From the NCBI RefSeq assembly GCF_000828675.1, contig NZ_AP014510.1:1383413-1447412 (forward strand): a stretch of 64,000 nt of DNA, in the 5' to 3' direction. The DNA comes from Thermotoga profunda AZM34c06 (GTDB taxonomy: Bacteria > Thermotogota > Thermotogae > Thermotogales > DSM-5069). Positions 1 to 64,000 of this stretch are shown piece by piece. A model generated the notes under the pieces. That model did no database searches and was not told where the DNA came from. It saw only the letters and a list, made by a program, of their open reading frames with translations. How positions within the stretch are numbered: position 1 is the stretch's first letter; each line of letters opens with the position of its first letter. Position numbers and translations under genes: made by a program.

Positions 1-1
1 C

Positions 2-619
2 AGGCAAGCTGGGAAGGTTAAGAGGGTACTACTTGAAGAATTGAAAGGATACAGTGAATACAAATTCACAGTAGCAAGTGCATCGTTCATTGTGGATCAG
101 ATAAATTCTCAAATATTGAAAAGCCAATTACAGAGCCTTATCACGTCATTGATACTGATCTTTATTTCTATCATTATAGCCTTCAAAAATCTCAAATTTT
201 CAACAATTGTGGTAATTCCAGTTCTATTGACGGCAATTTTCAATTTCATTTTTATCTATCTTATGAAGCTCAGATTGGATATTGCAACATCGATTGTTGC
301 GAGCATATTGGTTGGTCTTGTGGTAGACTATTCTATACACCTGGCCCATGATTTGAAGATAACAAAGAACATATCAAAATCAATTGAAAACATTGGCATG
401 CCAGTTCTCACAAATGCACTTGGCTTGATAGCAGGTTTTTTGGTGATGTCTCTTTCGAGACTTGCGTTGTTCAGAAATGTATCGATACTTCTCGTTTTTG
501 GAATAGCTTTTGGCGTATCTTTTACAATATTTTCTCAACCACTTATAATGCAAAGGTTGGTGGAAAAAATTGAGATTGGACAGGTTTCTTTCCAACGCAA
601 AGATGGGAACAAGAAGTGA
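2..619 (+). CDS. RND/MMPL-family transporter, C-terminal part (cut by window edge)
   Basis: The frame is open from the first bases of the window, so the N-terminal part lies outside it and the TTG at 41 need not be a start. The roughly 205 visible residues contain five or six long hydrophobic segments. The segment GLVVDYSIHLAHDL has the acidic residue in a membrane helix that is typical of the proton-relay helix of RND/MMPL exporters. The short basic tail after the last helix suggests that the true C-terminus is seen. The family exports lipids, hydrophobic compounds or drugs using the proton gradient; the substrate cannot be told here. The 3' end overlaps the following pseudouridine synthase by 50 nt in another frame, so the two are probably co-transcribed. 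Confidence 0.75.
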   Translation, partial: RQAGKVKRVLLEELKGYSEYKFTVASASFIVDQINSQILKSQLQSLITSLILIFISIIIAFKNLKFSTIVVIPVLLTAIFNFIFIYLMKLRLDIATSIVASILVGLVVDYSIHLAHDLKITKNISKSIENIGMPVLTNALGLIAGFLVMSLSRLALFRNVSILLVFGIAFGVSFTIFSQPLIMQRLVEKIEIGQVSFQRKDGNKK

Positions 620-1259
620 AGTCAAAAAATATATAAAATCTGGATTGGCAACGGTGAATGGGATCGTGATAAGAGATGAAAGTTTTCATGTTTCTGAAAA
701 AGACGTTGTCAAATTAGACGGAAAACTCGTTCTTCCTCACAGAATGGTTTACATAATCTTTAACAAACCATCGGGATATGTAAGTGACAGGACTGAGAAC
801 GAAGCATGTATATATGATCTAATAGACCATCCATACTTGGATGAACTTCAAGTTGCTGGCAGGTTGGACAAGGACGTAGAGGGATTAATGCTCTTGTCAA
901 ATGATGGTGTCTTCATACATAAAATAATAAGTCCAAAGAATCATGTTCAAAAAGAATATCTTGTATGGTTTCAGGGGGAGTTAACCAACTGGAAAATAGA
1001 ATTAGTTCAAAAAGGATTAAAAACCCCGACTGAACAATTCAAGCCAGCCATTTTGCGATCCATTCGACCTGGCTTGTTGAGTCTTACGATAACCGAAGGT
1101 AAATACCATCAGGTGAAAAAGATGATGAACTTTTTAGATCTACACTACACAAAAATACAGAGAATAAGAATCGGCAAGATCGAAATTGGTGACTTAAAGC
1201 CCGGCGATTTTCGCGAACTTTTTGAAGATGAAATAAAATCATTGTTCTTGAATTCGTGA
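570..1259 (+). CDS. RsuA/RluB/E/F-family rRNA pseudouridine synthase
   Basis: This 229-residue protein begins with an S4-like RNA-binding domain (about residues 1-48; MRLDRFLSNA matches the usual start of the domain) and continues with a pseudouridine synthase domain. The catalytic aspartate is D100 in GRLDKDVEGLMLLS, the RsuA-family version of the motif. These enzymes convert a specific uridine in 16S or 23S rRNA to pseudouridine; which site is modified cannot be read from the sequence. Translation starts at TTG 570 inside the end of the transporter gene, which suggests translational coupling. Its 3' end overlaps the convergent ABC permease gene by 21 nt, with no room for a separate terminator. 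Confidence 0.85.
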   Translation: MRLDRFLSNAKMGTRSEVKKYIKSGLATVNGIVIRDESFHVSEKDVVKLDGKLVLPHRMVYIIFNKPSGYVSDRTENEACIYDLIDHPYLDELQVAGRLDKDVEGLMLLSNDGVFIHKIISPKNHVQKEYLVWFQGELTNWKIELVQKGLKTPTEQFKPAILRSIRPGLLSLTITEGKYHQVKKMMNFLDLHYTKIQRIRIGKIEIGDLKPGDFRELFEDEIKSLFLNS

Positions 1260-2153
1260 ATGAGATCTAATTTTTGATCTTGCGTAAATTATAAGAACCA
1301 CGATTGTCAAGATAAATGGCAGCATGTTAGTGATCTCTGAAGGTATTCGTAAAGACTGTAGAGTGATACCGAGTGCCTCTGCCACACCAAATATCAAAGC
1401 TCCAAAAGCACCAAATAAAGCGGAATTTCCTCCAAGGGCTTGAGCGGCAATTGAGATGAATCCTCTACCAGAGGTCATATCCCTGGCGAACCACGAAACA
1501 TAACCCATCGACAAAAATGCCCCACCAAAACCAGCAAAGATTCCGCTTAAAACAAGTGATAAAGATTTCATTTTATTCACTGAGATACCTACAGAAACGG
1601 CAGCATCTGGATTCTCACCGACAGACCTCATTCTGATACCCAATGGTGTCTTTTTGACTAAGTAATTGACGACAAAAATTGAGAGTATCGCTATATAAGT
1701 CAGTGTATTGTGCCCACTCAAAACTTTACCAATGAAGGGTATATCTTTCAAAAATGGGATATCGATTTTTGGTATTGTGAAACTCCTCAAAGATGCCGAA
1801 GACCCTTTATCTCCTGTTATCGCATAAAGTAAGAAAACAGTTAGACCTGACGAAAGTAAATTGATGGCAACGCCACCTATGACCAAGTCCGTTTTCAGTT
1901 TCAAGTGAAAATAGGCAAGTAATATGGCAAGTAAAGTTGAGGAAGCAACACCCGCCAGAAGACCAATCCATGAATTTTGGGTGAATGAAGCTATTATAGT
2001 TCCCCAGAAGGCAGACATCAACATCATACCTTCGATCCCTATGTTTATCGTTCCAGTTATCGAACTCAAAAGTGATGCCATAACACCAAAGAAAAGTGGT
2101 GTGGAAACCCTAATAACGCTGTACCAAAATTCGGGATTTAGAAGATCAGTCAC
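1239..2153 (-). CDS. ABC transporter permease, nucleoside/BMP type (second permease)
   Basis: A 304-residue, very hydrophobic protein with about eight to ten membrane segments. It has the glycine-rich pattern of the BPD_transp_2 permeases (GTINIGIEGMMLMSAFWG near residue 33 and RSVGENPDAAVSVGI near residue 176). These are typical of the second permease in BmpA-linked nucleoside importers such as Bacillus NupQ (YufQ). The start overlaps the end of the other permease gene by 8 nt and it is the last gene of the six-gene operon read leftwards from 7513. It is expected to form the membrane channel as a heterodimer with the 2146-3195 product. Confidence 0.85.
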   Translation of the reverse strand: MTDLLNPEFWYSVIRVSTPLFFGVMASLLSSITGTINIGIEGMMLMSAFWGTIIASFTQNSWIGLLAGVASSTLLAILLAYFHLKLKTDLVIGGVAINLLSSGLTVFLLYAITGDKGSSASLRSFTIPKIDIPFLKDIPFIGKVLSGHNTLTYIAILSIFVVNYLVKKTPLGIRMRSVGENPDAAVSVGISVNKMKSLSLVLSGIFAGFGGAFLSMGYVSWFARDMTSGRGFISIAAQALGGNSALFGAFGALIFGVAEALGITLQSLRIPSEITNMLPFILTIVVLIIYARSKIRSHSRIQEQ

Positions 2154-3195
2154 CTTTCATCGCCTCTTTAGCAACGGCTTTTTCTTTGAATTTTTCCAAA
2201 AGTGCTTCTGCCGTGATCAAAAGAATCATTAGGCTTTGAAGAACTATGACTATTTCCGGTGCTATTCCCGTAGTTCTACCCATGATGTTAGCACCTATTC
2301 TCAAATAAGCGATAAACAACGCACTCGGTATAACCAAGAACGGATTGTTTCTTGCCAATATTGCAACTATAATACCGTCAAAACCATAACCCGGTAATGA
2401 CTGCCAGACAAATCTACGATACATCGCCGTTAATTCGATTCCACCGGCAAGCCCAGCAATCGCCCCCGATAGAATCTGTATCCAGAATATGACACTCATA
2501 GTCTTCATACCACTGTAAAATCCGAATTTTTTGTTTGCTCCAACTACTCTTATTTGGTATCCCAACTTTGTTCTGTAGAATAGTAAACCAACTAAGATTG
2601 ACAAAGCAATAGCTATAAAAAGTCCGGAATTCAATCTGTATTTTGTCAATGTAGATAACCACGCGGTTTGTGGAAATCTGTATGAAACAAGGGCACCTGC
2701 AGCCTTGTCTCGAAAGTAATTATTGACCAAAAACAGCACAAGGAAATATGAAATGTAATTCATCATGAGCGATGATACCAACTCACTTGCTTTCCATTTT
2801 GTTCTCAAAATCGCTGGAACAAAAGCCCAAAAAGAACCAAAGAGAGTCGCTCCAAACAACGTGAAGATCAGATGAAGCCATGGAATCTGTGGAAATTTCA
2901 AGGCAAAGATCATCGCACCAAATGCTCCAAAGAACAACTGCCCCTCGGCTCCTATGTTGAACACCTTGGCTTGAAAAACTATTGAAAGTGCCAGTCCTGT
3001 CATCATCAGTGGGACAGAGTTGTTTAGAAACTCAAAAAACCTTCGCTGAGTTGTCATTGGACCGGTCAAGAAGAGTTTAAAAGCCTCCATAGGTTCGTCT
3101 GTGCTGAAAAGCAGAAAGATATAACCGATCAAAAGAGCTATGCCAACGGTTATAACAAATCTTGCCAATTCCAACAACATAAGTGTTCTCTTCAT
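2146..3195 (-). CDS. ABC transporter permease, nucleoside/BMP type (first permease)
   Basis: A 349-residue integral membrane protein. The segment VFNIGAEGQLFFGAFGAM (about residue 76 onward) and IRVVGANKKFGFYSGM are conserved features of the NupP/YufP-like permeases of the BPD_transp_2 family. It overlaps the ATPase gene upstream by 4 nt (ATGA) and the second permease downstream by 8 nt. Together with the double-NBD ATPase and the BMP-family binding protein it forms a complete importer, most likely for nucleosides given the adjacent nucleoside hydrolase and phosphorylase. The substrate is inferred from context. Confidence 0.85.
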   Translation of the reverse strand: MKRTLMLLELARFVITVGIALLIGYIFLLFSTDEPMEAFKLFLTGPMTTQRRFFEFLNNSVPLMMTGLALSIVFQAKVFNIGAEGQLFFGAFGAMIFALKFPQIPWLHLIFTLFGATLFGSFWAFVPAILRTKWKASELVSSLMMNYISYFLVLFLVNNYFRDKAAGALVSYRFPQTAWLSTLTKYRLNSGLFIAIALSILVGLLFYRTKLGYQIRVVGANKKFGFYSGMKTMSVIFWIQILSGAIAGLAGGIELTAMYRRFVWQSLPGYGFDGIIVAILARNNPFLVIPSALFIAYLRIGANIMGRTTGIAPEIVIVLQSLMILLITAEALLEKFKEKAVAKEAMKGD

Positions 3196-4739
3196 AAATC
3201 AACAGACTCCCTTATGTATTCAGCGCTTTGTCTTTTCACACCGAGCATGTAATACCCTAAGTCGGTCTCAGTTAAATTCTCATTTTTCAAATGTGCAACT
3301 ATCTCACCTTTGTAGAGGACAATTATCCTATCAGCGATCTGAAGGACTTCCTGAAGATCAGTTGAGATGAGAAGAACTGCTTTTCCTTCATTTCTGATTT
3401 GAATGAGTTTCTTTCGAATAAATTCACTTGAAGCGATATCTATACCATGAGTTGGTTGATTCGCTATGACTATTCTTGCAGAATTTGTCATTTCACGGGC
3501 AACCACAACTTTTTGCATATTTCCGCCTGAAAGCATTCTAACCGCTGTTACTGGGCTTTTAGTTCTAACGTCAAATTCTCTTATCATCTTTTTAGCAAAT
3601 TCAATTACATATTTTTTCTTATAAATCAGGTGACCAGAAAAAGGTTTCAAGTAAAACCTGTCAGATATTAAATTTTCAGCTATTGATAGATCAAGCGCAC
3701 ATCCCACTTCAACTCTGTCTTCTGGAATATGAGAAATTCCTACTTGTCTCAATTTCCATGGTTGAGCACCGAGTATGTTCTTACCGTTCAACATGATTTC
3801 ACCAGTAGCCCTTTCTCTCAATCCAGTTAGTATTTCAACAAGTTCCTTTTGGCCGTTGCCTTCGAGTCCTGCCACAGCCAATATCTCTCCTGCTCTGAGA
3901 GAAAAATTGAGATTTTTGAGAATATGAGCGCCATCTTCTCTGAAATAATTCAGATTTTCCACTTTGAGCAAGACTTCGCCAGGTTCTTTTCGTTCCCTTT
4001 TTATGTCATACTCAAATTTTCTTCCAATCATCAATTCCACAATATCAGTTTCTGTGATATCTTTATTTTCATAAGTTCCAACAACTTGAGCATTTCGCAT
4101 TATTGTTATTCTATTAGCTATTTGTTTGACTTCGTTCAGCTTATGAGTTATGAAAATAACAGTTAAACCATTTTGAACCAACCTTCTGAGTACCTCAAAC
4201 AGGTCATTGACTTCCTGTGGTGTTAACACTGAAGATGGTTCATCGAGTATCAATATCTTTGCTCCTCTCACAAGAGCTTTGAGAATTTCTATTCTTTGTT
4301 TCACTCCAACTGGTAAGTCCAAGACCTTTTCCCATATTGGAATTTCAAAGTTCAAACGTTTCGCGTAATCATTGATGATATTCTCCACTTTCTTAGAGTC
4401 AATGGAGAAAAAGCGCTTTCTTGGTTCTATACCAAGCATGATATTTTCAGCAACAGTAAAGGATGGAACAAGCATAAAGTGTTGATGCACCATACCTATA
4501 CCGAGGGTAATCGCTTCTTTTGGTGAATTTATATGCACAGTTTTGCCAAAAACTCTTATCTCACCACTTGTGGGCTTCTCAATTCCAAAAAAAATCTTCA
4601 TGAGTGTAGTTTTTCCTGCACCATTTTCACCAACTATTGCATGAACTTCTGCTTCCTCAATTGAGATATTTACATTTTTATTTGCGACAACACCGTTTGG
4701 ATAAACCTTTGTAATATCAATAGCTTCGATTGCCTTCAT
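3192..4739 (-). CDS. ABC transporter ATP-binding protein, double NBD, nucleoside-import type
   Basis: About 515 residues with two tandem ABC domains, the layout of NupO/RbsA-type ATPases. NBD1 has Walker A GENGAGKTTLMK and Walker B ILILDEPSSVL, but a weak signature (LPVGVKQRIEIL). NBD2 has a degenerate Walker A (GLEGNGQKELVEIL), a good signature LSGGNMQKVVVA, and ANQPTHGID at the Walker B position. Such asymmetric sites are normal in this subfamily. I chose ATG 4739 because GGTGGGAG lies just before it; an in-frame TTG at 4754 would add only MVGEK and sits in the T-run of the upstream terminator. It powers import through the two permeases that follow. Confidence 0.88.
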   Translation of the reverse strand: MKAIEAIDITKVYPNGVVANKNVNISIEEAEVHAIVGENGAGKTTLMKIFFGIEKPTSGEIRVFGKTVHINSPKEAITLGIGMVHQHFMLVPSFTVAENIMLGIEPRKRFFSIDSKKVENIINDYAKRLNFEIPIWEKVLDLPVGVKQRIEILKALVRGAKILILDEPSSVLTPQEVNDLFEVLRRLVQNGLTVIFITHKLNEVKQIANRITIMRNAQVVGTYENKDITETDIVELMIGRKFEYDIKRERKEPGEVLLKVENLNYFREDGAHILKNLNFSLRAGEILAVAGLEGNGQKELVEILTGLRERATGEIMLNGKNILGAQPWKLRQVGISHIPEDRVEVGCALDLSIAENLISDRFYLKPFSGHLIYKKKYVIEFAKKMIREFDVRTKSPVTAVRMLSGGNMQKVVVAREMTNSARIVIANQPTHGIDIASSEFIRKKLIQIRNEGKAVLLISTDLQEVLQIADRIIVLYKGEIVAHLKNENLTETDLGYYMLGVKRQSAEYIRESVDL

Positions 4740-4752
4740 TTTCTCTCCCACC

Positions 4753-4777
4753 AAAAAGAGGGAGCAGGTGCCCCCTC
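4753..4777 (-). terminator. Hairpin with U-run between binding protein and ABC ATPase genes
   Basis: On the minus strand an 8-bp stem (GAGGGGGC pairing with GCTCCCTC, one G-T pair) with loop ACCT is followed directly by TTTTT. The hairpin begins inside the last codon and stop of the BMP binding protein gene, and the U-run ends about 14 nt before the ATPase start. It would stop part of the transcription after the binding protein, giving more binding protein than transporter, a common arrangement in ABC operons. Confidence 0.8.
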
Positions 4778-5840
4778 AAGGTTTAACGCTCATTCTGAGT
4801 TTATTCAGATCATCTTGAGACATACCAAAGACTGTACCGACTTTGATCTCGCCCTTTGTGATCTTGTTCTCGATTTCTTTAATCTTGTTGCGGAATTGTT
4901 CTGGTACCAATTCTCTGTAATATTTATTGTCCGCAACTCCCACTCCGCCTTCCAAAATACCGAGATTTTCTGCCCTTCCATAAACAAGTCTGCCTTCCAA
5001 GTGCATTTTAATTCCTCTGAAGATTGAGAGATCGACGTTTTTCATCATCGATGTCACAATCCTTTTAGCTATTTCTATGTCTGTACTTTCATAAATGAGA
5101 GCCTGATCAGAGTCGACACCTATTGCCCAGCGATCTGCTTCCTTCGCCGCTTCTAACAAGCCTATGCCAGTGTTTCCAGCAACGTTGAAGATGATGTCAG
5201 CACCTTGTCTATACATGGCAAGGCTCAATTCTTTACCCTTTGCAGGGTCGTTGAAGTTCCCAACATAGGAGATAAGGACTTTGATATTCGGATTTATATA
5301 TCTGGCACCTTCAATATAACCTACCAAAAAGTCATTTATCACGGGAATATCCATTCCACCGAGAAAGCCTATAATCGGTTCTGGGTTAGTTTTTGGCATA
5401 CCAGATGTTGTGATCATAGCGGCAAGGGCACCCATGAGGAAAGAACCTTCGTTTTGTTTGTAAAGTATCGAATAGACATTTTTCACACCGGGCTTACTGT
5501 AATCGACTGATGTATCGAAAATGAAATATTTCTTGTCTGGATTCATCGCAGCTACTTCTTCGAGAATTTCTTGCATCTGCCAGGTCCCGACAATAATTAT
5601 GTCGTAATCTTGATCAGAAAGATCTTCCAAATAGGGTCGCCAGTTTTCTTGTTTGTAAGAGGCTTCGATGATCTTTCCTTGAATCCCAAGCTGTCGGATT
5701 GCCATATCCAAACCTCTTGCGGCAGAATCAAAGAACGATTTGTCACCAAGGTTACCATTCAAGAGTAATGCCACTTTCAAAGGTTTTGCGAAACTGAGTA
5801 CTGCCAAAACTACGAGTAAAACAACCAACAGTTTCTTCAT
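4776..5840 (-). CDS. BMP-family ABC substrate-binding protein, probably nucleoside-binding
   Basis: A 354-residue secreted protein of the BmpA/Med family (PBP1 fold). A signal peptide is clear (MKKLLVVLLVVLAVLSFAKP), but no lipobox cysteine is seen, so it looks like a soluble periplasmic protein rather than the usual lipoprotein. Family motifs include LNGNLGDKSFFDSAARGLD near the mature N-terminus and WAIGVDSDQALIYESTDI. Known relatives bind purine or pyrimidine nucleosides; here the neighbours (uridine phosphorylase, nucleoside hydrolase) point to the same. It overlaps the phosphorylase gene by 4 nt, and a terminator hairpin starts at its stop codon. Confidence 0.87.
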   Translation of the reverse strand: MKKLLVVLLVVLAVLSFAKPLKVALLLNGNLGDKSFFDSAARGLDMAIRQLGIQGKIIEASYKQENWRPYLEDLSDQDYDIIIVGTWQMQEILEEVAAMNPDKKYFIFDTSVDYSKPGVKNVYSILYKQNEGSFLMGALAAMITTSGMPKTNPEPIIGFLGGMDIPVINDFLVGYIEGARYINPNIKVLISYVGNFNDPAKGKELSLAMYRQGADIIFNVAGNTGIGLLEAAKEADRWAIGVDSDQALIYESTDIEIAKRIVTSMMKNVDLSIFRGIKMHLEGRLVYGRAENLGILEGGVGVADNKYYRELVPEQFRNKIKEIENKITKGEIKVGTVFGMSQDDLNKLRMSVKP

Positions 5841-6586
5841 TTACCAACACCTCCCTCAATTAGAATCTCTATAGCCCTAACGGCTATTCTGATAGAGTTT
5901 TCTAAACCTTCTTCGAACTTTTCACCAGCTTGTATATAGCCTTCGTCTGTGAGTTCTTCTCTAACGGTCAAGACTGCACCAGTTTTCAATTGCTTTATTC
6001 CACCTATGATATAAAGTGCACCTATTTCCATTTCTACTGCAAGGACACCGGCTTTGACCAGTTGTTTTTCCAAATGATCGTGTTTTTCTGGATCAAAAGC
6101 CCTTCCATAATACGAATCTGTCGAAAGAACTGTGCCAACGTGGAATGGATTTTTTACGTCCCTTGCTGCTTTCACAAGCGCATCTACAACCTGAAAATCT
6201 GCCACAGCAGGATATTCAGGAATTATATACTGAGCAGTCGTTCCATCCAACCTAACTGCTGCATTCACGATCACGCTATGACCAAGCTTGAGATTCTTTT
6301 GAAAAGCCCCAGTTGTTCCAACGCGTATTACAACCCTTGCATTTGTTGTGGATAGTTCTTCTATACCAATTGCCATAGCAGGTGCTCCCATTCCAGTTGA
6401 CATCACACTGACTTTTTCACCTTTGACATAACCTGTGTAGGTGAGATATTCTCGATTGTCACCTACTTTTACAGCATCTTGAAAATATTTCGCTACCCGT
6501 TCCACTCTACCTCTGTCACCAACAACAATGACATATCTACCCACATCATCTGGTTTAACCTTTATGTGGTACCTTGGATCCACCAT
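5837..6586 (-). CDS. udp: Uridine phosphorylase-like nucleoside phosphorylase
   Basis: A 249-residue protein of the NP-I (PNP/UDP) family. It shows the phosphate/nucleoside-site motifs VVGDRGRVERVAKYF near the N-terminus, STGMGAPAMAIGIEEL around residue 63, and VAVEMEIGALY near residue 183, with the Glu-Met-Glu that contacts the ribose. The enzyme splits nucleosides with phosphate to the free base and ribose 1-phosphate in the cytoplasm. Uridine phosphorylase is the best fit, but a purine nucleoside phosphorylase of the same family cannot be ruled out. It sits 3 nt after the nucleoside hydrolase gene and just before the binding protein, so imported nucleosides can be used at once. Confidence 0.82.
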   Translation of the reverse strand: MVDPRYHIKVKPDDVGRYVIVVGDRGRVERVAKYFQDAVKVGDNREYLTYTGYVKGEKVSVMSTGMGAPAMAIGIEELSTTNARVVIRVGTTGAFQKNLKLGHSVIVNAAVRLDGTTAQYIIPEYPAVADFQVVDALVKAARDVKNPFHVGTVLSTDSYYGRAFDPEKHDHLEKQLVKAGVLAVEMEIGALYIIGGIKQLKTGAVLTVREELTDEGYIQAGEKFEEGLENSIRIAVRAIEILIEGGVGK

Positions 6587-6589
6587 AAT

Positions 6590-7513
6590 CTATGCCTCCT
6601 TTAAATTGTTGAACTCTTCGAAGAAGATATCAAAGAATTTCTCACTATCAGCCTTTAACATAATTTTGGCATTTGGAATTTTACCGGATGTATGCCAGAT
6701 ATCAACGACTGTTTGCCCATAAGTGAGTTCGCCTTTTGTCTCTACATCAACATGATATTCCTTCACTTCGAATATTTCTGGATGCAACAGATACATCACA
6801 GTACACGGATCATGTAAAGGAACACCTTCGATACCAAAAACTCTCTTATATGTGGACTTAAAGAAAACAAGTAAATCTGCAAGAAGATTGAATTTTGCTC
6901 CAAATTGCCTCATTCGGCTCACTTCTCTTTCTGTGACGATAACCTGGTGTGTAACATCCAGTGGAGCCATAACAATCGGTACACCAGAATTGAAAACAAT
7001 TTTGGCAGCTTCTGGATCGGCAAATATGTTGAACTCAGCAACAGGTGTTACATTGCCGAAAGCAATCCCACCACCCATTAAAACAATTGAATTTATTCGT
7101 TTGATCAGATGAGGATAGCGAAGCATGAAAATTGCGATATTTGTCAAAGGACCTGTTGGAACCAAGATTACATCTGAATACCTTTCCAACATCTGGGCGA
7201 TGAAGTCAACTGCATGAGTTTTTTCGATAGGTCTCTTTGGCGATGGAAGTTGAGCACCTTCGAGCCCTGATTTACCGTGTATATCTGGGGCCACAATGGT
7301 ATTTCTGATAAGCGGTCTACCACATCCGGCAAACACGGGAATATCGATGTCAAAAAGATCTAAAACCGTCCTTGCGTTTCTCGTCGTGTTTTCCAGGTAA
7401 GAATTTCCTACAACAGTGGTAACACCAAGCAATTCGATTTCTTTGGAAGCCGCAGCTAATAGAATAGCAAAAGCATCATCATGACCTGGGTCACAATCAA
7501 GAATAATACGCAC
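6590..7513 (-). CDS. Inosine/uridine-preferring nucleoside hydrolase
   Basis: A 307-residue protein with the calcium-site motif DCDPGHDDAFAILLA at residues 6-20, the hallmark of nucleoside N-ribohydrolases. VLMGGGIAFGNVTPVAEFN near residue 143 contains the family's active-site loop, and the late VPLHDPC motif carries the conserved His-Asp pair. The enzyme hydrolyses nucleosides to ribose and base. Start is GTG 7513, preceded by GAGGTG at a 5-nt spacing. It is the first gene of the operon, so uptake and two routes of cleavage are expressed together. Substrate preference (RihA/B-like or IunH-like) is not resolved. Confidence 0.88.
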   Translation of the reverse strand: MRIILDCDPGHDDAFAILLAAASKEIELLGVTTVVGNSYLENTTRNARTVLDLFDIDIPVFAGCGRPLIRNTIVAPDIHGKSGLEGAQLPSPKRPIEKTHAVDFIAQMLERYSDVILVPTGPLTNIAIFMLRYPHLIKRINSIVLMGGGIAFGNVTPVAEFNIFADPEAAKIVFNSGVPIVMAPLDVTHQVIVTEREVSRMRQFGAKFNLLADLLVFFKSTYKRVFGIEGVPLHDPCTVMYLLHPEIFEVKEYHVDVETKGELTYGQTVVDIWHTSGKIPNAKIMLKADSEKFFDIFFEEFNNLKEA

Positions 7514-7696
7514 AATAACACCTCACTCTGTTTGCATTCAGGGTATAATCTCTCTGAAATTCTACCATGTATTTTTGCGATCACTCAAGCTTTGTTTCTA
7601 TGATGTGAAAATATGCCAAATTTCATCAGGACAGTCCTTGTTGAAAATAAGTAGCAAAAAGAGTGTGATAATCTTTGTTACAAAATATTTTTCGGA
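7514..7696 (-). promoter_or_regulatory. Intergenic region upstream of the nucleoside operon
   Basis: This 183-nt gap separates the end of dnaE from the nucleoside operon. It contains the perfect dyad AGGACAGTCCT (7628-7638), flanked on the left by TTTCA (7621-7625) and on the right by TGAAA (7642-7646), an operator-like arrangement. Near 7541-7549 the minus strand reads GATTATACC, a possible weak -10. No good -35 or rho-independent terminator was found. The operator role is inference. Confidence 0.35.
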
Positions 7697-10231
7697 TCAG
7701 GTATTTTTGAGCATAACATTTATTTTGTAATGATCTAATAGTGGTCTTGTTGAATCGATGCAGACTTTTTTATCAAGGAGTTTAACTTTCACCATTTCTC
7801 TTTCTGAAGCAGGTTCGAAATCCATATGATCAAAACAACTTTGCGGTTCATAGACAACTGAGTCTACCTTTGATAAGTCATAGTATTCATCGATCGAACA
7901 ATCTGGTTTTACAACACATAGATATTCTCCGTCGGGTAGATTTCCTTTTATCCGTATTATCGTCGTGCCGTCACTTGCAAAATTCGAATCAACCAACAAT
8001 GCAACTGGTAGAATTCTCCCAGAAACGAACACCTCGGTCAAAGGCGCAAAGTTCTCTTGAAAGCTGATCTGCAAAGGGGTTAAAGGAAAACCATATACCT
8101 GTTCTTCGAATGCGGCAATATCTTTTTGGGTAAACTTCAAGACTTTTTCTTCACGGTGTTCTCCAAAGATCGAGGACATTTCCGTCAAAGACGAATCGTA
8201 TCCTTTTTGAAATGCATTGAACGCCTTTATTGATTCTTCACGAGTAGAATATAGGCAATCAAAGGCTCCTGCAAAGACCAATCTTTCCAATGTTGAAAGA
8301 GGTATTGAGGTTTTCCTCGTAAAATCATCGATGCTTGAAAACGGTCCTTTTGTAATACACATATTTGCGATTGAATTACTCACGCCTGCTATCACTTCAA
8401 GCGGTAACTGAAATTCATTGTCTTTTAACTCAACTGGATTGATCGATGGATGAACTACCCGAAAACCCCGAGAACGTAATTCTTGAACCGAAAGAAAGAT
8501 TTTCTCCCTATCGCTGGAATGTTCTTTCAGATATATTGTGAAAAACTCCTTAGGAAAATGATGCTTTATATAAGCGAGTTCATAACTTATATGCGCATAA
8601 GCTATACTGTGAGATTTGTTGAATCCATACGAAGAAAATCTGAGTATAATTTCAACCAATTGTTCTATCGAGAATCTGTCATACCCTTTGCCTATTGCTC
8701 TACGTTTGAATTGTTCTGCTGCATCTTTCATTACATTTAAGTCTTTCTGCGATATAGCCTTTCTGAAAAGATCTGACTCAGCAGGTGTCATGCCAGCCAA
8801 ATCTACAGCAATTTTCATCAATTGCTCTTGATATATCATCACACCATATGTTTCCTCGAAAAACCGACTGCGCTCACCACAGCCACGCTTTCTTTCAGCG
8901 TAAAGCTCGTTCAATTTGGCAAGTAACGGTCCAGGTCTGTTTACAGCAAGAAGATCAGAAAGTTCTCTGATATCTTGTGGTCTAATTTGCCTGCAAAGGC
9001 TTCTTGCGGGCAAACGCTCAAGCTGGAAAATACCGTGCGTTCTACCAGATGAGATCTCTTTATAAACTAAAGAATCATTTATGGGAATCTCTTTGAGACC
9101 AAGAGACTTTTTCAATTTATGGAGCAAAGATAGGGTCGTCAAGCCCAAGATATCTATTTTTGTAATTCCAACCTTACTGAGAGAATCCATGTCATATTCG
9201 AGTAAAAACGGCTTTGTATTTGGAACAATCGGTAAGGGTAGAACTGAATCTGCTATGACAACACCAGCTGCATGTGTGCTTCTGTGAAAAGGCAAACCAT
9301 TGAGAAGGTCAAATGTCTTGGATTTTATTTCGATCCCAAGTCTTTTTGATTCATTCTGCAAAGATTTTGGAGAAAGTGTGGCAAATGTAGAAATTTGAGC
9401 AACAAAGGCAAATTCTTCGGAGAGTTTTTCAATCAAAAAAGCACGTTTTTCATCTTCAACATCTATATCTATATCCGGTAATTCTTGGCGGTATTCATTC
9501 AAAAATCTTTCAAATAATAGATCATACTTTATTGGATCCACACTCGTGATTCCCAAAATATAAGAAACAACAGATCCCACAGCACTGCCACGACCTGGTC
9601 CAACACAAATATCAAGAGATTTTGCGGTATCTATGATCTTTTTCACTGTGTAAAAATATGGTTCAAAGCCGAGTTTTTCAATCACTTCAATTTCTTTTTC
9701 AAACCTTTTTCTATATTCCGGTACCAAGTCATTTAGATAACTCCTTAACCACGATTTTTGTGGCTGGGGAAATCGCACACTCACCCGTAAATCATATGTC
9801 TCACAATTGAGTGATATCGCGACATCTTGGAATTTTCCTTCAAAAGGTGATCCGAGTTTACTTGGACTTGAAAGTAGTTGGCACATGATTTCATATGCTT
9901 CACGATGAGAGTTTTCAAGGTAATAAACCAGCTTCACAGAATTTATATCTAACCAATTCAACTTTGGTTCCCTTTTTTGATTGTATGCATTGACAAGTTC
10001 TTCAAATTCAATACGGTTTCTCGCATAGAAAATCTTTTCGCCGATTCTCAACCCATGAACAGGTATCAATCCTTTTTTTCTGCATAGATCGTTGAAAATC
10101 ACAGCACTGTGAAAATTCTTGTCTGCGATCAACAAAGATTTCAAGCCATACTTACAGGCTTTTTCAACAACTTGTTCGATTTTTAATATAGAACCTTCAA
10201 AAGAATATGGGGAGACAATAGCTGGTATCAC
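7697..10231 (-). CDS. dnaE: DNA polymerase III alpha subunit, short DnaE type
   Basis: An 844-residue C-family replicative polymerase, against about 1,160 for E. coli DnaE. The palm motif VGPGRGSAVGSVVSYILG (about residues 210-227) is followed by PDIDID at 252-257, whose Asp residues are the catalytic pair. Later blocks such as MIYQEQLMKIAVDLAGM and YGFNKSHSIAYAHISYELAY are also present. The N-terminal PHP domain is shortened: where active PHP domains have a His-x-His start, this protein has IVSPYSFEGS without histidines, so metal-dependent proofreading is unlikely. A helix-hairpin-helix-like stretch (GVSNSIANMC, near residue 620) remains, but the C-terminal tau-binding part of long DnaEs is missing. 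Thermotogae are known to carry both PolC and a short DnaE. It overlaps rluD by 4 nt. Confidence 0.88.
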   Translation of the reverse strand: MIPAIVSPYSFEGSILKIEQVVEKACKYGLKSLLIADKNFHSAVIFNDLCRKKGLIPVHGLRIGEKIFYARNRIEFEELVNAYNQKREPKLNWLDINSVKLVYYLENSHREAYEIMCQLLSSPSKLGSPFEGKFQDVAISLNCETYDLRVSVRFPQPQKSWLRSYLNDLVPEYRKRFEKEIEVIEKLGFEPYFYTVKKIIDTAKSLDICVGPGRGSAVGSVVSYILGITSVDPIKYDLLFERFLNEYRQELPDIDIDVEDEKRAFLIEKLSEEFAFVAQISTFATLSPKSLQNESKRLGIEIKSKTFDLLNGLPFHRSTHAAGVVIADSVLPLPIVPNTKPFLLEYDMDSLSKVGITKIDILGLTTLSLLHKLKKSLGLKEIPINDSLVYKEISSGRTHGIFQLERLPARSLCRQIRPQDIRELSDLLAVNRPGPLLAKLNELYAERKRGCGERSRFFEETYGVMIYQEQLMKIAVDLAGMTPAESDLFRKAISQKDLNVMKDAAEQFKRRAIGKGYDRFSIEQLVEIILRFSSYGFNKSHSIAYAHISYELAYIKHHFPKEFFTIYLKEHSSDREKIFLSVQELRSRGFRVVHPSINPVELKDNEFQLPLEVIAGVSNSIANMCITKGPFSSIDDFTRKTSIPLSTLERLVFAGAFDCLYSTREESIKAFNAFQKGYDSSLTEMSSIFGEHREEKVLKFTQKDIAAFEEQVYGFPLTPLQISFQENFAPLTEVFVSGRILPVALLVDSNFASDGTTIIRIKGNLPDGEYLCVVKPDCSIDEYYDLSKVDSVVYEPQSCFDHMDFEPASEREMVKVKLLDKKVCIDSTRPLLDHYKINVMLKNT

Positions 10232-11145
10232 GTGATCTTCACAACCTGAGAATTCAACTTGATAATGAGATCTTTGAAATCATCAGGTAAAGGAGCTATA
10301 AAACTGAGCCACTTGTCAGTTCTTGGATGATAAAATTCAAGCTTTGCTGCATGCAGCATTTGACGAGGTGCTCCAAGACTATTACCGTAAAGCTTATCTC
10401 CCAAAATTGGATGACCTATGTATTTCATATGTACTCTTATCTGGTGAGTACGTCCTGTTTTGGGGTACGCTGCAACCAAAGATGCTGTATCGTCAAAATA
10501 TCTGAGAACTTTGTAAAATGTTATGGCGGCTCTACCCGTATCGTTAACAGACATCTTTGTTCTAAAAACCGGATGCCTTGCCAGAGATACTTTGATCTCT
10601 CCTTGAGGATCACTTATCCTACCTCGAACCAGAGCCAGATAAACTTTTGAAACTTTTCTATCTTTGAATTGTTGAGAAAGATTTCTATGGGATAAATCGT
10701 TTTTTGCCACAACCATGACCCCCGAGGTATCTTTGTCCAATCTATGGACGATACCGGGTCTTAATTCTCCACCGATTCCTTGGAGATCTTTGCAATGATA
10801 GAGCAACGCATTTACGAGTGTCCCACTTGTGTGTGAAGGGATTGGATGGACTATCATACCAGCTGGTTTGTTTATCACTATCAAGTCATGGTCTTCGTAA
10901 AGTATCTCAAGGTCTATTGGTTCTGGTTCAATCGACAGGATCGTCGCTGGTTCGGGGTCTGGTACGAATATCACATCTTTCACCTTCACCCGATAACTTG
11001 GTTTCTGTGGTTTACCATTGACTGTTATCTTACCTTCTTTTATGGCTTTCTGTAGAAAACTTCTTGAAATCTTTGCAGGTATCTTTTGCAAAAGGTAGAG
11101 ATCGAGTCTTTGCTCTTGCTCAACTCTGTTCACCTTTATCTCCAA
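10228..11145 (-). CDS. rluD: RluD-family 23S rRNA pseudouridine synthase
   Basis: A 305-residue protein with an N-terminal S4 domain (about 10-60) and a RluA/RluD catalytic domain. The motif GIVHRLDKDTSGVMVVAK places the catalytic aspartate at D137. The C-terminal block GRTHQIRVHMKYIGHPILGD is characteristic of the family. RluD-type enzymes modify uridines of helix 69 in 23S rRNA; RluC-like specificity is also possible. It overlaps lspA upstream by 26 nt and dnaE downstream by 4 nt. The lspA-rluD linkage is widespread in bacteria. Confidence 0.88.
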   Translation of the reverse strand: MEIKVNRVEQEQRLDLYLLQKIPAKISRSFLQKAIKEGKITVNGKPQKPSYRVKVKDVIFVPDPEPATILSIEPEPIDLEILYEDHDLIVINKPAGMIVHPIPSHTSGTLVNALLYHCKDLQGIGGELRPGIVHRLDKDTSGVMVVAKNDLSHRNLSQQFKDRKVSKVYLALVRGRISDPQGEIKVSLARHPVFRTKMSVNDTGRAAITFYKVLRYFDDTASLVAAYPKTGRTHQIRVHMKYIGHPILGDKLYGNSLGAPRQMLHAAKLEFYHPRTDKWLSFIAPLPDDFKDLIIKLNSQVVKIT

Positions 11146-11563
11146 GACTCTTCTCTCCTATCAATAAACCCAGAATTATCAATATGCCACCGAGCGTGAT
11201 GAAAAGATCGGCAACGTTGAAAATAGCGGGAAAGTACCTCAAGTTTATGAAATCAACAACATAACCGAATCTGAATCTATCAACGATATTTCCAATCGCC
11301 CCACCAACGATCATCTGTAGACCGACTTTTGTGAGAGATGAGCTTTTAACAAAGCTTGATACGAATGAAAGTATTAGCGTTACGGCAAAGGTCACCCATA
11401 ACACCCATGGCGCCCTTGAGAATAAACCAAATACTATGCCGGTGTTTCTGGTGTAGGTAAACCATAGAACACCGGGAATTGCAAAAATTGGTTGAAACAA
11501 AAACCTTTCTACCAACATCTTCGAAAGTTGATCCATTAGAACCACGAATGTTACCCAAAACAT
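11120..11563 (-). CDS. lspA: Lipoprotein signal peptidase (signal peptidase II)
   Basis: A 147-residue membrane protein with four hydrophobic segments. The catalytic aspartates of this aspartic protease are D95 in GGAIGNIVDRF and D104 in YVVDFINL, the two conserved boxes of LspA; DQLSK near residue 11 and the NTG of YTRNTGIVFGLF are also family features. It cleaves signal peptides from diacylglyceryl-modified prolipoproteins in the inner membrane. The start follows the cheR stop by one nucleotide, and the 3' end overlaps rluD by 26 nt. Confidence 0.92.
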   Translation of the reverse strand: MFWVTFVVLMDQLSKMLVERFLFQPIFAIPGVLWFTYTRNTGIVFGLFSRAPWVLWVTFAVTLILSFVSSFVKSSSLTKVGLQMIVGGAIGNIVDRFRFGYVVDFINLRYFPAIFNVADLFITLGGILIILGLLIGEKSLGDKGEQS

Positions 11564-11564
11564 T

Positions 11565-12380
11565 TCATTTCACCCTTTGATAGAAGAAGGGACTGGCTAT
11601 TTTCAAACCTATCTCAGCGTAGTCAAAGATTCTCTCTGTACTTCCCACAAATAGAATACCGCCAAGTCTCAATGCTTTCACGAAATTTCTGTAAAGTTGG
11701 TCCTTAGCAGCCGATTCAAAATATATCACCACGTTTCTACAAATTATCAAATCAAGTGAGCTGGGAAATGGATCTTGAAGCATGTTGTGTTTCTTGAATT
11801 CGATTCTTTTCTTGATAAAGTCTTTTATCTTATAACTACCATCGAGTAGTTCAAAATACTTGTCAAGGTAAGATTTCGGAGTACTTACCATCGATCTCGC
11901 TTCATACAAACCTTCTCTTGCTTCTTCGAGTGCCCTTTCATCTAAATCCGTTGCCAGTATCGATGCTCCCAGGGGAGCTTTCAATTCTTCAAGCAAAATG
12001 GCCAAAGAATATGGTTCTTCACCACTTGCGCAACCTGCACTCCATGCTTTGAATCTACTTCTACTTACAGCAAGCAACTCTGGCAAATATTTATCACGTA
12101 GTTCCCACCATTTTTCTGGATTTCGAAAGAATTCTGTCACATTTATCGTTAATTTATCGAGAAATTCTTCTTTAGCAGTTGGGTTTGAAAGCAAGAATTT
12201 CAGATATTCTTGAAAAGAAGATAACCTGTATTTCTTTATGAGTATCTCTATTCTTCGTTTAACTCTATGTGGTTTGTAACCCGATAGATCCAGTCCAAAA
12301 TATCTATGGACTTCTTTCACAAACCATTGAAAATCTTCCATTGGAAATTCACCAGAAAACTGGGAAAGAAAATCCTGCAT
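11565..12380 (-). CDS. cheR: CheR chemotaxis protein methyltransferase
   Basis: A 271-residue S-adenosylmethionine-dependent methyltransferase that adds methyl groups to glutamates of chemoreceptors. It has the all-alpha N-terminal domain (about 1-85) and the SAM-binding motif [17 protein letters not shown] near residue 113. [15 protein letters not shown] and [11 protein letters not shown], typical of CheR, follow. It overlaps the upstream envelope-protein gene by 32 nt. No other chemotaxis core gene (cheA, cheY with cheW, cheB) lies nearby, but a chemoreceptor is encoded at 55018-57024 in the same window. Confidence 0.9.
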
Positions 12381-13116
12381 ACCATCGCTCCTTCTGAGAA
12401 TTAAGTATCAAGTAGATTTGATCTATCTTTTTTCTCACATCAATCGATTCAGTTGTTATCAAAACCCACTCATCTTTGTTAAACCAACCAAATCCAATGT
12501 TAGTTTCACCTGCAAGATATTGTCCAAAGAAAAACAATCTTTTTGACCCAAGACTCACTCTAAAACCCATATTTGGTACAAAAAAGCCAGAAAACTCACC
12601 TAAAACGATACCTATTCCATAGCCATAATTGGATACAAAAGGTTCTATCTGTAGATCACCGAACTTCACCGGAATTCCTAAATGATAACCAGAGTCGCTA
12701 TCAACACACACAGAAAAATGAGGAACTTTGAAAAATAACGCGTAATTGTCTTTCAGAACAAATCCAACAGAACCATTGAATCCCCATAGGCTGAGAGTGT
12801 GTGGCTGATACTCAAGGTTACTATAACTCAACCAACCACTATATGGCACGACATATCTTACTCCTCCATTGTCTAAATCCAGTGAAAAATATTTCAGATT
12901 GTCGAATGGTTCATAGATGGGTAAAACTTTCAGTCCAGAACTATCACCAACAAATCCCAATGTGAATGCAAGGTCTGCCTGGACGCGCCAGAATTCGACA
13001 TATGGAGACACAGTTAAACCAAACCAAGAATAGCTGCCAAGGGCAAAATCGAGATTTACCACGGCAGCTAAGAAACAGGTTGGCACTATTAGCCAAACAA
13101 ACAACAAATTTTTCAT
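12349..13116 (-). CDS. Secreted beta-rich protein, possibly an outer-envelope beta-barrel
   Basis: A 255-residue protein that I do not recognise as a named family. The N-terminus ([20 protein letters not shown]) is a signal peptide. The rest alternates hydrophobic and polar residues and is rich in Gly, Phe, Tyr and Trp. It ends in [11 protein letters not shown], an amphipathic strand with a terminal aromatic residue, as in outer-membrane beta-barrels. Thermotogae have an outer sheath (toga), so a toga-located barrel is plausible, but this is inference. Its 3' end overlaps cheR by 32 nt and its start overlaps yebC by 4 nt. Confidence 0.6.
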
Positions 13117-13874
13117 TGATTTAATTGCGAAAGTATTGCCTCCATTTCCGCATCGTCCATCTCAAAGTTCGAGTAAACATCTTGCACATCATCCATGTCC
13201 TCAAGTGCATTCAACAATGTGAGTATTCTCTCGGCATCTTTTCCAGTGACTTGAACGGTATTCTTGGGGACATAAGATATATTGGCATCAACTTTGTAGC
13301 CATTTTTTTCGAGTGCTTCTTTGACTGTCGTGAGATTTTCGGACGATGTGACTATCCTTATTGGGTCATCTTGATCATTGATATCTTCGGCTCCGGCATC
13401 AATCGCTAACATAACTACCTCTTCAACATTTGCCACCTGATCACGTGGTATGTTGATGATTCCCTTTCGCTCGAAAATCCAACTAACTGCTCCAAGATCT
13501 GCAAGACTTCCACCATGTCTGCTGAGGACATGCCTTAATTCTTGCGCTGTTCTGTTCTTGTTGTCTGTCAGTGCACGAATGTACAGTGCCACACCCGCGG
13601 GACCATAAGCTTCGTAAATGATCTCTTGATAATCTACTCCTTCTAATTCACCTGTACCGCGTTTGATGGCTTTTTCAATATTGTCTTTTGGCATATTCGC
13701 TTCTTTTGCTTTTTCAATTGCCGTTCTCAATCTTGGGTTTGTTTCTGGATCTCCTCCGCCCTCACGAGCCGCAACGATTAATTCCCTGATCAGCTTAGTG
13801 AACATCTGAGAACGTTTTGCATCTTGTGCCATCTTTCGATGTTTGATATTCGCCCATTTGTTGTGACCAGACAT
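13113..13874 (-). CDS. yebC: YebC/PmpR (TACO1) family protein
   Basis: A 253-residue protein with the unmistakable YebC start ([14 protein letters not shown]) and the block [38 protein letters not shown] and [10 protein letters not shown] are further family signatures. The length matches the family. YebC proteins have been described both as DNA-binding regulators and, more recently, as ribosome-associated factors that help translate difficult sequences such as polyproline. The sequence does not decide between these roles. It lies 11 nt after the phosphatase gene. Confidence 0.93.
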
Positions 13875-13885
13875 TTTCTTCCCTC

Positions 13886-15250
13886 CTAAGAGAAATTTTC
13901 TCCAAGATATTTTATCACTGTTATTGTTGTATCGTCATGTCTTTGAGCATCAACAGAAAAATTATCAAGATCGTTTTTTACATTTTCCAAGATCTGAGCA
14001 ACATTATCATGCCTTGATTCAAAGATTTGTTTACACAATCTCTCGAATCCATATTCATTACCGTAAACATCACGGGTTTCAATTACACCATCTGTATAAG
14101 CAACCAGAATATCTCCTGGTTTCATCTCAGTTTCAAATATCTTGTAATTTGTATTTTTTACTATGCCAAGGGGTAGGTTCTGTGCATCTAATGTGTTCAA
14201 AGTATTCCCACTCAGAAATAACACCGGGTTATGTCCAGCATTCACAAGCTGAAGTGTACCATCACAGTGTAGGCACATTAAAACCATTGTTACAAACCTA
14301 TCTTCTTCGAGATCATCGCAAAGAACATTGTTCAACTGCTCGGCTAATTTTGACACGCTATCAACGTTATTGGAAAGTGTTCTCAATGCACTACGCAACG
14401 AAGTCATCATCAAAGCCGCTGGAATACCCTTTCCTGATACATCTGCTACAGTGACAAAAACCCGTTTTTCCCTGATCAAGATATCGTAGTAATCTCCTCC
14501 AACTTGGATAGCCGGGATTGTATCGGCACAGATATCAACATACTTAAGGCTTGGCAATTTTCTTGGAAAGAGTCTCATCTGTATTTGTCGAGCTATCTCG
14601 AGTTGTTCCCTTAGTCTCTCTCTTTCCACTTCTCGCTTCAATCTTACATATCTTTCACACACCGACGACAGTTGTTGGGCGGCAGCCTCAAGAATTTTCC
14701 TATCGGCTGCAGTGAACATGTCTGGGATCCTCTCGATCAGAGTTATTCTTCCCCAGAGAGATTTACCACTCTTTACGGGAACAGATAGTAAATTTCTAAC
14801 ATAGTAATTGTGATCTGGTTCTATCAAGATGACATTGTCATCATCTATATTAATTATTTGTTTTGCTTTCTGAAAGGTTTCACTATCAATCTCAAAGATC
14901 TTCTCATGATGGATGTGCTTATCGGCAACATTTAGTTCGATAGAAATTGCAGAGAAAGGTATAGTCTGTCTGAGCAATTCTACAAGTGGTTCGGGGCTCT
15001 CAGATGGATCTACTACATTGGTAAAAAGGTTATTCAGTTCAAAAAGAGTCGATATCTCCTGATAAGTTTTTGATAACTCTTCAATGTGTTCTTCAAGTAA
15101 TCTTGTATAATCTTTTCGATGTTCATTCAATTCCGATAAGATTCTATCAATAGCCGTGACTATATCCTTTAGGCTTGCCATGCCTTGATATGGTGGCAAA
15201 TTAGTAGCTTTGGAGATCTTCTCATAAACCTTCCTGAGTTCATGTTCCAT
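13886..15250 (-). CDS. SpoIIE/RsbU-type serine phosphatase with GAF-like sensor
   Basis: A 454-residue cytoplasmic protein. Residues about 30-75 look like a coiled coil ([20 protein letters not shown]). Residues about 75-205 resemble a GAF domain, and the C-terminal half is a PP2C phosphatase of the SpoIIE/RsbU type. [12 protein letters not shown] leads into the metal-site motifs GGDYYDI and [15 protein letters not shown], and the later AYTDGVIE block is present. Such proteins dephosphorylate anti-sigma-factor antagonists. The start overlaps the receiver-protein gene by 11 nt, so that protein is the likely input partner. No anti-sigma or antagonist gene is adjacent. Confidence 0.87.
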
Positions 15251-15614
15251 ACTGTATCACCCTACGAACTTCTTCAAGTAGTTTGATTGGACTGAATGGT
15301 TTTGTGAGAAAACCATTTGCACCAAGTTCAAGCGCTGTCTTTGGATCATCTTCGCCGCCTTTAGCGGTCAACATGATCACAGGAATATGAGCAAGTTCGG
15401 GATCTTTTCGCATCCTCTTGAGAACCTCAAAACCATCGATATATGGCATCATTATGTCCAATATAACAAGATCTGGTTTTATTTGCTGTAACTTTTCAAG
15501 GGCTTCCTTTCCATCTTTTGCCTCGTCAACAGAATAGCCCTCTCGTGTGAGATTGAAACTCACTATCTTTCTCAAAACCTCTGAATCATCAACAACTAAC
15601 ACTCTATAGCCCAC
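15240..15614 (-). CDS. Single-domain response regulator (CheY-like receiver)
   Basis: A 124-residue protein made only of a receiver domain. The acidic pair is in VVDDSEV, the phospho-acceptor is D53 in LVILDIMMP, the switch Thr is T83 in VIMLTAKG, and the conserved Lys is K104 in FLTKPF, so it looks fully functional. There is no output domain; it overlaps the SpoIIE-type phosphatase by 11 nt and probably controls it by protein contact. Start is GTG 15614, lying inside the 3' end of the DUF2344 gene (19-nt overlap). Confidence 0.9.
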   Translation of the reverse strand: MGYRVLVVDDSEVLRKIVSFNLTREGYSVDEAKDGKEALEKLQQIKPDLVILDIMMPYIDGFEVLKRMRKDPELAHIPVIMLTAKGGEDDPKTALELGANGFLTKPFSPIKLLEEVRRVIQYGT

Positions 15615-16234
15615 GCCGATTCCTCCAAAAGCTCTGAGAGTTTCCTATCGTTACAAAATGCTTCAGTACACTGAACCAGTATGAGACAGTCCTTTCGAGT
15701 CAAAATTGGTTCATAAAGATATCGAGAGCGAATTAACCTATCCCTTCGCTGTAAGTATCTTATCACAACAAATTTACCTTGAAAGTCGAATTTGATATTT
15801 TCAAAGAAATCACTGATCAAACCAGACTTTGATTTTTCAGTCACCTGTAATACCATCTCTGGATCGTACTTGGAAAGATCAACACAATCTTGTGGAACAA
15901 GTATTTTAAACTCATAGCCTGTAACAATCCTGTTAGGATTTAGATCTGTCCACCAGATTTTTTCAGGATACAGTCCATTTACAGAAGTCTCTCTGAGTTT
16001 CTGCATCGCTTTGTCAATTATTTGTTGTAACTCGATTCTCACATACAATGCAAGATTTATGACACCGGTTGGCATTGGATCAAGATACGAGATCTTCATT
16101 TTTTGGTGAAAACCTTTAGTCAAAGTAAAAGGTAAGTGGGCGCGACGAATATTTCTCTCAATAGCATTTGATGTTTCTATCGCAGACAAAAACCTCATAA
16201 GACCGTATTTTTTGTATTTTATGATCGCGTACAT
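15596..16234 (-). CDS. DUF2344 / radical-SAM-linked protein
   Basis: A 212-residue protein matching the DUF2344 (TIGR03936) family as I recall it: YKKYGLMRFLSAIETSNAIERNIRRA followed by LPFTLTKGFHQKMKISYLDP near the N-terminus (described in pieces; the block covers residues 8-60). In many bacteria this domain is fused to, or encoded beside, a B12-binding radical SAM protein; no such gene is adjacent here. The molecular function is unknown. It heads the minus-strand operon and its promoter lies in the palindromic divergent region at 16258-16278. Confidence 0.72.
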   Translation of the reverse strand: MYAIIKYKKYGLMRFLSAIETSNAIERNIRRAHLPFTLTKGFHQKMKISYLDPMPTGVINLALYVRIELQQIIDKAMQKLRETSVNGLYPEKIWWTDLNPNRIVTGYEFKILVPQDCVDLSKYDPEMVLQVTEKSKSGLISDFFENIKFDFQGKFVVIRYLQRRDRLIRSRYLYEPILTRKDCLILVQCTEAFCNDRKLSELLEESAWAIEC

Positions 16235-16257
16235 TTTACCTCCTGTGCTTTTGACTC

Positions 16258-16278
16258 GAAAATTATACTATAATTTTC
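16258..16278. promoter_or_regulatory. Divergent promoter region with a 21-bp perfect palindrome
   Basis: The sequence is GAAAATTATA, a central C at 16268, then TATAATTTTC. It yields a TATAAT on the plus strand (16269-16274) and another on the minus strand (16267-16262), back to back. They could be the -10 boxes for the HD hydrolase (plus, start 16306) and for the DUF2344 operon (minus, start 16234). No convincing -35 is found at proper spacing; TTGACT at 16251-16256 is only 12 nt from the plus -10. Confidence 0.55.
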
Positions 16279-16305
16279 CTGAGAATTGGAAAGAGGTGAG
16301 TTTTC

Positions 16306-17805
16306 TTGTATTACAAAGTATCGCGAGATCCTATACATTCAGAGATCTTTTTATATCCTCTGGAGATCTTAGCAATTGATACAAGACCTGTGCAAAGATT
16401 GAGATATCTTTCTCAACTTGTGGGAGCTGAACTTGTTTACCCTGGAGCGACTCACAATAGATTTGCACATTCACTTGGGGTAATGCATATCTGTGGACTT
16501 TATGGGCTCAGACTTCTTGAAGATCAAGCAAAAAGAAGAATCGTTCGACTTGCGGGATTACTGCACGATATAGGACATGGCCCTTTCAGTCATCAATTTG
16601 ATGATGTCGTATATGCAAGAATGGGAATCGAAGACGGTCATGATGAATACAGAAAAAGGATCTTGCTCGAGTTAATGCCCCGTGAAATGATGAAATCTTA
16701 TGAGAGGATATCCGATCCGAGAATGAAAATAGCTGTTGCTGAAGATCTTTCTCAAACACTGAAAACTGATGTTATCAACGAGGATGCCTTTTGTGCATTG
16801 ATGAATCTGGTCAATGAAGTTTTTGAGGGAGAAGAGACAGGAACAGTTGAGTACAATATTGTCCAAGGTCCGCTCGGTGCCGATAGACTTGATTTTCTAT
16901 TGCGAGATTCTTATTACAGTGGAACTACCCACTTTGGAGTGGGGGCCGTTGATAGAATCATAAGAAATTCTTTTATCAAAGAGAAAGACAATAGAAAGAT
17001 ACTCTGTTATCATGCCAAAGTACTCGATCAAATCTATACAAGCCTTTTTGGTAGGTTCATGATGTACAAAAACGTGTATTTTCATAAGACATCAAGGGCA
17101 GCAGATTTGATGATCCAACAGATACTTTCTTTAGTTTATAGACCTCTCAGACTCTATGAGAAAGTCAGCAATCTTGAGAAGTTTCTTGACCTAACAGATC
17201 AATTCATCTTTGCACAGATAAAATTCCAGTTTGAAAATATATTGGAAAAATATCAAGTTGGCGAAGAGGAATTGATAAATGGGAAAATCGATCTGGAGGA
17301 TGATGAATATTATCTAATTGAAGCATATAAGTTATTGAGACGTTTTGAAAAAAGAGACCTGTGGAAATTAATCGCCGAGATCACTTTCGCGGCTGTTGGT
17401 ATCGATCCTTCGATTATGAGTAAGGGTGTTGTAGCAGATACTCTTCAAAAAATTAGATTGAGGTTAGAGAATTTATCACAATCATCACAAATTCCAGATG
17501 AAGACAGGAAAGAACTTCGAAGGATTTTAGATGATTTTGAAGAACTCTTCAAAACTGATACGCCATATAAGCTCTCGCTTGTTCATCCCGACGAATTTCT
17601 AAAGAGTAATGTCTATCTGTATGACTCTTCGAAGAATGAAGTCTTTTCCCTGGAAGAATTTCTCAAAGAATATCCAGCCTATCAATTGATGGCAAACAAT
17701 CTGGTTCAGATGGTGAGAGTTTATGTAACAGAAGATATCCGTCAAATCCTTAAAAAATACAACATCGTACCTAAGACAGGAACGGAACTGACAACAAGGT
17801 GGTGA
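16306..17805 (+). CDS. HD-superfamily phosphohydrolase (dGTPase-like)
   Basis: A 499-residue protein with the metal-binding HD signature at H87-D88 (RLAGLLHDIGHGPFSHQFD), preceded by the conserved YPGATHNRFAHSLGVMH block (H50, H55). PLGADRLDFLLRDSYYSG supplies the later conserved Asp. This matches the large HD hydrolases annotated as deoxyguanosine triphosphate triphosphohydrolase-like proteins; whether it hydrolyses dNTPs is not known. Start is TTG 16306, supported by GAGGTGAG upstream. The next gene starts 4 nt after its stop. Confidence 0.85.
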   Translation: MYYKVSRDPIHSEIFLYPLEILAIDTRPVQRLRYLSQLVGAELVYPGATHNRFAHSLGVMHICGLYGLRLLEDQAKRRIVRLAGLLHDIGHGPFSHQFDDVVYARMGIEDGHDEYRKRILLELMPREMMKSYERISDPRMKIAVAEDLSQTLKTDVINEDAFCALMNLVNEVFEGEETGTVEYNIVQGPLGADRLDFLLRDSYYSGTTHFGVGAVDRIIRNSFIKEKDNRKILCYHAKVLDQIYTSLFGRFMMYKNVYFHKTSRAADLMIQQILSLVYRPLRLYEKVSNLEKFLDLTDQFIFAQIKFQFENILEKYQVGEEELINGKIDLEDDEYYLIEAYKLLRRFEKRDLWKLIAEITFAAVGIDPSIMSKGVVADTLQKIRLRLENLSQSSQIPDEDRKELRRILDDFEELFKTDTPYKLSLVHPDEFLKSNVYLYDSSKNEVFSLEEFLKEYPAYQLMANNLVQMVRVYVTEDIRQILKKYNIVPKTGTELTTRW

Positions 17806-17809
17806 GATA

Positions 17810-19591
17810 TTGAGAAGGTTCGTTCTCTTTGCCTTAGACGTTGGTCTGACCTTTTTTGCCGGAATCGTGGCATTGTTTGTCAGGCTTGGTTTTGATTGGC
17901 CAGAACTTACAAAATACTTTTCAAGTATACCGATCTATTGTTTGATAGCAGCGATTGTGTATATCATAAATGGGACTTACAATATCGTTTGGCTATACGC
18001 TTCATTCAGAGATATGATTGTTCTTATACGTGGATCAATTATCGCTTATTTATCATCTGTTCTTTTTTTTCATTTAGTGAAATCAATTGTCATGCCTCGT
18101 TCAGTTGGTATGATGACCTTTCTTGGCTCCGCAATGCTTCTAATGGCGAGTCGTTTCTTCTGGCAGTGGTTAAACAGCGTACAACCATCTGGTAAAAAAA
18201 GGGTTTTGATAGTAGGTGCAGGCAATGCAGGAACGATGCTACTTGAAGATTTTGAGCACAGGCCAAACCTCGGGAAGGTTGTGGGGTTTTTGGACGATTC
18301 TCCAAGAAAGATAGGCAGACGGATTCATGGAGTGCCAATTTTTGGTCCTATAGATCGTGCAAAAGATGTTATTCATTTGTTGAAAGTAGATGAAGTTATA
18401 ATAGCCATTCCATCTGCGAGTGCTCAACAAATGAGAAGAATCGTCTCTTTAATTGATCCAAAGATTGTGAAAGTCCGTACACTTCCCGGGATATATGAAT
18501 TAACAGATAGACAGGCAAAGATAGGTTATCTGAGAGAATTGACACTGGAAGATTTACTTGGCAGAGAGGAAATAAAAGTTGATCTGGAGATGATAAGATC
18601 CTTCATAAAAAATAAAAGGGTATTGGTAACCGGCGCGGGTGGAAGTATAGGAAGCGAATTGTGTAGACAAATTGCAAATTTTGAACCATCATTGCTTGTG
18701 TTACTTGGTAAAGGGGAAAACAGCATTTATCAAATAGACGAAGAGCTGTCAATTACACATCCAAATGTTATAAAAAGGTGCATAATAGCTGATGTTGCAG
18801 ATGCTATAAGAATGAATCAAGTTTTTGCATCAATACAGCCTCAGGTAGTGTTTCATGCAGCTGCCCACAAACACGTTCCTTTAATGGAAGAAAATCCCTA
18901 TGAAGCGGTACGAGTAAATACAATTGGGACCAAAATACTCGCTGAGTTGTGCTGTAAGTATAACACAGAGAAAATGGTATTCATTTCAACGGACAAGGCC
19001 GTAAACCCATCTTCAGTGATGGGTGCAACCAAAAGATTGGCTGAATTGTTACTTCTTTCTATTAATTCTGATTGTAAAACTAATTTTGTAATCGTCAGGT
19101 TTGGCAATGTCATAGGTAGTAGAGGTAGCGTAATACCAAAGTTCAATTCGCAGATTGAAAAAGGAGGACCATTGACTATCACCGATCCCAGAATGACAAG
19201 GTATTTTATGAGTATATCTGAAGCAGTTTCTCTCGTATTACAAGCCATGAGTTTAGGAAAAAACAAAGATCTCTTTGTGCTGGATATGGGTAAACCTGTT
19301 TCCATAGATGAACTTGCAAGAACACTGATATTTTTACATGGTCTCGTCCCAGATCAAGATATAAAAATAGTCTATACAGGAATCAGAAAAGGAGAAAAAA
19401 TCACGGAAGAACTCTTTTATAAAGATGAAATAGCAGTACCCACATCTCATCCTAAGGTGATGGTAGTGAAAAACAACAAATTCATCGATTATGCAGTTCT
19501 TTGCCGCTTCATAGACCAGATTTTGCAAATGACTGTGAATGAACCAGAAAGAGCCGTCCAGAAAATCTATGATTTTCTGGAATCACTCTAA
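17810..19591 (+). CDS. Membrane-bound UDP-sugar 4,6-dehydratase, CapD/PglF/WbpM type
   Basis: A 593-residue protein with four N-terminal membrane helices (about 1-115) followed by two Rossmann regions. The first, VLIVGAGNAGTMLLEDF, belongs to the CoA-binding-like domain; the second, VLVTGAGGSIGSELCRQI, is the NAD site of the dehydratase. In the active site, STDKAVNPSSVMGATKR carries Met where short-chain dehydrogenases have Tyr, as in PglF/CapD. The family converts UDP-GlcNAc to a 4-keto-6-deoxy sugar for envelope or protein glycans. Start is TTG 17810 behind AAGGTGGTGA. It is followed by a MraY/WecA-type transferase, which supports a glycan role. Confidence 0.87.
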   Translation: MRRFVLFALDVGLTFFAGIVALFVRLGFDWPELTKYFSSIPIYCLIAAIVYIINGTYNIVWLYASFRDMIVLIRGSIIAYLSSVLFFHLVKSIVMPRSVGMMTFLGSAMLLMASRFFWQWLNSVQPSGKKRVLIVGAGNAGTMLLEDFEHRPNLGKVVGFLDDSPRKIGRRIHGVPIFGPIDRAKDVIHLLKVDEVIIAIPSASAQQMRRIVSLIDPKIVKVRTLPGIYELTDRQAKIGYLRELTLEDLLGREEIKVDLEMIRSFIKNKRVLVTGAGGSIGSELCRQIANFEPSLLVLLGKGENSIYQIDEELSITHPNVIKRCIIADVADAIRMNQVFASIQPQVVFHAAAHKHVPLMEENPYEAVRVNTIGTKILAELCCKYNTEKMVFISTDKAVNPSSVMGATKRLAELLLLSINSDCKTNFVIVRFGNVIGSRGSVIPKFNSQIEKGGPLTITDPRMTRYFMSISEAVSLVLQAMSLGKNKDLFVLDMGKPVSIDELARTLIFLHGLVPDQDIKIVYTGIRKGEKITEELFYKDEIAVPTSHPKVMVVKNNKFIDYAVLCRFIDQILQMTVNEPERAVQKIYDFLESL

Positions 19592-19601
19592 GGTGTTCTA
19601 A

Positions 19602-20483
19602 ATGAGCTTTGTAATATCTTTTTGCCTAAGTTTGATTTTCGTGAGATTCTTTGCTCAGAAGTTCCCTGTGGATTTACCGAGTAGCAGAAAGATTCACAAG
19701 GTACCAATACCGTTGACGGGTGGAATAGCTATATTTGTGGCTCTACTTTTTGTGGAAAACCAAACAAAGATGGTATTGCTGATCTGTTTTGCATTTCTCT
19801 TTGGCATATTGGACGATATTGAAGAGCTATCTTACAAAATCAAACTACCATTTCAATTGATCATAGCTATTGTTCAATTGATCATTGGTCCAAGCGAGAT
19901 ATATTTTCTCTCAATACCATTGCACGGCATTTTTGCAAAAACCATCCAGACATTTTGGTTCATGTCGATGTTCAATGCGCTTAATATGATAGATGGAATG
20001 GATGCACTTGCCTGTTCAACATCAATGATCAGTGCATTCCTAATTGGTGAATGGCGGCTTGGTTTTGCAATTGCAGGTTTCTTACCATTCAATTTACCGA
20101 AGGCGAAATCCTTTCTCGGTAACAGTGGTTCGGCTATCTTGGGAGCTGTTTTGCCAATTTCCGTACTTGTATTTTTCAAAGGGGATATAGGTTATGCAAC
20201 TATCTTCCTTGGTTATCCTGCTTACGAAGTTGTGAGTAGTTTTTTACGTCGTATAGTGAGACACAAAAATCCTTTTGTAGCCGATAAGAACCACACACAT
20301 CATCTTTTCATGAAAAAAATTGGTGTCTGGCGAACCTTGATTTTTTTGATCATATTTTCTTTCTTATGCAATTTACTTGGATTAGCCGAAAAATTCTGGT
20401 CCTTCGCTATCTTTCTTGCAATTTGTGTTTCTCTCTTCATCTATTGCTTTTCTAAGAGCGGCAATAGCAACCTCGATTTGTGA
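19602..20483 (+). CDS. MraY/WecA-family undecaprenyl-phosphate sugar-1-phosphate transferase
   Basis: A 293-residue polytopic membrane protein. The family's metal and substrate motifs are visible: FGILDDIEE near residue 66, NALNMIDGMDALAC near residue 127, FLGNSGSAILGAV and the late histidine motif DKNHTHHLFMKKIG. It would attach a sugar 1-phosphate to undecaprenyl phosphate, the first step of a lipid-linked glycan; the upstream dehydratase suggests it does not act in peptidoglycan synthesis. The protein is somewhat shorter than typical WecA (about 350). Its last 102 nt overlap, in antiparallel, the 3' end of the yqhQ-like gene. Confidence 0.86.
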   Translation: MSFVISFCLSLIFVRFFAQKFPVDLPSSRKIHKVPIPLTGGIAIFVALLFVENQTKMVLLICFAFLFGILDDIEELSYKIKLPFQLIIAIVQLIIGPSEIYFLSIPLHGIFAKTIQTFWFMSMFNALNMIDGMDALACSTSMISAFLIGEWRLGFAIAGFLPFNLPKAKSFLGNSGSAILGAVLPISVLVFFKGDIGYATIFLGYPAYEVVSSFLRRIVRHKNPFVADKNHTHHLFMKKIGVWRTLIFLIIFSFLCNLLGLAEKFWSFAIFLAICVSLFIYCFSKSGNSNLDL

Positions 20484-21272
20484 ATCATTAGGTGTAGCTG
20501 TTGTGAGTTTCTGGAGTATTAACCCTGGTGAAGCCAAGATTTTTATGAATTTTGAACCTCTGGCGGATATTCGCAAGAACTCGTACGAAAATCCTATAAC
20601 TACGGGGATCAATACTATTCTACTGATCACCTTCCCAGTCAATCCAAGTGATATCAGTGAACCAAGTAGGCTGAAAACAACAATGGAAATTATCAAAAAG
20701 ATCATCATGAAACTTGTCCCACATCTTGGATGAATCGTGCTATGTTTTCTGACATTTTCGACGGTTAATTCTTCATTCGCTTCATATGCATGAATGACCA
20801 TATGTTCAGCGCCATGGTATTGAAAAATTCTTTTCACATCTTTAAGAAGTGAAATGACATAGACATACAACAAAAACAAACCCAACCTGATCAAACCTTC
20901 AACAAGTGAAAACATGAACTCGTTATCCTTCAAAAATTTAAGCAAATTTGTCAGAAAAACCGGTAATACGAGAAAAAGACCAACAGCCAAAGCAACAGCT
21001 AAAAGCAGAGAGAAAATGGTCTCTGATCTTTTCATCTTTTGTCCTGAGCTAATCTCAGCTGACCTGTCAAGTGCATATATTCCATAGTAAAGAGAATAGT
21101 AAAGGCTGATAATTCCTCTGAGAAAGGCTATCTTGAATAGTTTAGAACTTGATGGCGTTTTCTTGCTGATCTCTTCAACTACTATTGCTCCTTTGTTATC
21201 TCTAACAGCTATGGATACATTCCTACCAATCATCAACACACCTTCGATGATCGCTTGTCCTCCTACTTTCAT
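20382..21272 (-). CDS. YqhQ-like DUF1385 membrane protein
   Basis: A 296-residue protein of the DUF1385 family. It starts with the typical VGGQAIIEGVLMIGR and has the central FQYHGAEHMVIHAYE with two conserved histidines, then TIHPRCGTSFMMIFL. Four or so membrane helices lie between about 85 and 235. The histidine and cysteine residues suggest a metal-dependent membrane enzyme, but no reaction is established to my knowledge. It overlaps the histidine kinase by 4 nt upstream and the convergent transferase gene by 102 nt downstream. Confidence 0.83.
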   Translation of the reverse strand: MKVGGQAIIEGVLMIGRNVSIAVRDNKGAIVVEEISKKTPSSSKLFKIAFLRGIISLYYSLYYGIYALDRSAEISSGQKMKRSETIFSLLLAVALAVGLFLVLPVFLTNLLKFLKDNEFMFSLVEGLIRLGLFLLYVYVISLLKDVKRIFQYHGAEHMVIHAYEANEELTVENVRKHSTIHPRCGTSFMMIFLIISIVVFSLLGSLISLGLTGKVISRIVLIPVVIGFSYEFLRISARGSKFIKILASPGLILQKLTTATPNDSQIEVAIAALRKAIDEERNTNCKKDSEGPEFFG

Positions 21273-22591
21273 ATTTTTTCCTCCTCATGGCATCTGGGCA
21301 TGATGATTGTGAATTCACTTCCCTCGTTAGGTTTACTCTGAAGATCTATCTTACATCCCATTATCCTCGAGAGCTTTTCGACCAAAGACAAACCAAGACC
21401 ATATCCATTATTCGATCTTGATTTGTCACCTTTGTAGAACCTTCGAAAGATCTTTTCTTTTTCCGATTCATCTATTCCTATACCAAAATCCTTGACACTC
21501 ACCCACCCATTACCGCACCTGAGAATTACTTGTTTTCTATCTTTTGAAAATTTTATGGCGTTTTCAGTCAGGGCTTTGACGATAATTTGTAAGACCTTTG
21601 GGTCTGCACAACCTATACCTTCTCCCTCAACATCTATTTGAAAATCGTTGAATTCACGTTTGAATTCGCTTGCCAGATCCTCCAGAAAAGATCTTAATTC
21701 TATTGATCTTATCTCCAATTTTGTTATAGGTCTTGACAACATGAGTAGTGTTTCAGAAAGATTGATGAGTTTTGCGCAAGTTTCTTGTATTGCTTGAGCA
21801 GATTCATTGACAATTTCTTTGTTATCAGCAAAACGCTGAATCAATTCTGAATAACCTTGTATCGTAGTTAAAGGTGTCCTTAACTCATGCGAAACGTCGT
21901 TAATGAAGTCGTTCTGTGCCTCAAAACCAATTTTCAATCTATCGAGCATATTGTTGATGGTCTCCGCAAGCATGGAGACTTCATCGTTAAGTCCAGGATC
22001 ATATACCCTTCTTGTTAAATCTGTTGTATTAATATCTTTCAATTCATTTGTGATTCTGTTCATGGGCGCAAGTGATTTACTCACAAAGTAGTTACCCACA
22101 AGAAGAGATATACCACTGAAGAAAATCCAAAAGATGATAAATCCACGTGACAGGATCTTCAGAAAATCCCCCATGCCACCTGCTGGGGAAAGTAAGTAAA
22201 AATCCCTTTCTCCAATAACACTCATGAATCTTGCCTTTGCGACAAGATATTCATCTCTTCCAAGCTTTATATATGTTGGTCTTTTCACCTTCAGAACCTG
22301 TTCGACGAATTTCCCAAAATGTTCATGCTCTGTATTTATACTTCCCAAAACTACATTTCCACCATCATCCAGAACAGCTACACCCGGCGGCAATTGGAGA
22401 TTCATCAAAATCCTTCCGGGCATTTTGAATGCATTCAGAACATCTCTTCTGAGATTTTCCACTGAACGATTCAAATGCATATTTTTAACCAATGAATAAG
22501 CCGCCGTTAAACCAAGACCAAGTACCACCGAGAAAAGTACGGTCTGCCAGAACACCATTTTCCATTTAAGTGTTGAGAACATATCCAACAC
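21269..22591 (-). CDS. Sensor histidine kinase with HAMP domain
   Basis: A 440-residue membrane kinase. TM1 (about 13-33) and TM2 (about 150-170) enclose an extracytoplasmic domain of about 110 residues; a HAMP linker follows (about 172-222). The phospho-acceptor is H235 in NDVSHELRTPLTTIQGY. The HATPase domain shows the N box (ALTENAIKFS), DFGIGIDE and the GYGLGLSLVEKL G2 box. The ligand is unknown. It overlaps the response regulator by 26 nt and forms one operon with it and a lytic transglycosylase, hinting at an envelope signal. Confidence 0.92.
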   Translation of the reverse strand: MLDMFSTLKWKMVFWQTVLFSVVLGLGLTAAYSLVKNMHLNRSVENLRRDVLNAFKMPGRILMNLQLPPGVAVLDDGGNVVLGSINTEHEHFGKFVEQVLKVKRPTYIKLGRDEYLVAKARFMSVIGERDFYLLSPAGGMGDFLKILSRGFIIFWIFFSGISLLVGNYFVSKSLAPMNRITNELKDINTTDLTRRVYDPGLNDEVSMLAETINNMLDRLKIGFEAQNDFINDVSHELRTPLTTIQGYSELIQRFADNKEIVNESAQAIQETCAKLINLSETLLMLSRPITKLEIRSIELRSFLEDLASEFKREFNDFQIDVEGEGIGCADPKVLQIIVKALTENAIKFSKDRKQVILRCGNGWVSVKDFGIGIDESEKEKIFRRFYKGDKSRSNNGYGLGLSLVEKLSRIMGCKIDLQSKPNEGSEFTIIMPRCHEEEKI

Positions 22592-23225
22592 CTCTGATAG
22601 TTCTTATTAGATGAGCATTTCCTTTCATTTTATCTCTCAAATATTTCACATAGACATCGACTACATTTTTACTTATGTATTCACTGTCACCCCAGATCTC
22701 TTTGAGTAATTCTTCCCTACTCACAACCTTTCCTTCATTTATGCAAAGATAATACAGTAGACTGCTTTCTCTTTCTGAAAGAACAGTCATCGAACCATCG
22801 GGAAAGATGAGTGTTTTGGATCCAATATCAAAAACAATTTCACCAATTTTGAATTGCTCGGGCTTTCTAACCCTTCTTGCTACCGCCTCAACACGTGCTA
22901 ATAACTCATCCAAATGAAATGGCTTTGGTACATAATCATCGGCACCTTTCTTGAGACCACGTATCTTATTTTCTACTTCTCCACGAGCCGTTAAAACAAT
23001 TATTCCAACCTCTTCATCGACAGATCTTATTTTTTCAAGAACTTCGAAACCATCCATGCCAGGTAACATCAAATCAAGGATCACCAAAGAAGGATTGTGC
23101 ATTGAAAACATCTTCCAACCTTCTTCACCAGTAGCTGCAACGTACACATCATAACCATGGTTTGAAAAAAGTATTTCCAAAAGGCGCGCTATCTTTTGAT
23201 CATCTTCCACTATTAATAGCCTTAT
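22566..23225 (-). CDS. OmpR/PhoB-family response regulator; start codon uncertain (AUA 23225 or GTG 23210)
   Basis: A receiver domain and a winged-helix DNA-binding domain (SERESSLLYYLC, then SKNVVDVYVKYLRDKM and TIRGVGYVL). The phospho-acceptor Asp lies in LVILDLMLP. The first usual start, GTG 23210, would begin the protein at MEDDQKIA and remove the first beta strand of the receiver. In the same frame the five codons upstream (ATA 23225, AGG, CTA, TTA, ATA) encode the expected RLLI before VEDD, and AGGAG lies 10 nt before that ATA; an in-frame TGA precedes it. I therefore give the longer form, which assumes a rare AUA start. With it the Asp is at position 51, normal for the family. Confidence 0.78.
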   Translation of the reverse strand: MRLLIVEDDQKIARLLEILFSNHGYDVYVAATGEEGWKMFSMHNPSLVILDLMLPGMDGFEVLEKIRSVDEEVGIIVLTARGEVENKIRGLKKGADDYVPKPFHLDELLARVEAVARRVRKPEQFKIGEIVFDIGSKTLIFPDGSMTVLSERESSLLYYLCINEGKVVSREELLKEIWGDSEYISKNVVDVYVKYLRDKMKGNAHLIRTIRGVGYVLNT

Positions 23226-23751
23226 TTTGCATCAACTCCTTGTACTCTTTGACTATTCTATTGGCATACTCTGTTTTCATACTACCACCGTTATACATTT
23301 CAAGTGCTTTCAACAAATTACCGGAATTTCTTTGAAGCAGGTATTTTAAATACAGAACACCATACTCGATATTGACACGAAAATCCCACAAGAGAGTTGA
23401 CCATCCTCCTTCGGGTTCAGGGAGAGAATATTTCTGGGCAACGAATTCAGCTGTTTCTTTCTTTATCTGAACCAAACCCAATTCTCCAGACAAACCTACC
23501 ACGTTTCTAAACTCGCTCTCGACATTTATCAGAGCTATGATCAAAAGCGGGTCAAAGTCATGTTTTTTACTTATCTCGACAATCGCTGTGTAAAGTTCGT
23601 CAATGATGTCGTTATCAACGATTAAACCATGCTTAGATCTGCATTCTGTAACCATGTTCCTGAACCAAGTTGGTGCTGGTTCTCCAAATAACACAGCTAC
23701 CATCATAGTAACAATAATTAGCGTAACCATCTTTAGCTTCTCAGCAAACAC
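23200..23751 (-). CDS. Lytic transglycosylase, SLT family, membrane-anchored or secreted
   Basis: About 183 residues. A hydrophobic N-terminal segment (residues 8-23, VTLIIVTMMVAVLFG) is followed by an SLT/Slt70-type domain: LLIIALINVESEFRN with the likely catalytic Glu at E78, then GELGLVQIKKETAEFVA and ALEMYNGGSM. It cleaves the glycan strand of peptidoglycan. I chose GTG 23751, as GGAGGTG lies 6 nt before it; an in-frame GTG at 23758-23760 lies inside that SD. The stop overlaps the response-regulator gene, so the two are coupled. Confidence 0.84.
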   Translation of the reverse strand: MFAEKLKMVTLIIVTMMVAVLFGEPAPTWFRNMVTECRSKHGLIVDNDIIDELYTAIVEISKKHDFDPLLIIALINVESEFRNVVGLSGELGLVQIKKETAEFVAQKYSLPEPEGGWSTLLWDFRVNIEYGVLYLKYLLQRNSGNLLKALEMYNGGSMKTEYANRIVKEYKELMQNKAINSGR

Positions 23752-23754
23752 CTT

Positions 23755-23785
23755 TTGCACCTCCAGAGCATCTATCTGTTATAAT
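23755..23785 (+). promoter_or_regulatory. Probable sigma-A-type promoter of dnaX
   Basis: TTGCAC (23755-23760) and a perfect TATAAT (23780-23785) are separated by 19 nt, slightly long. The predicted transcript would begin near 23792, about 12 nt before the chosen GTG start. It lies back to back with the start of the lytic transglycosylase gene. Confidence 0.6.
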
Positions 23786-23803
23786 TTCACAGGGTGGAAC
23801 TTT

Positions 23804-25219
23804 GTGGAAGCTCTTTACCGTAAATATAGACCAAAGAACTTCGACCAAATTATAGACCAATTACAAGCCAAATTGGTTCTTCAAAATGCAATTGTGAAAG
23901 ACAAGGTATCTCATGCATATATTTTCACAGGTCCACGAGGTACTGGAAAAACCTCTGTTGCAAGAGTACTGGCAAAGGCTTTGAACTGTGACAATAGGGT
24001 CAATTATGAACCATGCTGTCAATGCGAAAATTGTATTTCAATCGACAAGGGCATTCATCCTGATGTCATAGAACTTGATGCTGCTTCTAATAGAGGAATA
24101 GATGAAATTCGTAGAATTAGAGATGCCGTGGGTTTTAGACCAATGCTTGGAAAATACAAAATATACATAGTTGACGAATTTCACATGCTTACAAGAGAGG
24201 CATTCAATGCTCTTTTAAAAACTCTGGAAGAACCCCCCGAAAAGGTAACCTTCATCTTAGCAACAACGAATCTGGAGAAAGTCCCAGCCACTATAATCTC
24301 AAGATGTCAAGTGATTGAGTTCAAAAACTTCACTGAAAGTGATATTGCTGAAAATCTTTTGCGAATTTCATCGATAGAGAACTTGAAACTTCATGAAAAC
24401 GCAGCCAGATTGATCGCAAGAAGGGCAGCCGGTGGGATGAGAGATGCCCTATCTTATTTAGAACAAGTTGCCAGTTATACACTAAACGGCATCATAACAG
24501 TTGAAAGTGTTGAGAAAGCTCTTGGTCTGTTACCTTCTGAAATTGTCGATAGGTACATCGACTATCTCCTAAATGGGAATTTTATACAAATAGATGAACT
24601 GATCGATAGAATTTTTATAGATGGGTACGATGTTTATCAACTCGTTCAATCGGCGATTGAAAAAATTGAGGAGAGAATCTCCCAAAAACCATCAGAACGA
24701 TTGTTAAAAGTCGCTCAGGGATTAATCGAGATATCCAAAGAACTCAGGTTTGTGGAGAACAAGAAAGTCATCTGTAAGATTCTCTCGATGAATCTTGCGG
24801 CTACGAATCAAAAAACATTGGAGCAAACAGCACCACAAATAGAACAAATCATCGTTCCAACGGAACAAACTCATGAAAGTCGTGATAGAAGACCAGATGA
24901 CAAATCTCAACCCGAACAAAGTCTGCAAATTGAAGAAATACTAAACTGGATTAAAGAAGAAAAAGATCTCTCAATATATGTAGCGCTTGTACAATCGAGA
25001 ATCTCTCAAAAAAATAATACTGTGGAAATATCGTTTCTTCCATCTCAACGATTTCAGTACGAATATTTGAGAGAAAAAATTCTTGAACTTGAATACCTAT
25101 TCAAAACGAAGGCAAAGAAAGACATTGTAATAAATATCTTCATTGATGAAGAACGCGAGAAGAGAATACTTCAGAAACTCCAAGAGAATTTTCCAGGAAA
25201 AATCCGCATAGAGGAGTGA
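23804..25219 (+). CDS. dnaX: DNA polymerase III subunits gamma/tau
   Basis: The clamp-loader ATPase, 471 residues from GTG 23804, which follows GGTGGAAC. The sequence begins VEALYRKYRPKNFDQII, as expected for DnaX. Walker A is GPRGTGKTSVARVLAKAL, four cysteines of a zinc module follow (CDNRVNYEPCCQCENC), Walker B is IYIVDEFHML (DEFH in place of DEVH), and sensor/SRC motifs (LATTNLEKVPATIISRCQ) are present. The frame stays open upstream to 23603, but that part lies in the promoter and antisense to the transglycosylase. The C-terminal tail from about residue 375 is Gln/Glu-rich and then a small folded module. An A-run at codons 402-404 may allow a shorter form. Confidence 0.92.
   Translation: MEALYRKYRPKNFDQIIDQLQAKLVLQNAIVKDKVSHAYIFTGPRGTGKTSVARVLAKALNCDNRVNYEPCCQCENCISIDKGIHPDVIELDAASNRGIDEIRRIRDAVGFRPMLGKYKIYIVDEFHMLTREAFNALLKTLEEPPEKVTFILATTNLEKVPATIISRCQVIEFKNFTESDIAENLLRISSIENLKLHENAARLIARRAAGGMRDALSYLEQVASYTLNGIITVESVEKALGLLPSEIVDRYIDYLLNGNFIQIDELIDRIFIDGYDVYQLVQSAIEKIEERISQKPSERLLKVAQGLIEISKELRFVENKKVICKILSMNLAATNQKTLEQTAPQIEQIIVPTEQTHESRDRRPDDKSQPEQSLQIEEILNWIKEEKDLSIYVALVQSRISQKNNTVEISFLPSQRFQYEYLREKILELEYLFKTKAKKDIVINIFIDEEREKRILQKLQENFPGKIRIEE
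25008..25017 (+). other. Possible -1 slippage site in dnaX (seven A residues then TAA in the -1 frame)
   Basis: Codons 402-404 read CAA AAA AAT, containing the heptamer A AAA AAT (X XXY YYZ). After a -1 slip the next codon is TAA (25015-25017), so a product of about 404 residues would result instead of 471. This resembles the E. coli dnaX arrangement, where -1 frameshifting makes gamma. No strong stimulatory hairpin or upstream SD was found, so chance in AT-rich DNA is possible. Confidence 0.35.
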
Positions 25220-25225
25220 AAGAAG

Positions 25226-25570
25226 ATGAAAAAAATCAAAGGATTTGGCGGAAGGAGTTATGGCAAAACCGAGAAGCCAGAAGGTATCGAAAAAATTCAG
25301 CAACAGATGAAAGAACAACTTGAGAAGATTGAAGAGGGATTCGAAAATATCGAAGTTACTGGAACTGCTGGAGGAGGAGCCATCAAGGTGACAGCAAAGT
25401 GTAATTACGAAGTCTCTAAAATCGAATACGACAATTCTCTGCTTGATGACCAAGAGATGTTCAACGATCTTTTGATAGCTGCAATCAATGAAGCCTTGAG
25501 AGAAGTTACGAAAAGAAGAGATGAAGAATTTTCGAAGGTTGTTGGTTTTGGCGGTCTTCCCAATTTGTGA
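25226..25570 (+). CDS. YbaB/EbfC family nucleoid-associated protein
   Basis: A 114-residue protein of the YbaB/EbfC family. Residues 18-40 form a helical, charged stretch (EGIEKIQQQMKEQLEKIEE). The core EVTGTAGGGAIKVTAKCNYEV and the end block LLIAAINEALREVTKR are family signatures. These dimers bind DNA. The gene follows dnaX by 6 nt, an arrangement found across bacteria, often with recR next; recR is absent here. The N-terminus is Gly- and Lys-rich and slightly longer than usual. Confidence 0.9.
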   Translation: MKKIKGFGGRSYGKTEKPEGIEKIQQQMKEQLEKIEEGFENIEVTGTAGGGAIKVTAKCNYEVSKIEYDNSLLDDQEMFNDLLIAAINEALREVTKRRDEEFSKVVGFGGLPNL

Positions 25571-26650
<1,080 letters not shown>

Positions 26651-26674
26651 AGGGAGGATCTTCCTCCCTTTTTT
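26651..26674 (+). terminator. Hairpin with U-run between gap and pgk
   Basis: AGGGAGGA (26651-26658) pairs perfectly with TCCTCCCT (26662-26669) around a TCT loop, followed by TTTTT. It fills most of the 36-nt gap between the gap stop and the pgk start. It is probably a partial terminator, as no promoter for pgk is visible in the remaining few bases. Confidence 0.85.
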
Positions 26675-26686
26675 GGAGGTGGAAAG

Positions 26687-27880
26687 ATGAAAAAACTGAC
26701 GATAAGAGACGTAGATCTAAATGGCAAGACTGTGATAATGAGGGTAGATTTCAATGTGCCCATAGACAAAGATGGAAAGGTTTCGGACGATACAAGAATC
26801 ACTGCGGCTTTACCAACTATAAAGTATGCAGTGGAGAAAAAGGCAAAGGTCATTTTGCTTTCACACCTGGGTAGACCAAAGGGTGGACCGGATCCCAAGT
26901 ACAGTCTAAAGCCTGTTGCGGATCATCTCAAAAAGATCTCCGGTTTGAATGTCCTGTTTGTACCACACTTGATCGGTGAAGAGGTCAAACAGGCTGTGAA
27001 AAATATGAAACCAGGAGATGTTCTAATTTTGGAAAACACAAGATTCCATCCTGGGGAAGAGAAAAATGATCTGGAACTCGCAAAAGCTTGGGCTGAACTT
27101 GCAGATATCCATGTCAACGATGCATTTGGCACTGCTCATAGAGCTCATTCCTCAAATGTTGGTATAGCTATGTTCATACCAAGCGTCGCGGGTTTTCTTA
27201 TGGAGAAAGAAATTGAGTTTCTCAACAAAGTCACGTACGAGCCAGAACATCCATATGTAGTAGTCTTAGGTGGTGCAAAGGTCTCAGACAAAATAGGAGT
27301 CATAACAAACCTTTTGAACAAAGCAGACAAATTATTGATAGGCGGAGCCATGATGTTCACATTCTTCAAAGCCAAAGGTATACCTGTAGGTTCTTCCTTG
27401 GTTGAGGATGATAAACTTGAGCTTGCAAAAGAAATCTTAAAACAAGCAGAACAAAAAAAGGTTCAGATAATTCTCCCGGTTGATACAGTTATAGCTCAAA
27501 AAATGGAAGCAGGTACAGAATCAAGAGTCGTTGAAATCAAGGGTGGTATACCAGATGGATGGATGGGTCTTGATATAGGACCACAGACGATAAGATTGTT
27601 TGGAGAATCTCTCAAAGATGCCAAGACAGTTGTTTGGAATGGTCCCATGGGCGTCTTCGAGATCGACGATTTTGCAAAAGGTACAAAAGCCGTTGCCGAG
27701 TTGATAGCTAAGGTTAATGGAACAACCGTTATAGGTGGAGGAGATTCCGCAGCAGCAGTTGCTAAATTCGGTCTTGAATCAGCTTATTCACATGTTTCGA
27801 CTGGTGGAGGAGCATCACTTGAATTTCTCGAAGGCAAGGAACTTCCTGGAATTACAAGTATAGCAGATAAAAAAAAATAG
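26687..27880 (+). CDS. pgk: Phosphoglycerate kinase; also N-terminal part of a PGK-TIM fusion
   Basis: A 397-residue kinase of normal length. Family motifs: [10 protein letters not shown] near the N-terminus, [36 protein letters not shown], and the ATP-site block GGGDSAAAV with the end [18 protein letters not shown]. It transfers phosphate from 1,3-bisphosphoglycerate to ADP. The zero frame ends ADKKK-stop, where the three Lys codons form nine consecutive A residues right before TAG. A -1 slip there enters the tpiA frame without a stop and yields a fusion of about 650 residues. GGAGGTG precedes the start. Confidence 0.96.
27869..27880 (+). other. -1 frameshift/slippage site joining pgk to tpiA
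   Basis: Nine A residues (27869-27877) precede the pgk stop TAG (27878-27880). The -1 frame has a stop at 27868-27870 (TAA) and then stays open, so the frame change must occur inside the A-run. After the slip translation reads [12 protein letters not shown], the start of TIM. A small stem (AGAT pairing with ATCT, 27880-27893 region) lies downstream, but it is weak. Ribosomal slippage or RNA-polymerase slippage could both act. Confidence 0.85.
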
Positions 27881-28635
27881 ATAGGATCATCTTAGCTGGT
27901 AACTGGAAAATGAATAAGACCAACGAACAAGCCAAGTTTTTCGTCAATAAACTCGTTCAAGATTTGGCGGGCATGGGTTTTCAGATAGTATTATGCCCGC
28001 CTTTTGTTTTTCTATCAGACATCGCAGAAATACTCAAAGGAAGCAACCTGCATCTTGGCGCACAAAACTGTTATTACGAAAAATCTGGAGCTTTCACTGG
28101 TGAAATTTCACCGCTGATGTTGAAAGAATTAGGTGTAAAATATGTGATCATTGGTCATTCTGAACGCCGCCACATTTTTGGTGAAACAGATGAAATGATA
28201 AACAAAAAGATCAAAGCCGTACTCAACAGTGGAATGAAACCAATTATATGCATTGGCGAAACGAAAGAGGAAAGAGAGAAAGGATTAACTTTCTGTGTGG
28301 TCGAGTCCCAATTGAGGCAAGCGCTGTTTGGTTTGAATAGAGATGACATTGATCAAATTGTGATAGCCTATGAACCAGTATGGGCAATTGGAACTGGAAT
28401 AGTTGCAAAACCAAATCAAGCTCAAGAAGTTCATAAGTTCATAAGAGAATTACTCGAGCAGCTTTACGACCAGGAATCCGCACAAAAAGTACCTATTTTG
28501 TACGGAGGAAGCATTAAACCTGATAATTTCTTTGGATTGATGGTTCAACCCGACATCGACGGTGGTTTGGTAGGAGGAGCAAGTCTTGACGACCAGTTCA
28601 TCGAGCTTGCGAAGATCATCTCTGGGTTGATATGA
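27877..28635 (+). CDS. tpiA: Triosephosphate isomerase, expected only as C-terminal part of a PGK-TIM fusion
   Basis: About 252 residues from the slip point. The catalytic residues are all present: Lys in [10 protein letters not shown], His in [12 protein letters not shown], Glu in [13 protein letters not shown], and the phosphate loop YGGSIKPDN. The first usable ATG (27910) lies one codon after the catalytic Lys and would remove the first beta strand. Upstream to the -1-frame stop at 27868-27870 there is no ATG, GTG or TTG. A free, active enzyme therefore seems impossible from this frame, so coordinates are given from the junction. A strong terminator follows the stop. Confidence 0.92.
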
Positions 28636-28658
28636 ACAAGCCCCGCATGGGGCTTGTT
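28635..28658. terminator. Bidirectional terminator between tpiA and comB
   Basis: AACAAGCCCC (28635-28644) pairs perfectly over 10 bp with GGGGCTTGTT (28649-28658) around a GCAT loop. T-rich sequence follows on the plus side, and AACAAG/TTCATATC on the other strand gives only a weak U-tract. It lies between convergent genes and may serve both. Confidence 0.8.
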
Positions 28659-29329
28659 TATTCGATTATGAAACGATCTTTGACAAAAGATGGCACGATG
28701 TTGTACAGATCAACTTGGGAACAAAATGAAATATCTGATGAGAATCCATATTTAACTAATTCTTGGGCATGATTTGATTTCATGAGTAATTTCGAAAGAT
28801 TCTTATTTTTGGATCGGCTCCACAGTTCTTTTGATATTCTTGCAGCATCTGTCAAATCGTTTCTGCACAATTCATGAACTATTGCACCGGCACAAAGTAC
28901 ATCCTCGTATGTAACCTTTCCTTCTTGCCCGGAACATATCACCGTCACGTCCTTGTGGTTCTTCAACTGATCAACTACTGCATGTAAATTCAAAAAACAA
29001 GCCGCATACAAAATCTGAGAATTTACCATTGAAATAGCTTTCGTTCCATTTGTTGTTGTGAGAATTATCTCTTTATCTTTCACATCGAAATATTCTTTGG
29101 GAGAATTTCCAAGATCAAATCCTCGAGGTCTTATTCCACCTCTTTCACCGCAGATTAAGGTGTTCTCCCTTTTCTTACCCCTTGCCTGTGAAATTGTCTT
29201 GACAGGAATGACACACTTAGCACCATTTGCAAGTGCTGTGACAATAGTACTTGTCGCTCTAAGAACATCTACAATAACGCAAGTATCATTTTGCGAAATA
29301 GGTTTTGGCAAGAATAGAACGTCGATCAA
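28658..29329 (-). CDS. comB: ComB-like 2-phosphosulfolactate phosphatase
   Basis: A 223-residue protein with the ComB family motifs VIVDVLRATSTIVTALANGA near residue 18, LICGERGGIRPRGFDLGNSP near residue 59, and LTTTNGTKAI. In methanogens ComB dephosphorylates 2-phospho-3-sulfolactate during coenzyme M synthesis. Bacterial homologues are common, but their substrate is usually unproven, and no other coenzyme M gene is seen here. It lies 2 nt after a glutaredoxin-like gene and shares its promoter and operator. Confidence 0.85.
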   Translation of the reverse strand: MIDVLFLPKPISQNDTCVIVDVLRATSTIVTALANGAKCVIPVKTISQARGKKRENTLICGERGGIRPRGFDLGNSPKEYFDVKDKEIILTTTNGTKAISMVNSQILYAACFLNLHAVVDQLKNHKDVTVICSGQEGKVTYEDVLCAGAIVHELCRNDLTDAARISKELWSRSKNKNLSKLLMKSNHAQELVKYGFSSDISFCSQVDLYNIVPSFVKDRFIIE

Positions 29330-29331
29330 TT

Positions 29332-29568
29332 TTAATGCACTCCAAGTAATTTATCTATTTTGTTTTTATCAAAGCCAATTACAAGTTGGTTCCCTATCTC
29401 GATAACTGGGACACCAGTTTGACCAGTTTTCCTGACAAGTCTCTCGGCATCTTGTTGCCTTTTTGAAACATCTATCTCGGTGAATTTTAAGCCGAGTTCT
29501 CTGAGATAATTCTTTACCTTAACACAGTAAGGACAACCTGGTGCGGTATATACTGTTATTTTATGCAT
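29332..29568 (-). CDS. Glutaredoxin-like / NrdH-type thiol-disulfide protein
   Basis: A 78-residue thioredoxin-fold protein with the redox motif CPYC at residues 11-14 (TAPGCPYCVKVKNYL), the cis-proline motif GVPVIEIG, and a final helix FDKNKIDKLLG. This is the size of NrdH or small glutaredoxins. It would reduce disulfides in the cytoplasm. The start has a perfect GGAGGTGA 4-5 nt upstream. It is the first gene of a two-gene unit with comB under a palindromic promoter site. Confidence 0.9.
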   Translation of the reverse strand: MHKITVYTAPGCPYCVKVKNYLRELGLKFTEIDVSKRQQDAERLVRKTGQTGVPVIEIGNQLVIGFDKNKIDKLLGVH

Positions 29569-29577
29569 TCAATCACC

Positions 29578-29614
29578 TCCGACAAAATTATACCATTTTT
29601 GTCGGAATTAGCAA
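29578..29614 (-). promoter_or_regulatory. Promoter with 29-bp inverted-repeat operator upstream of glutaredoxin-comB
   Basis: On the minus strand -35 TTGCTA (29614-29609) and -10 TATAAT (29592-29587) are 16 nt apart. A perfect inverted repeat with 10-bp arms TCCGACAAAA and TTTTGTCGGA and a 9-nt spacer covers 29578-29606, that is the -10 box, most of the spacer and the transcription start. The predicted transcript begins near 29580, so the repeat works on DNA rather than RNA. It does not match a Rex, PerR or NrdR consensus that I know. Confidence 0.75.
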
Positions 29615-29617
29615 GAA

Positions 29618-30295
29618 CTACTTCTTTATGTCATCCTTTATTGACTGTATACTGTTTGCATCTAAATAGACTCGCTGATATTTCTTGCCATCGGTAATGA
29701 TTTCTATAGGTTTATCGGTAACAACCTCGGGGTAATAATGTCTCACGGCATTTCTCTGCAACTCGTACATTAACTTGGCAAGGGCAGCAGGAGTGAATGT
29801 TGTCTCGGGTTTTAACGTTGAAATCCAATGCTTGAAAAACAGATAATCAAATGCCTTTGGAGTTCTATTTGCCAATCTCTTCAGAAGATTTTCAAAGTTA
29901 CTTTCCTCCTGTCCAAATATCTCCTTTGAAAACTTCGAAATCTGTTCTTTGCTCACAACGGCGTAATATCTCTTATTTGAACTGGACTCGATCATAGATT
30001 CTGAGAAACTGAAAACTTCCAATGGATTTTGTACATCCAAAGCTCTATTTGTCAGAGGGTTAAAAGAATACTGTGGAAATCTCAAAACATATATCATTCT
30101 CTTAGTCGTATCGACCCTTATGAAATATGCCAGATTCTCATCTTTGCACACAAATGCAAAATGAACAGTCGCTGTTGTAAATTCTTCTGATTTTTTAATA
30201 GTACTTGAACTCAACCAAAACCACAAGCCAAAACCTCCAACAGCGATGATAACTACAAGTAAAATCCACACAAGACCGCTTCTTCTTTTTCTCAT
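29618..30295 (-). CDS. Membrane-anchored protein of unknown function
   Basis: A 225-residue protein I do not recognise. It has a short basic N-terminus (MRKRRSG), one membrane helix (about residues 8-28, rich in Val/Ile/Trp), and an extracytoplasmic domain of about 195 residues. The domain looks folded (YFIRVDTTKRMIYVLRFPQ; YYAVVSKEQISKFSKEIFG) and vaguely resembles LytR-CpsA-Psr-like or sporulation anchor proteins, but no key motif of these is seen. It is followed by the glutaredoxin operon and preceded, 15 nt away, by an MBL hydrolase. Confidence 0.65.
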   Translation of the reverse strand: MRKRRSGLVWILLVVIIAVGGFGLWFWLSSSTIKKSEEFTTATVHFAFVCKDENLAYFIRVDTTKRMIYVLRFPQYSFNPLTNRALDVQNPLEVFSFSESMIESSSNKRYYAVVSKEQISKFSKEIFGQEESNFENLLKRLANRTPKAFDYLFFKHWISTLKPETTFTPAALAKLMYELQRNAVRHYYPEVVTDKPIEIITDGKKYQRVYLDANSIQSIKDDIKK

Positions 30296-30310
30296 AATCT
30301 CACGCCTCCT

Positions 30311-31216
30311 TCATAATCTTTGCCATATTACCCTTCCCTTGTCAACAAAAAACTGCACTTTACCCATTTCCTTCAACCAGCTTAAATAGGCTAATACTGT
30401 CATCCTAAGAAGATAATAAGTACCTACATCCTCAAGATTGACTTGCAAACTTTCGATGAGTTCACAAATAAGAGTTTCCTCACTCTTTTGTTCCTTCAGC
30501 GTATTGTAGATCTTTTCTGCAACAAATTCTATGTGTGATTTATTCAGATGAACAAGGTTTCTATTGCTAACCAATCCGTGTGAAGGTATGCATTTGTTAA
30601 AATCTCTGAGTCTTTCGAGCGATTTCAGTGCATCGCCTATATTGCTATAAACGACGATACCTTTTCTGTCTAAGACTTGGCTTCCAAAAATAGAATCTGC
30701 GGCAAAAACTATATCTCCAAGTGCTAACCCAATTTGACCCAATGCGTGACCAGGTAACTCTATGACCTGTACATCCTCGAAATAACAACCCCTCTCAAAA
30801 ACTGCGTTGATTTTTGAAGGTTCTGCCAAGAAGAACTTGGATCTAAGCTCATCAAGAGGACTTGCTCCACAATACAAACTCATTGGTTCGAAGATGGGAT
30901 TCTCAACAAATGGTTTTGTCAACAAATGTGTCATAGTTTGAACCTCTAATCTTCTTTGAATAAAGGCATTACCACCTATGTGATCTGCGTGAAAATGTGT
31001 ATTGACAAGCCATCTCAACCTTAAACCATTCTCAGAGATTATCTTCAAAGCCTTACGCGCATAGGATTCATCTATACCAGAATCTATGAGTATAACATCA
31101 TTCGAAAATTTTATTAAGCCGAGGTTTGTCCTGTCCTGTAAAACCCCAAATCTATCATTGAGCCATATCAGTTCCAAGTGAAATCTTCCTTTCGAAATTT
31201 CACAAGCCAGTTCCAC
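30311..31216 (-). CDS. Metallo-beta-lactamase-fold hydrolase
   Basis: A 301-residue protein with the MBL metal motif NTHFHADHIGGNAF near residue 77, followed by a histidine in ELPGHALGQIG, an Asp in VFAADSIFG, and a late histidine in CIPSHGLVSN. The set fits a two-metal site. The C-terminal 80 residues form a helical domain often found in MBL hydrolases. Substrate unknown. It overlaps the HD hydrolase gene by 49 nt, an unusually long overlap that suggests coupled expression. Confidence 0.82.
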   Translation of the reverse strand: MELACEISKGRFHLELIWLNDRFGVLQDRTNLGLIKFSNDVILIDSGIDESYARKALKIISENGLRLRWLVNTHFHADHIGGNAFIQRRLEVQTMTHLLTKPFVENPIFEPMSLYCGASPLDELRSKFFLAEPSKINAVFERGCYFEDVQVIELPGHALGQIGLALGDIVFAADSIFGSQVLDRKGIVVYSNIGDALKSLERLRDFNKCIPSHGLVSNRNLVHLNKSHIEFVAEKIYNTLKEQKSEETLICELIESLQVNLEDVGTYYLLRMTVLAYLSWLKEMGKVQFFVDKGRVIWQRL

Positions 31217-31758
31217 ATTGCCACAGTCTCTGGTAGTATGAACAAATTCCTTTTGATCGCATACTGTATTTTATTTGCAGTTATCAAAATCAGCGCTTGG
31301 TTCAAGTCGTTTTTTGCCATCTGTCTTAAAAAATCGACGTTTTCATAGATTCTATTTTCCTCGAGTGAATCAGATAGAAAAACTATCTTTCCCACATCAC
31401 CAAGATTTTCTTTACCACTTGTGTGGTAAGCAATTGCTTCCAAAATCTCTACATCCTGTAGATTGAATCTTCTTTTGAGATACTCAGCTGCGATTTTTCC
31501 GTGTAAAAGAATTGGATTTGATCTTTCAAGCTCATTGATTTTTATCTTGTACGCAGTAGCCATTTTCAAAAGGACAGTTGGCCCAACATCCCTAAAAATA
31601 TCGTGTGCAAAACTCGCGATTGCCACTCGATTTTCATCGATTCCATGAATCTTAGCAAGTTGTACAGCGAAACTCACACAAGATCTGATGTGTTCAAGAC
31701 GATCGTCACTAAGCAACAATTTGGAAACCTTGTGAAGTTCATTGAGAACCTGATTCAT
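31168..31758 (-). CDS. HD-domain hydrolase, YqeK-like (Ap4A hydrolase type)
   Basis: A 196-residue HD protein with the YqeK pattern: RLEHIRSCVSFAVQLA, then FAHDIFRD (His-Asp), ILLHGKIAAEYL, and AIAYHTSGKENLGDVGKIVFLSDSLE. YqeK proteins split diadenosine tetraphosphate symmetrically into two ADP. Such genes often sit beside rsfS and nadD, but not here. The last 49 nt overlap the MBL gene, and its start is 3 nt after the DUF503 gene. Confidence 0.8.
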   Translation of the reverse strand: MNQVLNELHKVSKLLLSDDRLEHIRSCVSFAVQLAKIHGIDENRVAIASFAHDIFRDVGPTVLLKMATAYKIKINELERSNPILLHGKIAAEYLKRRFNLQDVEILEAIAYHTSGKENLGDVGKIVFLSDSLEENRIYENVDFLRQMAKNDLNQALILITANKIQYAIKRNLFILPETVAMWNWLVKFRKEDFTWN

Positions 31759-31761
31759 AGT

Positions 31762-32043
31762 TTACCAGCTTTCCCTTTCAACTTCTACTATTTCAAGACC
31801 TTGTGTACTTTCGATCAGTGTCGTGATGTCTTCAATCATGGAATCAAGCACGTCTTTTGCAGATGAAACAATAGCTACTCCTAATTCTGACCAAGTTTTT
31901 GAGTCGTTTTTGCCCGTTTCACATATTGACACGTTGAATTTTGTTCTGATTTCGTTGATGAGTTTCTTAAGTAGTGAACGTTTCTCTTTAAGGCTGGCTA
32001 TCCCAAACAACCTCAATCTGTAGTTTAAAACTGCCACGTGCAT
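31762..32043 (-). CDS. DUF503 (YlxP-like) protein
   Basis: A 93-residue protein with family features LRLFGIASLKEKRSLLKKLI, NVSICETG and the end VEVERESW. DUF503 proteins are often encoded next to translation factors (infB-rbfA), and here the gene follows an EF-G paralogue across a terminator. A role in ribosome function is suggested, but none is proved from the sequence. Start ATG 32043 is preceded by AAGGTGAT. Confidence 0.82.
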   Translation of the reverse strand: MHVAVLNYRLRLFGIASLKEKRSLLKKLINEIRTKFNVSICETGKNDSKTWSELGVAIVSSAKDVLDSMIEDITTLIESTQGLEIVEVERESW

Positions 32044-32059
32044 TCATATCACCTTTTTG

Positions 32060-32082
32060 AAAAAAGGGGGAACAAGCCCCCT
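32060..32082 (-). terminator. Hairpin with U-run after the EF-G-like gene
   Basis: On the minus strand AGGGGG and CCCCCT (stem of 6 GC-rich pairs, loop CTTGTT) are followed by TTTTTC. It lies 3 nt after the EF-G-like stop and before the DUF503 SD. Some read-through must feed DUF503 unless an unseen promoter exists. Confidence 0.75.
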
Positions 32083-32084
32083 CA

Positions 32085-34145
32085 TCATGCATTTTGGCTT
32101 TCTTGCTTTCTCTCTTGAACTATTTTCTCCTGAATATTTGGTGGCACTTCCTGATAGCGCACAAATTTCATTGTGAAGTATCCGCGTCCGCTTGTGATAC
32201 CCGAGAGTCTGCCAGAGAAATCGAGCATTTCTGCCAGAGGAACCTCTGCCTTTACTTTTGACATTCCTCTTCCAATCGCTTCCATACCTTGTGGTCTACC
32301 TCTTCTGCTTGTGACCTCGCCAATAACATCTCCGGCTACCTCATCGGGGCAGAAGATCTCTACTTCCATTATCGGCTCGAGTAAAACTGGCTTCGCATCT
32401 TCCATACCTTTCCTGAAAGCCTGAATAGCAGCGATCTGGAACGAGATATCAGAAGAATCAACTTCATGATAAGATCCATCAAAGAGTGTGACACGGACAT
32501 CTACAACAGGATATCCTGCTACAGATCCTCTTTTCATTGCCTCAACTATACCTTTTTCAACTGACGGAATGAAATTTTTCGGTATGACCCCTCCAAATAT
32601 CTTGTCAACGAATTCAAAGCCTGCGCCTCTCGGAAGTGGTTCCAGTTCGATCTTGACATGACCATACTGTCCATGTCCACCGGTTTGCTTTTTGTGTTTG
32701 TACTCAGCCACAGCCTTCTTTGAAATTGTTTCTCTGTATGCTATCTTTGGTTTACCAACATTCACATCTACACCGAAAATACTTTTCAGTCTTTCTATCA
32801 TCACATCCAAATGTATCGTTCCAAGTCCAGATACAACTGTTTCACCTGTTTCGGGATCGTATTCCCAGCTGAAAGTCGGATCTGTTTCAGCCAAACGAGA
32901 CAAACCATTGCTGATTTTGTCTATATCGGCTTTGGATTTTGGATTGACAGATCGTGAAAACATGGGTTCTGGAAAAGTAGGTGGTATTATGGTCAATTTT
33001 CGATCTTTGTGAGTAAGAGTTTCAGTAACAGCACCTTCTTTGAGTTTTGGCAGGACTACTATATCCCCACCTGTAGCTTGATCTATTTCGATCTGTTCTT
33101 TCCCACGAGCCAAGTAAAGTCGACCGAACTTATCAGATATACCTCTGTTGACATTGAAATAACTATCCCCGGCTTTCACCACACCAGCAATCATTTTTAT
33201 ATAGCTCACTCGGCCAACAAATGGATCAACAACTGTTTTAAAATTATACGCACAGAATGGTTCTGTCTCGCTTATTTTCAAACTCACTTTTTCTCCAGAC
33301 TCAAGCTTTGCTTCGTACGGAACGCCTTCGAGTGGACTCACACCGAGTTTAGTTATGTAATTCATCAAAAGATCAACGCCGATATTCTTTTCAGCTGAAC
33401 CACAAAAGACAGGAGCAACCGAGCCACTTCTATAAGCCATTAGTAATGCATTGGTCAATTCTTGTGGTTGAATCTGCTGACCCTCGAGATATTTTTCCAT
33501 CAAAGAGTCATCTGATTCAATGATATCTTCAACTGCTTTGAGCTTCATCTCTTTAACTCTATCTACCATTGAAGAAGGTATCGCGGCTTCATTTGGTTTA
33601 CCATTTTCGTATATGTAGGCTTTCTCTTCGATGAGATCGACAACACCGTGAAATTCTGACTCACTCCCAATTGGCAAAGTCAGTGCAACCATTTTCTTGT
33701 TGAACGACGTTTCAAGAGCTCGCAAGGTATTCTCGAAACTCGCTCTCTCTTTATCTATTTGATTTACAAAGACCATAATAGGTTTACCCATGCTCTCGGC
33801 AATTTGCCAAGTTCTTTCGGTCTGTATTTCAACACCAGCGACTGCATTAACCACGGACACTATATTTTCACTGACAAAAACACTGTTTGAAACATCTGCT
33901 ATGAAATCACCAAAACCCGGAGTGTCGATAACAGTCAGTTGATGATCGTTCCAATCAAAAGAATAAATATGGGCAGAAATACTTGATCCCTTTGATTCCT
34001 CGATGGAATCTGTGTCAATTAATTTCGAACTTATTCGATCAGCGAGCCCCGCGTTGAATAGCATTGCCGAAAGAAGAAGGGTTTTTCCACATCCGTTGTG
34101 TCCTATGAATGCAATATTTCTTTTTTTATCAACCGACTTGTTCAT
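32085..34145 (-). CDS. EF-G-like translation GTPase (second EF-G paralogue)
   Basis: About 686 residues with all five EF-G domains. G1 is IGHNGCGKTLLLSAML, G3 is IDTPGFGDF, G4 is VNQIDKE (NQID in place of NKxD), and domain IV has GGHGQYGHVKIELEPL and IPKNFIPSVEKGI. The canonical EF-G switch 1 Thr region is altered, as is usual in the EF-G-like group. It may act in ribosome recycling, stress or another specialised step rather than normal translocation. I chose ATG 34145 behind GGAGGTGGAGAG; the upstream in-frame start at 34187 would add MLSKRTINEVGGGE, which encodes the SD. Confidence 0.85.
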   Translation of the reverse strand: MNKSVDKKRNIAFIGHNGCGKTLLLSAMLFNAGLADRISSKLIDTDSIEESKGSSISAHIYSFDWNDHQLTVIDTPGFGDFIADVSNSVFVSENIVSVVNAVAGVEIQTERTWQIAESMGKPIMVFVNQIDKERASFENTLRALETSFNKKMVALTLPIGSESEFHGVVDLIEEKAYIYENGKPNEAAIPSSMVDRVKEMKLKAVEDIIESDDSLMEKYLEGQQIQPQELTNALLMAYRSGSVAPVFCGSAEKNIGVDLLMNYITKLGVSPLEGVPYEAKLESGEKVSLKISETEPFCAYNFKTVVDPFVGRVSYIKMIAGVVKAGDSYFNVNRGISDKFGRLYLARGKEQIEIDQATGGDIVVLPKLKEGAVTETLTHKDRKLTIIPPTFPEPMFSRSVNPKSKADIDKISNGLSRLAETDPTFSWEYDPETGETVVSGLGTIHLDVMIERLKSIFGVDVNVGKPKIAYRETISKKAVAEYKHKKQTGGHGQYGHVKIELEPLPRGAGFEFVDKIFGGVIPKNFIPSVEKGIVEAMKRGSVAGYPVVDVRVTLFDGSYHEVDSSDISFQIAAIQAFRKGMEDAKPVLLEPIMEVEIFCPDEVAGDVIGEVTSRRGRPQGMEAIGRGMSKVKAEVPLAEMLDFSGRLSGITSGRGYFTMKFVRYQEVPPNIQEKIVQERKQESQNA

Positions 34146-34161
34146 CTCTCCACCTCCAACT

Positions 34162-35808
34162 TCATTTATTGTTCTTTTTGATAACAAGTAAGGAAACTGG
34201 TATTGCCCTTGTCCAAGCGGCAGAAGTCTTACTAACCACCTGATCTCTTATGACCATCACCGATGAACTTCCTCCATCAAAATTCATGGCAGAGTAGAAC
34301 CCTTTATTCATACAGAATTCAACTAAGTCATCGTAGTTCACACCCCCAGAACCATTTTGATCATTTATCACAGCTAAGACAACCTTACCATCACTGAGTG
34401 TTGCAAGAAGAGTTCTTGTGGCATTACTTCGAGCGATATTACCACCATATCGGTTCTTCTCATCACTTCGGTCTGGTATTGGTGCACCTGAATAAAGAAT
34501 CAAAGGTCCAGCTTCGACAGCGTGTTTTATTGGATATGGAAAATCAGTATTTATAACATAGTCGACTTTATCACCTATCTGTATTCCTTGTAAATACTTT
34601 TCATAGTTAGCCGATATTGCCAATATATAGCCATTTTGAGGTGCTTTAGCAGACCAACCATAGCCACTTATCTTCCCTTCAACAACGTTGAAATAAATCA
34701 TACCATCACGACGTGGTATCGTGATGCCAAATTCCGGTGTGAAGATCAAAACCTCTCCTTGTGCCACTGTGTTCACACCTTTTACCAGAAATAACAACTG
34801 CCCAACTCGTATATTCAAGTCAAAATACATTCTTGCAATGTACACAGAGCCGGATTCGGTTTGGACAAAAACAGGTCTATTACCATATGGCAACGACAGT
34901 ATTTTACCATTGACAATTAACAGACCTATTGGAAGACCAGTATTCGGATCGAAATAATTCGCATTAATACCAGCTACAGCACCTGTTCTCGCAACCATCT
35001 TTTCAACACTTTCAAAGGTTCCTATACCACCACCGCTAATTTGAGGTTTTAATTCCACAAGATTTGGATCAATCCAGAGATAGTTTACAATCATATCTTT
35101 ACCACCAATTTTTTCGACTTTCTGCTCCCACGAGACACCATCAGCGATTACTTCTCTGCCAACTTGTGGAAATCTCAAACCCAGAGTCATAGAACTACGA
35201 TCAATCTTAACAGTGACAGATGGCTCAGCATCTTTTTCCAATGTGATTTCCAATGAAGTTACATTCCCATCTTGACTGATTTTGACAGCATTCGTTGAAG
35301 GAAGATTTGAAAGACAAGGTGCAAGCTGAATCAAGATCTTTGATTTTTGTGTACTCACCTTCATCATTTCGATGAATGGAAAACCAAGAAAACTCAATCT
35401 TAATTCATTTTGCGAAAAATTAACCGATGTGAGAATACAAACACTGTCGAGCAAAGCTATCTGACCAGTTGCGGTTTCGTATTTTTTGACATTCATGATC
35501 TTTGAGAAAAGATCAATATCTATCATTACCTTGTCTTTTGTGTAGATTGCACTTTTGGGATAGACGTCAAGAAAATCGACCGAGACTGTGCCATTTTTTT
35601 CAATGATCGTGATTTTTTTGTTGTATATAAAATAAGCTCTACCTGATTTTTCCGATATAACAAACGAAGCTCCAATTTGGTCCAGTGATCTCAACTCCAC
35701 GAACCCATTACTTTCTTGTAACGTGGCAAAATTACCATTTATGCCGATTAAAACTTGTGAAAAAGTCAATACACTCAAAGCGAGTAATATAAGAATTATA
35801 ACTTTCAT
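34162..35808 (-). CDS. Secreted phosphodiester glycosidase-family protein (NAGPA/DUF2233 domain)
   Basis: A 548-residue protein with signal peptide MKVIILILLALSVLTFSQV. The N-terminal 200 residues are beta-rich, with an AMIN-like feel (ITSLEITLEKDAEPSVTVKI-type strands). The C-terminal half carries the phosphodiester glycosidase domain: AVAGINANYFDPNTGLPIG, ARSNATRTLLATLSDGKVVL and the end block AMNFDGGSSSVMVIRDQVV. Such enzymes remove N-acetylglucosamine from phosphodiester-linked sugars on the cell surface. Its start overlaps the phosphorylase gene by 4 nt. Confidence 0.8.
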   Translation of the reverse strand: MKVIILILLALSVLTFSQVLIGINGNFATLQESNGFVELRSLDQIGASFVISEKSGRAYFIYNKKITIIEKNGTVSVDFLDVYPKSAIYTKDKVMIDIDLFSKIMNVKKYETATGQIALLDSVCILTSVNFSQNELRLSFLGFPFIEMMKVSTQKSKILIQLAPCLSNLPSTNAVKISQDGNVTSLEITLEKDAEPSVTVKIDRSSMTLGLRFPQVGREVIADGVSWEQKVEKIGGKDMIVNYLWIDPNLVELKPQISGGGIGTFESVEKMVARTGAVAGINANYFDPNTGLPIGLLIVNGKILSLPYGNRPVFVQTESGSVYIARMYFDLNIRVGQLLFLVKGVNTVAQGEVLIFTPEFGITIPRRDGMIYFNVVEGKISGYGWSAKAPQNGYILAISANYEKYLQGIQIGDKVDYVINTDFPYPIKHAVEAGPLILYSGAPIPDRSDEKNRYGGNIARSNATRTLLATLSDGKVVLAVINDQNGSGGVNYDDLVEFCMNKGFYSAMNFDGGSSSVMVIRDQVVSKTSAAWTRAIPVSLLVIKKNNK

Positions 35809-37097
35809 TCAATCACCCCAAGCAAGATCTCGTGAGGTTTTACACTTTGGTCGACAACTTCATAGGCATCGTGTATTAATTTAATAGCCAAATCGACATC
35901 ACTTTTCTTAGATACATACATTCGAACAACTGGATCATTAAAATGTATATAATCCCCTATTTTCTTGAGAACCTCTATACCCACTCCCGGATCGATGGTA
36001 TCTTCTTTTTTGGATCTACCAGCACCAAGTACCATTGAGGCGATCCCTATAAGTTCTGTATTTATCTTACCTATATAACCAGATTTGTTCAAATTAACCT
36101 CGACGGTCTCATTACTTAACGGTAATATACTGTAATCTTCTACAATCTTGGGGTTTCCTCCCTGGGCTTCTACAAACTTGGCGAATCTCTCAAGGGCTTT
36201 CCCAGAAAAAATCTCATCCATGATCTGTTTTTCTGATACATCTATATGCACAAGATCGAGTATCTCGTAGCATATGTGAACACACAATTTTGTCAAATCA
36301 CTTGGACCGTTACCTTTAAGAGTCTCGATCGCCTCTATTATTTCCAAAGAATTTCCTACCATTCGTCCAAGTGGTTGATCCATATTTGATAAAACAGCTC
36401 TCGAAAGTTTACCTGATCTCTTGAGTATATTTATCATCAGTTGTGCTAACTCTTTTGCACGATCAATATCTTTTAAAAATGCACCAGAACCGACCTTAAC
36501 ATCAAAAATTATTGCATCGGCACCACCTGCAAGTTTCTTACTGACAACACTCGAAGCAATTAAGGATATATTATCAACTGTAGCTGTTGTATCTCGAAGG
36601 GCGTAGATTTTCTTGTCAGCGGGTACGAGATTCCCAGTTTGACTTGCGATAGCAAAACCAACCTTCTTGACAATGTCAAAGAATTCTTGTTTTGTCAACT
36701 CTGTTCTCATACCTGGTATTGACTCAAGCTTGTCTATGGTCCCACCAGTATGTCCAAGCCCTCTGCCAGACATCTTTGGGATTTTGACACCAAAACCGGC
36801 AACCACTGGAAGTACAATGAGTGTTGTTTTATCGCCGACGCCGCCAGTTGAATGCTTATCCACCTTTATACCATCAATTGGCGAGAGGTCCATCATTTCA
36901 CCGGATCTTGCCATACTCATGGTCAAATCGTAAGTTTCCCTTTGATTCATGCCTCGGAGAAAAATCGCCATCAATAGAGCAGACATTTGGTAATCTGGTA
37001 TGATTCCAGAAACATATGAATCCACAACGAATTCTATCTCCTCAGATGTAAGCTCTAAACCATCTCTTTTCTTTTTTATAATGTCATACATTCTCAT
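35805..37097 (-). CDS. deoA: Pyrimidine-nucleoside / thymidine phosphorylase
   Basis: About 430 residues. The family motif KVDKHSTGGVGDKTTLI (phosphate and nucleoside site) is near residue 78, with SGRGLGHTGGTIDKLESI and LRDTTATVDNISLIASS further on. It cleaves thymidine, deoxyuridine or uridine with phosphate. The start is one of three nearby ATGs (37106, 37097, 37091); AAGGA fits 37097 best. It overlaps the histidine kinase gene by 14 nt, so a nucleoside-salvage enzyme is driven from a two-component operon. Confidence 0.88.
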   Translation of the reverse strand: MRMYDIIKKKRDGLELTSEEIEFVVDSYVSGIIPDYQMSALLMAIFLRGMNQRETYDLTMSMARSGEMMDLSPIDGIKVDKHSTGGVGDKTTLIVLPVVAGFGVKIPKMSGRGLGHTGGTIDKLESIPGMRTELTKQEFFDIVKKVGFAIASQTGNLVPADKKIYALRDTTATVDNISLIASSVVSKKLAGGADAIIFDVKVGSGAFLKDIDRAKELAQLMINILKRSGKLSRAVLSNMDQPLGRMVGNSLEIIEAIETLKGNGPSDLTKLCVHICYEILDLVHIDVSEKQIMDEIFSGKALERFAKFVEAQGGNPKIVEDYSILPLSNETVEVNLNKSGYIGKINTELIGIASMVLGAGRSKKEDTIDPGVGIEVLKKIGDYIHFNDPVVRMYVSKKSDVDLAIKLIHDAYEVVDQSVKPHEILLGVIE

Positions 37098-38349
37098 TAT
37101 TCTCATTCCTTTTAAGGGGTATCTTCACAGTAAAAGTTGTTCCAACACCAAGCTCACTTTCCACAGAAATTTCTCCATCGTGTCTGTCAACAATAGTTTT
37201 CACTATTGACAAGCCTAATCCAGAACCACCCATCTTCCTGCTGCGACCCTTATCCACCCTGTAAAATCTATCGAATATTCTGTTGAGCGCCTCCTGTGGC
37301 ATACCGGGACCAGTGTCGGATACTTCTATAATCGCATGTGATTCTGATTTACTGATCGAAACCTTGACCTTTTTCTCACCTGTATCTTTCAATGACGTAT
37401 ACTTTATCGCATTATCAACCAAATTCAAGAGCATTTGGATCAATCTATCCTGATCCCCAGTGACTGTTACATCTTGACAATCAAAACTGATTTTGACACC
37501 GTAATCATTAGAGAGAGGTTCGACAATCGACATCACATATTTTGCTATTGAACACAGATCGATTTTCTGAAAATCAAAATGTGCCTCACCAGATTCCAAT
37601 CTCTCCAAATCCAAGAGATCATTTATCAACCTTGACATCCTGGCAGATTCGTTTTCTATTATTGTAAGAAATCTATTTCTGGTATCGGGATCCATTTCAG
37701 GATCATTCAAGAGTGTCTCGGCATAGCCATGTATTGAGGTAAGAGGAGTTCTGAGTTCATGGGAAACATTAGAAACGAACTCACGTCTCATCTCGTTGAG
37801 CTCATATTCTTTGGTCATATCATGAAATAATATGACTACTCTTTTCTCACCCTTAGGCAGTAAAACCGGTATCATTTTACAAGAATAATACCTTTTCCTG
37901 CCCTCAACGTAAATTATCACATTACCTTCTTGAACTTGCCAACTTCTCACAGTCTCATCAAACATTTCGATGAGATAATAATCTTCAAGTGCTTCATAGA
38001 TTTTCTTCGTAGCAACTATAGGTCGACTTATTTTCTGCGCCGCTGTATTTGCAAAGAGTATCTCTCCAGTGCTACTATCGACAAAAAGAATTGGATCAAC
38101 TATGTTGTCCAAGAGCGTCATGGTATTTTCTCTGCTTTTTTGAGCCATGGCAAGTTCGTCTTCCAAATTGGTTATAGTCTTTCGCAATGTTTCCAAAACA
38201 TAAGAAGGTGGCGAATCATCTGGAACATTTACCAACTCCGCCACCCTTACGAAAAAACGCTTAAAATTCCTAATTGTTTTATCCCGAATCACAGCGTAAA
38301 GGAATATAACTGCGATAAAACTTATCAGGACTGACAGGAAAATTATCAC
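37084..38349 (-). CDS. Sensor histidine kinase, PhoR-like, PAS-containing
   Basis: A 421-residue kinase with one N-terminal membrane helix (about 1-21), a short coiled region, and a PAS domain (about 75-180: NIVDPILFVDSSTGEILFAN). The phospho-acceptor is H197 in VSNVSHELRTPLTSIHGY. The HATPase domain has LVDNAIKYTSL, EVSDTGPGMP and GSGLGLSIVKTI. No large extracytoplasmic domain exists, so the signal is cytoplasmic or relayed by a membrane partner. It follows the PhoB-like regulator by 3 nt. Phosphate as signal is possible by analogy only. Confidence 0.9.
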   Translation of the reverse strand: MIIFLSVLISFIAVIFLYAVIRDKTIRNFKRFFVRVAELVNVPDDSPPSYVLETLRKTITNLEDELAMAQKSRENTMTLLDNIVDPILFVDSSTGEILFANTAAQKISRPIVATKKIYEALEDYYLIEMFDETVRSWQVQEGNVIIYVEGRKRYYSCKMIPVLLPKGEKRVVILFHDMTKEYELNEMRREFVSNVSHELRTPLTSIHGYAETLLNDPEMDPDTRNRFLTIIENESARMSRLINDLLDLERLESGEAHFDFQKIDLCSIAKYVMSIVEPLSNDYGVKISFDCQDVTVTGDQDRLIQMLLNLVDNAIKYTSLKDTGEKKVKVSISKSESHAIIEVSDTGPGMPQEALNRIFDRFYRVDKGRSRKMGGSGLGLSIVKTIVDRHDGEISVESELGVGTTFTVKIPLKRNENNENV

Positions 38350-38352
38350 TTA

Positions 38353-39072
38353 CTATTCTTCCTTCCCTGGATCTCTGAACTTATATCCCTTACCCCTTAC
38401 AGTGATTATGTACTTTGGATTGGATGGATCTTCTTCTATCTTTGTTCTAAGCCTTCTGATATGAACATCAACGGTTCTCGTATCGCCGTAATAATCATAG
38501 CCCCACAACTTATCGAGTAGAACATCTCTACTGAAGACCTTCCCCTCATTCTCTGCCAGGAATCTGAGCAGCTCAAATTCCAGAGGTGTAAGGCTGACTT
38601 TCTGTCCGTACACTCTGACTTCATACCTTTCAACATCGATTTCTAATCCCTTTGCAATTATTTTCTTCGGTCTTTCCTCTCTCTCCTGAACACTGAGTTG
38701 AATCCTTCTGAAGACTGCTTTGATTCTTGCGATCATCTCTCTGATACTAAATGGTTTGGTAATGTAGTCATCAGCACCAAGCTCTAAACCCAAGACCTTA
38801 TCAAACTCTTCACCTTTAGCACTGAGAAATACCACAGGCGTATTCTTGTATTTCTCTGTACCCCTCAGTTGCCTAACAAGCTCGAATCCATCCATCCCCG
38901 GCAACATGATATCGACGATAAACATATCCACTGCTTCATTTGTTGCTACTTTCAATGCTTCCTCAGCCTCGTAAGCCTTCAAAACATCATAACCTTCGCG
39001 AGCCAAGTTGTAGCTCACTAACTCAATGATCGATGGATCATCATCCACGACAAGAATTTTCTTCTTCGCCAT
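38353..39072 (-). CDS. OmpR/PhoB-family response regulator
   Basis: A protein of 239 residues from ATG 39072, behind GAGGGTG. Receiver: KKILVVDDDPSIIELVSYNL, phospho-acceptor D54 in MFIVDIMLPGMDG, then VVFLSAKGEE and DYITKPFS. Winged helix: SLTPLEFELLRFLAENEGKV, GDTRTVDVHIRRLRTKIEED and VRGKGYKF. This is very close to PhoB/PhoP. A longer in-frame form from 39129 exists, but the extra residues are not conserved. First gene of the operon with the kinase, deoA and the glycosidase. Confidence 0.92.
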   Translation of the reverse strand: MAKKKILVVDDDPSIIELVSYNLAREGYDVLKAYEAEEALKVATNEAVDMFIVDIMLPGMDGFELVRQLRGTEKYKNTPVVFLSAKGEEFDKVLGLELGADDYITKPFSIREMIARIKAVFRRIQLSVQEREERPKKIIAKGLEIDVERYEVRVYGQKVSLTPLEFELLRFLAENEGKVFSRDVLLDKLWGYDYYGDTRTVDVHIRRLRTKIEEDPSNPKYIITVRGKGYKFRDPGKEE

Positions 39073-39140
39073 ATCTACACCCTCTTCGGGTACACCTCCT
39101 TCTTGGAAAAAATCAGCTTTGAAATCCACACCGTGTTAAC

Positions 39141-39168
39141 ATTATAACAGAAACCTTGAAAATTGTAA
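39141..39168 (-). promoter_or_regulatory. Promoter of the PhoB/PhoR-like operon
   Basis: On the minus strand TTACAA (39168-39163), 16 nt, then TATAAT (39146-39141). Three TAACA pentamers on the plus strand (39137-39141, 39145-39149, 39166-39170) overlap the promoter boxes and could be sites for the regulator itself, but their 8- and 21-nt spacing is irregular. Confidence 0.65.
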
Positions 39169-39205
39169 CATGGATTCTTGACCATATCAATTTTTAAGTA
39201 GTGCG

Positions 39206-39214
39206 TGCTATAAT
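39206..39214 (+). promoter_or_regulatory. Extended -10 promoter of the pseudopilin operon
   Basis: TGCTATAAT is a perfect extended -10 (TGn-TATAAT). A good -35 is missing (TTGACC at 39178-39183 is 25 nt away), which fits an extended -10 promoter. The prepilin TTG start is 22 nt downstream. Confidence 0.55.
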
Positions 39215-39236
39215 GAAACATCATGGAGGGATTCGG

Positions 39237-39737
39237 TTGAAAAAGGCCTTCACTCTCAAGGCCTTCACTCTCTTAGAATTACTAATTGTCCTTGCGATTT
39301 TCTCCAGTTTTCTTGCCATACTTACACTTGTTCTCAACAACTATTTGACCAAAGCCCAAAAGAACATAGCTTTGCTTGATTCGTTCAGAAGGCTCACCGA
39401 AACTGCCGATAAAATCAATGAATATTTAATAAAAGCCTCAGGACCAGCCAACTCCATGAAATTAGAGTCAGCCACAAAAGTTACTTTTGATATAATTATT
39501 GCAGGACAAAAAATTAATGCTTCATTGGAAATAGTAGACAATACCAAGTTTAATTATTATGAAAACGATCAAGTGGAGACAATTCCAATTGAGAATATAG
39601 TTGTAAAATTTTCAAAAATGAGTCAATCAAGTGATATCGATCTTCCGTTAAAGCTGATTGTGAGTACTCCCAACCCATTCAGTATTGATTCAACTTTGAG
39701 CATGGAATTCACTGTCTATCCACCTGGAGTGAGGTGA
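39237..39737 (+). CDS. Type IV prepilin-like protein with duplicated leader
   Basis: About 166 residues from TTG 39237, which follows GGAGGG. The N-terminus MKKAFTLKAFTLLELLIVLA is a prepilin leader plus the conserved hydrophobic helix with Glu at position 5 of the mature form (F-T-L-L-E). The segment KAFTL occurs twice because 15 bp are tandemly repeated in the DNA; only the second copy is followed by the full FTLLELL signal. The rest is a small globular domain without a recognised family. It heads a three-gene operon of pseudopilin-like proteins. Confidence 0.82.
   Translation: MKKAFTLKAFTLLELLIVLAIFSSFLAILTLVLNNYLTKAQKNIALLDSFRRLTETADKINEYLIKASGPANSMKLESATKVTFDIIIAGQKINASLEIVDNTKFNYYENDQVETIPIENIVVKFSKMSQSSDIDLPLKLIVSTPNPFSIDSTLSMEFTVYPPGVR
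39243..39272 (+). repeat. Exact tandem duplication of 15 bp in the prepilin leader
   Basis: AAGGCCTTCACTCTC occurs at 39243-39257 and again at 39258-39272 without a mismatch. It is in frame (5 codons) and lengthens the prepilin leader peptide. Confidence 0.95.
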
Positions 39738-39741
39738 GTAT

Positions 39742-41703
39742 ATGGCAGCGAGGAATGGGTACATAATAGTAATTAGTATATTACTTGTTGCAGTATGTGC
39801 CATTGTTTCAGTCGCAATTTTTACTCAAATAGAAGCCACTATAAGAAAGGTTTCATTGACTATACAAACACTGAGAGAAAAATCAGACGCGATAAAAGTT
39901 ATCGCAACTGCTGGCGCTTATTTGAGAAGTAAGTACAGTGTGGCTAATGGGTTTTACCTTGCTGATCATTTGACAGTCCAATCTGCCTTTGATGAGACAA
40001 AGAGTGTTATCATCAACAGTTCAGGACCCGTTGAGAAAACCATTTGGCAGAGTTTTTACAATGGTAGCTCTGATGTAGAATTTTTGGCAATCAAGAATCT
40101 TTTACAACTTACAAATAACAGCGACTCACCTTTGAAAAGAGCATTGATCGACAGTAAAGCAAAACAGTTGATAGAAATAGATCCTTCAAAAATACGCGTT
40201 TATGCTTTTTCAGAAACCACCGATCGATCCTGGTTAATTTTATTGTGCGCAAATGTTGGCAGATCATGGGCATGGGCACTCGTTGGTCCCGAAGGTTTTT
40301 TCAACTATGCCGTGTTCTTACCAAATGGTATACCTTCTGGAACGTACTATAGTGATGGCGAGGTCATAGATGGTCCCAGTTGGTTTGGAGTGGATGATAA
40401 AGGAAGCGGTGGGCTGGGAATAGGGGGCAGAGTTGGGCCAAGGTTCTACGGCAAGGCTTTTTATAGATTACTTCGTGATTATCTTGTTTCACCAGCAAAG
40501 CAGAGCGATGTTTTCGTCGGTGGCCGAGTGACTCTCAGTGGAGCTGATGTGAATGCTTTTAAATCAGCTTACCAGGGCAAAGTGTATTGGGAAGCACAGC
40601 TTTCAAGTTTTGGGAAAGTGGACATAGTTGATCTTGCAAGAGGAGATATCAACGTTCCACAAGATCCTACTGGCATTATTTTGACATATTCCAAACTCCC
40701 CAGTACACAAGCAGATGATTTAGTAATTACTTCATCGATCTCGAAGATAAACGATAGGGATGTGCAGATAATTAAATTTTCCGGACCAGATGGATATTTT
40801 AAGAAAGACAATAAAGAATACCAAGTTGATTTGATTGTTCCATTTCCAGGACCACCAAATGTACCCGTTACAATTGTTGCCACCGAAACCGTTTCAAAAC
40901 AGAGTACAAGATATACATCGTCAATGCCGTCTTTTAATGGTTTTCTGGGCCTTTTATGTGAAACCACCAATTCTTCAGTTGGAATTGGCATAAAAGACAC
41001 GTGGACTAAAAATATCTTCATGGGAGATTGGACGATATTGGTAATGGGAAACAAGGGTATGCAAGAGGAACAAACTCCTTGGGATACAGTTAAAATTTAT
41101 GGAGATATAGAATATTATGGTACAAGAGACGATACAAAAATGACCGTTGAATATCAGGGTAAAAGCTATGAGGTTTTCATGGATCCATTTTTCGCAGATG
41201 GAACCCCCATTCCTAATAATAAAGATGTAAAAGGAAGACTTAGGCTTGCAAGTGGTGGCCAAACACTTGAATCGATCGATGGAAAAACCTTTTGGGATGC
41301 GTGGTATAAGAAACTTGCTCAAATTGGCACCAAAGATCATATAAATTTGATAACGACAGGGGACATAGAGACACCTTGGCATAATGGTTACATATCAGGA
41401 TCAGGCATCAGAAACCTTCGCATGGATATGAGCATTTTCACCATGTACTGGGATAGAAATCGAAAGCCAGGTCAAGGTAATCAGGTCTTGGTTCCAACCT
41501 TAAAGGTGGATTATAAAGAGTTCCAAGGCTTGAGTTACAGAGTCGTTTTCGGCTCAATTGCATCTGAAGCTGTCACAGCAACTTGGAGTGGGAACAAAGA
41601 GTTAAAGGAGTTCAATATTTTTGATAACCGACTCTATTCAGCAAAGAGAGGTTTTTCTCCAATGACTGGAGCTATTTTACTTGAAGGGCTGAGACTTAGA
41701 TGA
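39742..41703 (+). CDS. Large PilX/pseudopilin-like surface protein of unknown function
   Basis: A 653-residue protein. The start MAARNGYIIVISILLVAVCA resembles a PilX-type prepilin leader (cleavage after Gly) followed by a membrane helix. The rest is an extracytoplasmic domain of about 610 residues, rich in Gly, Ser, Asn and aromatic residues, with two similar stretches beginning GDINVPQDP and GDIETPWHN, each preceded by a YWEAQL/FWDAWYKKLA-like segment and a PxxVDLI/DHINLIT strand. This suggests an internal duplication. It lies 4 nt after the first pseudopilin and overlaps the third by 4 nt, so it may be a minor pilin or tip protein. Confidence 0.65.
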   Translation: MAARNGYIIVISILLVAVCAIVSVAIFTQIEATIRKVSLTIQTLREKSDAIKVIATAGAYLRSKYSVANGFYLADHLTVQSAFDETKSVIINSSGPVEKTIWQSFYNGSSDVEFLAIKNLLQLTNNSDSPLKRALIDSKAKQLIEIDPSKIRVYAFSETTDRSWLILLCANVGRSWAWALVGPEGFFNYAVFLPNGIPSGTYYSDGEVIDGPSWFGVDDKGSGGLGIGGRVGPRFYGKAFYRLLRDYLVSPAKQSDVFVGGRVTLSGADVNAFKSAYQGKVYWEAQLSSFGKVDIVDLARGDINVPQDPTGIILTYSKLPSTQADDLVITSSISKINDRDVQIIKFSGPDGYFKKDNKEYQVDLIVPFPGPPNVPVTIVATETVSKQSTRYTSSMPSFNGFLGLLCETTNSSVGIGIKDTWTKNIFMGDWTILVMGNKGMQEEQTPWDTVKIYGDIEYYGTRDDTKMTVEYQGKSYEVFMDPFFADGTPIPNNKDVKGRLRLASGGQTLESIDGKTFWDAWYKKLAQIGTKDHINLITTGDIETPWHNGYISGSGIRNLRMDMSIFTMYWDRNRKPGQGNQVLVPTLKVDYKEFQGLSYRVVFGSIASEAVTATWSGNKELKEFNIFDNRLYSAKRGFSPMTGAILLEGLRLR

Positions 41704-42011
41704 AAGGGTATACTTTGATCGAGTTGATAATTGGCATTGCAATCATTTCTATAGCTCTAATCATACTGATCTTATCAGCAGACCAAGCTGTAAGAAGTTT
41801 TTCGAAATCAAACGAAGTTCTTACAAAAACTGCAACATTTTTCAATCAAGTAACCTCAAATTTTGCAGGACAAACTTCGGGAAATTTAGTCAATACCCTC
41901 GACAAAGTTCTCAATTATCAACTTGTTGGGGCTTATGCGTTCTTCGATTCGATTGAAGTCAGATCAGTTTCTCAAGGTTATGTTTATACATTGAAAGATC
42001 CCAGGTTTTAA
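41700..42011 (+). CDS. Small prepilin-like protein
   Basis: A 103-residue protein with MKG followed by YTLIELIIGIAIISIALIIL: a class III prepilin leader of three residues, then the conserved helix with Glu5. The short C-terminal part has no known domain. The start overlaps the large surface protein (ATGA). Its stop overlaps the convergent phospholipase-like gene by 4 nt. The general prepilin peptidase and assembly ATPase are not in this window. Confidence 0.8.
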   Translation: MKGYTLIELIIGIAIISIALIILILSADQAVRSFSKSNEVLTKTATFFNQVTSNFAGQTSGNLVNTLDKVLNYQLVGAYAFFDSIEVRSVSQGYVYTLKDPRF

Positions 42012-42979
42012 ATCTGTCCCACTTCTTTCAAAAAACTCATCAAGAATCCACGAGCTAAGGACGAGAATCTTGAAATGATATCAATCGTGACTTTTTTTAA
42101 TGTCTGAAGATCACCCTTACGAGCAACATAATCAGAGATTGTAAGAACTCTTTCTTTGAGAAGATCTTCGTAGACTACTCTCAATTGTTTGTCAACATTT
42201 TCGATGTTACTCAGACCAAGCCAGCGAACTTTTTGTATAAGTTGGCGCAAGTGCCTGGAATTTTCAGGTTGGGCTTGCTTTATGGCATCTACAGCATCTT
42301 GATCATAATCATACAATAGATATGCTAAATACTCATCATAGGAGTAATGCGAATTCGAAAGTAATTGAGCCATTTGTTTATCTGTAATCGCTTTCAGAGT
42401 ATCAAAAAATGGACCAGGAGCATTGTGGTAAGGCATGGATAGATCTTCAAGGTAGTGAAGTGCCCTTGCCAAGAAACGGTATCCCCAGTATTCATCGCCT
42501 TTCTTAAATGCTTGCCGAGACATGTCTACAAAATAGTAAAAACTTTGACTTCCCTCAAAGAATTCGAAGATCGCTATGTTGTACTTCATGTGCCTAACAC
42601 CTTGGCTATTACCAATCATATCTTGTAAAGGTGAAAGTTGTAAACCTTCGTCCATGCCAAAATCTGGCTCAACTGAGTACACCATCAATATCTGCCAAAC
42701 AGGAACTTTTCCATCAACTGGTTTTGGATCTGGTGGAAGGTAACATATATCCCTCAGCGAACAGGATTTTATGAATTCTCCACAATAGTCGTCAAGTCTG
42801 AGAGAATCTTTGTTATAAACTCGTTTTTCATCGTAATTGTACGAAGTTATTTGAACCAATTTGTCACTGTTTGGAAGAAAATCTTTAATTAGCAAGTAGG
42901 TGAGCACTTCATGAGCAGACCAAGAAAAAGTCATCAAGCAGTGAAAACCAAGTACCATCATGATGAAGATCTTCTTCAT
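42008..42979 (-). CDS. Secreted zinc-dependent phospholipase C / P1-nuclease-like protein
   Basis: About 323 residues from ATG 42979, behind GAGGGTG. The signal peptide (MKKIFIMMVLGFHCLMTFS) is followed by WSAHEVLTYLL. In the phospholipase C/P1-nuclease fold the mature N-terminal Trp binds zinc, and Trp here would be residue 1 after cleavage at TFS. A histidine-rich metal motif, ARALHYLEDLSMPYHN near residue 160, matches the central helix of this fold, and SHYSYDEYL supplies another His. Substrate (phospholipid or nucleic acid) is not resolved. Divergent from rocD across a repeat-rich region. Confidence 0.75.
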   Translation of the reverse strand: MKKIFIMMVLGFHCLMTFSWSAHEVLTYLLIKDFLPNSDKLVQITSYNYDEKRVYNKDSLRLDDYCGEFIKSCSLRDICYLPPDPKPVDGKVPVWQILMVYSVEPDFGMDEGLQLSPLQDMIGNSQGVRHMKYNIAIFEFFEGSQSFYYFVDMSRQAFKKGDEYWGYRFLARALHYLEDLSMPYHNAPGPFFDTLKAITDKQMAQLLSNSHYSYDEYLAYLLYDYDQDAVDAIKQAQPENSRHLRQLIQKVRWLGLSNIENVDKQLRVVYEDLLKERVLTISDYVARKGDLQTLKKVTIDIISRFSSLARGFLMSFLKEVGQI

Positions 42980-43000
42980 ATTAACACCCTCTATTATCCT

Positions 43001-43120
43001 ATCACATAAGTTAGCATACCTGAGCATAAGAGAGCATAAGTAAGAAAGAGAGAGAATCAGAACAATGCAAAGAGATTGCCAAAGATTGCCAAGCATAGTC
43101 AAAGATTGCCGGATTTTGCC
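43001..43120. repeat. Array of short repeats phased at exactly 10 bp between zinc-PLC-like gene and rocD
   Basis: Two related families follow one another in the same 10-bp register. The first has units ending ACATAAG, AGCATACC, AGCATAAG and AGCATAAG (43001-43040). The second has AGATTGCC, AGATTGCC, GCATAGTC, AGATTGCC and ATTTTGCC (43071-43120). Units between are degenerate and purine-rich (TAAGAAAGAG, AGAGAATCAG). One helical turn per unit would place all copies on the same DNA face. The last TTGCCA (43116-43121) could double as the -35 of a rocD promoter with TAGTAT or TATTAT (43138-43146) as -10. Confidence 0.7.
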
Positions 43121-43184
43121 AAATATGGGAATAATGGTAGTATTATACAGGAAAGTAACAGAAATGCTACAAAGGAGGGTTAGA

Positions 43185-44420
43185 ATGATTGGTTCATATT
43201 TCATGGAACTCGAAGATAGGTATGGAGCACACAATTACAAACCAATCCCGGTTGTCATCGAAAAAGGAGAAGGTGTTTGGGTATGGGATGTTGAAGGAAA
43301 TAAATATCTTGACATGCTCTCGGCATACTCAGCTCTCAACCACGGGCATCGCCATCCCAAAATTATGAAAGCTTTAACGGATCAGATGGGTAAACTCACG
43401 TTGACTTCAAGGGCCTTTTACAACAATCTTCTCGGCCGATTTGAGGAAAGATTGGCAAAATTTGCAGGTTATGACAAAGTGCTCCCCATGAACACTGGAG
43501 CCGAGGCTGTCGAAAGCGCCTTAAAAATAGCACGCAAGTGGGCTTACTATAAGCATGGTATCCCCATGAATGATGGAAACATCATAACAGTAGAAGGCAA
43601 TTTTCACGGAAGAACAATAACTATAATCTCGTTTTCCACTGAACATCAATACCGAGATGGTTTTGGACCTTACACACCTGGTTTCAAAACAGCTCCATTT
43701 GGCGATGCAAAGTCACTTGAAAGTCTGATCGATGAACGTACTATAGGAATTTTAATAGAACCCATCCAAGGTGAAGGTGGTGTAAGAGTACCAAAAGAGG
43801 GTTATCTCAGAGAACTGAAGGAAATTTCAAAAAAATATGAAGTTCTTTTAATGTTCGACGAAATCCAAACAGGTCTTGGTAGAACTGGGAAGATGTTTGC
43901 GTGGCAATGGGAGGATGCCAAGCCAGACATTTTGATATTGGGAAAAGCTCTCGGCGGTGGAGTGTATCCTGTTTCTGCTGTTTTGGCGAACGATGAAATA
44001 ATGAGTGTTTTAAAACCTGGCGATCATGGATCAACATTCGGTGGAAATCCGCTCGCGGCGGCGGTGGGAATCGCAGCAATAGATGTTCTCGAAGAAGAAA
44101 AACTCGATGTCAGGGCAAGAGAACTCGGTGATTATTTCATCAAACAACTCAAAGCTATTGAAAGTGAATATGTTAGAGAGATTCGTGGTAAAGGTCTCCT
44201 AATAGGTGTTGAAATCAAGAAAGAATACGGAACGGCCAGGCCTTTCTGTGAGAAACTGGCAAAACTCGGAATATTGTGTAAGGAAACTCATGATCAAGTT
44301 GTGAGATTTGCTCCTCCACTCGTGATAAGTAAAGAAGAAATAGACTGGGCACTCGAGAGAATCTCAAAAGTTCTCACAGAACCTGTTCACAACAAGAATG
44401 TCTCAAAAAAGATTAATTGA
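43185..44420 (+). CDS. rocD: Ornithine aminotransferase
   Basis: A 411-residue class III PLP aminotransferase. PLP lysine is K254 in ILGKALGGGVYPVSAVLA, and D225 is in MFDEIQTGLGRTGK. The N-terminal GAHNYKPIPVVIEKGEGVWV block and SRAFYNNLLG are typical for ornithine aminotransferase rather than acetylornithine aminotransferase. It converts ornithine and 2-oxoglutarate to glutamate semialdehyde and glutamate. Start ATG 43185 follows AAAGGAGGGT. Ornithine carbamoyltransferase is encoded 1.5 kb away on the other strand, so both ornithine routes lie close by. Confidence 0.9.
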   Translation: MIGSYFMELEDRYGAHNYKPIPVVIEKGEGVWVWDVEGNKYLDMLSAYSALNHGHRHPKIMKALTDQMGKLTLTSRAFYNNLLGRFEERLAKFAGYDKVLPMNTGAEAVESALKIARKWAYYKHGIPMNDGNIITVEGNFHGRTITIISFSTEHQYRDGFGPYTPGFKTAPFGDAKSLESLIDERTIGILIEPIQGEGGVRVPKEGYLRELKEISKKYEVLLMFDEIQTGLGRTGKMFAWQWEDAKPDILILGKALGGGVYPVSAVLANDEIMSVLKPGDHGSTFGGNPLAAAVGIAAIDVLEEEKLDVRARELGDYFIKQLKAIESEYVREIRGKGLLIGVEIKKEYGTARPFCEKLAKLGILCKETHDQVVRFAPPLVISKEEIDWALERISKVLTEPVHNKNVSKKIN

Positions 44421-45519
44421 ATCACTTCTTTGTTGCCTGATACTTACTAAACTGTGGGCATTTGATTCTGCTCACAGTTTTTTGTTGGCTTTACCTGGTC
44501 AGGAACGAGTTATTAGTTGTTTTGAGACACAAACAGATTTTGTGGTTTTCGCTCAGCAAATGGATACGAACGATATTTTCGTGCTGAATTTAAGCAAGAC
44601 CTTTGAATTACAGAGTATACATTTTTTCAACCAGCTCAAATTCACAAAGCTCAATTGTGTTAAAAGAGCAATGGATAATGGTTTTATACTCGTAGGTTAT
44701 GAAGTTTTGCAAAGACAATCAAAGATCAAAATTGCATTGTTAGATGAGCAACTGAATGTGGTTAATGAAAAGATCCTACCTGTTTCAGGAGCTGATCAAT
44801 GGGCCGAGTGTGTTGTTACTCTGCAAAATGGATATCTGCTTGTTGGTGGTCATAAAACTATCGGAAGTAATTGGTATCAGGCTTTAGTAATTAGATTAGA
44901 CGAAAATCTTGAGATCATTTGGAGCAAGACTTTTGGTGGTTCTTCAGATGAATGGTTCAGCAATCTCTGTGAATTAAACGATGGATTTTTGTGTGTCGGC
45001 TCAACTGAAAGCTATGGTTCTGGCCAGGCTGATTTTTTGGTTGTCCATTTGTTTCAAAACGGCTATATAACTTGGTGGAAAGCGTTTGGTGGTCCTGGCT
45101 GGGAAAGAGCTATTGGAATTACCCAAGCAAAAGACGGAATTATGGTGGTTGGTCCTTCAAATTCTTTCACTAAATATAACTCAACTCTTCTCATCAAAGT
45201 AAATTCTCGAGGTCAAAAAATTTATCAAAAAACTATCGACCCCAGTGCAGATTTTATTGTAAAAGGTATTGTAAGCTCGAACAACAAAGATCTTTTTGTG
45301 ATATACGGAGAAGTTTGGAATGATCAATTCAGAAAAGACTTAGCTTATCTAATTATTGACAACCAAGGTGAGATTCTCCAAAAAGAGATCATACAAATGA
45401 ATAATGATCAGAACTTTTGTCAGATCTTACTTCTTTCAAATAGTAACTTTCTTGTTGTTGCAAGTACTGAAAATCCATATACATCAGATGATATTTTGTT
45501 GTTCTTGATCACCAGATGA
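44398..45519 (+). CDS. Secreted beta-propeller-like repeat protein
   Basis: A 373-residue protein with a signal peptide (residues 5-22, LIESLLCCLILTKLWA). Repeats of about 45-50 residues contain a strand GYLLVGGHKTIGS or GFLCVGSTESYGS followed by a WSKTFGGSSDEW or WWKAFGGPGWER turn, typical of bacterial propeller-like repeats. No enzyme motif is seen. It starts inside the last codons of rocD (23-nt overlap), so it is probably co-expressed, though no link to ornithine use is evident. Confidence 0.65.
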   Translation: MSQKRLIESLLCCLILTKLWAFDSAHSFLLALPGQERVISCFETQTDFVVFAQQMDTNDIFVLNLSKTFELQSIHFFNQLKFTKLNCVKRAMDNGFILVGYEVLQRQSKIKIALLDEQLNVVNEKILPVSGADQWAECVVTLQNGYLLVGGHKTIGSNWYQALVIRLDENLEIIWSKTFGGSSDEWFSNLCELNDGFLCVGSTESYGSGQADFLVVHLFQNGYITWWKAFGGPGWERAIGITQAKDGIMVVGPSNSFTKYNSTLLIKVNSRGQKIYQKTIDPSADFIVKGIVSSNNKDLFVIYGEVWNDQFRKDLAYLIIDNQGEILQKEIIQMNNDQNFCQILLLSNSNFLVVASTENPYTSDDILLFLITR

Positions 45520-45701
45520 TGATGATTCTTTCAAGAACTCTTTACTGTGGTATTTTTGAATTCTAACGACGTTTCAAGGTTTTATGTAACAATATAATTG
45601 CATGGCTGTATTTTCTCTATTTTTTCGAATCTCAAAGATGAAACTGTGTTATTATGAAATCAACGCCGGCGGATGACCGCCAAAGTTTAGGAGGAATCAG
45701 T
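45520..45701 (+). promoter_or_regulatory. Upstream region and leader of the cold-shock gene
   Basis: A perfect TATAAT lies at 45593-45598 with a weak TTTCAA 15 nt upstream (45572-45577); a second possible -10, TGTTATTAT, ends at 45655. Depending on the promoter the leader is about 40 or 95 nt long. Just before the SD (AGGAGG) a small hairpin, GGCGG (45668-45672), loop ATGA, CCGCC (45677-45681), is visible. Long structured leaders are common for cold-shock genes; regulation here is inference. Confidence 0.45.
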
Positions 45702-45905
45702 ATGTTCAAAGGTACAGTTAAGTGGTTCGATTCAAAGAAGGGCTACGGTTTTATCACCAAGGAAGGTGGAGAGGACGTATTTGTACACTTCTCTGCAATT
45801 AAGAGTGATGGTTTCAAAACACTCAAGGAAGGTCAGAGAGTTCAGTTTGAAGTCCAGCAAGGAAATAAAGGGCCTCAAGCAGTCAATGTAGTTCCAATAA
45901 ACTGA
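45702..45905 (+). CDS. csp: Cold-shock domain protein (CspA family)
   Basis: A 67-residue protein of classic size. RNP1 is GYGFIT ([12 protein letters not shown]) and RNP2 is VFVHFSAI, with the opening [14 protein letters not shown] and ending [11 protein letters not shown]. It binds single-stranded RNA and DNA and acts as an RNA chaperone. The ATG at 45702 is preceded by AGGAGGAATCAGT; an upstream in-frame start at 45654 lies in the leader. It is a single-gene unit closed by a strong terminator. Confidence 0.95.
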
Positions 45906-45921
45906 ATCGAACACAATTGAA

Positions 45922-45946
45922 ACGGAGCCGATCGGCTCCGTTTTTT
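45922..45946. terminator. Terminator between csp and argF (convergent)
   Basis: ACGGAGCC, loop GATC, GGCTCCGT (45922-45941) is a perfect palindrome followed by TTTTTT on the plus strand, a strong terminator for csp. The argF operon, coming from the other side, ends next to it; its U-tract there is weak (GTTTCAATT). Confidence 0.88.
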
Positions 45947-45947
45947 A

Positions 45948-46889
45948 TTAAAGCAACGTAGCGATCATCAGCGCTTTTATTGTATGTTTTCTGTTTTCTG
46001 CTTCATCCCAAACTCGACTCTGTTTTCCTTCTATGACCTCGAATGTAACTTCCTGTCCCTTTACAGCTGGAAGACAGTGTAAAAAGATGGTTTCCTTCTT
46101 GCCTGTTTTCTTCATCAAATTATCATTCACTTGGTATGGTCTGAGCAATCTCTCACGTTCTTGCTGTTTACTTTCTTCTCCCATCGATGCCCAGACATCT
46201 GTATAGATAACATCGGCACCTTCGACAGCCTTTTCTGGTTCTTCAATTATTTCAATTCTTGCCTCTGTTTCTTGAGCAACACCCAAGCAAGTCTTCAGCA
46301 GATTCTCTTCTGGTTTGAGTTCCCTTGGAGAACATATGACATAATGCATTCCCATCTTTGCACAACCTATCATAAGCGAATTTGCCATATTGTTTCTTCC
46401 ATCACCCATGAAAACGAGTTTTATATTTTTCAATCTTCCAAAGGCTTCTTGAACTGTCATCAAATCAGCAAGAACTTGCGTTGGATGATATACATCAGTT
46501 AAACCATTGTATACAGGTACACCAGAATATTTTGCCAATGCTTCAACGGTCTCTTGTTTATAACCGCGGAACATTATTGCATCGACCATGCGTCCAAGTA
46601 CTCTCGCTGTGTCTTCAATAGACTCTTTCGCTCCAAGTTGAATATCTTGAATCGACAGAAAAATCGGATGTCCACCTTCTTCTGCAAAGGCTGTCTCAAA
46701 AGCCAATCTCGTTCTTGTAGAACGTTTTTCAAAGATCATCGCCAACGTTTTGCCCAGAAATCTCCTGTGAGTCACCTTGGCTCTGTTTTCTCTCTTTACC
46801 TGTGCCGAGAGATCGAGTAAGAAGCCAATTTCTTCGGGTGTGTACTCGAGTAATGTTAACAACGATCTTCCTGTCAAATTGACTGCCAT
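45948..46889 (-). CDS. argF: Ornithine carbamoyltransferase
   Basis: A protein of about 313 residues from ATG 46889, behind GGGAGGT. The carbamoyl-phosphate motif is STRTR at residues 57-61 (FEKRSTRTRLAFE). The ornithine-specific loop is DVWASMGEE, and FLHCLPAVKGQEV supplies the HCLP motif. This separates it from aspartate carbamoyltransferase. It makes citrulline from ornithine, or acts in reverse in arginine breakdown. An in-frame start at 46910 would add MNEGGKH, which encodes the SD. It is the last gene of the seven-gene minus-strand operon. Confidence 0.93.
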   Translation of the reverse strand: MAVNLTGRSLLTLLEYTPEEIGFLLDLSAQVKRENRAKVTHRRFLGKTLAMIFEKRSTRTRLAFETAFAEEGGHPIFLSIQDIQLGAKESIEDTARVLGRMVDAIMFRGYKQETVEALAKYSGVPVYNGLTDVYHPTQVLADLMTVQEAFGRLKNIKLVFMGDGRNNMANSLMIGCAKMGMHYVICSPRELKPEENLLKTCLGVAQETEARIEIIEEPEKAVEGADVIYTDVWASMGEESKQQERERLLRPYQVNDNLMKKTGKKETIFLHCLPAVKGQEVTFEVIEGKQSRVWDEAENRKHTIKALMIATLL

Positions 46890-46902
46890 GTGCTTACCTC
46901 CC

Positions 46903-47430
46903 TCATTCATGAAATATTGCTATTTCATTCAAAGCTTTCCTTGGACGGTCTTTTCTTGGTTCCGCCGCGTATCCAATGGGAATCATCGCAACGCATCTTT
47001 GACCAGCGGGTAATTGTAAAATCTCTCCCACCTTTTTTTCATCAAATGCACCTACCCAACAAGTGTCTAATCCAAAATTTCTGGCAATTAACATGATATG
47101 AATAACAAGCGCTGCGGTATCCTGTATACAATACAACGTTCTACCTCTCTCACCATATCTGGACGCGCTTTCTTCTGGTACCATTATGACGCAAATGACC
47201 CAAGGAGCTTCCATCAAAAATAGTTGACCACCAGCAGCATCACTCAGATGTTTTCTCAGAGTAGCATTGTGCACGGCATGAATTCTCCATGGCTGTTTAT
47301 TACCAGCACTTGGAGCATTTAGAGCAAGTTGCAAGATTTGTGTAACTGTGTCCTTGGGTACATCAGTTGATTCATAATGTCTTATACTCCTTCTCGTTTT
47401 AATTGCCTCGAGTAATTCCAACGACCTCAC
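46903..47430 (-). CDS. Nitroreductase-family FMN oxidoreductase
   Basis: A 175-residue protein with the FMN-binding start IKTRRSIRHYESTDVP, the block LALNAPSAGNKQPWRIHAV and a late GLDTCWVGAFDEKKV segment, followed by IPIGYAAEPRKDRPRKALNE. It is of the small nitroreductase type that uses NAD(P)H to reduce quinones, nitro compounds or other acceptors. The substrate is not known. It lies 4 nt after purA and 13 nt before argF in the same operon. Confidence 0.88.
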   Translation of the reverse strand: MRSLELLEAIKTRRSIRHYESTDVPKDTVTQILQLALNAPSAGNKQPWRIHAVHNATLRKHLSDAAGGQLFLMEAPWVICVIMVPEESASRYGERGRTLYCIQDTAALVIHIMLIARNFGLDTCWVGAFDEKKVGEILQLPAGQRCVAMIPIGYAAEPRKDRPRKALNEIAIFHE

Positions 47431-47434
47431 CCCC

Positions 47435-48646
47435 TCAGATTTTGATTATCTCATCAACTCGTGGGCCTGTAGAAATATGAGAAAACTTTACACCAATTTC
47501 CTTTTCGATCTTTGCCACGAATCTTTCAAACTCCTTTGAATGTAAAGTCTTCCAACCATCAAATATTTCATAAACTGGTTCTACTTGATCAATGAATTCA
47601 AGATTATCCAACTCTTCAAAGATTTTCCCGTTGATTTTGTATGCGACACAGATTGGAATTTTTTCATAACCTGAAAGAATATCAGCCTTTGTCAAAATAA
47701 GTGATGTACATCCACTTAATTCAACAGCGTATCTTAGTAAAACAAGATCAAGCCAGCCACATCTTCTTGGTCTGCCTGTTGTTGCACCATATTCTCCGCC
47801 GAGTTTACGAAGTCTTTCTCCTTCTTCCCCTCTTAATTCGGTGGGAAATGGTCCCTCACCTACTCTTGTAGTATATGCCTTCATAACACCATAAATTTGA
47901 TCTATCTTAATTGGGTAGGCAAAACCAGCTTGTATACCAGTACTTGAACAATTTGTAGAAGTCACATATGGATAGGTGCCTACATCTACATCTAACAAGA
48001 CCCCCTGGGTCCCTTCGAATAAAAGATCTTTGTCTTTCAGATTCTTCACAGCTTTGAGGCTGTCTATTAGAAGATCATGGATTTTGCTGTATCTTATCAT
48101 CAGTTCTTCCAAGATCTTCTGCGCATTGACATCTACCTGCCAGATACGAGACAGTTCTTCTATGAGACCTTTGGCTTTTGAAGTATCTTCAAGGTCTTGT
48201 ATCCTCAGACCACATCTAAGGGCACGATTTGCATACGACAAACCTATACCCCTTCTGGTTGTACCTATGGCAGCAAGACGCGATTTGTCTATCTTTTCAT
48301 CAAGTTCTTTGTAAACAGGAATTACCACATGAGCTTGCTTGGAAATCCTGAGTAAAGATCTCGCATGTGGCAAAAATTGGTCAATTTGTTCAATTTCATC
48401 GATTAACACATCAAAATCCGTGGCAACCCCCGGTCCGATGTACATCATTTTCCGTTTTTTCAAATCTGCAGACGGCAAAAGGTGGTGTACGACTTTGAAA
48501 TCCCCATAATCCACAGTATGACCGGCATTACTTCCTCCAGAGTATCTAATTACACAATCAAAATCTCTTGAAAGATATGTGACAATCTTCCCTTTTCCTT
48601 CATCGCCCCATTGAAGTCCTATCACTGCCGCTTTCACTGTATACAC
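47435..48646 (-). CDS. purA: Adenylosuccinate synthetase
   Basis: A 403-residue enzyme with the GTP P-loop variant GLQWGDEGKGKIV, SGGSNAGHTV, GIGLSYANRALR, FEGTQGVLLDVDVGTYPYVTSTN and TTGRPRRCGWLDLV. It joins IMP and aspartate using GTP to form adenylosuccinate. Slightly shorter than E. coli PurA (432). The start overlaps the end of purB by 13 nt, so the two steps from IMP to AMP are translated together. Confidence 0.95.
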   Translation of the reverse strand: MYTVKAAVIGLQWGDEGKGKIVTYLSRDFDCVIRYSGGSNAGHTVDYGDFKVVHHLLPSADLKKRKMMYIGPGVATDFDVLIDEIEQIDQFLPHARSLLRISKQAHVVIPVYKELDEKIDKSRLAAIGTTRRGIGLSYANRALRCGLRIQDLEDTSKAKGLIEELSRIWQVDVNAQKILEELMIRYSKIHDLLIDSLKAVKNLKDKDLLFEGTQGVLLDVDVGTYPYVTSTNCSSTGIQAGFAYPIKIDQIYGVMKAYTTRVGEGPFPTELRGEEGERLRKLGGEYGATTGRPRRCGWLDLVLLRYAVELSGCTSLILTKADILSGYEKIPICVAYKINGKIFEELDNLEFIDQVEPVYEIFDGWKTLHSKEFERFVAKIEKEIGVKFSHISTGPRVDEIIKI

Positions 48647-49929
48647 TCTCCTTCAAATCTTTTGTAAATCTCATCAACATGTTTTAAATAGTAATTTGGA
48701 TCAAAAACAGATGCTATTTCTTCATCGGTGAGAATCTTGAGATTGTTTTTTGCCAGATTTTTGAGATCTTCCTTTGTCTGCCAGCACTTCAAAGATAAGG
48801 ACTGAACAAGATCATATGCTTCGTTTCGGGAAAGCCCTTTGTCAATTAAGGTTAACATCAATCGTTGTGAATAGATCAAACCATGTGTTATATCAATGTT
48901 TTTGATCATGTTTTCCCTGTACACAACCAGATTTTCAAGCAAATACTGAGATTTGACTAACATATAATACAATGTCTGAGTTGCATCTGGCAGAATATAT
49001 CGTTCAGCCGAAGAGTGTGAAATATCTCTTTCGTGCCACAATACGTTGTTCTCAATAGCAACCGAGACAAAAGACCTCATCATTCTGGAAAGTCCACATA
49101 ATCTTTCGCAGAGCACCGGATTTTGTTTATGAGGCATGGCACTTGAACCTTTCTGCCCTTCTTTGAATGGCTCTTGGACTTCGAGTACCTCTGTTTTTTG
49201 CAAATGCCTTATCTCAGTTGCTATTCGCTCAATCCCACTGGCTATGAGTGCAAGAATCATAATTAGAAATGCGTGATGATCTCTGTTGACAATCTGACTC
49301 GATACAGGTGTAGGTTTTAAGCCAAGTCTTTCTAATGCGAGTTTTTCGATCTCTGGTGGCACATTTGCATAGTTGCCAACCGCTCCACTTATTTTACCGA
49401 AATTGATTTGTTCTCTTGTGAAAAGTAGTCTCTCGTAATTTCTCTTTGTTTCTGAGTACCAATTTAATACCTTCAAGCCAAAGGTTGTTGGCTCTGCGTG
49501 AACGCCATGTGTCCTGCCTATCGTTAAGGTATGTTTGTGTTCTAAGGCGAGTTTCCACAATGTTTTGAGTAATTCTTTCATTTGTTCCAAGAGTATATCG
49601 CAGGCTTCTACAAGTGTCATAGAGAGTGCAGTATCTATCACATCGGAGGAAGTCAAACCATAGTGAAAGAATCTGGCTTCAGGTCCCATCTTACTTGTTG
49701 CCATCTTCACGAAGGCTATGACTTCGTGGTCTGTCTGTTTTTCATATTCACCGAAGAGTTTCAGATCTATCACAGCGTTTTTTTCTGCCTGGTGTGTCAT
49801 TCCTTGTGGTATGATTTTGGTTTTTTCATAAGCTTCCATTACTGCTAATTCAACTTTGAGCCATCTTTCAAGCGTCGCCTTTTGGTCCCATAGTTCTTTC
49901 ATCGGTGAGAGAGCATACCTTTCCACCAC
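48634..49929 (-). CDS. purB: Adenylosuccinate lyase
   Basis: A protein of 431 residues from GTG 49929, behind GGAGG at 7 nt. Motifs: FHYGLTSSDVIDTALS, IGRTHGVHAEPTTFGLK with the catalytic His, and the signature GSSAMPHKQNPVLCERL. It releases fumarate from adenylosuccinate and from SAICAR. The first 62 nt overlap the end of the upstream membrane-protein gene. Since residues from VERYALSPMKELW are conserved in purB, the overlap is real. Confidence 0.93.
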   Translation of the reverse strand: MVERYALSPMKELWDQKATLERWLKVELAVMEAYEKTKIIPQGMTHQAEKNAVIDLKLFGEYEKQTDHEVIAFVKMATSKMGPEARFFHYGLTSSDVIDTALSMTLVEACDILLEQMKELLKTLWKLALEHKHTLTIGRTHGVHAEPTTFGLKVLNWYSETKRNYERLLFTREQINFGKISGAVGNYANVPPEIEKLALERLGLKPTPVSSQIVNRDHHAFLIMILALIASGIERIATEIRHLQKTEVLEVQEPFKEGQKGSSAMPHKQNPVLCERLCGLSRMMRSFVSVAIENNVLWHERDISHSSAERYILPDATQTLYYMLVKSQYLLENLVVYRENMIKNIDITHGLIYSQRLMLTLIDKGLSRNEAYDLVQSLSLKCWQTKEDLKNLAKNNLKILTDEEIASVFDPNYYLKHVDEIYKRFEGECIQ

Positions 49930-50362
49930 AAGACTTCCTCCTCTCAAATAGATCACGTAAACCTATCAGAGCCACTACCAGAAAGATCAACCAAGATTTG
50001 TCTGCCAATTTTATTTTTACGACTTCAAAAAGTCCAAATCCCGTACAACCCCAGAATAAAATCCAAATGGGATACCAAAATTTCGTAGTGTATAAAAGGT
50101 CATATAAAACGCTGACAACTAAAGCAATATAAAATGGTGTAATTGAAATGATTTCACTGCCTCTGAGCTTAGGTAGTATCATCGCTGCTATTGTGAAAAT
50201 CAATGTGATGGTGTGTAATATATCTGGCTTTCTGGATTTTCTTATGAAAAAATAAATCGATGTCGGAATCACAAAAGCCGTGAAGACTATCAAACTACGC
50301 ATATCGAATTTCAACAAATACAATAAGATTATCGCAGCAACAGAAAACAACAGCTTTGCCAT
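49868..50362 (-). CDS. Small integral membrane protein of unknown function
   Basis: A 164-residue protein with about five hydrophobic segments (residues 5-18, 23-40, 48-64, 73-88, 93-108, and 125-137 more weakly). I do not recognise a family. The tail RDLFERRKSCGGKVCSLTDE is charged and has two cysteines; it is encoded in the 62 nt shared with purB. It lies 4 nt after argS and so belongs to the argS-purB-purA operon, but no link to these functions is apparent. Confidence 0.65.
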   Translation of the reverse strand: MAKLLFSVAAIILLYLLKFDMRSLIVFTAFVIPTSIYFFIRKSRKPDILHTITLIFTIAAMILPKLRGSEIISITPFYIALVVSVLYDLLYTTKFWYPIWILFWGCTGFGLFEVVKIKLADKSWLIFLVVALIGLRDLFERRKSCGGKVCSLTDERTMGPKGDA

Positions 50363-50366
50363 GATA

Positions 50367-52001
50367 TCACATCTTTTCTGGTGCGCTTACACCTAACAGT
50401 GTTAATCCTTTTTTAAGCACTATCATCGTTGCATAAGATAGGTTGAGACGTGCGTTGGAAAGCTTGGGATTATCTCGATCGACTATGAGGCACTTGGTAT
50501 AAAAACTGTGAAAATCATACGCGAGCTGTTCAAGGTACTGAGTCAATTTACTCGGCGATAGAGTTCGTACAACATCTTTAAGGGCATCTTCGAATGCATC
50601 TATTCTTTTTATCAAATCAAATTCTGATTTGTCAGACAAAAGTTCCACGTCTTCACCTTTTTTGAATTGAACCATTTTGGCTTTTGCTTGTTCGAAGAGA
50701 CTACAGATTCTGGCATGTGCATATTGAACATAATACACAGGATTGTCTGAGGATCTTTCCTTTGCAAGATTCAGATCAAAAATCATGTGAGTATTTGGAT
50801 CAATCATCGCAAAAAAGTACCTTGTGGCATCAACTCCGACTTCCTCTCGGAGCTCTTGCAAGGTTACAAATTCACCGGCTCTTGTTGACATCCTCACTAT
50901 TTCTTCACCGCGTTTGAGTGTTACAAACTGGTGCAAGATCACATTGAAAAATCCGTCTTCTACTCCAAGGGCTTTCATTGCCGCCGCCATTCTTGGAATA
51001 TGCCCATGATGATCACTGCCCCATATATCGTAGACTTTTGAGAATCCCCTCTTGTATTTGTTGTAGTGATATGCGATATCTGTTAGAAAATAAGTGAGAC
51101 TTCCATCTTTTTTTATCAACACTTTATCATCTTCATCTACAAAATCGGAAACTTTGAACCACAGAGCCCCATCTTTCCAGTAAGAATGGCCTTTTTCTTC
51201 AAGGATTTTGAGAATGTGGTTCACTGTTCCATCTCTCACCAAGGATTTTTCAGAAAAGTAAACATCGAAAGAGCATCCAAGTTCTGAAAGATCGTGTTTC
51301 ATATCTTGAAGAATATTTTCAACGGCATAATTTTCAAAAAATTGTGAGATCTCGTCATCCCACTTTTCTTTGTACTTGTCTTTTTGTTCTTCGACAAGCT
51401 TTTTGGCGATATCTATTAAGTACTGGCCGCGATAACCGTCTTCAGGAATGTCGACATCTTTTACACCAAGAATCTGGTTATATCGAACCCATAACGATCT
51501 TCCAAGTAGTTTTATTTGTCTTCCAGCATCGTTTATATACATCTCTCTTGTCACTTGATAGCCAAGTTCTCTAAAAACATTTGACAAAACATCGCCTATG
51601 ACAAGCTGCCTTCCATGACCAACGGTGAATGGACCTGTTGGGTTAGCACTACCATATTCAAACTGGATCTTTTCTGATCCAATCTTATTCAAAGGATATT
51701 CATCAAGTTCTATTATCTTTGATAGTACCTTCAGCAGTGCTGATTTTTTCATGACAAAGTTCATGAAACCTGGCTTTGCGACATCGATCGATTCGAACAA
51801 ATCGCTCTGCTTTAATTCCTCACGTAGCTGTTCAGCCAATTGCATTGGTGGTTTTTTGGCATATTTAGCACCTACCAACGCGGCATTTGTTGCAAAGTCC
51901 CCAAAACCTTCAGGTGCAATATCTACCTCGAAATTGTAGGCCTGATCAACAATTCTCTCAATTGCTTTTGCAAGTTCTGCTTTTAAAAGTTCTCTAAGCA
52001 A
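50367..52001 (-). CDS. argS: Arginyl-tRNA synthetase
   Basis: A class I synthetase of about 544 residues from TTG 52001, supported by GAGGTGA at 5 nt; a GTG at 52010 is part of that SD. The HIGH-like motif is in [18 protein letters not shown], the KMSK-like site is degenerate ([11 protein letters not shown]), and the N-terminal Add-1 and C-terminal DALR anticodon-binding domains are present ([16 protein letters not shown]). It charges tRNA-Arg. It overlaps nothing; the phosphoesterase gene ends 10 nt upstream. Confidence 0.94.
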
Positions 52002-52011
52002 GAAAATCACC

Positions 52012-53205
52012 TCACAATGTCTTATTACGATTCATCTTATTTGTGACACTTGTTATTATTTCAAGGTCACTACCTGGATCATCTATAATGATTGCATAAA
52101 ACAACTCTGCCTTTCTTTGGAAACCAAACTTCTTTTTACCATTCACTTTTTCAACCACAGGCCTCCAAGAACCACAGTTTATGTAAAACTTGTTTTGGCC
52201 ATCGTGGGGAATAATTCTAAGACAATTATGATGAATATGCCCAAATATGACACCGTTGAGTTCTTCTATTTCAGGTTTTTGATCGCAATAGCCAAGTAGA
52301 TCTTCCTTACCAAGTGATCTTTTACCCTTGAGCATTTGCTTAGCAACTTTGTAAAGATAATCTGTTTTTCTGAAGTTTCTGATCCTCATCGTTGCTCTTA
52401 CCAAGAATGACCCCAGGTTCATTCCACCAACTCTGTTGAGAAAGAGTTTTGAAAAACAATGCAATACAGGAAAATTCTTTTTCATCCAAAATTTTGCCTC
52501 TGATGTTCTCATCATTTGTAAAAAGGTGCTGATCCACAATTCGAGTATATCAACTCCAAGGTCATAGACCTCGACAGCTCTGTCAAACCAGTGAAAGACA
52601 TCTAAAGCTGGTCTTACGTTGTCGTAATCACGTGTCACCTCAAATGGTGCAAGTGCCTGTACATACTCATCGAAATAGAACATCATATATCTCGCTATGT
52701 AATCACCAAGCGGTGGAACAAGTGAATTGTTTTTCTTATCGTATCCAAATTTATTTATTATGTCAAATTGGTTTCCGTGAATGGCCAGAATCCCGGTATC
52801 TGGATTGTAATAATACGGTATGACCTGAACATTTAACAATTCAACCAATCTTTCTCGTAAGAGCCTGTTCGACAATAGATAATAATCATGGTTTCCAACA
52901 ACGTAGAACACATTGTGGTTTTTCGCAAATTCCCTGAAAGCGTCAAAGACAAGGGGATGTTTTTTTGCTATGGCATCTATAACAGATCCATCGAGCTTTG
53001 TGCTGAGCTCATCGAATGGTACCAGTCCCATTTCCTTCACCGCACGACTTTCGAGTATCTCAAATCCATCTCCTACAATAATAATTTCAGCATCCGAATG
53101 CTGTGAGAAATCAACTATCAAATTTGAAAGTTCTGCATCGAACTCAAAGTCATCTTTTGCCGAACCGTCTCCAATATGCAAATCACTCAGGAAAAGTCTT
53201 TTCAC
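52012..53205 (-). CDS. Calcineurin-like metallophosphoesterase
   Basis: About 397 residues. The metal-site blocks are complete: [18 protein letters not shown] (GDxxE form), [18 protein letters not shown] and [11 protein letters not shown]. The domain resembles UDP-diacylglucosamine hydrolase-like or general phosphoesterases. The central part (about 195-290) is a helical insertion. Substrate unknown. I prefer GTG 53205, giving [12 protein letters not shown]; the in-frame TTG at 53223 would add six residues that encode the GAGGT SD. It heads the argS-purBA-argF operon. Confidence 0.82.
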
Positions 53206-53259
53206 CGATTTTCTACCTCGCAAATATTACGGCTATTGCGAAGAATATTTCCTTTGGTA

Positions 53260-53350
53260 ATTATACACCGTGTTTTTAAACGGAAAATGTTGATAATCAA
53301 GAATCAGTTTTGAGAAGAGATTCATTTCCATCATGACATTGTGGTAAAAT
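53260..53350. promoter_or_regulatory. Divergent promoters of phosphoesterase operon and diguanylate cyclase
   Basis: Minus strand: TATAAT (53265-53260) with a weak TTTTCC 16 nt upstream, for the seven-gene operon. Plus strand: TGGTAAAAT (-10 TAAAAT 53345-53350, extended form) with TTCATT 18 nt upstream, for the diguanylate cyclase. The 183-nt gap (53206-53388) contains no other clear element; TTGACA at 53355-53360 has no -10 at the right distance. Confidence 0.5.
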
Positions 53351-53388
53351 AATTTTGACAACTTAAATATATACAATGTGGTGATAGC

Positions 53389-55059
53389 GTGAATAAACCA
53401 CGTAGCTTATTGGCTTATTTATTCAGGTATAGTTGGTTATTGGTTTCCATCTTCATCTTATCAATATTAGCTGCAGCTCTCACCTTTGATACTTATTACC
53501 GCTCAAGAGTGTCTAAGGATCTTTGTGCCTCAACCTTTAGAGCTGTGATTTGGTCATTGGATAATTGGATTGAGAATTTGAAATCATTCTATAGATTGGG
53601 TTCTCATTTTTTAGATGACTTTTTGGACAGGATCTATCTTTTTTTTGAAAGAGAACCAGATGCGACAGATCAACGAATTGAGGAAGAATTTCAAAAAATT
53701 CTTGGAACAAATGCTACACTGGCAAATTGGTATCTGATAAACCCACTCGGAATAATCGAAAGAACAAACTATGCAACAGATATAGGTGTAGATTTGACAG
53801 AAAAGGCCAGTTATTGGAAAAAGCTGCAATCTTTACGAGTATCTGAAAAACATTTTGATCCACTGACATACGAGGTTCGTACTGGAAATCCAAGGTTCTA
53901 TTCTTATATCAAGTTATCGAATGGGTATCTCTTCGAACTGGGTTTTTCAATACCAAGAGAGCAATTAGATCAACTGGTTAAATTGCTTGATAACCTAAAA
54001 AGACAGTTTGTATTCATAACAGAAATATCAATTTACAACGAAAGTCTGGCGCCAGTTTTGCCGACATTTAAAGTCACAGATGTAGATAGAGAGTATTTTT
54101 TGAGGCTCGATAATCAGCCTTTTATTGTCAACAATATTGGTGAATGGAAGCAGGCTATTTATGGAAAATGGACTCCAAAAGATCTTCCGGTGGGCTTCAA
54201 TATAAAGATTCAGATGGACCTTTCGACATTCTCTAGCTTCAAGAAACATTTACTCTGGGTCTTGAATATCACAATACTTGTAATAACGATGTTTTCTATA
54301 TTGATTATTTATTTTACAACCAAAAAGATACAGCAAATGATCGATGGAGTAGTTAGCCACTTGACAAACTCATCCCAAATTGCACAAAAAACCGGTATAC
54401 GCGAGATAGACTTTTTGGTAGAAAAATATGATGAACTGGTGAAGAATCTGAACGAGCAGCTCAAACTCAAAGAAGAATTTACTCTCATCTTAAAACATAA
54501 TATTGAAGAACGAGACAAACTTCAGCAAAAACTTGAAAAACTCGCTTTGACCGATGAACTTACTGGTGTTTATAACAGGCGAGCCGCAATCAGCTTTCTT
54601 TCAGATTATCTCAAAGATTTGACTTCAAAACTCAGTGTGTGCTATTTTGATGTGGACCATCTTAAGCTTGTGAACGACAGACTTGGTCATTTATGTGGTG
54701 ATAAACTCTTGAGTCATGTGGTAGACATCGTAAAAGAACATGTGAGAAGATCAGATTTAGTTGCGAGATTCGGGGGCGATGAATTTCTCATTATATTCCC
54801 TCATACTTCTAAAGAACAGGCGCAGTCTGTATTAGACAGAATAGTCCAAAATTTACAGAGGGAAAAACCAGAATGTTTAAAAAATTTTGATATTTCAATA
54901 AGTTATGGCTTAGTTGAGATTGATCCTGATAAACCTGCAGATGTTGATCAAATCATAAAGCTGGCAGATGAGAGGATGTACAACCAGAAAAAGGAAAAGC
55001 AGGGGCAAAGCCCCCACTCAAATTTTGAATCTCGCGAGCGCTTCGATCAATCTCCTTGA
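53389..55059 (+). CDS. Membrane-bound diguanylate cyclase with extracytoplasmic sensor
   Basis: A 556-residue protein, GTG start after GGTGATAG. TM1 (about 14-34) and TM2 (about 286-310) enclose a sensor domain of about 250 residues, probably CACHE-like ([34 protein letters not shown]). A coiled segment (about 345-390) leads to the GGDEF domain: [27 protein letters not shown] and the active site [15 protein letters not shown] lies five residues before GGDEF, forming the product-inhibition I-site. It makes cyclic di-GMP. The last 42 nt overlap the convergent chemoreceptor gene. Confidence 0.9.
54990..55014 (-). terminator. Terminator of the chemoreceptor gene, inside the cyclase coding region
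   Basis: Minus strand: GGGGC (55014-55010), loop TTT, GCCCC (55006-55002), then TGCTTTTCCTTTTT. It lies 3 nt after the chemoreceptor stop and within the last codons of the diguanylate cyclase on the other strand. The stem is only 5 bp, GC-only. Confidence 0.6.
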
Positions 55060-57024
55060 CATCTCCATCAGTTGTTCGCTTGCTTCGCTAACTCTATGTG
55101 CACCATCAGTCTGTTCTTTTACCAATTCCAACATATGTTCAACTTGTTGCACGATACTGGTCACAGCCTTTGTTGCATTGTCCATTGCACTGGCCATTTC
55201 CTGAGTAGCTGCACTTTGTTCTTGTGCACTTGCAGCCGTCGATTCAACCATACTACCCATTGATTCTACCTCGGACAAAATGTCTTTTAATCGCTTACCT
55301 ACAACAGATGCTTGTTCACTGGCTTCATCCACGACCTTTGCCGTTTGGTTGGTCTGTTCATCGGCATCTTTTGCGCTTTGTTGAATCTTTCGCAATATAT
55401 TTGCTATATTTTCGGTGGCAGACTTACTCTGCTCTGCGAGCTTTCTTATCTCATCTGCAACAACTGCAAAGCCCCTACCTGCTTCACCAGCTCTTGCCGC
55501 TTCTATTGCTGCATTAAGTGCGAGTAGATTTGTCTGTTCTGCTATAGAATTTATCGTTTCAACAATTGTCGCGATATTCTTTGCGTCTTCAGTTAAACCT
55601 CCGACAGTCTTAGTTGTAAGATCTGCTCTCTCTTTTGCTCTGGCTACGATCTCAACGATTTTTTCTATGGCTTTTTCTCCTTCCTTTGCGGAGTTAGTAA
55701 CTCTTTCTGCCCTTTCACTCAATTGCTGGGTTGATTTTGAAACATTTTGAGCACTTGCTGCTACTTCTTCCACACCAGAACTGACCTGTTGTATGGAGGC
55801 AGAAGCATTTTGTATGTTCTTATTTATCTCCTCTGCTCTTGATGAAAGCTTACTCGCTATGTCGCTACTCTGCTGTGCAATTTGTCCAAGTTCTTTGGAG
55901 AAGCTGTCTATTGTATTGGCAGAGTCTTTCACCGATCGCATAGATTCTCTCAATGAGACTGCCATTGAGCTAAGGGCTGATGCCATATGAGCTATCTCAT
56001 CTTTACCCTTTGCCTGGAACTGGGTTGTTAAATCACCACCGCCGAATTGTTCAACGCCTTTCGCCAGAATTTTGATAGGTTTAGAGATCGTGTTTCCAAC
56101 GATGAACGAGACGAGTACCACTATACCAATGATGACAGCTATGACGATTATCATAACTCTCAACAACGTATTTGCACGCGCCATAAGGTCACTTTCTGGA
56201 ATCGACATGCCAAGTGTCCAATTAGGACTACCATTGATCGGTGTAAAAAATACAAATGCCTTACTTTTGTCAGGTAGAGTAATTAAACCTGATTCAGTCT
56301 GTCCTTGAATCATCTTTTTTCCAAGTTCTTCAAGACCTGAATAACCTTCCTTTGAACTGGCAAGAACATTCAATTTGAGTACGATATCTTTTTGTGGATG
56401 AGCAAGTACAAGACCTGTTCCATCCACAATCCAACCATAACCTACCTGCCCCATCTTTATCTGTGAAGTCATATCACTCAATTTATCCAAAGAGATCGTA
56501 CCACCAAAGATACCTGCTACATTTCCATAGCTGTCGACAACTTTGTGTGCAATCATAAAAACGCTCTTTTTAGTCAAAGGTGATTGATGAACCTCCCCTA
56601 TAAAAGTCGGTTGATTTTGTCCAACAATCTTTTTGAAAAATTCTCTATTCGTCGCATCAAATGAGACTATACTTGCACTATCTGTTTCCCACATCTGACC
56701 TTTGTAATCACAAACAAAATATGTATCAAACACATCTTTTCTGTCTTTGAGTTTTTCTGACAACTGCTGAGCAACCCAATAAGTAGCAGTCACAAGAAAG
56801 TCCATTGTACTACTCTGAGCAATGGCTTTCAATTCGAGTGATCTACCACTGATCCATTCACTCACCATTGCGGCATTTCCACGCACTACCTCGGCGCTCA
56901 GCTCTTTTGTCAATGGTAGAACCGTGTTTTGTGTCTGAAAATAAATAAATATTCCTAAAATAATAAGCAATGTGATTGTGCTTGTTAAGAACCAAAATAG
57001 TATTCTTGATCGTACAGATTTCAT
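55018..57024 (-). CDS. Methyl-accepting chemotaxis protein with dCACHE sensor
   Basis: A protein of about 668 residues from ATG 57024, preceded by AAGGAGGG. TM1 is at about 8-30 and TM2 at about 295-318. The sensor between has dCACHE features ([43 protein letters not shown]). A HAMP domain follows, then a long coiled coil with the hairpin tip [20 protein letters not shown] and [18 protein letters not shown]. It passes ligand signals to CheA; cheR in this window could methylate it. The ligand may be an amino acid or organic acid, not resolvable here. Confidence 0.93.
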
Positions 57025-57084
57025 TCCATAATCCCTCCTTAAAGTACTCATCTCGTTATATTTTTACCATAATTCTATCACGAT

Positions 57085-57432
57085 CTACACAAGTACTATT
57101 ATGGCTAAAATCTCAAGATCTTGTTGCGAAGTATTTTCGATTGAATGAGTTTCACCAGGTGCTGTGAAACAAATATCACCTGCTTGTACAGGTATTGCAT
57201 TGCCATTGTCATTGAAAAGACCCTTGCCAGAGAGCACATAGAAAATTTCAAATTCATTTTCATGTTTGTGTGTTCCAATGGATGATCCTGGTTTGATAGA
57301 TAATTTTGCAAAAAGCCTTGACTTTCCAAAAAGAAATTGTTTTTCAACCAAATGAAGTATCTCAACTTCCCCCTTGCCATTACGCATGTTGGTGATTTTC
57401 TCTGTACGCATTGAGTGTGCATTTATAACCAT
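57085..57432 (-). CDS. Small cupin-domain protein
   Basis: A 115-residue single cupin from ATG 57432, behind GGAGGTGATCGC. Motif 1: GTHKHENEFEIFYVLSGKG (two His, one Glu). Motif 2: QAGDICFTAPGETHSIEN (third His). The metal site is complete. Such proteins may be small dioxygenases, isomerases or sugar/ligand sensors; no substrate can be assigned. An in-frame extension to 57600 exists but lies upstream of the good SD. A TATAAT on the minus strand (57547-57542) is a likely -10. Confidence 0.82.
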   Translation of the reverse strand: MVINAHSMRTEKITNMRNGKGEVEILHLVEKQFLFGKSRLFAKLSIKPGSSIGTHKHENEFEIFYVLSGKGLFNDNGNAIPVQAGDICFTAPGETHSIENTSQQDLEILAIIVLV

Positions 57433-57667
57433 GCGATCACCTCCAACTATGATTCCATACTCTTTAGAGAAATCAAGTGATTGGACTCTTCGAAAACTGA
57501 ATTTGGGTTGATAATCGCCCACGGCTGAACTTATTGTGTATATTATACAGCAGATGAGTCGAACCAAGGAAAAAATCTCAGTAATTGATATGGCATTCAA
57601 AAATTTATGAAACAGATTGTTCGTAAAATCAATATATAAAAGACCTGTGGCAGTCTTCTAAAAGTTA

Positions 57668-57691
57668 GCTATAACAAAGTTCCGTTATAGC
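57668..57691. repeat. Perfect 8-bp inverted repeat
   Basis: GCTATAAC (57668-57675), loop AAAGTTCC, GTTATAGC (57684-57691). No U-run follows on either strand, so it is not a terminator. It may be an operator or an old mobile-element end. Confidence 0.7.
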
Positions 57692-57865
57692 GATGAATAG
57701 CAAGATACATTGAGTTTTCTATACCAAAGTATCATCAGAAAGGCAAAAACAAGAAATTGTTACAAACAAAAAATCGTATACTATATAATGGAAGGCGCCA
57801 ACCAGGATCCTGGGAAAATACCCCATCGTATATTGCCATAGGTCTAATCTTTCGCTTGATTGTAG

Positions 57866-58111
57866 ATTCAACCAAAAGATATTAATAAAACTCTAACCTT
57901 TATAAAAGAAAACTATGTCAGGGACTATATACATAAGGATATTCTTAATCAAGATCAAGTTTTTTTAAAAGGATTGAGTTATCTAAAATTAGAGACTTAT
58001 CTGAAACTCAAAATGAACACAAGAAAGAAACAAAAAGAAAGTCGACTTTTGGAAAATAAGGGAGACGATAAAGTCTCCCTTATTTTTTTGGTGAACTACT
58101 CCGCCTTTTAG
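57866..58111 (+). pseudogene. Possible remnant of a coding sequence
   Basis: The frame from 57866 to the TAG at 58109-58111 is open for 81 codons but has no ATG, GTG or TTG in its first part. The translation includes FIKENYVRDYIHKDILNQ and VFLKGLSYLKLETYLKLK, which looks protein-like (charged, helical), but I recognise no family. Another frame just upstream (about 57790-57875) also looks coding-like (GLIFRLIVDSTKRY) and ends close to where this one opens, as if frameshifted. The final part runs through the terminator hairpin. Low confidence. Confidence 0.25.
58053..58089. terminator. Strong bidirectional terminator downstream of mgtE
   Basis: A stem of up to 14 bp: AAAATAAGGGAGAC (58053-58066) pairs with GTCTCCCTTATTTT (58073-58086), loop GATAAA, followed by T residues on the plus strand and by TTATTTTCC on the minus strand. 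It can end mgtE transcription and any plus-strand transcript from 57784. Confidence 0.9.
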
Positions 58112-58137
58112 AAGATGGAGACTCCTTGCTCGATAGA

Positions 58138-59478
58138 TCATCCAAGCATCAGATGGACTATCATGAAGTACATTACAATCCCTGCAACATCAACTATAGT
58201 TGTCAACAAAGGACCAGCCATCAATGCCGGATCTATACGCACCAAACGCGCCAAAAATGGCAGAAAAGCACCTATGGTGTTTGCAAAAATTACGACAACT
58301 GTCAAAGCCAAGGAAACCGCAAAACCAACTTTTATAGAGGAACTAATCATCATTGATCTGAAAAACAAAGTCAAGCCAAGCAAAATTCCAAGGACAGAAC
58401 CAATTAATATTTCACGCAATATGATCTTCCACCAATCTCTTGATTTTATCTCACCAAGTGCCATACCCCTTATGACAAGCGCTGAGATTTGTGAACCAAT
58501 GTTACCGCCAGTGTCCATCATGGTCGGCATGAAGGCAGCAACTATTGGCAAAGATGCAAGGAAATGTTCGAATTTTGCTATTACATTTCCATTGATACTT
58601 TCAATCAAAAGTAGAGCCACAAGCCACGGCAATCTTTTGAAAATCAATTTCCATCCACTAACGTGAAGATAGGGTTCTTCCGTGGTAACAATAGAACTCA
58701 TCTTTTGAATGTCTTCTGTCGCTTCTTCATCTATCACATCTACGATATCATCGATCGTAATTATTCCTATCAGACGTTGCTCACTGTCCACAACTGGTAC
58801 AACAAACAAGTCATATTTTCTCATTATCTGAGCAACTTCTTCCTGATCTGTGGTTGCGTAGACAAAAACAGGTTCCGAATTCATGATTTGTTCAACCAAA
58901 GATGTTGGTTCTGCAAAAATTAAGTCCTGCAACTCTATGGTGCCAAGTAATTTTCTGGATTTATCTATCACAGGCATCAGATGAACCGTTTCTTTGTCCT
59001 TACCCTCCTTCCTGATCTTCTCCAAGGCCTCGCTGATGGTCATACCCAAGTGCAGTTCAAGACATTTTGGTGTTGTCAAACGGCCTGCAGAGTTCTCAGG
59101 ATAGTTGAGCAAAGACAAAGTGATTTTTCTTTCTTCTGGAGTCAAATAAGAAAGCAGTTTGTTCACAACATTTGCTGGCATTTCTTCTAAGAGTTCTGCT
59201 CTATCATCTGGGTCCATTGAGGATATTATTTCTCTGAGTCTCTCTTCTTTGAATAGCTCGATCAACGCCATTTGATCATCGGTCTCAAGTTCACTAAAGA
59301 CCAAAGCTGCCTGGTCTTTGGGAAGCAGACGAAACACAATTATTTTTTCATCTGGTGGAAGTTCTTCAATCATTTCAAGTATTTCGGCAGGTTCCTGTTG
59401 AGTTAATATCGTTTTCAGTGTTCTGAAATCTCCACTTTCAATAAATCTCTTGATGTCAACTTGGACTTTCACTTTCAT
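58138..59478 (-). CDS. mgtE: MgtE-type magnesium transporter
   Basis: A 446-residue protein with the MgtE architecture: an N-terminal alpha-superhelix (about 1-130; MDPDDRAELLEEMPANVVN), two CBS domains (about 135-255; MPVIDKSRKLLGTIELQDL and VPVVDSEQRLIGIITIDDI), a connecting helix, and five C-terminal membrane helices with MMDTGGNIGSQISALVIRG, the pore segment. It imports Mg2+ and is gated by cytoplasmic Mg2+ binding to the N and CBS domains. The gene has an unusual 160-nt leader with a second SD and ends before a strong terminator. Confidence 0.94.
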   Translation of the reverse strand: MKVKVQVDIKRFIESGDFRTLKTILTQQEPAEILEMIEELPPDEKIIVFRLLPKDQAALVFSELETDDQMALIELFKEERLREIISSMDPDDRAELLEEMPANVVNKLLSYLTPEERKITLSLLNYPENSAGRLTTPKCLELHLGMTISEALEKIRKEGKDKETVHLMPVIDKSRKLLGTIELQDLIFAEPTSLVEQIMNSEPVFVYATTDQEEVAQIMRKYDLFVVPVVDSEQRLIGIITIDDIVDVIDEEATEDIQKMSSIVTTEEPYLHVSGWKLIFKRLPWLVALLLIESINGNVIAKFEHFLASLPIVAAFMPTMMDTGGNIGSQISALVIRGMALGEIKSRDWWKIILREILIGSVLGILLGLTLFFRSMMISSSIKVGFAVSLALTVVVIFANTIGAFLPFLARLVRIDPALMAGPLLTTIVDVAGIVMYFMIVHLMLG

Positions 59479-59482
59479 CGAA

Positions 59483-59553
59483 TCACCTCCTCGAGTATTT
59501 ATGGCGGCAGACTAAAGGAACTACTGGTGCTTTCCAAAGCAACTCACCTCCTC
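59483..59553 (-). promoter_or_regulatory. mgtE leader with a second full SD and short upstream reading frames
   Basis: GAGGAGGTGA occurs twice on the minus strand: at 59553-59544 and at 59492-59483, the latter being the SD of mgtE. After the first copy two short frames can start at TTG. From 59542: MLWKAPVVPLVCRHKYSRR-stop, whose TGA is part of the mgtE SD. From 59537: MESTSSSFSLPP-stop, which has better SD spacing (9 nt). A small hairpin TGCTT-TGGA-AAGCA follows the first SD. Control of mgtE by translation of a leader peptide is possible but inferred. Confidence 0.4.
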
Positions 59554-59640
59554 AAAAATAGTCTTACATTGATATTTTACGCGCTGACGGGCAGTTGTGT
59601 TAAGAAAAATCTTTAAAAAACTCACACCGTGAAGTTACAA

Positions 59641-60657
59641 TTATTCAATGATTTCAGATGCTGCCTTTCTCAAGCGATTCATGACAGAGAAGAGTATTCC
59701 TTTTGGTTCAAAACCAACAGCGATTGCCACCTTTGTTGCAACTGAATCTACAGTTCTGAGCACATGGAAAAGATTTTGAGCGATCGTGAATGGCTCTTTC
59801 AGAGTTCCAAGGACAATTGTCCTTCTACCATAGAACCTTGTAATCATCTCCTGCGGACAGATAACTGGCGCGTCTGGGTATTTCAAAAGTATTTCATCGA
59901 GTCTATTCTCATTTATGACAAGGATTAGTGGTTTCTCGGGAGCATAGTGCCTGTAAGCCATACCTGGTGAAAGTGGTCTAACAGGTTCGTTCACTTTTTT
60001 CAAAAGGAATTCGGGAATCTCGAGATTTGGTATGAGTTTTTGGATTTCTTCTATCGTGGCAGGACCTGGGCGCAAAAGGATAGGTCTCTCTCTTGAAAAA
60101 TCCATGATAGTCGATTCTATTCCAAATGGAGTCTCTCCTCCATCAACAATCGCATCGACTAAGCCGTAAAGATCTTCTATCACATGCTCAGCTCTCGTCG
60201 GACTGGGTCTACCAGATAAATTCGCGCTTGGAGCTGCTATGGGTGTACCACTCAATTTCAATAATTTATATGCTACCGGATGACTTGGCATCCTGACTGC
60301 TACAGTTTCGAGTCCTCCTGTAACTTCCTTAGGGACAACAGGTTTTTTTCTAAATATGAGAGTTACTGGACCGGGCCAGAAAGTATCCATAACTGTTGAA
60401 GCCTTTTGGTAATCTTGATCTATAAGATCTTTCAGTTGTTCTCTGTCACATATATGAACAATTAAAGGATTATCTGCAGGTCTTTTTTTTATCTGAAAAA
60501 TCTTCAGCACAGCCGAGATATTAAAACAGTCTGCCCCAAGGCCATAAACAGTTTCTGTGGGAAATGCAACTACACCACCTTCTCTTATCAAATCAGCAGC
60601 TTTACGAAGAACGTCTTCGGCTGGTTTGAGTGGATCTACTTTGATCAACATTGTCAT
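59641..60657 (-). CDS. Threonylcarbamoyl-AMP synthase (Sua5 type)
   Basis: A 338-residue protein with both parts of Sua5. The YrdC domain (about 1-205) has GGVVAFPTETVYGLGAD, KRPADNPLIVHI, FWPGPVTLIF and PSANLSGRPSPTRAEHV. The C-terminal Sua5 domain (about 230-338) begins after LSPGMAYRHYAPEKPL, the linker that closes the active site. It makes threonylcarbamoyl-AMP from threonine, bicarbonate and ATP for the t6A modification of tRNA. ATG 60657 follows GGAGGGAG. Confidence 0.93.
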   Translation of the reverse strand: MTMLIKVDPLKPAEDVLRKAADLIREGGVVAFPTETVYGLGADCFNISAVLKIFQIKKRPADNPLIVHICDREQLKDLIDQDYQKASTVMDTFWPGPVTLIFRKKPVVPKEVTGGLETVAVRMPSHPVAYKLLKLSGTPIAAPSANLSGRPSPTRAEHVIEDLYGLVDAIVDGGETPFGIESTIMDFSRERPILLRPGPATIEEIQKLIPNLEIPEFLLKKVNEPVRPLSPGMAYRHYAPEKPLILVINENRLDEILLKYPDAPVICPQEMITRFYGRRTIVLGTLKEPFTIAQNLFHVLRTVDSVATKVAIAVGFEPKGILFSVMNRLRKAASEIIE

Positions 60658-60711
60658 TTTTCTCCCTCCAATCTTTACTTTACCATTACATGTGGTTTTT
60701 TCAACCGAAAG

Positions 60712-60720
60712 TGGTATAAT
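60712..60720 (+). promoter_or_regulatory. Extended -10 promoter of the Hnd-like redox operon
   Basis: TGGTATAAT is an extended -10 with a perfect TATAAT at 60715-60720; no good -35 is visible 17 nt upstream (GTGGTT). The first start (TTG 60762) is about 40 nt downstream, with CAGGAGG as SD. Confidence 0.6.
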
Positions 60721-60761
60721 CGAGCTGAAGTTTGTGAATTTATTAACAGGAGGTGGAACAG

Positions 60762-61259
60762 TTGCCGGATCTATGCACTACAGGCGAGCGTTTGTTCAAA
60801 GAGTTAGATGATTACATCAATTCCATTGGTGCAAAGCCAGACAAACTCATATCTGTTTTGCAAAAAGCTCAAGAATTGTTTGGTTATCTTTCAGTAGAAG
60901 TACAACAGCACATTGCCGACGCACTCGACATTCCAGTTTCTCAGGTCTATGGAGTTGTGACTTTCTATAACTTCTTTTCTACCAAACCGAAAGGAAAGGT
61001 ACAAATCAAGGTTTGTTTGGGCACAGCTTGTTACGTTAAGGGTGGAGACAGAGTTTTGGAAAGGTTCTTGGAAGAACTTGGTACAAAACCAGAAGAGCCA
61101 ACTAAAGATGGACAGTTTTCGATTCATCCCGTCAGATGTCTTGGTGCTTGTAGTATGGCACCGGTGGTTCTTGTGGGTGAAAAGGATTTCTACGGTAGAG
61201 TAAAACCCGATATGGTTCCAAGAATTATTGAGAAATATAAGGAGGTGAAGGAACAATGA
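60762..61259 (+). CDS. NuoE/HndA-like [2Fe-2S] subunit
   Basis: A protein of 165 residues from TTG 60762, 8 nt after GGAGG (an in-frame GTG at 60753 is inside that SD). It has the helical N-terminus (PDKLISVLQKAQELFGYLS) and a thioredoxin-like [2Fe-2S] domain whose four cysteines lie in VCLGTACYVKGGD and RCLGACSMAP. This is the 24-kDa-type subunit of complex I and of multimeric FeFe hydrogenases (HndA/HydC). It passes electrons between NAD(P)H and iron-sulfur clusters. First gene of the cluster. Confidence 0.88.
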   Translation: MPDLCTTGERLFKELDDYINSIGAKPDKLISVLQKAQELFGYLSVEVQQHIADALDIPVSQVYGVVTFYNFFSTKPKGKVQIKVCLGTACYVKGGDRVLERFLEELGTKPEEPTKDGQFSIHPVRCLGACSMAPVVLVGEKDFYGRVKPDMVPRIIEKYKEVKEQ

Positions 61260-61633
61260 GCAAAATAAAATCAATCGAAGATCTAATGAAGATCAAAGAG
61301 AAAGCAGTCAAGGAACTTCAATTGAGAGACACAGGTAAAAGGGGAAAGATAACGGTGGCAATGGGTACATGTGGTATAGCTGCTGGTGCTAAGGATACTC
61401 TCAAAGCCGTGGTTGAGGCTTTGAATGAAAACAACATCAATGATATTTCAGTTGTTCAATCAGGGTGCATGGGTTTATGTGAAGTTGAGCCGACCGTGGA
61501 AGTGAGATTAGAAGGGCAGGAACCAGTTGTTTATGGTCATGTGACTCCTGAAAATGCAAAGAGAATAGTGAAGTTACATATAATATCCAACCAAGTTGTC
61601 ACAGATTTATTAGTTCGAAGAGGAGAAATCTAA
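61256..61633 (+). CDS. HndB-like thioredoxin-fold ferredoxin subunit
   Basis: A 125-residue protein, overlapping the previous stop by 4 nt (ATGA). It resembles HndB of NADP-reducing hydrogenases: KITVAMGTCGIAAGAKDTL, then VVQSGCMGLCEVEPTVEV. Only three cysteines are at cluster positions; the first of the usual four appears as Met or Gly in AMGTCG. Whether it still binds a [2Fe-2S] cluster is open. It lies between the NuoE-like and NuoF-like genes, the HndA-B-C order. Confidence 0.82.
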   Translation: MSKIKSIEDLMKIKEKAVKELQLRDTGKRGKITVAMGTCGIAAGAKDTLKAVVEALNENNINDISVVQSGCMGLCEVEPTVEVRLEGQEPVVYGHVTPENAKRIVKLHIISNQVVTDLLVRRGEI

Positions 61634-61648
61634 GAAGAGGTGATCTGA

Positions 61649-63448
61649 GTGCCATTGGCAGCGACTACGATCTTGATCTGCGCAGGAGGTGCTTGCATTT
61701 CTGCAGGAGAAGAAACTGTGAAGCAAGCACTTGAAAAAGAGATACAAAAATATGCATTGAACGATGTTGTAAGAGTTGTAGAGACTGGTTGTATGGGAGC
61801 TTGCAGCTTGGGACCTTTGATGGTGATTTATCCTGAAGGAGTTTTCTACCAGAAATTGACACCGCAGGCTGCAAGGAAAATCGTTGAGGAACATTTGTTA
61901 AAAGGAAGGATCGTTAAAGAGTATCTCTACAAAATGCCAACGGGTGAAGTAATTCCTGAAGCTGTTGAAAAACTCCCATTTTTCGCAAAGCAAGTAAAAA
62001 TCGCCACGCGAAATGTTGGTTATATAGATCCAATGAATATTGAAGAATACATAGCAAGAGACGGTTATTTTGCTCTGGGAAAGGTTTTAAAAGAAATGAG
62101 TCCAGAACAAGTTATTGAAGAAATCAAGAAGAGTGGTCTTCGTGGTAGAGGTGGAGCTGGCTTTCCAACGGGTCTCAAATGGGAATTGACCAGAAAGTCT
62201 AAGGGTGAGAGAAAATATATAGTCTGCAATGCTGATGAAGGTGACCCTGGAGCTTTCATGGATCGTTCCGTACTTGAAGGAGATCCACATACAATCCTTG
62301 AAGCGATGGCCATTGGTGGATATGCCATAGGTGCAAATCAAGGATACATATATGTCAGGGCAGAGTATCCATTGGCTATAGAAAGACTCAATATAGCAAT
62401 CTCTCAGGCAAAAGAATTTGGTTTTCTTGGAGAAAACATCATGGGTAGTAATTTCAACTTCGATATTGAAATAAGGATCGGTGCAGGAGCATTCGTATGC
62501 GGCGAAGAAACTGCTTTGATTGCATCAATCGAGGGAAAACGAGGCCAACCTCGAGTTAAGCCACCATATCCCGCACAAAGTGGAGTGTGGGGATGTCCAA
62601 CGGTCATAAATAACGTTGAGACTTTTGCTTGTATTCCGCCAATCATAATCAAAGGGGCAGACTGGTTTAAAAATATAGGTACAGAAAAATCACCTGGTAC
62701 CAAAGTCTTTGCACTCGCCGGTAAGATAACCAATACAGGTCTGGTTGAGGTCCCAATGGGTATAACCCTGAAGGAACTTCTCTATGAAATAGGCGGAGGT
62801 TCATCAACTGGGAAGAAGATTAAAGCAGTACAAACTGGTGGACCAAGTGGTGGTTGTATACCCTCCGAATACTTTGACACACCAGTAGACTATGAATCTC
62901 TCCAGAAACTCGGTGCGATTATGGGTTCTGGTGGAATGATAGTAATGGACGAAGATGACTGTATGGTGGATGTTGCCAGGTTTTTCTTAGAATTCACCGT
63001 TGATGAATCCTGTGGAAAATGTACGCCATGTAGAGAAGGTACACGGCAAATGCTCAAAATTCTCAATAAAATAACATCTGGAGAAGGAACAGAGGAAGAT
63101 CTCGAGGAGCTTGAACACTTGGCGAGTGTTATCAAAGATACATCTTTGTGTGGACTTGGCCAAACAGCCCCCAACCCAGTCTTGAGTACATTGAGATATT
63201 ATCGGAAAGAATACGAGGCACATGTGAAGGAGAAGCGTTGTCCATCGCTTAAATGTAAGCAATTGATCAGGTATGTTATAGATGCAGCAAAATGTGTAGG
63301 ATGTACTGCTTGTGCAAGAGTTTGTCCTGTAAATGCAATTTCTGGTGAAGTGAGAAAAGCACATCGAATCGATAACGAGATTTGTATAAGATGTGGCAGC
63401 TGTATCGAAGTTTGCAGATTTGGTGCTATAAGCAAGGTATCACCGTGA
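61649..63448 (+). CDS. NuoF/HndC-like NAD(P)H- and FMN-binding subunit
   Basis: A 599-residue flavoprotein. In order: an N-terminal [2Fe-2S] domain (CAGGACISAG, GCMGACSLGP), the FMN/NADH core (GLRGRGGAGFPTGLKWE; CNADEGDPGAFMDRS; FVCGEETALIASIEG), an SLBB domain, the 4Fe-4S site ESCGKCTPCREGTRQ, and two C-terminal [4Fe-4S] motifs (CVGCTACARVCP and CIRCGSCIEVCR). This is the electron-input subunit of Hnd/HydABC-type hydrogenases or bifurcating dehydrogenases. GTG start behind AAGAGGTGA. The hydrogenase subunit is not in the window. Confidence 0.9.
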   Translation: MPLAATTILICAGGACISAGEETVKQALEKEIQKYALNDVVRVVETGCMGACSLGPLMVIYPEGVFYQKLTPQAARKIVEEHLLKGRIVKEYLYKMPTGEVIPEAVEKLPFFAKQVKIATRNVGYIDPMNIEEYIARDGYFALGKVLKEMSPEQVIEEIKKSGLRGRGGAGFPTGLKWELTRKSKGERKYIVCNADEGDPGAFMDRSVLEGDPHTILEAMAIGGYAIGANQGYIYVRAEYPLAIERLNIAISQAKEFGFLGENIMGSNFNFDIEIRIGAGAFVCGEETALIASIEGKRGQPRVKPPYPAQSGVWGCPTVINNVETFACIPPIIIKGADWFKNIGTEKSPGTKVFALAGKITNTGLVEVPMGITLKELLYEIGGGSSTGKKIKAVQTGGPSGGCIPSEYFDTPVDYESLQKLGAIMGSGGMIVMDEDDCMVDVARFFLEFTVDESCGKCTPCREGTRQMLKILNKITSGEGTEEDLEELEHLASVIKDTSLCGLGQTAPNPVLSTLRYYRKEYEAHVKEKRCPSLKCKQLIRYVIDAAKCVGCTACARVCPVNAISGEVRKAHRIDNEICIRCGSCIEVCRFGAISKVSP

Positions 63449-63464
63449 GAAGGGGGAGTTAGTT

Positions 63465-63953
63465 GTGATCGATCGCGAGAAGGTGGTTGCTCTTGTCGAG
63501 AAGGCAAAGTCCGAATCTTTAGAAGAAAGAGATATGCTGATCAACACACTCCACAAAATTCAGGATTATTTTGGAAATTATATACCCATCGAAGCTGCTG
63601 AAATAGTCGCCGAAGAACTTGATGTGCCAAAATCAAAAGTGTACGAAGTTTTGACCTTTTACACGATGTTCTCAACTAAACCCAGGGGCAAGTATGTGAT
63701 TCGCGTTTGTGTGAACCTACCCTGTCATGTAACTGGTGGTAGAGAGGTAGTCCAAACTCTACAAGAGATACTTGGAATCAAACTTGGTGAAACCACCAAG
63801 GATGGTTTTTTCACACTCGAAACAACAAGTTGCTTAGGTTTGTGTGGTGTGGCACCTGTGATAATGATCAATGATCAGTATTACGGCGATCTCAACCCAA
63901 AGAAAGTCAGAGAATTAATCGAAAACCTCCGAAATGGAGGTGAAGTGCGATGA
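63465..63953 (+). CDS. Second NuoE-like [2Fe-2S] subunit
   Basis: A 162-residue paralogue of the first gene of the cluster. GTG 63465 is preceded by AAGGGGGAG. The helical part has LINTLHKIQDYFGNYIP and the [2Fe-2S] cysteines lie in VCVNLPCHVTGG and SCLGLCGVAP. Two NuoE-like genes around one NuoF-like gene suggests that the cluster encodes two related complexes, or that the second serves a different, downstream NuoF or hydrogenase. It overlaps the next gene by 4 nt. Confidence 0.87.
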   Translation: MIDREKVVALVEKAKSESLEERDMLINTLHKIQDYFGNYIPIEAAEIVAEELDVPKSKVYEVLTFYTMFSTKPRGKYVIRVCVNLPCHVTGGREVVQTLQEILGIKLGETTKDGFFTLETTSCLGLCGVAPVIMINDQYYGDLNPKKVRELIENLRNGGEVR

Positions 63954-64000
63954 AACCCATTTTAGTACTTGTATCGGTTGATTCTAACAGCGTATTGCTC
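63950..64000 (+). CDS. Start of a further gene, cut by window end
   Basis: ATG 63950 overlaps the NuoE-like stop (ATGA) and is preceded by GGAGGTGAAG-like sequence at good spacing (AATGGAGGTG). Only 17 codons are visible (MKPILVLVSVDSNSVLL). This is too little to name the product; position in the operon suggests a further part of the redox cluster or its regulator. Confidence 0.6.
   Translation, partial: MKPILVLVSVDSNSVLL

Follow-up and report, generated by a model that had tools for sequence, protein, structure and literature searches.

A conserved array of 10-bp direct repeats upstream of rocD and related genes: a putative operator for arginine and ornithine catabolism in Thermotogota

Introduction

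What purpose, if any, is served by a series of 10-nt units lying in one register between rocD and the gene divergent from it? The question is raised by a 64,000-nucleotide stretch of the Thermotoga profunda AZM34c06 genome (hereafter, the window), for which it had been predicted that the units, brought by one-turn phasing to the same face of the DNA, serve the cooperative binding of a protein or bending, a neutral microsatellite being the alternative. The analysis described here points to a conserved operator array governing the breakdown of arginine and ornithine; the original prediction knew of no regulator site of such form in Thermotogae, and no published description was found in open-access papers.

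The repeat array upstream of rocD

The features of the locus are as follows (window coordinates):

42011–42979, minus strand: divergent gene of no recognised family, sharing the intergenic region with rocD (no Pfam, NCBIfam or PDB match)
43001–43010, plus strand: degenerate first unit ATCACATAAG, in register, GCATA core not conserved
43011–43040, plus strand: core array TTAGCATACC TGAGCATAAG AGAGCATAAG, consensus NRHGCATAMN, with the same units upstream of rocD in 10 family genomes
43041–43060, plus strand: purine-rich in-register units TAAGAAAGAG AGAGAATCAG (alignment of 10 genomes)
43071–43120, plus strand: TTGCC-core units AGAGATTGCC AAAGATTGCC AAGCATAGTC AAAGATTGCC GGATTTTGCC, conserved in the window's own genus
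43116–43121, plus strand: predicted rocD -35, TTGCCA, 75 bp past the end of the core array
43138–43143, plus strand: predicted rocD -10, TAGTAT, preceded by TG, 16 bp from the -35
43185–44420, plus strand: rocD, ornithine--oxo-acid aminotransferase, the target gene (TIGR01885, 556.9 bits, cut-off 378.4)

The 10-bp repeat array at rocD is real. Read from 43001 to 43120, the sequence consists of twelve 10-nt units in a single exact register, bearing out the dozen or so originally described; from the 5' end, ATCACATAAG, TTAGCATACC, TGAGCATAAG, AGAGCATAAG, TAAGAAAGAG, AGAGAATCAG and AACAATGCAA are followed by AGAGATTGCC, AAAGATTGCC, AAGCATAGTC, AAAGATTGCC and GGATTTTGCC. Over 43001–43146 the lag-10 identity is 0.54 versus 0.29 ± 0.04 in dinucleotide shuffles (z = 6.6, a value matched by 0 of 5000 shuffles), lags 20 and 30 give 0.55 and 0.49, and the remaining lags lie at about 0.2–0.34; the summed lag score is 1.66, the next-best of the non-overlapping 146-bp stretches of the whole 64 kb reaching 1.10. 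Tandem Repeats Finder reports just two short pieces of the array. One unit, AAGCATAGTC, does mix the two cores, as had been noticed, its GCATA being displaced by one base from the register; the figure of nine core-bearing units is reached provided that this unit, the degenerate first unit and GGATTTTGCC are all counted. The rocD start is taken as the ATG at 43185, downstream of GGAGGG, and the suggestion that the last unit supplies a possible -35 agrees with the predicted promoter. A reading of the array at the RNA level was dropped, since the region has no Rfam match and folds no better than shuffles (z -0.08); no terminator was found there.

Relatives were searched for in 41 genomes, and ten same-family upstream regions of rocD were aligned, a comparison which the original prediction had proposed for Pseudothermotoga as a way to tell a functional site from a neutral microsatellite. 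Register and AGCATA units are kept in all ten regions while the flanks diverge, the consensus being TGAGCATACG, then GAGAAAGAGA AAG, and the array is found in other genera too. The stretch that follows it at 43041–43060, (T)GAGAAAGAGAAAG, is kept across the whole family at rocD; it was not seen at other target genes and no role was found for it. In one genome (G002) the array is present without a detectable relative of the divergent gene at the locus; the array thus goes with rocD, and the divergent gene is not needed for it. Neither Pfam nor NCBIfam nor the PDB sequences lend support to the description of that gene as zinc-phospholipase-like.

The two kinds of unit, at first treated as one element, are different things: only the AGCATA units recur in other promoters and other genera. 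Units of the AGATTGCC type occur only before rocD in Pseudothermotoga. They are retained in no genus but that of the window, most members of the sister genus having two TTGCC copies left near the -35, and none were seen in other target promoters. They are probably a second, Pseudothermotoga-specific element set in the same register.

Distribution of the array and its target genes

Across Thermotogota the unit reads N-R-H-GCATA-M-N, each array having 2–5 tandem copies arranged head-to-tail and spaced exactly 10 bp; the profile of 173 units is weak-R-A-G-C-A-T-A-C/A. Arrays are borne by Pseudothermotoga, Fervidobacterium, Thermosipho, relatives of Kosmotoga/Mesotoga and of Marinitoga, and a single Negativicutes genome. 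A pattern search (three units, at most 2 mismatches) gave 61 matches in 31 of 103 Thermotogota genomes, compared with 4 for the reversed control pattern, and a sequence-only model built from 31 arrays has matches at E <= 0.3 in 65 of the 103, the core array of the window scoring E 5.7e-6 in its own genome. A genome search for tandem units, which had been put forward as a further check, yielded a second array in the same genome (GAGCATACTCAAGCATACGTGAGCATACT at G000:C1:1350672), upstream of a cDPGS-like gene.

The arrays stand before rocD, the cDPGS-like gene, argF/arcB together with arcC, arcA together with an antiporter gene (arcD), ord-ortA-ortB (followed by genes read as oraS/oraE, putatively of oxidative ornithine degradation) and gdhA. 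An M20 peptidase gene accompanied by a transporter gene belongs here too, as does, in genomes of the Fervidobacterium type, a gene for an M55 aminopeptidase. All of the best 30 loci checked adjoin one of these targets, 27 of them an arginine/ornithine or cDPGS-like gene and three the M55 gene. The array, described in the original prediction for the rocD intergenic region, is not peculiar to that region and marks an arginine/ornithine regulon in many genera. The predicted regulon amounts to about eight transcription units, and the uncharacterised cDPGS-like protein, which has a weak match to cyclic 2,3-diphosphoglycerate synthetase structures (E 4e-7) and no Pfam family, would thereby be placed in arginine metabolism.

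Two arrangements among these loci deserve mention. In one genome (G012, L288 3633–4850) a transposase gene, IS110-like by eye, separates the array from the ornithine degradation operon. In Mesotoga-type genomes (L080, L083, L084, L282) the array is within or beside the start of argS, divergent from argF-arcC, and argS may be co-controlled.

When about 85,000 species were scanned for three exact units, 91 stretches matched; those outside Thermotogota are mostly perfect microsatellites or single chance matches and were set aside, only one having a target-type gene correctly placed. This exception, in a Negativicutes genome, has five perfect units before a cDPGS-like gene (protein 62% identical), in the same phase and 65 bp from the predicted -35; the genome is GC-rich and the GCATA core is kept. 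The locus adjoins putative cyanophycinase and cyanophycin synthetase genes, as read from the sequence; cyanophycin is a polymer of aspartate and arginine.

Helical phase relative to the predicted promoters

In the stretch separating each array from the start codon of its target, the best sigma-70-like promoter was picked regardless of phase. The end of the last good unit lies 34, 44, 54–55, 64–65, 73–76 or 85 bp from the predicted -35, with few exceptions (67, 91 and 93 bp, at weak promoters); the array thus keeps helical phase with the predicted promoter. For 13 gene x family groups the resultant length R is 0.925 at period 10.2, a value reached by 0 of 150 sets of shuffled spacers (maximum 0.59; p <= 5e-7 for uniform phases), same-gene groups in related families being partly dependent and the phase being seen across seven genes and two phyla. 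This extends the idea of helical phasing for cooperative protein binding, put forward for rocD, to the predicted -35s of the other targets. Nearly all arrays have the orientation of the gene they precede. The exceptions, both inverted, are the arrays of one family (f8), 43–58 bp upstream of the cDPGS-like start codon, and those of the Fervidobacterium M55 gene, 2–22 bp before the predicted -35. The predicted gdhA and ord promoters are weak; several other target promoters are near consensus (TTGAAA-17-TATAAT) and look strong unaided. From one target promoter to another, whole helical turns have been gained or lost in the spacing of array and -35, and this naturally occurring series offers a direct test of face-of-helix activation in thermophiles.

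Proposed mechanism and alternative explanations

One subunit per turn on one face of the DNA, and whole turns to the -35, suggest by their anatomy a cooperative activator which touches RNA polymerase. One protein subunit would occupy each 10-bp unit in the major groove at the GCATA core; head-to-tail units one turn apart would align the subunits on one face and favour cooperative binding, the affinity being set by the number of units. The bound array, integral turns upstream of a sigma-70 promoter and with its near end about 35–85 bp before the -35, would activate by contact with RNA polymerase from the array face, and rocD, the arginine deiminase genes, the oxidative ornithine pathway, gdhA and the cDPGS-like gene would be switched on together. 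The array, its conservation, its targets and its phase with the predicted promoters are observed; protein binding, activation over repression and the signal (arginine or ornithine) are what we infer.

In our opinion the best explanation, with a probability of roughly two in three (about 0.68), is that a cooperative activator of arginine/ornithine catabolism has the AGCATA array as its operator. It is favoured by the non-random register, by the retention of the core array in ten family genomes where the rest has diverged, by the excess of pattern and model matches and their unfailing position beside a listed target among the best 30 loci, and by the phase with the -35, shared with the Negativicutes array before the cDPGS-like gene. 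Against it, the promoters are predicted ones, of which the gdhA and ord promoters are weak while several target promoters look strong unaided; among the protein families examined, no single one is tied to the array; and the inverted arrays of family f8 and of the M55 gene, close to the start codon or the -35, would also suit a repressor. A repressor which blocks or loops the promoter when arginine or ornithine is scarce, and is released when they are present, would also account for near-consensus promoters at many targets; it is nevertheless less likely than the activator, since most arrays lie 34–85 bp upstream of the -35, gene-oriented and in phase, which is the usual activator layout, and no second, downstream array that could close a loop was seen.

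Intrinsic DNA shape, acting by phased bending or as an UP-like element for the alpha subunit of RNA polymerase, could exploit the exact 10-bp repetition, which keeps phase with the -35, and the A-rich units between array and rocD promoter; it is quite improbable, given that conservation falls on GCATA and not on A-tracts, that a single pathway is marked and that the same core persists in the GC-rich Negativicutes genome. A neutral minisatellite generated by slippage is already refuted for the AGCATA units: their number does differ between genomes, which the original prediction, if conservation among close strains were also lacking, would have counted in favour of a microsatellite, but they are conserved among relatives, with unit, register, orientation and phase all unchanged before seven genes in many genera. 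The TTGCC units could be partly of slippage origin.

Known systems and candidate binding proteins

Several regulators are known to act on short direct repeats. OmpR-type repeats are decamers in length. The tor boxes bound by the activator TorR at torCAD (PMC9239176), and OmpR-PhoB operators, are likewise made up of multiple short direct repeats preceding a sigma-70 promoter, and the arrays have the corresponding direct repeats about one turn apart, in phase with a predicted promoter of this kind; sequence and pathway are different. Streptomyces BldC operators (PMC5859096), where a cooperative oligomer bends DNA, share with the arrays head-to-tail direct repeats that vary in number and are spaced close to one helical turn (2–5 units in one orientation here), but BldC repeats are 9 bp with AATT, and HTH_17 proteins are absent from many array-bearing Thermotogota. 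RptR promoters have three short direct repeats, which are however of 9 bp with the palindrome TAGCTA and bound by a repressor over the -10 (PMC12255303). By analogy, the array may work like the direct-repeat activators of the OmpR family and the oligomers of BldC. For each of the BldC, MraZ and ArgR systems a defining feature was looked for and not found. MraZ operators are 10-bp periodic direct repeats, as is the array, but have a TGGG core and belong to the dcw cluster, and among the 103 genomes no MraZ match exceeds the cut-off.

The pathway itself calls to mind ArgR/AhrC, which controls arginine catabolism by activation from upstream sites; hexameric ArgR bound to tandem half-ARG boxes would explain why the targets are arginine genes, and ArgR is known to act on ADI pathway genes (for example PMC11172107, PMC5291005). 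In Microthrix (L174) TATGCATAAA x3 before argC, and in an actinobacterium (L133) GGCGCATAAG x3 before argG, share the GCATA core and, standing at arginine biosynthesis genes, are possibly ArgR sites. As binder of the arrays ArgR is nonetheless largely refuted and very improbable: the units are direct repeats (NRHGCATAMN) and not the ARG-box palindrome, and the N-terminal domain PF01316 is over cut-off in 8 Thermotoga-type genomes only, all array-free, with none in families f1, f3, f9 and f10, so that ArgR and arrays never co-occur in the genomes searched. It is as if Thermotoga had swapped one system, array or ArgR, for the other. Tentatively, an undescribed arginine- or ornithine-responsive regulator, assembling head-to-tail on one-turn arrays of free length and activating from any whole number of turns upstream, may be an ancient alternative to ArgR in Thermotogota and, in part, Negativicutes; if so, an early-branching thermophile phylum would control the breakdown of arginine and ornithine by a code that does not involve ArgR.

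Other families were set aside on their distribution. BldC-type HTH_17 has no match in array-bearing G006, G012, G022, G034 and G096; an AraC-type regulator (of the Pseudomonas ArgR/OruR kind) is discounted by the lack of HTH_18 in array-bearing G000–G003, G005–G007, G012 and G022; PadR is absent from array-bearing G005 (99% complete) and G073, and occurs elsewhere whether or not the genome has arrays. In one Marinitoga (L263) the ornithine operon is preceded by a gene for a PAS-GGDEF protein, which was considered as a RocR-like activator and rejected, no AAA/HTH part being seen. No regulator family recurs next to the arrays except an OmpR-type pair in Fervidobacterium-type genomes.

The window itself contains a pair of this type:

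22566–23210, minus strand: OmpR/PhoB-family response regulator (Response_reg and Trans_reg_C), candidate array binder by inference only
21269–22591, minus strand: histidine kinase paired with the candidate regulator (HAMP, HisKA, HATPase_c)

When the OmpR-family regulators of four genomes were compared, one mutual-best-match group, which includes 22566–23210, was confined to the array-bearing ones, and across the phylum the score of the candidate is two-peaked (about 260–370 bits versus at most 250). Its orthologues are present in all 33 genomes with an array at E <= 0.001 and in 41 of 44 at 0.01, and in 0 of the 8 ArgR genomes, a co-occurrence confounded by phylogeny; in Fervidobacterium-type genomes the gene pair is convergent with the array and its cDPGS-like target, and proteins of the OmpR type are known to occupy direct repeats set head-to-tail at close to one turn, as with the tor boxes of the activator TorR (PMC9239176). 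On the other side, array-bearing genomes of family f8 (G048–G051, G055) have no orthologue, many array-free genomes have one, the recognition helix is near-invariant elsewhere but differs in Pseudothermotoga (f1) despite the same array, and no array precedes the regulator gene itself. Within the activator reading, the response regulator driven by its kinase is the best candidate binder, but it is doubtful that it and its orthologues bind the array. The regulator gene has no ATG, GTG or TTG before VEDD, the frame reading ...CKIRLLIVEDD, and likely uses an unusual start codon.

Other 10-bp arrays

Arrays of other sequence were encountered in passing. In several unrelated Proteobacteria 10-bp arrays of the CGCGCATAAC type lie between AlbA_2-like (MTENPIPLKESLTVEFKSD...) and helicase-like genes, and a similar array is found near an AlbA_2-like gene in a Treponema (loci L153, L169, L186 and L165 in all); the arrangement resembles a conserved array belonging to a defence-like operon. 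In four Bathyarchaeota genomes (L132, L138, L140, L184), 10-bp arrays of the AAGCATAAC type are placed between two divergent PadR-like genes.
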